From positions 1 through 27,346 of IMG/VR virus record IMGVR_UViG_3300044951_001081: a stretch of DNA of 27,346 nt, one strand, 5' to 3'. A program made the translations under genes and the position numbers. The notes under the pieces are model-generated. The model made no database searches and was not told where the DNA came from. It was given only the letters and a program-made list of their open reading frames with translations. Below are positions 1 to 27,346 of this stretch, piece by piece (positions within the stretch are counted from its first letter, which is position 1; every line of letters begins with the position of its first letter). This DNA comes from a virus.

Positions 1-446
1 TCACAGCCCTGTCCTCTTAAATTCGCCGTAGCTGTATCATCTGTAAACTTAAGTATTAATCCTTTAAACTGATCTGCCACAGAAGCCGCTGGCAGTAGAC
101 TACTAGTAACTACAGATGTCGTTGTAGATCCAACGCCAACTACGCCAAGTACAGCAGTCTTTAAAGCTTGTAACAACTTATAGTTGGGGTTGTCATAGAC
201 TTGAAAGGTCATAGTACTCAGGATGAGATTGACCCACCAAGAACATGCTGGAGAACCACCAGAAAGACCTATCAACATATATTCCCCGACAGGGATGTCG
301 GTATAGGCTGCGAGATAAGTTCCCTTTCTGTTTGTCGCTTCAGTCGCGGAGACACTGGCTACCTCAGTGTCAGATCCCGCAGCAAACAATTTAGCAGTGA
401 TTGTTAATCCGGTAGCTGCTCTAAATTCAATCGTTTGCGTAGCCAT
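1..446 (-). CDS. Modular phage structural protein, 3' end outside window
   Basis: An open frame begins at ATG (446-444) and runs off the window edge after 148 codons, so the C-terminus is missing. It opens MATQTIEFRAATGL. Residues 1-80 resemble the N-terminal domain of the 276-residue protein at 5957-6787: a GL/GY-rich beta region, an alternating 'GTYLAAYTDIPVGEYML' stretch, then a tryptophan-bearing strand. Residues about 100-148 (GVGSTTTSVV onward) resemble the repeated module of that protein and of the 873-residue protein. The start shares one base with the stop of the 50-residue gene (TAATG), implying translational coupling. It is probably a tail- or fibre-associated virion protein. No enzyme motif is visible. 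Confidence 0.75.
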   Translation of the reverse strand, partial: MATQTIEFRAATGLTITAKLFAAGSDTEVASVSATEATNRKGTYLAAYTDIPVGEYMLIGLSGGSPACSWWVNLILSTMTFQVYDNPNYKLLQALKTAVLGVVGVGSTTTSVVTSSLLPAASVADQFKGLILKFTDDTATANLRGQGC

Positions 447-598
447 TACTTAACTTCTTCCTTTTTCATCAATGCCTGTATTTTTACCGCGACAGGAACA
501 ATAATTCCGCTTGACTCTAGGGCATTTTGCTGATTTTTCAACAGAAAGTTTAAAGCTTCAAGTACTAGAGTAAGTTCTTGTTTTGTAAATTCGTCCAT
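446..598 (-). CDS. Small hypothetical protein, 50 aa
   Basis: A short gene starts at ATG 598-596, behind AGGAG six bases upstream, and ends in TAA whose last A is the first base of the next ATG. The product begins MDEFTKQELTLVLEALNFLL and ends KKEEVK. It looks largely helical and amphipathic, with no membrane segment or known motif. The good ribosome-binding site and tight coupling on both sides support a real gene. Small helical proteins of this kind are common beside phage fibre genes, but I cannot assign a function. Confidence 0.65.
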   Translation of the reverse strand: MDEFTKQELTLVLEALNFLLKNQQNALESSGIIVPVAVKIQALMKKEEVK

Positions 599-618
599 AA
601 TACTCTCCTAGATAAAAA

Positions 619-753
619 TTATTCTGGGACAGGCTCGACAGGAGCCTGCCACTCTTGTTTTAGGTCTAAAATGACTAGACCATTCTCTCCAATATTATAC
701 TCAAAAGCAGCAGTAGAATACTTAGATTCTATAGAATCTGGGGTAAGGAACAT
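619..753 (-). CDS. Small hypothetical phage protein, 44 aa (start uncertain)
   Basis: The frame from ATG 753-751 gives 44 residues beginning MFLTPDSIESKYSTAAFEYN and ending PVEPVPE. A basic run (LRRKKSG) lies just upstream in the same frame, and a TTG at 774 would give 51 residues; neither start has a strong ribosome-binding site. The segment NGLVILDLKQEWQAP resembles short ORFs I recall near phage tail genes, but I cannot name a family. Base composition is AT-rich, unlike the GC-rich gene just upstream in transcription order (789-1169). Confidence 0.5.
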   Translation of the reverse strand: MFLTPDSIESKYSTAAFEYNIGENGLVILDLKQEWQAPVEPVPE

Positions 754-788
754 TCCGCTTTTCTTTCGTCGCAAAAAAAATGAACTGG

Positions 789-1169
789 TTAAATTTCCAC
801 GGGTGGCGTCATGTCCGCTTCGATCGTCACGGGTGGCGTCATGGCCGCTTCGACTGGATTAACGCAAGCCAGTACGGCTGAAAATGCAGCGTCAAGCTCA
901 ATTACAGTCGACTTGAGTGCATACAGATTCGGGACCGTGATGGTCCTCGTTGTGTCTTTGCCTGCCGCATCGAGGTATAGAATCTCGCCTGTTTGGGTCA
1001 TAGGTCGATATTCGATCATGAACCGCCCTTCGACTTGCGGTGACGGCGTCACAATCGTGATGGCGGTTAACCACTTCAGGTCAGCGACTTTCGCTGCAAT
1101 CGGAGGCAGGGTTACAACCTCAGCCGCGACGAGTGGCAGGAGTCTTTTAATTTCGTAAGGATCAGTCAT
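789..1169 (-). CDS. Hypothetical protein, 126 aa, in GC-rich fibre island
   Basis: The gene starts at ATG 1169, with AAGGCGGA about nine bases upstream, 21 bases after the end of the 1415-residue fibre. The product (MTDPYEIKRLLPLVAAEVV...) is an alternating hydrophobic/charged beta-type protein with no recognised domain. It ends in a short duplication (MTPPVTIEADMTPPVEI) encoded by a 30-bp direct repeat. Composition matches the large fibre and differs from the AT-rich genes further downstream in transcription, so the two genes probably arrived together. It might be a fibre-associated assembly protein or a small tip protein; that is a guess from position. A plus-strand frame overlaps it, but only this strand has a good ribosome-binding site and fits the operon. 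Confidence 0.65.
   Translation of the reverse strand: MTDPYEIKRLLPLVAAEVVTLPPIAAKVADLKWLTAITIVTPSPQVEGRFMIEYRPMTQTGEILYLDAAGKDTTRTITVPNLYALKSTVIELDAAFSAVLACVNPVEAAMTPPVTIEADMTPPVEI
799..853. repeat. 30-bp period direct repeat, two copies
   Basis: Bases 799-823 and 829-853 are the same 25-base string (acgggtggcgtcat..ccgcttcga) apart from one mismatch (814 t, 844 g), with a 30-base period. The repeat encodes the duplicated MTPPV motif at the C-terminus of the 126-residue gene and lies within about 20 bases of the GC-rich to AT-rich boundary. Confidence 0.85.
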
Positions 1170-1190
1170 GTGATATCCGCCTTTCTGTTA

Positions 1191-4100
1191 TCAGACTTTT
1201 CGAAGCCAGATGCGTGGTGGTTTTAATGAGTTCTGTGCGGTTAGCGTTCCGACCGTAGGTAACGCTGCCGCCGCCGAATGGGTTTGAGTCATGAACACGA
1301 CGTTAGCCCCAGTAGCTGTCGCACTTCCCAGATTCGGAGTACGAGCCGAGGTTGCAACAATGCTTTCAGAGGAGAGTGTTACTGCAGCACTCACCGCTAC
1401 TGCCAGCCAATAAATCCCAGCCGGAAGGAGTTGGGCGGTGGCGAGCGTGATTTCCTGCACCCCGGTCGACGCTGTACTCACAATCCCCGCGTCCAGCAAC
1501 GGCGATCCAGATGGCACGCCATCGACATCGTTATAGATTCCGAGTCTTGCTTGGCTGGAAGATACCGCATTCGATACGTTGATTCCGATTCGATTTGGTG
1601 ACCATGTTTCAGGGACAACGAACGGAACGTAGTGCAGGGTGTTGGTAGTCAGAACTTGCGTTGACGGCGTGGTTCCGTATGACGAATAATACCGTGCAAC
1701 CACGAACGGAAAGGTGGGAGTTATCCCCGCGTTTAACGCAATCAGCGGAGTCTTTTTCCACGTGTTGGTCGCAGTTGTGACGTAGACGTTATCTGCATCC
1801 CGGCAGATCTCACCAGCGCTACCAGCAGCGCCTGCGGACGCTGGTGTTTTTGCAGTGACAATACGCAGGGTATCCTGAAGGATGTAAATCATACTGGCTG
1901 AGATGGACCCGAACGTCTTTGCTCCAATGAGCGTCTGGGCACCAGTGGTAATCAACCCACGAGCGGTTGCTGACGCATCTGGGATGCTGAAAGTGTGAAC
2001 GCCAGTTGCACTTGTGATCGCAAAGTCAGTTCCTGCTGTGTCAACAGCAAACGTCTGAGTGCCTACGGTAAGTGCATTCAGCGACGTGAGTCCTGATCCA
2101 CCTCCAGCCGGTAACTGCCATGATCCATCGTCGCGCAGGAACTTGGTTCCGTCAGCTACCCCAGTGATAGTGAGTTTGCTCAGTGCGATCGAACCGGCGA
2201 GCATTGCGTTGCTAACAACTCCAGCCGCGATTGTGGTCGCAAACGATCCGGTGCCAGTGCCAGTCACATTTCCTGTCAACGTGATGGTCTGATCGCCACC
2301 GTTGGTTCCGGTCAGGCCGAGATCAGTTTTGAGCGTGGCAAGCGTCTGAACTTCCGGAACACCCGTCGCCGTTGTCTTGCGATAGAACACAGTGGCAGTG
2401 GCCACGTTCGCCATGTTGGCAAGCGTTACTTTCGCTGCACCGATCGTTGTGGCGAAAGATCCTGTTCCTGTTCCTGTCACGTCTCCAGTCAGTGTTATTG
2501 TTTGATCGCCCGTGTTCGTCCCGCTCGAAGTCCCCGAGAACGTCCCGCTCTGTGTCGCAAGTGTTCCGAGACCAAGCGTAGTTCGTTGAGCAGCGATGTC
2601 AGCGTCATCAATCAAAGCTCTGCCTGCTGCTGTGCAGATAATTTCTTCGACATTCCCAGCACCAAGCGTTGACCGCCCGAGCAACCTATCGGTCACACTG
2701 ACGTTCTGCATTTTCGCATATGTTACGGAGTCGGTTGCGATCGTCGCCGCGAAAGATCCGGCTCCTGTCCCAGTCACATCGCCGGTCAGCGTGATCGTTT
2801 GGTCGCCACTGTTGGTGCCCGTTAAGCCAAGATCCGTCTTGACCTGAGCAATGGTTCGATTTGCCCATGCGCCTGTTTTGCGCTGGATGAAATCGTCGTT
2901 CGTTGCAGTCAGTCCGGCAATCGAAGTCAGGTCAGCATCGAGAGGTTGATAGCCCAGAGCAACCGCCGCTGTTGTGGCATAGCTGGAAAGATCCTGATCC
3001 CCTGTGTTAGTCCCGGATGATGTCCCAGAGAACGTGCCTGATTGAGTCGACAAAGTCCCAAGGCCCGTAACCTTGGTGTTTGGGATGCTGACGATCCATG
3101 AAGGATCTGTGTAGCTTCCGGCAAGAGCAACGTAGCTCGTTGCTGCCGTTGCCGAAGTCAGATACGAACTCAAGTCCTGATCGCCTGAGTTCGTGCCTGT
3201 GAGACTGAGATCAGTCTTAACTTCTGCGATTGTTCTATTTACCCATGCTCCCAGCTTACGCTGGACGAAGTCATCGTTCGTGGCAGCCAGCCCCGCGATT
3301 GCCGTGAGGTCGGCATCAAGTGGCTGATAACCGGCAGAAACGGCAGCAGTGGTTGCATACGCAGCCAAACTCTGATCGCCCGTGTTGGTTCCGCTGAGAT
3401 TGCTGGCTGAGATTGCGCCAGTGAAAGTCTTGGCCCCAGCGATCGTCTGGACACCAGCGGTAATCAACCCACGAGCTGTTGCTGAAGCATCTGGGATATT
3501 AAATACAGACGTTCCTGCTGTGGTCGCAGAGTCAATCGCAAAATCAGTCCCGGAAGTTCCGACAGTCAGCAGTTGAGCCGAAGTTGAGTTGCCGTTGATC
3601 GAGGCGATGCCGCCAGCACCACCAGCCGAAGAGATCGAATATGGACTTACCAATGTCCCAGCCCCTGTGATCGTGACGTTCGTTCCGGAGGTAATCAACC
3701 CAAGGATCGTAGCAACCGTCCCGGCACTGCCAGTGGTGTTTTGGTTGAGTGTTGGGAACGTGCAGTTGGCGAGGCTTCCCGATAAAGGAGTTCCCAACGC
3801 CCCACCATTAGCCACGACCGCCCCGGCAGAGCCGACCGCTACTGCGAGAGCCGCACCGACACCAGTGCCCAAACCCGTCACTGATCCGATTGCAGGAGTA
3901 ATCGTTGCTGCACTCGCCGCTGTCACCAGACCCTTACCATTTACCGTCAAAGCAACTGACTGGGTCGTTGAGCCGAACGAACCGACATTGGCGTTCACTG
4001 TCGCAAGCGTCAGTGCTGCGGACCCAGTTGCGTCCCCGGTATGTGAAGCGTTTGTGACCAGCCCAGAGTAGAGCGAGTTGACGGCATTATCACCCGTGTT

Positions 4101-5438
4101 CGTGCCGGAGGATGTGCCGGAAAATGTTCCACTCTGGGTTGATAGCGTGCCGAGGCCAGTAACCTTGGTACTCGGAATACTGACAATCCATGCAGGATCA
4201 GTATAGGTTCCAGCGAGCGACACGTAGGTTGAAGCCGCCGTTGCCGAAGTCAGATAGCTTGAGAGGTCTTGATCGCCCGTATTAGTCCCAGACAACGCAG
4301 TTACAGCCGCTGGTACGCTGGTAAGTTTTGTCCAGATAAGTGACGTGATCCATGCAGGATCGGCATAGGAACCTGCCAGAGCGACATAGGTCGTTGCCGA
4401 TGTTGCCGATGTGAGATACGAACTCAGATCCTGATCTCCAGAGTTCGTGCCCGTGAGACCAAGATCTGTTTTCACTAGCGCCACTGTTCGGTTGGTCCAA
4501 ACACCCGCCTTGCGCTGAATAAAATCGTCGTTTGTTGGAGTCAGCGCCGCAATCGCTGTGAGGTCAGAATCAAGAGGCTGATAGCCAGCAGCAACCGCCG
4601 TCGTTGTTGCGTAGCCTGAGAGGTCTTGATCTCCAGTATTGGTCCCACTCGATGTTCCAGAGAACGTACCACTCTGCGTTGCCAGCGTGCCGAGACCGGT
4701 CACCTTCGTGTTCGGGATACTGACGATCCATGAAGGATCTGTGTAGCTTCCGGCAAGAGCAACATAGGTCGTTGCTGCCGTTGCCGAAGTCAGGTAGGTT
4801 GACGCAGCCGTTGCTGAAGTCAGGTAGCTTGAAAGATCTTGATCGCCTGTGTTGGTCCCTGACAACGCAGTGACTGCCGCTGGTACGCTGGTAAGTTTTG
4901 TCCAGATAAGTGACGTGATCCATGCAGGATCGGCATACGTTCCAGTCAATGAAGCGTAAGTCGTCGCCGCTGTCGCTGAAGTGAGGTACGCATCCAAACT
5001 CTGATCGCCGGTGTTGGTCCCGCTCGACGTGCCGGAAAATGTGCCACTCTGGGTCGCGAGTGTGCCGAGGCCAGTAACTTTGGTATTGGGTATGCTGACA
5101 ATCCATGACGGGTTCGTATAGGTTTCAGCGAGCGACACATAGGTCGTTGCAGCCGTTGCCGAAGTCAGGTAAGAACTGAGGTTCTGATCGCCTGTATTCG
5201 TTCCGCTGAGATTGCTGGCCGAGATCGCACCCGAGAACGTCTTCGCTCCTGCAATCGTCTGAGTACCTGTAGTAATCAGACCGCGAGCGGTCGCAGAGGC
5301 ATCTGGTATATTGAAGGTGTGAGTTCCTACGGAACTTATAATCCCAAAGTCCGTACCAGCACCACCAACTTGAAAGGCGTGGGTTTCTAGCGTTAATCCA
5401 TTTAGGGTCCGTGGACCACCGTAATATTCAATACCCAT
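1191..5438 (-). CDS. Giant repetitive phage tail fibre/adhesin, 1415 aa
   Basis: The start ATG is preceded by GGGAGG with five bases between. Nearly the whole protein is built of repeats. A GTN(T/S/G)GD motif occurs 13 times, usually followed by Q and [14 protein letters not shown] or by [16 protein letters not shown]. The modules [35 protein letters not shown] and [15 protein letters not shown] also recur. The last 220 residues or so, from [18 protein letters not shown] onward, are non-repetitive and probably form the receptor-binding or tip domain; the end is PPRIWLRKV. Low-complexity Thr/Ser/Gly repeats with a unique C-terminus are typical of long trimeric phage fibres. No signal peptide or chaperone cleavage motif is visible. 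GC content is clearly higher than in the capsid genes. Confidence 0.88.
4306..4937. repeat. Long exact direct repeats within the fibre gene
   Basis: Bases 4306-4367 and 4876-4937 are identical over 62 bases and lie 570 bases (190 codons) apart in the same frame. Many other partial copies occur across the gene, for example near 3097-3170 and 4731-4795. Identity at the DNA level, not just the protein level, points to recent duplication or gene conversion. Confidence 0.85.
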
Positions 5439-5490
5439 TTATGCCTCCCACGAGCCGGATGCGAGTGTGCTATTAAAGGTCAGGATGACC

Positions 5491-5910
5491 CTATTGAACG
5501 GTCAGAATTCCGTTACTAGCGTCAAGGTCAACAGTCAGGGTCTCTCCTGTAAGGAGAGTAATAGAAGAACCGTAGTCCCACCATCCGATCAACTCATCAT
5601 TTGTGGCAGTGTCATTATAAAGAGCGGCATATCTGAATGGTCCGATAGAACCACCAGCAGCAGTGAACACTACATCATCACCAATCAGCTTATACAGACC
5701 TGCGGTCTGAGCAGAAGTAGTGATAGTCACAGCCGTACCACCAGCAGTATAGCCATTGCCCGCTGAAATATCTGTAAGGTTAGCCTTTACTGTATTAGAT
5801 GCAATTGGAGCGGAGTTAGTGAGCATGATCTTGAGAACATCTGCCCCGAGGTCGTGCTTTTTTTCGCTTAATGCTTCTACAAATGCAGAAATTTTGTTAA
5901 AAGTAGCAAT
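5491..5910 (-). CDS. Phage structural protein, 139 aa, apparent ATT start
   Basis: The body resembles a common phage virion-protein family: LTDISAGNGYTAGG near residues 45-58 and GPFRYAALYNDTATNDELIGWWDYG near 90-115. The first in-frame ATG (5826) would drop 28 residues that read ATFNKISAFVEALSEKKHDL and fit the usual N-terminus of this family, as I recall it. Those residues begin directly after ATT at 5910-5908, with AGGAG at 5923-5919 and an eight-base spacer. No ATG, GTG or TTG lies in frame between this point and the upstream stop. I therefore place the start at ATT; a sequencing error or mutation of ATG is the alternative. The exact virion location is unknown, probably tail or fibre base. 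Confidence 0.78.
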   Translation of the reverse strand: MATFNKISAFVEALSEKKHDLGADVLKIMLTNSAPIASNTVKANLTDISAGNGYTAGGTAVTITTSAQTAGLYKLIGDDVVFTAAGGSIGPFRYAALYNDTATNDELIGWWDYGSSITLLTGETLTVDLDASNGILTVQ

Positions 5911-5918
5911 AATTATTT

Positions 5919-5923
5919 CTCCT
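5919..5923 (-). promoter_or_regulatory. Ribosome-binding site that fixes an ATT start
   Basis: On the minus strand AGGAG lies eight bases before the ATT at 5910-5908. The ATG at 5826 has no comparable site. This placement is the main reason for choosing the ATT start. Confidence 0.7.
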
Positions 5924-5949
5924 AATTGAATTTGTTTTAATTGACTTAC

Positions 5950-5967
5950 GGCTCAACTAGTTGAGCC
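5950..5967. promoter_or_regulatory. Perfect 18-bp palindrome across a stop codon
   Basis: GGCTCAACTAGTTGAGCC is a perfect inverted repeat covering the TAG stop (5959-5957) of the 276-residue gene. It lies about 27 bases before the ribosome-binding site of the ATT-start gene. No T-run follows on the minus strand, so a simple rho-independent terminator is unlikely. It may act as an RNA hairpin affecting coupling or mRNA stability, or as a protein-binding site. Confidence 0.6.
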
Positions 5968-6787
5968 CCGTAATTACATCGCCCGTACCAGTTGCAGACG
6001 ACAATACTTTTGTATAGTGGACGGTGGTTCCATCGGTTCTTTTAATGATCAAATTACTTCCAGAAATTTCCCACTCCAGCATACTCAAAACTGCTGTCGC
6101 CAAGGTATGCTGTCCAGCGGTAGCCTCTACGTTGGATACGTTTCTCTTGAGAATTGCGTCTGCTATTTGATTCACTGGATGAATATGCATAGAGATAATA
6201 GTAAAAGTATCTCCATTAGCTGGTGCCGATGTTAATGCTTCTGAAACGGTAATACTCTTTGTACTACCAACATAGTGAGAAATTGCTCTAACTTGACCGG
6301 CCAATGCCCCATCAATGAAGACGATCATCGAATCATTATAAAAATTATTAACCGAAGAAGGTAGCGTAGTGACAAAGATGGTTGTTGTTGATGATACGTC
6401 GTTTACGGTTGCGTCAATTTGCTGAAGAGCACTGGCTTGACGAAGTCTACGTCCAGCAGATGCAGCAATGTTATGTGTAGCTCCAGTCAATATCTCATCC
6501 CATACAGAATCCGCTATATCATTTAACGAATAATCATTCAATTCTTTTGAATAATAGCCCGTCTCAGCAGAGCCAACAACAACAACATCTGCCCAATTGA
6601 TATCACCACTAGAATCAACAAGATTCACTAGGTACGTACCATCGGCTAAACCAGTAAAGCTGGCCTTATAAATACCAGATGCGATTTCTGAAGCAGCCTG
6701 AGTGTCAACTGCCGTACCAGCTCTCTGCTTTACAGCAATCGAGGCTGATAACCCAAGCCCACCAAACATAGTGATTGTTTTCGCCAT
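5957..6787 (-). CDS. Modular phage structural protein, 276 aa
   Basis: The gene begins at ATG 6787, two bases after the 54-residue gene ends. Residues 1-80 (MAKTITMFGGLGLSASIAVK...) form a beta-rich domain shared with the partial gene at 1-446. Residues about 125-205 (VSSTTTIFVTTLPSSV ... GDTFTIIS) contain the module also repeated in the 873-residue protein. The C-terminus (HPVNQIADAILKRNVSNVEA ... SGNLIIKRTDGTTVHYTKVL) resembles C-terminal segments seen in phage virion proteins. The role is probably structural, in the tail or fibre apparatus; no catalytic motif is visible. Confidence 0.8.
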   Translation of the reverse strand: MAKTITMFGGLGLSASIAVKQRAGTAVDTQAASEIASGIYKASFTGLADGTYLVNLVDSSGDINWADVVVVGSAETGYYSKELNDYSLNDIADSVWDEILTGATHNIAASAGRRLRQASALQQIDATVNDVSSTTTIFVTTLPSSVNNFYNDSMIVFIDGALAGQVRAISHYVGSTKSITVSEALTSAPANGDTFTIISMHIHPVNQIADAILKRNVSNVEATAGQHTLATAVLSMLEWEISGSNLIIKRTDGTTVHYTKVLSSATGTGDVITGLN

Positions 6788-6789
6788 TG

Positions 6790-6954
6790 TTATCTCACTG
6801 CTTCGATTCTAGCGATAGTATCTCGTGTCTCTATCAATTCTGCATCTGCAGCCAAAGCCGCAGGAGCATCGGCTCTGGCAACCGCTAGAGCCTTCTCATT
6901 TTCTTTGTTGCTCGTATGAACATACAATAGTTGTAGCACTTGATTAATAGTCAT
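6790..6954 (-). CDS. Small hypothetical protein, 54 aa
   Basis: I place the start at ATG 6954, five bases after AGGAG, rather than at the in-frame ATG at 6972 that overlaps the previous gene. The product (MTINQVLQLLYVHTSNKENE...) is helical and Ala/Glu-rich and ends AELIETRDTIARIEAVR, consistent with a short coiled coil. It sits tightly between two structural genes. It could be a small assembly factor or chaperone, but nothing in the sequence proves this. Confidence 0.65.
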   Translation of the reverse strand: MTINQVLQLLYVHTSNKENEKALAVARADAPAALAADAELIETRDTIARIEAVR

Positions 6955-6962
6955 TGCCGCTC

Positions 6963-9584
6963 CTAATACCACAGTAGAGTTTTGAAGAATTCGATGTTTG
7001 AATGTCTATTGACAAATAGGATCTTGAGTCTGTCAACCGTAGTCATAATATCCATTCTGTTGCCAATGATAGCAGTGCCTGCAACATATGGAATCTGAGG
7101 GGCTCCGTAAATTTGACCATCAGAAAGGTCTAGATAGTAACATCTATTGGTTGCCTCTTTCGTGAAGTAAATTCTATCTTCGCCATCGTAATTATACATA
7201 GAGCCAATTCCTAAGCTCTCAAACTGTTGACCAATCGCCACCAGTTCGTGATCACCAGTAGTTAAATCGAATCTATCCAAGCATGTAGCATTACCGACGC
7301 CACGAGGAGCATATAGGTATCTACAGTTATCTTCAACATGCGAAGTATTGAATGGAAACGTAAGCTCAAATCCAGCTCCTCGCGGACGTTGTGATAGAAT
7401 CGAGTATGGCGTTGCTCCGTTAACTGGAGCTGTTGTCGTACCAAAGGTCAAAGTGTTTGACGTATTGCTTATGATAGGAACGGATATAGCCTGAGTACCA
7501 GCACCACCTAAAAATCTGACTACTCTACCAGCATATAGATTGACTACCCACGTCTTTGACGTGTCCTGTAAGGTAGTTGTGGATTGAGTTCCTGTGGCTA
7601 ATCCGTCCACCAAAGAACCAATGGGTGGCCTACTACAGATTACATATTGAGCTCCAACGACTGGCGTCGTTATGACAGAAACGAATGTCAGAGTATTAGC
7701 AGTATTGCTAGCGATTTGCGCGACATTCGCCATTGGAGTCTGAAAAACAGTTGTAGCACCAGCAATGCTAACCAATCTTCCGGCGTGTTCATTCACTGTC
7801 CAGTTTTTAGAAGCATCCTTCAGGGTAGTAGTTGACTGGGCTGCGATAGTCCAACTCGCAGTTGAGCCAGTAGCAGGGTAGGTATATGTAGTTGCTCCAG
7901 TTACATTGATGTTAGCGGTGATGTTATTTTGAACAGCACTCGCCCCAGTATCTCCAGCGTGAGTAATACTATAACCAGTCTTAAATCCGTGAGGATAAGT
8001 GGTAGTAACGGTACACACTGCGGCGGCGACTGTACCAGAGAGTACGGAGACAGGATTGTTATCTGCATACCTTGCAGTCCCGCCAGCAATTTCTCCATAA
8101 TCGTATTCCACACCTCTGCACGCAACACTACTATCTATACCTTGTTTAATAATTTCGGTATTGCCACCAAACATTATTAAATAAGTAGATGCATCTGGTT
8201 CAATATAATAGACGCTGTCAGTGCTTGTGGTAATATCCTTATCAAGTGTCAGAACAGTGTCAGTATTACTCATGATTCTACGAACCTGCCCCATGCCAGT
8301 GCCTCCAACAATACGAAGCTGATAAGCTTTAGCGTATCTATTTGTTCCGAAAACCGCTGCTGAGTCTGTCAATGTTTTATTAGTATTTCCAGTCGTTACG
8401 GTTCCGGCATCTAAAGACCAGATTCTGTATCTAGAGGTTGAGTTTGGGGCAGTTATTGCTGCGAACGTAAGCGTGGTCTGAGTGTTACTTATGATTTTAA
8501 CCAAAGTCCCTTCAGACTGACCCGAAAAAATAAACAACCATCTATCTGCCCACTCGTTTGTGACCCAGTTAGCATCAGCGTCTGTTAGCGTCGTTGTTGT
8601 TCCAGCGGTAGCTTTGCCATTCCATAGAACTGACAACGCCTCGTCTGCATTTTCAATAGATATATCAGTAACAGTAGGAGTACCCAATAGACCGCTATAT
8701 GCGTTTCTATAGTACCACAGATCTTCAGCTACAGAGTATGTAGCTAAAGAGTATACAGTTGATTGAGAACCCACAAAAGTAATCAGACCTGTTGCAGCCT
8801 CAAATCGAGAACTTTCATCTGGTGTAGTAGTCCAGTTGCTTTCTACAGTACAAAGAGTTGACTCGATCTGATAGGTAGATTGTGCTCCAGCAGTCGCTTG
8901 TGGCGTTGGACTAACAAAATGTGGGTAGGCATCTCTGTGATTTAGAGCTATGTTGATATAGGTAAGGGAAGTAGCGTCGTTGTGAAGAATTTTTCTGAAG
9001 TTGCCAGCAGTGGGAAAAGTAGCAGCGGAGTCAGTAAATCTTAGAGTATATCCTGCCCATTGATTAATAGTCCACGACTTTGTCGAATCTGTGATGGAAG
9101 AAGAAGAAGTTGTAGATGAAACGGCTGTAACTATGCCAGAGTCAGCAATGTCAGCCTTCGCCTGAGAAGAAACTACTCTAGTTTGCCCAACGCCTGTTCC
9201 GCGAACAATACGAACTTCAAAAGTTTCATACCCACGAGGGCTAGCTAAGGTTGGGAGACGAATCGTAGAGGCTGTAGCAGAAATAACTCTTCCAGTAATC
9301 CCAGAATCGCTTCTGAAGACCATGCTGGAAGTGCTGGATATATTCTGCGTGCCACCATTGATTTTTGTCCATCCATCAGTTACTGTGTCGTACTTGTAGA
9401 AGTCGCTGGGAGAGATACCACAGTGGTAGATGAATCTACCATGAGATGGGTGATATGGTCTATTCTTGACACAGCAACTAGAATGGCCAGCAAAAGATGC
9501 AATTGGTCGCTGTCTAGCCCATCCCCAAGAAGGAATATGCAATTGTGGAACGAATTTATTTGTAGTCAGTTTTGGCATAGCCAT
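6963..9584 (-). CDS. Large multi-module tail/fibre structural protein, 873 aa
   Basis: The gene opens MAMPKLTTNKFVPQLHIPSW, then has a region with HSSCC and CGISPSDFYKYD near residues 35-70. A module of 60-80 residues follows, repeated about five times: near residues 168, 330, 405, 581 and 668. Each copy has T(L)xDxxxxWxxNxxAG, a strand with G.G..., and ISNTxxTLTF or a close variant. The last 120 residues (HVEDNCRYLYAPRG ... NIEFFKTLLWY) are unlike the modules. The module also appears in the 276-residue protein and the partial gene at 1-446. The whole looks like an elongated beta-solenoid or beta-sandwich virion protein; baseplate or fibre are both possible. Confidence 0.8.
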   Translation of the reverse strand: MAMPKLTTNKFVPQLHIPSWGWARQRPIASFAGHSSCCVKNRPYHPSHGRFIYHCGISPSDFYKYDTVTDGWTKINGGTQNISSTSSMVFRSDSGITGRVISATASTIRLPTLASPRGYETFEVRIVRGTGVGQTRVVSSQAKADIADSGIVTAVSSTTSSSSITDSTKSWTINQWAGYTLRFTDSAATFPTAGNFRKILHNDATSLTYINIALNHRDAYPHFVSPTPQATAGAQSTYQIESTLCTVESNWTTTPDESSRFEAATGLITFVGSQSTVYSLATYSVAEDLWYYRNAYSGLLGTPTVTDISIENADEALSVLWNGKATAGTTTTLTDADANWVTNEWADRWLFIFSGQSEGTLVKIISNTQTTLTFAAITAPNSTSRYRIWSLDAGTVTTGNTNKTLTDSAAVFGTNRYAKAYQLRIVGGTGMGQVRRIMSNTDTVLTLDKDITTSTDSVYYIEPDASTYLIMFGGNTEIIKQGIDSSVACRGVEYDYGEIAGGTARYADNNPVSVLSGTVAAAVCTVTTTYPHGFKTGYSITHAGDTGASAVQNNITANINVTGATTYTYPATGSTASWTIAAQSTTTLKDASKNWTVNEHAGRLVSIAGATTVFQTPMANVAQIASNTANTLTFVSVITTPVVGAQYVICSRPPIGSLVDGLATGTQSTTTLQDTSKTWVVNLYAGRVVRFLGGAGTQAISVPIISNTSNTLTFGTTTAPVNGATPYSILSQRPRGAGFELTFPFNTSHVEDNCRYLYAPRGVGNATCLDRFDLTTGDHELVAIGQQFESLGIGSMYNYDGEDRIYFTKEATNRCYYLDLSDGQIYGAPQIPYVAGTAIIGNRMDIMTTVDRLKILFVNRHSNIEFFKTLLWY

Positions 9585-9590
9585 ATATTT

Positions 9591-9926
9591 TTATCCAAAT
9601 GAAAGATTGGCTGATAATTGAGAGTTAAATAACAGATTGGCGGGATTTTCGAATTGTCTATTGTCCCATCCGGCAATAGCAGAAATATTTGTGACTCCAG
9701 CAACAGTTGTTACTGTGCCAACGTTCGTTACTGTGCCAACGGTTGTTACTGTGCCAACGGTTGTAACGGTCGCAAGTGTTAAGCCAGCCGTAATAGCATC
9801 AAGAGTAAACCTCTGTCTATTTTGCCCATCTACAGCATTCTGTGAAGCAAGTATTTCCACAGTCTGTAAGGCCAAAGTAGCCAACTGCTGAATATCTTGT
9901 TCTGTTTTAGTCGATATTAATGGCAT
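9591..9926 (-). CDS. Phage structural protein with TV-G repeat, 111 aa
   Basis: The start ATG 9926 has AGGAAC upstream. The N-terminal half (residues 1-50, MPLISTKTEQDIQQLATLAL) is helical. Residues about 50-80 are a short repeat of TVTTVGTVTNVGTVTT type, encoded by an 18-bp tandem repeat. The end (GWDNRQFENPANLLFNSQLS) is unlike the repeat. Repeats of this kind are frequent in phage fibre-base proteins, where they probably form a beta-helical stalk. It lies six bases upstream of the 873-residue gene. Confidence 0.75.
   Translation of the reverse strand: MPLISTKTEQDIQQLATLALQTVEILASQNAVDGQNRQRFTLDAITAGLTLATVTTVGTVTTVGTVTNVGTVTTVAGVTNISAIAGWDNRQFENPANLLFNSQLSANLSFG
9709..9770. repeat. 18-bp tandem repeat
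   Basis: Three consecutive copies of gttactgtgccaacggtt (the first ends gttc instead of ggtt) start at 9709, 9727 and 9745, followed by a partial degenerate copy. Each encodes six residues of the TVGTVT stalk in the 111-residue protein. Such an array can gain or lose units by slippage. Confidence 0.9.
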
Positions 9927-9938
9927 GTATTGTTCCTG

Positions 9939-10004
9939 CTATTGCTTATGGGATCTCTGTTGGAGAATACACAATTGTTTTACTCTGTCTGATAAAATAA
10001 ACAT
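9939..10004 (-). pseudogene. 21-codon ORF, possible remnant of a phage DRVK-type gene
   Basis: This lies in the 141-base gap between the VWA-like gene and the 111-residue gene. ATG 10004 follows AGGGG by six bases, a strong site. The peptide begins MFILSDRVKQ and stops after 21 codons. As I recall, (F)xLxDRVK(E/Q) opens a widespread phage structural family normally well over 100 residues, so this may be a truncated relic. It could also be a regulatory leader peptide or chance. No continuation is visible in the other frames. The rest of the gap holds a weak late-promoter-like string (TGTGTATTCT, 9973-9964). Confidence 0.35.
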
Positions 10005-10067
10005 TTTAAACCCCTAATAAACGATTTCTATCTGCAGCATCTTGGTGTACAATAATTTAGAAGTGAA

Positions 10068-10751
10068 TTAAACCATTGAGCCTTCTCCACCACCACCTTG
10101 AGGAGCACTACAAAGACTAAGCAACTGTTGGCTGCGCACACCTGTGTCGCAGCTAGATTGCACAAATGGACATACAACATCTTCGTATTCATTGATAACA
10201 GTTTGTGTTATTATCTTACCATCATTGATAGCATCTTGCTTTAGTTTTTCCACAGTGGCTGCAACTTGAACGGCTGTCATGCTACCGGAATTGTCTAGGG
10301 AAATTGCAACCTCTCTGGATGAATTGAAAGACTGTAACACCCCTGCTGCTTGGCGATTTACTATTGTTTTTATTCTTTGCCAAGGGTTGTTTGAGTTTGC
10401 TGTCGCTGTATCTCCATTATCCCTTTGTATATATCTAATTAGTCCAATAGAATTTTCCTCGAATTCTCGTCTTAGAGAAAAAGCTTTTGGCGAAGAAGTA
10501 AATTCTGTAGGATAGATCATGTTTCTAGAACCTTGAACATCTAAAACAAATAGAAATCTCTCAGGATAAGCTAGTGTCCATAGTGACATAGCTTGCCAAA
10601 AATGAACATAACCCATAGAATCGTGGTTTTCATCGATAAACGCTACGCAAATAACTTTTTCGCAATCTGAAATTGGAGGATCTACAGAACCTCCAGAACC
10701 TCCAGAACCTGAGTTTCCGCAACAAGGATTGCATTGATTTGGTCTTCCCAT
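10068..10751 (-). CDS. Cys/Gly-rich protein with VWA-like MIDAS motif, 227 aa
   Basis: The start ATG has AAGGA upstream. Residues 1-22 are MGRPNQCNPCCGNSGSGGSG followed by GS, a cysteine motif plus flexible Gly linker that looks like an attachment arm. Residues 33-72 hold two hydrophobic strands (VICVAFIDENHD and RFLFVLDVQG). At 148-160, VAISLDNSGSM matches the DxSxS metal site (MIDAS) of von Willebrand A domains, followed by an amphipathic helix (VQVAATVEKLKQDA). Only about 70 residues follow this motif, too few for a standard VWA fold, so the domain would be permuted or abbreviated. There are eight cysteines (7, 10, 11, 30, 35, 194, 201, 214). A metal-dependent adhesion role on the virion is plausible but inferred. 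Confidence 0.7.
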   Translation of the reverse strand: MGRPNQCNPCCGNSGSGGSGGSVDPPISDCEKVICVAFIDENHDSMGYVHFWQAMSLWTLAYPERFLFVLDVQGSRNMIYPTEFTSSPKAFSLRREFEENSIGLIRYIQRDNGDTATANSNNPWQRIKTIVNRQAAGVLQSFNSSREVAISLDNSGSMTAVQVAATVEKLKQDAINDGKIITQTVINEYEDVVCPFVQSSCDTGVRSQQLLSLCSAPQGGGGEGSMV

Positions 10752-10761
10752 GTTTGTTTCC

Positions 10762-13401
10762 TTAACAGCTAACCCATATAGGTCGATATTCGTTTCCTAA
10801 CTTTATAGCCACAACGTATTTGTTTACTACTAAAGTAAGATTACTGTCCCTGTTCGTAACGTAAACACTTCTCCCAGCAGAAATTCCATTTTCATATACG
10901 GTCAACCGTCCAGATGATGGACTACTGATAGTCGCTGGTCCAAAGTTGTCAAATAAAATCCCTTCAACAAACAGTGGGTTTACGCTGGCCGTTGTGCTTA
11001 TAACATGCCCACTGCAACTCATATAAGCAACCATGTTGTTGTTGCAATACCACGATTGAAGAACTTTATTTCCACTTACTGTTGGGTTGCCTGAATGACC
11101 AACCGTATCGTCGTACCTAACTTCCAAAGGTGCTGTGGGTGTTAACCTTGCATCGCCTATGGATATATTTCTCAAGTCTGTGCGTCCAGCAATAACCTTA
11201 TTGATGGCAAGTCTGTTGGACAACGCTAAATCTGCGGGGTTAGAGAACAATCTTTGATTATCGTTTATTCCTGCAACAATCTCAATATTTCCTGTTCCGC
11301 CTTCTCCGGCAGATGGAGTTCCTTTTAACGCAAATTTCCCGATACCAACGGAGCTTGTCAAGCTAGAATCTAAACCAGCGCTGTTTCCAATAAATACACA
11401 ATCTTGTGCTGAGTCTGAATTTTTACCAGCGCTGTCTCCGATACACACGGCGTAAGCCGTATTGTTAGAACCTTCACCAGCAGACGGTCCAATGAAAATA
11501 TTACTGAATGGTGTTGAAAGCGTTGGGTTTGATACTGTGGCATTTGCTCCAGCATAAGACCCAATCATAATCGAATTGTATTGACCGCTAGAACCAAAAG
11601 CAACATCACAACCTATCATCACAGATCTTGCGTTTGCAGATGTATTTACATTCAGTTCGTTTTCTGGGTTGGAAATCAAAACGTTGCAGTTTTCTGCTAT
11701 TGAAGATATTCCACTGGACACATAGTCAGCTAAACCCTGCAGCGACATTTTGCCCATCTTAGAAGAATTGGTGCCATCCAACTGAACAGCAACAAAAGTA
11801 TTGTCTGTTCTGATGTTGTTGGACACTGAACCGGCAAGACCCAATGAAGAATAATTAAGGGTAAAATAGTTTGAATTATTTGAAGCTTGAAATGTCTTGT
11901 TTACTCCAGATGTTCCAAAAGTTGGAATCAATTCAAAAGAAGATAATCCAGACAATGAAGTTCCATCTTGGAAGACTATCGATCCTGTTAGTTTAAGGTT
12001 GCCGTATAATGTACCGGAAGAGCCAATAGGGTCTAGTTCAAATAAAGTATTTCTCAAACCAGTAGCATTGATGAAATTGAAACTTAATTTATCTTTAGCT
12101 GGATCTGTAGTAGCGTTATAGTCAATGACATCGAAATTTATTATTTCTCTTTCAGGACCGCTATTATCATACTGTGTTGAAATTTTAAATTCTGAAGATT
12201 CTGATTGTCTTACAGAAAAATATCCATCAAGAATTGTTAAAAACTTATTGTTTTGAGAGATATTTCCTACAACAAGAGGTGAAGCTCCAACCCCAATAGC
12301 CAAAGCTCCTGTCTCAGGGACGTTATTCTCGTATAAGTTTCTGCCTATCAGAATAGTGTCTAGAATAGGTAGGCTAGACATACTTCCCCTAAGCAAGTTA
12401 TTGTCGCCAATAATAACGTTTCCTGTGGCTATTGAGTAATTCTTGAGGTTTTCAGCTCCGACGATTGTATTATTTACTGATGAGGCGAGGCCGCTACCAG
12501 TCAAATACCCAACCATCGTGCTTCGTGAAGATTGAGAACTTTCACCAATATTAAAACCAGCCCCGTACCCGTAGCATGTGTTTTTCGTGCTATTTACATT
12601 AATGCTTCTAACATTCGGTGTATACCAACCTCCATGTGTATTTCCGTGGTTGTTTCCGTATATCAGTCCGTCCAAGCTATTTTCTGGCACTAAATCTTGA
12701 CTAAGCACAAGATTTGTTTCAGAACCCCCATCATCCTTAAAGAATAAAGCTTGAGTTCTTCCTCCAACAGAATATGGTTTTACATAAATTTTACCAAAAT
12801 CTGCGTTATTAGCTGGCGATGAAGCTTGTTCATGCATGGATATTGTGCCGCTATCCTGATGACCAACGCACGAATAGGATATTGTCAAAGGAGCGTTTGC
12901 TTCAAATTTTCTGTTGGAACCAGATCTAGTGAGCCCTAGGCTGATATAACCTCTTTCTGAGATCGACAAGTGAGAAAATTCAACCCCTTGAGTGCCACTT
13001 GCGCGAATCAGAGAAAAGTCAACAACGGTGTTATCTACATATCCCTGATCAACACACGGGTCATTTCCGTAATATCCGCCAATTATTGAGGCGTTGTCAA
13101 AAATTGGGTCATAACAAATATGCAATCCTGAAGACCTTGTGTTTCCATTTCCCAATAATTCCAGAGAACTTCTGCGAGATGTTGATGGACCACTAGAAAA
13201 TCTGATATTAGAATCTCCAGTCGATTGAACGTTCAGTATAGTCGCAGGAAGAAAAGGAGAGCCTGTCGATGGATCGTACATGGCGTTTGTTATGCCAACG
13301 AGACCAGACTGAGATGCTGTTCCGCCATTTCTTAAAATTGTAACAGCTTCTCTTACGTTTGAGTCGCCATTATCAATATGTACAGATAATCTATCTTTCA
13401 T
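10762..13401 (-). CDS. Fibre with YadA-head-like repeats, 879 aa
   Basis: The start ATG 13401 follows AGGAAT by five bases. Two regions carry the trimeric adhesin head signature (xxIGxxAGxx, about 14 residues per turn). One is at roughly residues 280-345 (STMVGYLTGSG, NTIVGAENL, NVIIGDNNLL). The other is at roughly 585-695 (SVMIGCDVAFG, SIMIGSYAGAN, NIFIGPSAGEG, CVFIGNSAGLD, SVGIGKFALKG). In YadA-type adhesins such repeats form a left-handed beta-roll trimer. The C-terminus ends in a small beta domain (NKYVVAIKLGNEYRPIWVSC). There is no signal peptide or membrane anchor, as expected for a phage fibre. It is adjacent to a second fibre of the same style. Confidence 0.82.
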   Translation of the reverse strand: MKDRLSVHIDNGDSNVREAVTILRNGGTASQSGLVGITNAMYDPSTGSPFLPATILNVQSTGDSNIRFSSGPSTSRRSSLELLGNGNTRSSGLHICYDPIFDNASIIGGYYGNDPCVDQGYVDNTVVDFSLIRASGTQGVEFSHLSISERGYISLGLTRSGSNRKFEANAPLTISYSCVGHQDSGTISMHEQASSPANNADFGKIYVKPYSVGGRTQALFFKDDGGSETNLVLSQDLVPENSLDGLIYGNNHGNTHGGWYTPNVRSINVNSTKNTCYGYGAGFNIGESSQSSRSTMVGYLTGSGLASSVNNTIVGAENLKNYSIATGNVIIGDNNLLRGSMSSLPILDTILIGRNLYENNVPETGALAIGVGASPLVVGNISQNNKFLTILDGYFSVRQSESSEFKISTQYDNSGPEREIINFDVIDYNATTDPAKDKLSFNFINATGLRNTLFELDPIGSSGTLYGNLKLTGSIVFQDGTSLSGLSSFELIPTFGTSGVNKTFQASNNSNYFTLNYSSLGLAGSVSNNIRTDNTFVAVQLDGTNSSKMGKMSLQGLADYVSSGISSIAENCNVLISNPENELNVNTSANARSVMIGCDVAFGSSGQYNSIMIGSYAGANATVSNPTLSTPFSNIFIGPSAGEGSNNTAYAVCIGDSAGKNSDSAQDCVFIGNSAGLDSSLTSSVGIGKFALKGTPSAGEGGTGNIEIVAGINDNQRLFSNPADLALSNRLAINKVIAGRTDLRNISIGDARLTPTAPLEVRYDDTVGHSGNPTVSGNKVLQSWYCNNNMVAYMSCSGHVISTTASVNPLFVEGILFDNFGPATISSPSSGRLTVYENGISAGRSVYVTNRDSNLTLVVNKYVVAIKLGNEYRPIWVSC

Positions 13402-13404
13402 TGT

Positions 13405-15006
13405 TTATTCCTGATTCCGCTCGTCATGGTAAATGATACTGAATCCACGGGCTGTATTTACATTTCTTATCCTGCTGGCAAATCTTTGAGTGATTTTAAC
13501 TCCTGAATCCACCGTTCCGTACATAACAGTATAATTGTATCCACTTGGGTTGTTGCTTATAATATCGGTGCCAGAGCGAGATATGAAGTTTATATCATTC
13601 AATGTTTGATAAGCATTGCTGACATGGGGCTCTTGACCAACAATCATTCTTTGGCCAGATGCTTCAAATGGCTCTAAAAATATTCCCATGCATCCGCTTT
13701 GAATTGCTACCGACGCAGTGTTTCTTCCCAACAGTCTGTCTGAAATCAAAGATGCGCCACCCGCTATTTCTAGAGAAATATTGGATTGAAATCTTGATCT
13801 GCTGTATGCATTATCAATTGGTAAACAATTTAAAGTTGGGTCTGGCTGTTTGTATATAAATTTGTAATCTCTTAAGTATGACGCTGCTGCACCGCTAGAG
13901 TGAATCTCAAAACCAGCACCATCCAATGACACATCGTCTAAAAACCCGCAAACAGAAGAATTATGAAAACCGTCATCTTCAGCGTCACAGAATCCACTGG
14001 TGGCCAGATGCAGGGTTTTGCATTCATAAAGACAATTGGTTATGGTGTTGTACTCTACGTCATTCGCTTTTAATTGACCGCTGATAACAACATCGTTGAA
14101 ATAACCATCCCATCTCAATAATGGATGTCCGATAGCGTATCTATCGTTAATGTTTGGAACCAAGTCACCATAGACTGTGAGTCTCGCATCAGCTATGTTG
14201 TGCATAGCTCCGGATGGTTTTCCGCCAATCCCAACAAGATTTCCAGAAAAATATACTACTTCATTTACTGAAGACCACGGTTTTTGACTTCTGCCTAAAT
14301 TGAAACTGCCACTGTTTGTTGGAGATATATCTCCAGAAACCTGAAGCATTCCAAAGTTATGAAGAGAGTTTGTTCCAATGGCTAATTTATGTTGAGCTGG
14401 ATTAAGATTTCCAAACAATAATGGAGCTTGACCCGAAAAGACAGGATTACCATCTTGATCACACACGGATTCTGATGATATGGGATTTGAAGAGACAACC
14501 AAAGTGTAGCTATCGCTTGGACTCACATACCATCCAGCGCCATGACCTATGGCAATATTGAAATCGCCAGTCTTGTTGTTGTAAAGAGTAAAATTACCAA
14601 TACCAATGTTTCCAGAACCAATGGTATTTCCAGCCAACGCCATGTTGCCCAAAGAGGTGTTTGAGCTTCCATATAAATTACAAGAAAGCGAATAGCTGCC
14701 AACAGCAGTGTTTCCGCTTCCATTGTAATTATTTCTCAAAGAAGCATAACCAACGGCTGTATTGTCTACGCTGGTTCTTCCAGCAAGAAACATGCTGGAT
14801 AAAGCTAACTTTCCAGCAAATGTAGTTCTTGTTTCTGGGCTTGAAAAATTACTTGAAATAAGTTCATTTCCAACAAAAAAGCTTGGAAATGAATCTATTA
14901 AATCGATCAAACTTGTACGTAAGTCAAGCGGAGATATCTCCTGAGTTGCATTGTCTGGAAGCAACCCATCAATAGAAGCAATATATTCAGCCTTTGTGAA
15001 CTTCAT
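13405..15006 (-). CDS. Fibre with YadA-head-like repeats, 533 aa
   Basis: The gene opens MKFTKAEYIASIDGLLPDNA, a short helical domain that may attach to the virion. Residues about 81-158 carry at least five head-type repeats (NTAVGYASL, NTAVGSYSL, NTSLGNMAL, NIGIGNFTL, NIAIGHGAG). Later regions, such as RYAIGHPLLRWDGYFNDVVI, resemble fibre shaft segments. The ribosome-binding site is modest (TAGAG overlapping the previous stop), suggesting coupling to the 162-residue gene. The repeats match trimeric autotransporter heads in pattern only; in this context it is a phage fibre. Confidence 0.82.
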   Translation of the reverse strand: MKFTKAEYIASIDGLLPDNATQEISPLDLRTSLIDLIDSFPSFFVGNELISSNFSSPETRTTFAGKLALSSMFLAGRTSVDNTAVGYASLRNNYNGSGNTAVGSYSLSCNLYGSSNTSLGNMALAGNTIGSGNIGIGNFTLYNNKTGDFNIAIGHGAGWYVSPSDSYTLVVSSNPISSESVCDQDGNPVFSGQAPLLFGNLNPAQHKLAIGTNSLHNFGMLQVSGDISPTNSGSFNLGRSQKPWSSVNEVVYFSGNLVGIGGKPSGAMHNIADARLTVYGDLVPNINDRYAIGHPLLRWDGYFNDVVISGQLKANDVEYNTITNCLYECKTLHLATSGFCDAEDDGFHNSSVCGFLDDVSLDGAGFEIHSSGAAASYLRDYKFIYKQPDPTLNCLPIDNAYSRSRFQSNISLEIAGGASLISDRLLGRNTASVAIQSGCMGIFLEPFEASGQRMIVGQEPHVSNAYQTLNDINFISRSGTDIISNNPSGYNYTVMYGTVDSGVKITQRFASRIRNVNTARGFSIIYHDERNQE

Positions 15007-15015
15007 TGGTTATCT

Positions 15016-15504
15016 CTATTGTAGTTTAATTTGCAGTGTTGATAAGTCAAACTTTACAGAGTCGCCTTGATAGATAATTCTTGGGTTGTTTAATTGCGCA
15101 TACATGAGCATGTTTCCAACCCCGTACTGTCCTGAGTCAACAATAGCTATTCCAGAAATCCAGCCCCAGTCAGTCAGAGCTGTTGGAAATAATACTGTGT
15201 TTGTATTTTTAATAAGTCCACTTCCAGCATTGTGGTCGGCAATAAAATACGACCAACTGGAATCTCCATTGGACGATGGATTGCCAAGATCATATCTAGC
15301 ATAACCAGTTGAAGCACCGCCAGTGGTTCCAGACGGAATTTCCGGAAGAGTACCACCTTTTGCATACTGAGATGATCCCGTGTTGGATTCTCTTGGAACG
15401 CCGCTGCACAATGCTATAGCTATATTGGTTGGCTTTGGAAAAGAACCATTTCTAAAAAGATGATGGAGCAATCCAGATTCCAAGTAATCAGAAAAAGCAG
15501 TCAT
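15016..15504 (-). CDS. Phage structural protein, 162 aa
   Basis: This is the first gene after the capsid terminator, behind a candidate late promoter and AGAGGAT. The N-terminus (MTAFSDYLESGLLHHLFRNG) followed by IAIALCSGVPRES and GYARYDLGNP matches a widespread phage virion family: helical start, 'yvaL' strand, 'GYaR' motif. As I recall such genes usually lie among tail-fibre or tail genes. The rest is beta-rich (WISGIAIVDSGQYG, NMLMYAQL). Its position upstream of two large fibres suggests a connector or base protein for them, which is inference. Confidence 0.75.
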   Translation of the reverse strand: MTAFSDYLESGLLHHLFRNGSFPKPTNIAIALCSGVPRESNTGSSQYAKGGTLPEIPSGTTGGASTGYARYDLGNPSSNGDSSWSYFIADHNAGSGLIKNTNTVLFPTALTDWGWISGIAIVDSGQYGVGNMLMYAQLNNPRIIYQGDSVKFDLSTLQIKLQ

Positions 15505-15554
15505 AAAATTATCCTCTTTACGAATCCTATCTATTGGAATACGATTTACAAAAT

Positions 15555-15564
15555 ATTATACACA
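15555..15564 (-). promoter_or_regulatory. Candidate late promoter upstream of the fibre operon
   Basis: The minus strand reads TTTTTTTGTGTATAAT, so TGTGTATAAT sits directly on the T-tract of the capsid terminator, 50 bases before the 162-residue gene. The same ten bases precede protease-scaffold and portal. No -35 box is evident. Only position and recurrence support it. Confidence 0.6.
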
Positions 15565-15603
15565 AAAAAAGAGCCATCACCAAACAAATGGAGATGGCTC
15601 TTT
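15564..15603 (-). terminator. Rho-independent terminator after the major capsid gene
   Basis: On the minus strand GAGCCATC (15600-15593) pairs with GATGGCTC (15578-15571). A T/T mismatch and an inner CCA/TGG stem close a six-base TTTGTT loop, and seven Ts follow. Flanking AAA/TTT can extend the stem to 11 bp. It lies 28 bases after the capsid stop, so it probably ends or reduces head-gene transcription before the fibre genes. Confidence 0.88.
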
Positions 15604-15630
15604 CAGTATATAAAAACAGATCAATTACTA

Positions 15631-16638
15631 TTAGTACGAACCAAGGATAATTCGACGATTGTCGAGAACGCCAAATCCAAGTTCAGCAAAACCATAGTAA
15701 CCAACTCTCTGCTGACGATGAAGTGTAGGATCTTCAAACACCTGAAGAGCCTGCTTCATAGGCATGATAAAGCTATCGCTAGCACCCTGATCAAGACCAA
15801 TGACCAGCTCTAGATCGCTAGCTTGAACAGCGCCACCAAGACCATTTGCAAAGAAGTCTTGGTATTCTTGACCTTCGCCAAGTTCATCAAGGTCATGCAG
15901 GTTAACGCCGAAGATACGAGTAATAGGAGCGCCACCTTCAGTCGCTGAGTAAATTTCACGACGAGTAACTTCATCAATCTGATCAAGTCCCCAGTTGCGA
16001 ACATCTTCAAGAGATTCTGGCGATACGTAAAGATCAGTCAATCTACCTCGATTGGCTGAACCCGTATTTCCGCCAGCATTTCTACGCATAACAGTCTGCA
16101 TAAGAGAAACCAATCTCTTTGAGAATAGACCGGCTGTAGCATCACCGTCATAAACCAAGATGTTGCGGTCAACACCAGCAGCCAACAGCGTGTGAAAACC
16201 GTCATCATTCATCTTCTTTACGAAGCCAGCTTCCATCACCTGTGCTGCGCGAGCAGCAACATCCCAGCGAGCTTCACGAGCATAACGCAGCAAATAATCA
16301 ATGCTGGATGTGATCGTGTAGGTAGGAATTGTGACATAATCACTTTCAACCGCACGCTCAGGAATACGACCATGACCCGGATTTGTGTAAGCAACATGCT
16401 CACCTTCAAGACCCGGAGAGATCAAATCGAGAGGATATTCAGTGCTGGCACCCGGCTCAACATTGATTGTCTCGAAAATATTACCAAGAATATTGCCAAC
16501 AAGAACACCCTTTCGCAGAGGAAGTTCAAGAGCTTTAGCAAACTCACGCTGTGATGCCAGAGCAACACTCTGATCATTGTGACCAGTGTTTTTATAAAGA
16601 CTAATAAATTCGTTACTAGGTCTCTCTGTGTATGACAT
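15631..16638 (-). CDS. Major capsid protein, HK97 fold, 335 aa
   Basis: The gene starts at ATG 16638 with AAAGGAG nine bases upstream, the strongest ribosome-binding site in the window and like that of other phage capsid genes. The order protease-scaffold, decoration, capsid is typical of head modules. The protein has a helical N-arm (1-50), a region rich in E and G (NVEPGASTEYPLDLI), a long central helix (DYLLRYAREARWDVAARAAQ) and the C-terminal strand pattern RVGYYGFAELGFGVLDNRRIILGSY. This ending and the size fit HK97-fold major capsid proteins. The N-arm could lose residues to the prohead protease; the site is not evident. Confidence 0.9.
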   Translation of the reverse strand: MSYTERPSNEFISLYKNTGHNDQSVALASQREFAKALELPLRKGVLVGNILGNIFETINVEPGASTEYPLDLISPGLEGEHVAYTNPGHGRIPERAVESDYVTIPTYTITSSIDYLLRYAREARWDVAARAAQVMEAGFVKKMNDDGFHTLLAAGVDRNILVYDGDATAGLFSKRLVSLMQTVMRRNAGGNTGSANRGRLTDLYVSPESLEDVRNWGLDQIDEVTRREIYSATEGGAPITRIFGVNLHDLDELGEGQEYQDFFANGLGGAVQASDLELVIGLDQGASDSFIMPMKQALQVFEDPTLHRQQRVGYYGFAELGFGVLDNRRIILGSY

Positions 16639-16671
16639 ATTATGTATCTCCTTTAAAATTAAAGATTAGTT

Positions 16672-17157
16672 TTAGCCGAAGTTAGGAAGGTTGACGTAAA
16701 CTTTAGCGTAACCGTCAGCGTCCTTGCGGGACATGAAACGGCCAATAGCCAAATTACCGGATGATGCTGCATTGGAAGCTGTCGTAGAAACGTTGCCAGC
16801 AGTGGTTACGTCTGCGTAAGCGACATTTCCCGGAACTGGAGTTCCAGTAACCAAGTTGGTTACAACCCAGCCACGAGTCAATACAGTTACCTTGCCACCC
16901 TTTTGTACTTCATCCTTGTACTGATTTAGATGAGTACGAGTAAGATCTTTATCAACAACGTCGTTCAGCAAAAACCCAACAGGAACGTTGGTTGATGCGG
17001 CCTGCTTGTAAGATACGCTATTGTCTCCCTGATCCATCGCTGCGCCAGAAGCGCTTAGAACGTCCAAGCAAACAACACCACCGCGACTTGCAGTTCCGGC
17101 AGTATAGAAAAAGCTGATATCTGTAGATTCTTCGTATCTATCTGATTTAAGAGCCAT
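16672..17157 (-). CDS. Head decoration / minor capsid protein, 161 aa
   Basis: I place the start at ATG 17157 (MALKSDRYEESTDISFFYTA), with AGGAG nine bases upstream, not at the longer in-frame ATG at 17247 that overlaps the scaffold. The product is small, beta-rich and Gly/Ala/Ser/Thr-rich, with 'ASRGGVVCLDV' and 'VPVGFLLNDVVDKDLT' segments. It lies between scaffold and major capsid gene, where many phages encode a cement or decoration protein. Homologues with the same MALKSDRYE-type start are, as I recall, common in environmental phages. Function is inferred from position and fold type. Confidence 0.7.
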   Translation of the reverse strand: MALKSDRYEESTDISFFYTAGTASRGGVVCLDVLSASGAAMDQGDNSVSYKQAASTNVPVGFLLNDVVDKDLTRTHLNQYKDEVQKGGKVTVLTRGWVVTNLVTGTPVPGNVAYADVTTAGNVSTTASNAASSGNLAIGRFMSRKDADGYAKVYVNLPNFG

Positions 17158-17182
17158 AGTTATATTCTCCTGTTTTTTATAA

Positions 17183-17824
17183 TTACTTGTTAAGTACGTG
17201 ATTTTCAAACCAGTTTGAAACACTCGCTCTGGTAGATTCAAGTTCATTGTGCTCTGGAACGATAAGTGTGGCTTCTGAACTTTCTATTTTTTCGAAAGTC
17301 TCTGGAGTTACTTCGGCTTCTGTGATCTTAGCCTTAGAATCCTTCTTCATAGCTTCTTTATCTTCCACTGCCTTCTTTTCAAACATCATCTTCTTCTTGC
17401 CGTACATAGCAACCACGGCTTCAAAAGAAGAGTCATCAAGAGCGTCAAAAGCAGCAAGAGTTGTTTCTACTTCTTCTTGTTCAAAACCAGCTTCTACCAA
17501 AGAAGCCATTCTCTTCTGCATCTTTTCTTTCTTCTTCATTTCTTCCATGTTCATTTTTGCTTCAGCAAGCTGAGAGCTTGATTGAACCAATGCATCTTCG
17601 AGTTCAGCAACGCGAGCCTGAGTAGACTTGATAACCTCATTGAGCTGATCAATCGTTGCGTGACTCTGTTCAGCAGCAGTCTTGAAAGACTCAAGCTTAG
17701 AAGCAAATTCCTTGTCTTTAGCTTCTTCGATCTTGGCCTTGATGGCTTCGTTTTCAACGTTAGCTTTTGCTAGTTGATCACGAACCTCTCGTAGCTGCGT
17801 TTCAAACAGTGTATCTTCAGCCAT
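17183..17824 (-). CDS. Internal in-frame start: free scaffold protein, 213 aa
   Basis: Within the protease-scaffold gene, ATG 17824-17822 (codon 271, MAEDTLFETQLREVRDQL) is preceded by AGGAG at 17837-17833 with an eight-base spacer. It falls exactly at the junction between protease-like and coiled-coil regions. It would give excess scaffold without protease, the arrangement known for lambda C and Nu3. The preceding linker (FSIGEIK) would then double as translation signal. Expression is inferred. Confidence 0.65.
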   Translation of the reverse strand: MAEDTLFETQLREVRDQLAKANVENEAIKAKIEEAKDKEFASKLESFKTAAEQSHATIDQLNEVIKSTQARVAELEDALVQSSSQLAEAKMNMEEMKKKEKMQKRMASLVEAGFEQEEVETTLAAFDALDDSSFEAVVAMYGKKKMMFEKKAVEDKEAMKKDSKAKITEAEVTPETFEKIESSEATLIVPEHNELESTRASVSNWFENHVLNK

Positions 17825-18634
17825 TTTAATTTCTCCTATTGAAAATTTAGAGTATGCGTTAAAGTTTATAACATTTGCAACCGCATTATTAAATATAACA
17901 CTTCTAGGGTTCGCAGGCTTTGAAACCAACCCCTTGCCAGAAAAAGAAATGTTTGACAAAGCACGACCTAATTTATAACCTTCATATTGACCTGTTCCAC
18001 CGTAAGATTTTAGATGTTTAGTCAAAAAGGCTGAGGCTTCATCTCGTTCCAATATCTTTGCCATACCTTTGTTGTCAATCATCGCATAATCAAATCCAGA
18101 AAATAGACATTCCATAGAAACGTACCATTTGCCTTCTTCGATTTCAGCAATGATTTTTTCCATCCGTTCTTTGTTGGTTTCATCGCTCCAACTGTTGTAT
18201 AAAACAGCTTGAGTAATGATATCAAAATCTTCTGGACGGGAATCATCTTCGTCGCCTACAGCTTTACCATCCTTGGTTAAAACATAAGACCCTGTGATAT
18301 GACCAATTATATCATTTTCATCGTGCATGAAATTGAATTGTTTGTCTTCTGGAGTTTTTCTAGCAGCCCAAGTGGCCTCAGGAGTAAAAACATCATCGTT
18401 TTTATTCCATCCAGTAGAAACAAGAACAGACTCTATGTAATACAGATCTAACTGATTTTTATTCTCAGCAAGGGCTGTTTCCAGAGAAGCTGGTATTTTA
18501 ATATGATTTGATCTTGATGGCAAAGCTCTTTTGTGTAGTTCATCCACGCGAGAACAATAAGCTATAGAAGCCTGAGTTTTAACCAACTCGGCTACTCCAT
18601 CTTGAACTTCATGTTTAAAAATTTTTATTGTCAT
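17183..18634 (-). CDS. Prohead protease fused to scaffold, 483 aa
   Basis: Residues 1-260 look like a prohead core protease (U9/U35-like). The pattern QFNFMHDENDIIGHITGSYV supplies the candidate catalytic His, and GKWYVSMECLF near residue 168 supplies the candidate Ser followed by Glu. Residues 271-483 are a charged, coiled-coil, Ala/Glu/Lys-rich scaffold (LREVRDQLAKANVENEAIKA), ending VSNWFENHVLNK. Such fusions exist in phages where the protease degrades its own scaffold after capsid assembly. A strong internal start at codon 271 could release scaffold alone. A TGTGTATAAT promoter candidate lies 18 bases before the start codon; GAGG serves as ribosome-binding site. It sits between portal and decoration genes. 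Confidence 0.82.
   Translation of the reverse strand: MTIKIFKHEVQDGVAELVKTQASIAYCSRVDELHKRALPSRSNHIKIPASLETALAENKNQLDLYYIESVLVSTGWNKNDDVFTPEATWAARKTPEDKQFNFMHDENDIIGHITGSYVLTKDGKAVGDEDDSRPEDFDIITQAVLYNSWSDETNKERMEKIIAEIEEGKWYVSMECLFSGFDYAMIDNKGMAKILERDEASAFLTKHLKSYGGTGQYEGYKLGRALSNISFSGKGLVSKPANPRSVIFNNAVANVINFNAYSKFSIGEIKMAEDTLFETQLREVRDQLAKANVENEAIKAKIEEAKDKEFASKLESFKTAAEQSHATIDQLNEVIKSTQARVAELEDALVQSSSQLAEAKMNMEEMKKKEKMQKRMASLVEAGFEQEEVETTLAAFDALDDSSFEAVVAMYGKKKMMFEKKAVEDKEAMKKDSKAKITEAEVTPETFEKIESSEATLIVPEHNELESTRASVSNWFENHVLNK
17833..17837 (-). promoter_or_regulatory. Internal ribosome-binding site for scaffold
   Basis: AGGAG in an A-rich context (AGGAGAAATTAAAATG) inside a coding gene. 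It is as good as the sites in front of real genes nearby, which makes chance less likely. Confidence 0.65.
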
Positions 18635-18651
18635 TTTTTTTACCTCATGAC

Positions 18652-18661
18652 ATTATACACA
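18652..18661 (-). promoter_or_regulatory. Candidate late promoter upstream of protease-scaffold
   Basis: The minus strand reads TTTTTTTGTGTATAATGTC in the 58-base gap after portal. The 16 bases TTTTTTTGTGTATAAT equal those before the fibre operon. A start seven bases after the hexamer would give an almost leaderless transcript beginning at the GAGG ribosome-binding site. No -35 box is evident. Confidence 0.55.
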
Positions 18662-18692
18662 AAAAAATAAAAAATACAAAGAAAGCCTATTT

Positions 18693-20708
18693 TTAGCTTA
18701 ATAATAACTCTACGTAATTTGCTATAATTAGTTTTCTATAGTTTTCTATGCTGTTTGCTGAAACTTTAATTTCTTTTAATTCTGATGGAATAGGTTTAAA
18801 TTTTTCAGAAATAGCTTTGTATATAGAACTGTCGTTTAGTTCGCACATTGGAGTAAGATTCAACAGCGTTGCTAACCTTAATTGTTCAAACTCTTGAGAT
18901 TCAGCTTTTGTTAGCTGTCTCATGTTAGCTTTGCCTTTATCGTGTAAATATCCATCTATCAACACAGAAGTATGATCAAAGGCTGACGTTACCCACATAA
19001 ACAACTCAGCAACTCCCGGCGTACTCTTTGGTGTATCCACACGTTTCTTTCTTGGACCATCATCTAGTTTATTTGGAGGTCTTCCGTTGTCTTTTTTAGC
19101 CACTGGACTGCTCTTTAAACCGGTTTCAGGTTTAGACTCTTGTATATCTTTAGTGATTTCACCTTGCTTTTCTATTTTTTCCATGTCGATCTGCTGATTC
19201 GCGTTATGGAAAGGACTAGCTTTTGGAGGCAGCTTTTCATCTTCTCTGGATTTAGCTTCTCTTTGTAGTCTTACTTTTTCTACGTTTGGAACTTCCTTGA
19301 ATCTTTCAAGCACAGTTTCATGCGAAATGATATCTCTGTCAGCAAGTTGTATGAGCAAGTTCTTTTCACTAGATTCGTCAGATAGACTCATTTGATCATA
19401 AACAACATGAGCTGACTTTCTGAAGCCCATAGCTTTTCTTATATCTTCAAGCTCTTTCTCCCAAAACTTAGTTAGCTGATCTCTGCCGTACTGCAATCTT
19501 TCAACCAAAGTTTTAAGAGATATGAAGTTGTTTGTGAAGCCACCGCCCTGTCCAGACATTCCTGTCAATGTTGGAGGAACTCCAAGCCCAGCAAAGATAC
19601 TGTTTAGTACATTTTGATACTTTTCAGCTCCCAAGAACTTGTAAACTTGAGAGTTGCTTTCTGTGAATTTTAGTTCTGGCCCATAAACAAGCTCCATGCA
19701 TCCACCACCTGTGTTGCTGGCGAGTATGTTTCTTAATTTATTTACGCCTTCTTGTGTTGGCAAAACCTTGTGTTCAAAGCTTCCGAGTGTCCACAGCCTG
19801 ATGTTTGAAATAGCACCATCCAATGCTGCCAAGTCAGCTAATTTCATCTTCTCTAACATAACGATGTCATCAAGGATTGCGTAGGCAAGTGGATGCGCCC
19901 ATTGTTGCCAGTCATCTTTTTTATAATAAAAGACTGATAATTTTTCAGGATCTAGGTCTATCTTACGCTCTTTATTTTTTATGCTATTTTTAATATTGCT
20001 TGGTAAAGTTTCAAGAACTTTTATGGGAATTGTGCCATCTTTGAAGTTGTCAAAAAAAGCATTTGAGTTTAACTGATAGTTTTGCTTTCCAAGAAAAAGG
20101 CTAACTACGCCATCCTTCATGTCTATCGTCAACGGATTAAAGAAGTTGTATCTCCAAGGAATCAGATTCTTTTTAACCGATGGAATTTCTACAACTATAT
20201 CTTGAGCCAATGATTTGATATAAGTAACTATATCATCACTGATATTAGCGTGACTTTTATAAATAAAGACATTGCCCGTTCTGTAGAGATTGTTTAAAAA
20301 TCTTTCTGACCTTTCTTTGCCGTCAACCTTTTTGAACCATTGCTGATAGAATTTTTCAACACTCTTGTTTTCATGAACGATGTTTATTCCTTGACAACCA
20401 AAATCGCCCATTAAATCTATAATATTTCTTACAATCCCAACCTTGTCATAAGCTTCCATGCACATCTTTATTATGCTTTTAGAGCGTGTGGGAATTTGCT
20501 CTTCTGGTCTGAAAGCATAATAATCGCTGCGAGTAAATCCGGGCTTTACAGATCTGTTTGGCTCAACGTTTAAAAAATCTCTATGATAAGCTTTGCTCAC
20601 ACCGGCATAAGACTCGGAAGCTTCAGAGAAACTTTGAAAAGCCAAAGCCTTTGAGTTTTGATCGTTATCATTCCAAGTCGTAAGAGACCCTTTGGTTTTT
20701 TCAGACAT
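18693..20708 (-). CDS. Portal protein, 671 aa
   Basis: This gene follows the large terminase and precedes protease-scaffold. The N-terminal region has YYAFRPEEQIP and IIKMCMEAYDKVGIVRNIID (residues 60-100), and NNLYRTGNVFIYKS near 145, typical of portal wing domains. GLGVPPTLTGMSGQGGGFTN near 385 and the following long helix (FISLKTLVERLQYGRDQLTK) match the stem/crown region of portals. A charged Pro-rich linker (about 500-560) leads to a C-terminal helical part. At 671 residues it is longer than many portals, the extra being this tail. It forms the dodecameric DNA gate to which terminase docks. Confidence 0.87.
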   Translation of the reverse strand: MSEKTKGSLTTWNDNDQNSKALAFQSFSEASESYAGVSKAYHRDFLNVEPNRSVKPGFTRSDYYAFRPEEQIPTRSKSIIKMCMEAYDKVGIVRNIIDLMGDFGCQGINIVHENKSVEKFYQQWFKKVDGKERSERFLNNLYRTGNVFIYKSHANISDDIVTYIKSLAQDIVVEIPSVKKNLIPWRYNFFNPLTIDMKDGVVSLFLGKQNYQLNSNAFFDNFKDGTIPIKVLETLPSNIKNSIKNKERKIDLDPEKLSVFYYKKDDWQQWAHPLAYAILDDIVMLEKMKLADLAALDGAISNIRLWTLGSFEHKVLPTQEGVNKLRNILASNTGGGCMELVYGPELKFTESNSQVYKFLGAEKYQNVLNSIFAGLGVPPTLTGMSGQGGGFTNNFISLKTLVERLQYGRDQLTKFWEKELEDIRKAMGFRKSAHVVYDQMSLSDESSEKNLLIQLADRDIISHETVLERFKEVPNVEKVRLQREAKSREDEKLPPKASPFHNANQQIDMEKIEKQGEITKDIQESKPETGLKSSPVAKKDNGRPPNKLDDGPRKKRVDTPKSTPGVAELFMWVTSAFDHTSVLIDGYLHDKGKANMRQLTKAESQEFEQLRLATLLNLTPMCELNDSSIYKAISEKFKPIPSELKEIKVSANSIENYRKLIIANYVELLLS

Positions 20709-20754
20709 TCTATTCCCTTTATTATCGAAATGTAATCAGATTGTATTCTAAATG

Positions 20755-20764
20755 ATTATACACA
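20755..20764 (-). promoter_or_regulatory. Candidate late promoter upstream of portal
   Basis: TGTGTATAAT occurs in the 60-base gap between terminase and portal, preceded by TTATTAAAATA rather than a T-run. It lies 46 bases before the portal start. Together with the two other copies it defines a motif restricted to head/fibre gene gaps; no -35 box is seen. Confidence 0.55.
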
Positions 20765-20768
20765 TATT

Positions 20769-22769
20769 TTAATAAAGGTTATTGTTCATATTGTCTGTGA
20801 ACCAAGCTGGACCATTGTAAAGTTTACCTTTTGGATCTTTTTCTTTTTCAACTGTTGCAAATCCTCCATAGAAATTGTATATTTCTGGACTTGGCATTCG
20901 AGCTATGGTTCTAGCTGACATGTTTGCCATCAGAAGGGCTGAGTATCTATCTTTTCTCAGCTTGCCCTTTTTACCAGTGCCTATAACAGTTTCTGGAGTG
21001 TCCCATTTGTCTCTGCCAGAAGGTGTTTGTGATATTTGAATCATGGCTAATTCATCTTTTAAATCTTCTATTTCCATAACGCATTGTTCAAGTGTATCAA
21101 AAGATCTACCCTTCATTTCATCTTCGATGGCTGAAATGTCTAGGCTCAGTGTGTCGAACATGGGGAATAAAAGAGCTTTATCCTCAAAGTCTTTTCTCAT
21201 ACCATGATTTGATTCAGACACCCAGTCATATCTAGAAAATTGGCACATTTCTAATATGTGTAGACCTCTGTTGTCGTCTGAGTCTTTTGGCTTTTCTTGG
21301 TCGATAGTTTCCCAGATTGGAAGTTCGTTTTCTTGTATTTTATCTTTATCATGCAAGCTTTCCATGACAGCGATACCACCGCCTCCAGCATCCATAGCTA
21401 TTTGAACGCACGGAAAAACTGTCATCAAATCTCTTATTTTTCTAGCACAATAAGCGTAAAAGTCAGATTCAGATGAATATCCACTTTTAATTTTTTCTTT
21501 GTGCTGATCTCTGTTTGTTGTCCAACAGTGAACTACTCTTCTGTGATCTTCATTTAGTTCTAAAATAACAATACTAAAATTATCTACTTCTGAAGCTGGG
21601 TCAACTCCAAAGATGTATTTCTTTTGTATGTCGCCTCTGATTCTTGTTGAAAAACAAATATCAATTCCATTTTTGTCTTTTATAGGAGCTTTGTCCAAGT
21701 ACTGATCGTTGGTGACACAAGCCTCTATCAGGGATCGCTTGAAAAAGCCCTGTGAGTCGCGTGTGAAGCAAGCTCCGAACTCCATCTGGTATATTCCAGC
21801 ATGAACAGTAGCCTTTGATCTGGCGACCTGTGAGGCGTCCATAAAGCCCTCTGGTAAAAGCTCGTATGGTATTCTTATTATCGAATAATCCTTCCAGTTA
21901 AAACCTTCTGGGGGATCTTCGTTGAAGATGTCTCGCAATCTACTTTCTTTGCCTTGACTCTTTATTATTGATTTCCACTTTTTCCAATATTGAGCAAAAT
22001 GGTTAAAATCGTAATAGGCTGTTCCTGAAAGAATTATTTGATTGTCACTCTTTTTAAGGATATTGCTATCTTCTTCAAAATAATCTAAATTATACTCTTT
22101 GGCCTTTTTTCTCGCTGCCATGTTTTTAACATTTTCGATGGGATCTGAACTTACTGCGGCAAAACCGGCAACAACATTTTCAAAAATATCCCTTGGTATA
22201 CTCGCAAATTCATCAGAGATAATATCATTTGCTCGTTGCCCTCTTATCTTCTGACCATCCCCTAAAGGTAGGCATGTCACGCGAGACTGATTTATTCTCA
22301 GCACACATCTATCAACGTCTCTTCTTGGTCCAGACTCAGCATCGCACATGCTTCTTAGAATTGGAGCTTTGTTCCATATTGTTTCCATGTATTCAAACAG
22401 CACTTTTGATTGTCTGAAAGCAGCACCAACAATAACAATCTTTCTTTCTGGAAGTATCAAGGCTCTTAGTATTGAATAAAGAGATAAAATAAAAGACTTG
22501 CCAAAACCTCGGCTAGCGATAAGCATCGGAAATTTACGATTCCACATCTCATGTAAAAATAAAGCTTGAGATGGCAGTATGTTGACGTTCAATATGTGTT
22601 TGCATAAAAACGAAAAATACTCTGGCCTTGTCATCAACCACAACAGCCTGTAATGAGAATCGTTTGCAGATCCTATAAATTTCATTGGGTTGAATATTGA
22701 TTCATCATTGATGTCGTCAAGGTTCAGCCAAGCTTCATTTATAACTTTAATTTTACCATCGTCTTTCAT
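20769..22769 (-). CDS. terL: Terminase large subunit, 666 aa
   Basis: This is the ATP-driven DNA-packaging motor and headful nuclease. Walker A is at residues 84-92 (IASRGFGKS). Walker B is at about 183-187 (IISDE), with the catalytic Glu directly after Asp. The coupling motif SGTAYYD is at 248-254. The RNase H-like nuclease domain begins at about 386 with FGVDPASEVDNFSIVIL (Asp390), and continues with IAMDAGGGG (Asp460). The third acidic residue of the nuclease is probably in the RDKWDTPE region near 605. The start overlaps the ClpP-like gene by four bases (ATGA), with GGGAG upstream. Length is near the upper range for this family. No intein or intron is seen. Confidence 0.95.
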   Translation of the reverse strand: MKDDGKIKVINEAWLNLDDINDESIFNPMKFIGSANDSHYRLLWLMTRPEYFSFLCKHILNVNILPSQALFLHEMWNRKFPMLIASRGFGKSFILSLYSILRALILPERKIVIVGAAFRQSKVLFEYMETIWNKAPILRSMCDAESGPRRDVDRCVLRINQSRVTCLPLGDGQKIRGQRANDIISDEFASIPRDIFENVVAGFAAVSSDPIENVKNMAARKKAKEYNLDYFEEDSNILKKSDNQIILSGTAYYDFNHFAQYWKKWKSIIKSQGKESRLRDIFNEDPPEGFNWKDYSIIRIPYELLPEGFMDASQVARSKATVHAGIYQMEFGACFTRDSQGFFKRSLIEACVTNDQYLDKAPIKDKNGIDICFSTRIRGDIQKKYIFGVDPASEVDNFSIVILELNEDHRRVVHCWTTNRDQHKEKIKSGYSSESDFYAYCARKIRDLMTVFPCVQIAMDAGGGGIAVMESLHDKDKIQENELPIWETIDQEKPKDSDDNRGLHILEMCQFSRYDWVSESNHGMRKDFEDKALLFPMFDTLSLDISAIEDEMKGRSFDTLEQCVMEIEDLKDELAMIQISQTPSGRDKWDTPETVIGTGKKGKLRKDRYSALLMANMSARTIARMPSPEIYNFYGGFATVEKEKDPKGKLYNGPAWFTDNMNNNLY

Positions 22770-23419
22770 TTCAAACTCCCGATACTCTTCATTTTTCTTG
22801 TGTCAAGCACATGGTCTGCAAAACCGTAATAAACTGATTCATTTGCTTCTAAGTACCAATCTCCATCTTTTAATTTTCTCTTTAAGAAATTTCTTACCTT
22901 GTCTGTATCTAGATTGGTGTAACTTTCTTTGAAGTATTTACCATAAATACATTTATTGGCGTAGATATCTATCATGATCTCGGCATTGATCTTGTCTAAC
23001 TTTGCCAAGTTGTGTGCGCTTAGATGATCGCTTGCACAAGCAAAGCTTCCATAATGAAGCATGAAGTGAGCATTTGGGGTCAAAACTCTCTTGTCTGCTG
23101 CTTGTAGGATTATGCCGCTCATAGACTCGGCTTGACCATAAGCCACGATGGTGACATAAGACTTAGTCAAAGCTATCGCGTCGTAGATAACCATGCCATC
23201 AGACCAATTGCCTCCGATACTGTGCATGTGAACAATTATCGGCTCTTCAGAGATGGTGTCTAAAAGCCTGATGTTCTTATAAAAGTTAACAGCCATTCTG
23301 TACTCAACACCGGGATCTTCATCAGTATTAAATACGTGTCCGTGAAGATATATTTCTCTGTTCTTTATGTCTAAACCGTATTGATGTATGTCCGAAATAG
23401 TATCTACTAGAATATCCAT
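22766..23419 (-). CDS. clpP: ClpP-like serine protease, 217 aa
   Basis: The catalytic triad is intact by alignment with E. coli ClpP. Ser99 lies in GQAESMSG, His122 in NAHFMLHYG, and Asp187 in GDWYLEANESVYYGFAD. The oxyanion-type HSIGG (66-70) is also present. Length matches ClpP family members. It lies directly before terminase and after two nucleases. A separate prohead protease domain is encoded later, so this may not be the capsid-maturation enzyme. Alternatives are host protein turnover with a host Clp ATPase, or cleavage of a specific structural protein. No ATPase partner is encoded here. Confidence 0.9.
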   Translation of the reverse strand: MDILVDTISDIHQYGLDIKNREIYLHGHVFNTDEDPGVEYRMAVNFYKNIRLLDTISEEPIIVHMHSIGGNWSDGMVIYDAIALTKSYVTIVAYGQAESMSGIILQAADKRVLTPNAHFMLHYGSFACASDHLSAHNLAKLDKINAEIMIDIYANKCIYGKYFKESYTNLDTDKVRNFLKRKLKDGDWYLEANESVYYGFADHVLDTRKMKSIGSLK

Positions 23420-23420
23420 T

Positions 23421-23930
23421 TTAATCTTTTCTCCCAGTCGAGTAGTGTTCGTTGACCCTCTTCAAAATACTGTTTACTGCTAACTTTGCGTTTTTCCTGT
23501 TGCCGCAAAAAATAACATGTATACCATGATACATTTGAAATTCTATCAGCATTTTTAGTATGTACTTGTTTGTTACTTTCATAGAAGACCATTTTTCTTC
23601 AGGGATATCGGATCTATCTGGAAAATCCATTACATCTTCAAGAGAAAATTCTAATATCAGGAATTTAAAAGGAAAGGGTGTCATTCTTTCTATTTCTCTG
23701 ATGAATCTATGCTTATCTTTTCCAAGATTTATAGCTAGTTCAGAAATCCTGCCTTTTCTTTCTATGCAGATTTTATCTTCAAGACCAACGATGGAATAAT
23801 CTCCTGTGTCTAGCTTTTTAACAACCATACCTTCACACGAGGTATAGGTTCCAGAAAACTTTTCAAAAGTATATCCATCCTGCTCCCTTGTGTCTTTTAT
23901 GACCATGTAAGGAGGTGATTTAATTGGCAT
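23421..23930 (-). CDS. ERCC4-type nuclease, 169 aa
   Basis: The product has the XPF/ERCC4 catalytic order: IKDTREQ near residue 11, then DTGDYSI near residue 41, then CIERKGRISEL near residue 54. The classic GDX(n)ERKX3D motif ends in Glu here rather than Asp. Such enzymes cut branched DNA. In a phage this could resolve recombination or replication junctions before packaging, the role endonuclease VII plays in T4. It overlaps the HNH gene by 11 bases and is followed one base later by the ClpP-like gene. The ribosome-binding site is weak, consistent with coupling. Confidence 0.85.
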   Translation of the reverse strand: MPIKSPPYMVIKDTREQDGYTFEKFSGTYTSCEGMVVKKLDTGDYSIVGLEDKICIERKGRISELAINLGKDKHRFIREIERMTPFPFKFLILEFSLEDVMDFPDRSDIPEEKWSSMKVTNKYILKMLIEFQMYHGIHVIFCGNRKNAKLAVNSILKRVNEHYSTGRKD

Positions 23931-24186
23931 TTTTTCTTATTATCTCCATAAAAAGAGAGGCGTAGAAATGTTCCTTGTTTTTGATAGAGTCGTGACACGA
24001 TCTACAAAGCGTTATTCCGTTTTGAGTGTCGAACCTCAAAGACGGAGCACTGGACCATTTATTGATATGATGTGCTTGCAATTTACTTTTACGCTTACAA
24101 TTTGGCATTTGACACATAAATTTATCTCGTTTGTAGACTCTTGTTCGCCATTCCTTGTAGACTGGATCGTCATAGTTTCTTTTCAT
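23920..24186 (-). CDS. HNH endonuclease, 88 aa
   Basis: I chose ATG 24186 (MKRNYDDPVYKEWRTRVYKR) with AAAGG 12 bases upstream; a TTG at 24198 is the alternative but sits directly on the AAAGG. The HNH core is intact: CQMPNC and CRSC give the four-cysteine zinc site, AHHINKW gives the first His pair, and NGITLC and SCHD give the Asn and last His. Free-standing HNH proteins beside terminase often assist terminase cleavage at packaging. A homing nuclease is less likely at this size and within a tight operon. Confidence 0.87.
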   Translation of the reverse strand: MKRNYDDPVYKEWRTRVYKRDKFMCQMPNCKRKSKLQAHHINKWSSAPSLRFDTQNGITLCRSCHDSIKNKEHFYASLFMEIIRKNAN

Positions 24187-24433
24187 CTTTGCACACAACC
24201 TTTATTATTCTGATGTCGTTTTCTATGTCTTTTATAAAAATCGCAATCTTGTCAGAAGGCTTTTGTCTCAGCAGAGTTTCAGAAAATTTACAGTAAGCCA
24301 AGTAACAAGCTTCGTCTGGATCTGGAGCTTCAACAAAGATCTCTGGATATTCATGATTAAACTCATGCAATCTGAATTGTAAGAGTCTTTGTAAGACAGA
24401 TGCAAGATTAAAAGTTATTACATAGATTTTCAT
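24170..24433 (-). CDS. Hypothetical protein, 87 aa
   Basis: This gene starts at ATG 24433, overlapping the gmd stop by four bases, and overlaps the HNH gene at its end. The product (MKIYVITFNLASVLQRLLQF...) has an alpha-beta pattern with EAPDPDEACYLAYCKFSETL in the middle and a Lys-rich C-terminus. I recognise no domain. Overlaps on both sides support that it is translated. A small regulatory or nuclease-associated role is possible from position only. Confidence 0.6.
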   Translation of the reverse strand: MKIYVITFNLASVLQRLLQFRLHEFNHEYPEIFVEAPDPDEACYLAYCKFSETLLRQKPSDKIAIFIKDIENDIRIIKVVCKDEKKL

Positions 24434-25530
24434 GGCAATGTATCATGGTCTACCATTAGTTTGACTAAGTCAGCGAATGTATGACTTGGTTTCCAGCCAA
24501 GGACATTGAGAGCCTTGCTGGATTCTCCGCACAAATAATCAACTTCTGCTGGTCTATAAAATTCTGGATCTTGAACAACCAATCCAGACCAATCCACTAC
24601 GCCAACATGCTGAAATGCTACGTCTAGGAACTCACGAATAGTATGAGTCTCGCCGCTGCAGATAACGTAATCATCAGGATAATCCTGCTGAAGCATCAGC
24701 CACATCGCTTCCACGTAATCTCCTGCATACCCCCAATCTCTGAATGCTTCTAAGTTGCCCAGACGTAGTTTTGGAAACTTTTCAACGATTGAGCCATCTC
24801 CATTGAATGTACGTGGAGATATTTTAAGAATATAGTTTGGATCGGAATCATAATCATTCATCAGACTATCTACATGGTTTTTCCATTTTGCAAATTCTCC
24901 AATCCACTTTGTTATTTTTCTGGTGACGAAATCTTCACCTCGTCTTGGACCCTCGTGATTGAAAAGGATTCCAGCGCTGGCATGCATAGAATAAGCTTCA
25001 CGAAAAAGTCTAACCATATGATGAGCGGCGCATTTTGCTATCGCGTATGGGCTTTGCGGCATGAATTTAGTTTCTTCGTCTTGATATTTTACTTTTAATC
25101 CAGACGTTGTGTCAGTATACTCGTCATGATTTTTACCAAACATCTCACTTGAGCTAGCCTGATAAAACCTAGCTTGAGTCATGTCTAAATCAACCAATGT
25201 TTGTAAAATATTAAGGCAACCCTTGCCTGTAACATCCCAAGTCAAGGCTGGTTGCTTGAACGAGACTGCTACATGGCTTTGTGCCGCTAAATTATAGACT
25301 TCATCTACATCAGCGTGTTTTTTAAAGATATTGCTGACAGAGTGTACATCTGTGATGTCGCCGTGCATCAGCTCGAATCTTTCGTGGCAAATCACATGTT
25401 TGATTCTTTTTGTGTTGTCGGTACTTGAGCGTCGTGCAACACCAACAACGTGGTAACCTTTTGACAGCAGTAGGTCTGTCAAGTGACTACCATCTTGTCC
25501 TGTTATTCCAAATACAATAGCTTTTTTCAT
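24430..25530 (-). CDS. gmd: GDP-mannose 4,6-dehydratase, 366 aa
   Basis: This enzyme converts GDP-D-mannose to GDP-4-keto-6-deoxy-D-mannose, precursor of GDP-fucose, GDP-perosamine and related sugars. The NADP-binding GxxGxxG is at residues 8-14 (GITGQDG). The active-site SSSE is at 126-129. YxxxK is at 162-166 (SPYAIAK). The family segments LFNHEGPRRGEDFVTRKI and RDWGYAGDYVEAMWLMLQQ are intact, so it should be active. About 30 extra residues (near 215-250) lie before KLRLGNLEAFRDWG compared with E. coli Gmd as I recall it. AAAGGA precedes the start. No partner enzyme of the sugar pathway is in the window. Its place in a packaging operon is unusual. Confidence 0.95.
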   Translation of the reverse strand: MKKAIVFGITGQDGSHLTDLLLSKGYHVVGVARRSSTDNTKRIKHVICHERFELMHGDITDVHSVSNIFKKHADVDEVYNLAAQSHVAVSFKQPALTWDVTGKGCLNILQTLVDLDMTQARFYQASSSEMFGKNHDEYTDTTSGLKVKYQDEETKFMPQSPYAIAKCAAHHMVRLFREAYSMHASAGILFNHEGPRRGEDFVTRKITKWIGEFAKWKNHVDSLMNDYDSDPNYILKISPRTFNGDGSIVEKFPKLRLGNLEAFRDWGYAGDYVEAMWLMLQQDYPDDYVICSGETHTIREFLDVAFQHVGVVDWSGLVVQDPEFYRPAEVDYLCGESSKALNVLGWKPSHTFADLVKLMVDHDTLP

Positions 25531-25553
25531 AAGTTGTCCTTTTCCTTTTGCGA

Positions 25554-26366
25554 TTAATCTTTCACGGTTTCTGGTGTCAAGAAAGGTTGATCTACTGTTC
25601 CGTCATTGTACTTGTGGTATTGTGCAAGCCTGTCTCGCTCTTTGTACATTGAGAGTCTCATCTTTTCCATTTCGAGGCCGTAAGACCTTGCTACTTCTTG
25701 ATTGGTTATCAAATATGTCATCCAACCTGTGAAACTAGACTTGCTGTCCTGAAAGCGCTGTACGCGCTGCTCGCGCGTTGCCTTCATATCCTTTAGCATT
25801 GAACTCTTTTTTGTTTGAAGCTCTCGGTAGTCCTTGTTGAGCGATTCCTGAGAGGCTTTGAGCGATGCGACCTGACGTTCCATGTTGAACAGCCCGTCTC
25901 TATCGATTTGATCTGGGTCTCGTTGACGCTCAGCAAATATCAGGGTTTCTAAAACAGATATTTGTTCTAGGTTTTCTTTGTTGCCCTTCAAAGAGCGGTT
26001 CATCAATAATTCTAATTTTATAAGGTCAACAACCTGTAGTTCTTCTGTTGGAATAACATCATCTTGAAATTGAGATATTATTCTTGACCAATGATATTGA
26101 AATAGCTTCAATTCATCTTCGGTGAATTGTTGTTTTAACTCAACAAAGTATGGTCTAAATGTAAGGTCATATTTTGCTTGGTCTTCGGTTGAGATAGTGT
26201 CGAACCAACTGGGTTTTTCTATTTCGTTTTTTGCAACCTTGCGTTTTATGAAGTCTAGAACGCTATCTGGGTTTCTGTCGAGAGACAGAGCTAATTTTTG
26301 ATAACCAAAGTCAACGTTTTCTTTTATGAACGTTTCTTCTGGTTTACTGATCCGACCCGTCTTCAT
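25554..26366 (-). CDS. HTH/coiled-coil protein, possible terminase small subunit, 270 aa
   Basis: I chose ATG 26366 (MKTGRISKPEETFIKENVDF), with AGGAG ten bases upstream, over the longer in-frame ATG at 26444 that overlaps the sigma gene by 100 bases. Residues 5-45 look like a homeodomain-type HTH (YQKLALSLDRNPDSVLDFIK). Residues about 150-230 are a charged coiled coil (ASLKASQESLNKDYRELQTK). HTH plus coiled-coil oligomerisation is the plan of many small terminase subunits, and TerL is four kilobases downstream. However five genes separate them, so this remains a proposal. It may instead be a transcription or replication factor. Confidence 0.6.
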   Translation of the reverse strand: MKTGRISKPEETFIKENVDFGYQKLALSLDRNPDSVLDFIKRKVAKNEIEKPSWFDTISTEDQAKYDLTFRPYFVELKQQFTEDELKLFQYHWSRIISQFQDDVIPTEELQVVDLIKLELLMNRSLKGNKENLEQISVLETLIFAERQRDPDQIDRDGLFNMERQVASLKASQESLNKDYRELQTKKSSMLKDMKATREQRVQRFQDSKSSFTGWMTYLITNQEVARSYGLEMEKMRLSMYKERDRLAQYHKYNDGTVDQPFLTPETVKD

Positions 26367-26862
26367 GATACCCGTGCTCCTGTAGTATATTTTTAACAAT
26401 ATCAACGACTTCTTCGCGTCGTTGTTTTGATATATAAATATCATTGGCTATTTTAAGATAATCCATGCGAACACTTGCTGGCATGTGCCGATCAACAGCG
26501 CCGATCATGTCCTTTAAGTCAAGACCGTCGTATGAATCACCATCAGCATGATCCACAAGCTTGTCTTCATGATCCAACTGGGCTGGCTGAGCTAGTCTTT
26601 TTCGTTGTTCATTTGAATTTCCTATAAAGTAATTGTCACGCATAAAGGTTTTTAGTCTGTTTGACAGGTTTACACTCAGAAAATTCTCAAGGGGTCTGCC
26701 TTCTTCGTAACGATTGAGGGCTTCGATACAAATAATAAAAGACTCTTGAATGATATCATCTTTTGTGTAACCGTAAAAAACGTATTTGGGGGCTATGCGT
26801 TCGCAAACAATGTTTATTTGTTCTACGACCTCTTCTTCCGTCATTCCATTTGGCAATCTCAT
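26344..26862 (-). CDS. Sigma factor, gp55-like late type, 172 aa
   Basis: Residues 28-82 match sigma-70 region 2: YTKDDIIQESFIICIEALNR followed by YEEGRPLENFLSVNLSNRL and a basic-aromatic end (FMRDNYF) typical of -10 recognition. Residues about 128-165 (HMPASVRMDYLKIANDIYIS, KQRREEVVDIVKNILQEHG) may be a reduced region 4. Its size is near T4 gp55 (about 185 residues), which works with late promoters lacking a -35 box. It overlaps the previous gene by four bases, with AAGGA upstream. The TGTGTATAAT motif before the head genes is its likely target, by inference. Acidic residues 94-116 form a linker. Confidence 0.82.
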   Translation of the reverse strand: MRLPNGMTEEEVVEQINIVCERIAPKYVFYGYTKDDIIQESFIICIEALNRYEEGRPLENFLSVNLSNRLKTFMRDNYFIGNSNEQRKRLAQPAQLDHEDKLVDHADGDSYDGLDLKDMIGAVDRHMPASVRMDYLKIANDIYISKQRREEVVDIVKNILQEHGYHEDGSDQ

Positions 26863-27346
26863 AGTTCAGTCCAGTCCTTTCCGTTGTACGCTTCGATCTT
26901 GTTGTTGTTTTTATTATAGATTATTGTTCCCGTTCGCGGACGAGCGGGTCTTTTTGAAACGGGTTTTAATCTCAATGATGAAAACAGGGGCGAAGTTTCA
27001 GTTTCACCATTTGAAATTATTTCCAAAACCTCTTGAACGTCCAATTCTTCGATAAGACCGTCGCGTACACCTATGAATTGGTTTTGCTCCAAAGTGATAA
27101 CGCCGTCAGATGTCAAGATCGACCGTGAAAATTCCCCTGTGAAAAATAATTTATCTGGAATCAATGGAGTGACCAAGAATCTGTGATGATACTCTGGGTA
27201 CAATTTGTTTCCGTTTATAATTTTTTCTATATTCAACACGAAAACGTCTTGATCTTTGGACAAAAACCCTATACAATCACATCGTTCCTCAAATCGCCCC
27301 TTGAAAAATCGACTCAACGAGAAGAAAAATTTTTCTTGAAGGTCAA
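26859..27346 (-). CDS. Unknown protein, 5' end outside window
   Basis: The frame is open to the window edge: codons before the apparent TTG at 27317 read DLQEKFFFSL without a stop, and that TTG lacks a ribosome-binding site. The gene therefore starts beyond 27346, and at least 162 residues are visible. The body (DCIGFLSKDQDVFVLNIEKI) is alpha-beta. The C-terminus, GTIIYNKNNNKIEAYNGKDW, resembles the 'YN..tn.ieaYnG..W' segment that ends many phage fibre and surface proteins. It overlaps the sigma gene by four bases. Function unknown. Confidence 0.7.
   Translation of the reverse strand, partial: DLQEKFFFSLSRFFKGRFEERCDCIGFLSKDQDVFVLNIEKIINGNKLYPEYHHRFLVTPLIPDKLFFTGEFSRSILTSDGVITLEQNQFIGVRDGLIEELDVQEVLEIISNGETETSPLFSSLRLKPVSKRPARPRTGTIIYNKNNNKIEAYNGKDWTEL

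Follow-up and report, generated by a model that had tools for sequence, protein, structure and literature searches.

The window (the whole 27,346-nt stretch of viral DNA analyzed in this study, an IMG/VR record) carries three exact copies of the ten-base motif TGTGTATAAT, each on the coding strand and each in a gap between genes. The relevant features are as follows.

15016 to 15504, minus strand: gene of a head protein family (phrog_240, E 5.8e-14), first after the candidate promoter at 15564
15555 to 15564, minus strand: putative late promoter motif of the 15016-15504 head gene and the spike/fiber operon, predicted start 15549
15564 to 15603, minus strand: intrinsic terminator of the capsid operon, with a conserved stem and a U-tract running into the promoter
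15631 to 16638, minus strand: probable major capsid protein gene, the last one in the scaffold-capsid operon, its product 87-96% identical among members of the clade
17183 to 18634, minus strand: putative scaffold gene (by position, without a confident family match), first after the candidate promoter at 18661
18652 to 18661, minus strand: putative late promoter motif of the putative scaffold gene, predicted start 18646
18693 to 20708, minus strand: portal gene (weak phrog_64 match), first after the candidate promoter at 20764
20713 to 20745, minus strand: tandem ACAnTCCAATT-like element in the portal leader, recognized in an alignment of 30 portal leaders and degenerate in the window
20755 to 20764, minus strand: putative late promoter motif of the portal gene, an exact match, predicted start 20749, leader about 41 nt
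25554 to 26366, minus strand: partner gene, encoding a helical N-terminal domain and a coiled coil; it follows the sigma gene downstream in all sigma-bearing loci
26344 to 26862, minus strand: small sigma factor gene, the proposed reader of the motif, with region 2 only in the confidently modeled part

An earlier note on this DNA had located the three copies at 15564-15555, 18661-18652 and 20764-20755, had seen no further exact copy, and had pointed out that two of the three share TTTTTTTGTGTATAAT; our scan of the window agrees on all of these points. Its placement of the 20764 site in the gap before the portal gene also stands, whereas the gene labels at the other two sites had to be corrected. 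The 17183-18634 gene, called a protease-scaffold, has no protease match (the protease-like gene of the window is at 22766-23419), but it may still encode the scaffold. The site said to precede the fiber operon is followed by a member of the phrog_240 'head protein' family, which starts the spike/fiber operon. The 15631-16638 product is probably the major capsid protein, judging from its position and conservation. The degenerate form TGTGTATTCT at 9973-9964, suggested as a further site, found no support, having neither the T-tract nor the downstream T-R described below.

Three exact copies are far more than expected, as Markov simulation gave 0.065-0.075 copies per window (maximum 1 in 200) and a non-simple 10-mer was seen three times in only 1 of 1000 gap-sequence simulations. 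With up to two mismatches, however, the window holds 32 copies compared to 33.5 by chance, i.e., no excess. Therefore only the near-exact motif is informative, and degenerate copies cannot be defined from the window alone. A sigma-70 scan of the ordinary type misses all three sites.

The portal protein was used to assemble a set of relatives from IMG/VR, of which 80 were kept; the window and six contigs of related viruses, 69-173 kb long, were examined over their full length. Among these loci, which are non-independent samples with ORF-based gene calls, the motif with no more than two mismatches lies upstream of 76 of the 77 portal homologues examined (exact in 49), about 30-70 nt before the portal start, while the remaining leader diverges. 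Fifteen longer related records contain 60 exact copies versus 2 for the reversed pattern. In the window and the six contigs, 29 of 39 exact copies are in gaps, each of these with a same-strand gene no more than 100 nt downstream, and TGTGTATAAT ranks first among the 10-mers that precede genes in the six contigs. It keeps this rank when the window and its nearest relative are excluded, with 24 of 32 copies in gaps even though gaps make up just 4.2% of the sequence (binomial p ~6e-27). Hence the motif is not equally common within genes; equal frequency there is what the earlier note had named as an outcome that would count against it. A blind IMG/VR scan with TTTTTGTGTATAATNNNNTR gave, among the matches listed, 30 of 116 readable loci encoding core proteins of the clade, compared to 0 of 120 among the matches listed for the reversed pattern.

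No match was obtained when the portal, capsid and sigma proteins were compared with INPHARED isolate phages, nor did searching contigs of bacterial and archaeal genomes with the portal protein return a relative that could point to the host. A literature search for the literal motif string returned no phage late promoters among the matches listed, and psbA-type genes were looked for and not found. One phage contig carries a tmRNA gene (L107:15084-15400, predicted tag GVENYAMAA) beside tRNA genes, and roughly two dozen tRNA genes are present on a related contig (L124, L125). Tandem 11-nt ACAnTCCAATT repeats are conserved across the clade in portal leaders (window, L004-L083); when the window and the six long contigs were examined, the strict form was seen in portal leaders only.

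Six gene families lie downstream of the motif, each with the motif in 5-7 contigs. For the portal gene, the putative scaffold gene and the 15016-15504 head gene, the site is conserved in 7/7 contigs each. The scaffold site is exact in all seven and located 15-17 nt before the gene, its predicted leader in the window being about 12 nt and beginning at the ribosome-binding GAGG of the 17183-18634 gene; the head-gene site is 47-58 nt before its gene. The gene following a giant reading frame has the motif in 6/6 contigs, and two further families have it in 5/6 and 5/5; none of these three families matched Pfam or PHROGs. In one contig (G004), single one-mismatch sites are located ahead of two other genes, one trypsin-like protease and one glycosyltransferase-like.

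The copy belonging to the gene after the giant reading frame is embedded within the 3' end of that ~12.5-kb gene in 6/6 contigs, where it is read as GTG TAT AAT (Val-Tyr-Asn). GTG accounts for 7-18% of the Val codons in the giant genes, and none of the nine other VYN triplets in them is spelled GTG TAT AAT. That this spelling is constant although GTG is rare points to selection acting on the DNA, not on the protein. The giant gene itself (G001:39093-51569; L098, L099) and its orthologues encode proteins of about 4,150 residues that match FG-GAP repeats.

Comparison of the copies revealed an extended motif, TTTTTGTGTATAAT-N4-T-R. T-R occupies the fifth and sixth bases after the motif in 28 of 37 gap copies (any first base), compared to 103 of 817 control TATAATs, and it is present at the corresponding position of the portal site. 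This dinucleotide likely marks the initiation site, with transcription starting at the purine (the sixth base); the rule yields the window starts 15549, 18646 and 20749. A T-tract before the motif is common to gap copies. At the 15564 site this T-run is the U-tract of the preceding terminator, so that the end of the capsid operon is fused with the next promoter. The terminator stem is kept in 7 contigs, with 3 pairs changed on both sides and 98% of cells paired, versus 44-68% when the alignment is slid. One-mismatch gap copies are changed at positions 1, 3, 8 and 9, and never at positions 2, 4, 5, 6, 7 or 10. The note's statement that no -35 box accompanies the motif holds in the sense that late-class copies have no consistent -35 element, one being present in 8 of 92 copies with at most one mismatch versus ~3 expected.

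A second promoter class, TTGACA-N16/17-TATAAT, which is the host housekeeping type, precedes clusters of mostly small genes and does not carry TGTG. In gaps, 40 of 42 sites of this early type are on the strand opposite the portal gene and 2 are on the same strand, whereas all 25 pure late-type (TGTG) sites are on the portal strand and 0 are opposite; four sites fit both classes, 3 of them on the portal strand and 1 opposite. The strand layout of both classes would correspond to the usual early/late arrangement, with timing judged from gene content. The early promoters of the G002, G003 and G004 clusters often have CCGATA in the -35/-10 spacer.

The small sigma that the note had placed at 26344-26862 is real. 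It matches Sigma70_r2 (PF04542) with an E value of 1.3e-4, slightly under the cut-off, and the same family is over the cut-off in 5 of 8 contigs; each of the eight contigs tested has exactly one Sigma70_r2 match. As a result, no sigma-less contig is at hand in which loss of the sigma could be linked to loss of the motif. The AlphaFold model is of high confidence for residues 1-80 only, the C-terminal half being of low confidence. The best 50 PDB matches listed are all sigma factors, aligned over residues ~3-79, i.e., domain 2 (Z 8.2-9.8, 65-85 residues aligned), including the TATAAT-bound structure 3ugp. By predicted fold and sequence, the protein thus appears to be a sigma-70 family region 2, the fold by which sigmas bind core polymerase and the -10 element. 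Where a locus reaches far enough upstream, the sigma operon is in most cases preceded, at ~760-960 nt, by the motif or by a form with one mismatch, and this copy carries a partial -35. For the phage of the window it would be just beyond the window end and is seen in L084 and L085, which encode an identical sigma; L031, L083 and L050 have no clear copy there.

The gene downstream encodes a partner of ~270 residues in a frame that in most loci overlaps that of the sigma, modeled as N-terminal helices followed by long coiled coils. Sequence and structure searches with it gave weak or generic coiled-coil matches only. The partner could be a second sigma subunit, or the small terminase, as it is located upstream of the terminase. 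In L053:1720-3033 the sigma-2 protein and the coiled-coil partner form one reading frame, a natural fusion. It is conceivable, albeit rather unlikely, that the two proteins constitute a two-subunit late sigma working without a sliding clamp, of which L053 would be a naturally fused form; a review of T4 treats a fused late sigma as hypothetical, no natural example being known (PMC2988020). Between the partner gene and the packaging genes, the window (24430-25530) and all six relatives carry a GDP-mannose 4,6-dehydratase gene.

Most likely, TGTGTATAAT is an 'on' switch for late genes in this uncultured phage group, and we consider it quite probable that the three sites in the window are late promoters read by the host core polymerase together with the phage sigma at 26344-26862. 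No multisubunit RNA polymerase beta' subunit and no T7-type polymerase (PF00940) were found in the relatives while the positive controls (T7 for the latter) matched, making the host core polymerase the likely enzyme. These observations suggest a scheme for this clade of uncultured tailed phages in which: the host housekeeping sigma would act first, transcribing early genes from the opposite-strand TTGACA-N16/17-TATAAT promoters; at the sigma operon, whose own copy of the late motif comes with a partial -35, the host sigma could initiate expression and the phage sigma could later maintain it through that copy; the region-2 protein would direct the host core RNA polymerase to the -10-only element TTTTTGTGTATAAT, where transcripts would begin at the purine that follows a T and is the sixth base past the motif; and the portal, scaffold/capsid, head/spike and further late operons would then be switched on. 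That this sigma reads the motif, as well as the timing and the feedback, is what we infer. The earlier proposal of a phage-specific late regulon is strongly supported, as orthologous virion genes throughout the clade have kept the motif, which is concentrated in gaps and co-oriented with genes, has a start pattern of its own, shows no regular -35, and stands apart from the TTGACA/TATAAT class.

The motif might instead be an extended -10 promoter of the host housekeeping sigma, rendered late by a phage activator or by the state of the template, with the phage sigma acting elsewhere. This would be consistent with the perfect TATAAT in the motif, the same -10 as in the early class, and with the partial -35 in a minority of copies; given that TATAAT, the host sigma could indeed contribute. 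However, the TG of every exact copy is one base further upstream than in the canonical extended -10 (TGnTATAAT, TG at -15/-14), and the canonical form occurs only 8 times in upstream gaps. Moreover, one-mismatch gap copies never depart from G at positions 2 and 4 of the motif or from its last T, the TGTG and a consistent -35 are divided between the late and early classes, respectively, no common upstream activator site is apparent except the T-tract, and no other recurrent promoter class was seen for the phage sigma to serve. We therefore regard the housekeeping explanation as improbable.

Two other explanations were considered. Read as its reverse complement, the motif includes TTATACACA, a fit to the DnaA box consensus (TTATNCACA on the other strand), and the copies could thus be DnaA boxes with a role in replication or regulation. 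Yet gaps contain almost no copies of TGTGNATAA in which N is a base other than T (1 vs 29), the required tenth base T falls outside the DnaA box, the copies share the orientation of genes that lie 15-70 nt away, and their variants, such as TATAGT, are typical of a -10; we rejected the DnaA-box reading, the chance of which seems very slight. Recurrence by chance, or through similarity between copied gaps, finds some backing in the two-mismatch counts, which equal chance. It can be practically dismissed in view of the simulation and binomial statistics above, the differing flanks of the three window sites, the persistence of the motif in relatives whose leaders diverge, and its retention by diverged relatives in front of orthologous genes, which was looked for and found.

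With late promoters for the phage sigma as the preferred reading, a probable late regulon, with its probable start sites and sigma, has been obtained for an uncultured phage clade from sequence alone, and the promoter class is of a kind missed by an ordinary sigma-70 scan. The embedded copy offers a clean example of a promoter selected within protein-coding sequence, and the system possibly provides a clamp-independent comparison for T4 late transcription.

The T4 late element is the 8-bp TATAAATA, of which 3 of 84 copies are upstream in gaps, compared to 29 of 39 for TGTGTATAAT, so the motif here is a different one. Like the T4 late system (gp55, gp33 and the activating clamp gp45), the present one has a very small domain-2 sigma, targets virion genes, and uses a -10-only element before them without a -35. 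In T4, too, late promoters lack a -35, gp55 is a small sigma whose similarity is confined to domain 2, and gp55 and gp33 have been described as a split sigma (PMC2988020). The earlier description of the sigma as gp55-like is thus apt, judging from the sequence, for the mode of action (a region-2-only sigma at a -10-only promoter) and not for family membership, as phrog_234, the gp55 family, has no match in the six relatives and the T4 clamp partners were not found. None of the six reached 1e-3 against phrog_234 (T4 control 2.5e-70), the window sigma gave an E value of 0.19 (best of 25 members 5.5e-4), and the profile comparison with gp55 was weak (hhalign probability 7.6%). No gp55 chain is among the best 50 PDB matches listed, which is not evidence against kinship. 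By inspection only, the sigma C-termini, where T4 gp55 has its hydrophobic/acidic clamp-binding epitope, end in the form ILEEHGYHEEG, unlike SLDFLYEAND of T4. Unlike in T4, neither a T4-type clamp (gp45, PF02916, over the cut-off only in T4) nor a bacterial clamp was found in these possibly incomplete contigs; a sub-threshold match to the N-terminal domain of the T4-type clamp lies inside a 2262-residue frame (G006:45638-45856). Also unlike in T4, the sigma gene adjoins that of its putative partner and is fused to it in one contig.

Phages phiEco32 and 7-11 have a sigma distantly related to the sigma-A family and a short promoter, TAATGTATA, few copies of which precede structural genes, apart from host-type promoters (PMC4331800). 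The present phages share this arrangement but differ in motif and sigma, an anti-sigma being a feature of phiEco32 and 7-11. Known split sigmas include SigO/RsoA of B. subtilis and gp33/gp34 of SPO1. As in these, a region-2 subunit gene here adjoins the gene of another protein, one that is helical in its N-terminal domain, although the partner, unlike theirs, has no shown similarity to sigma region 4. The principle at work is already known, and the present system is a fresh version of it.
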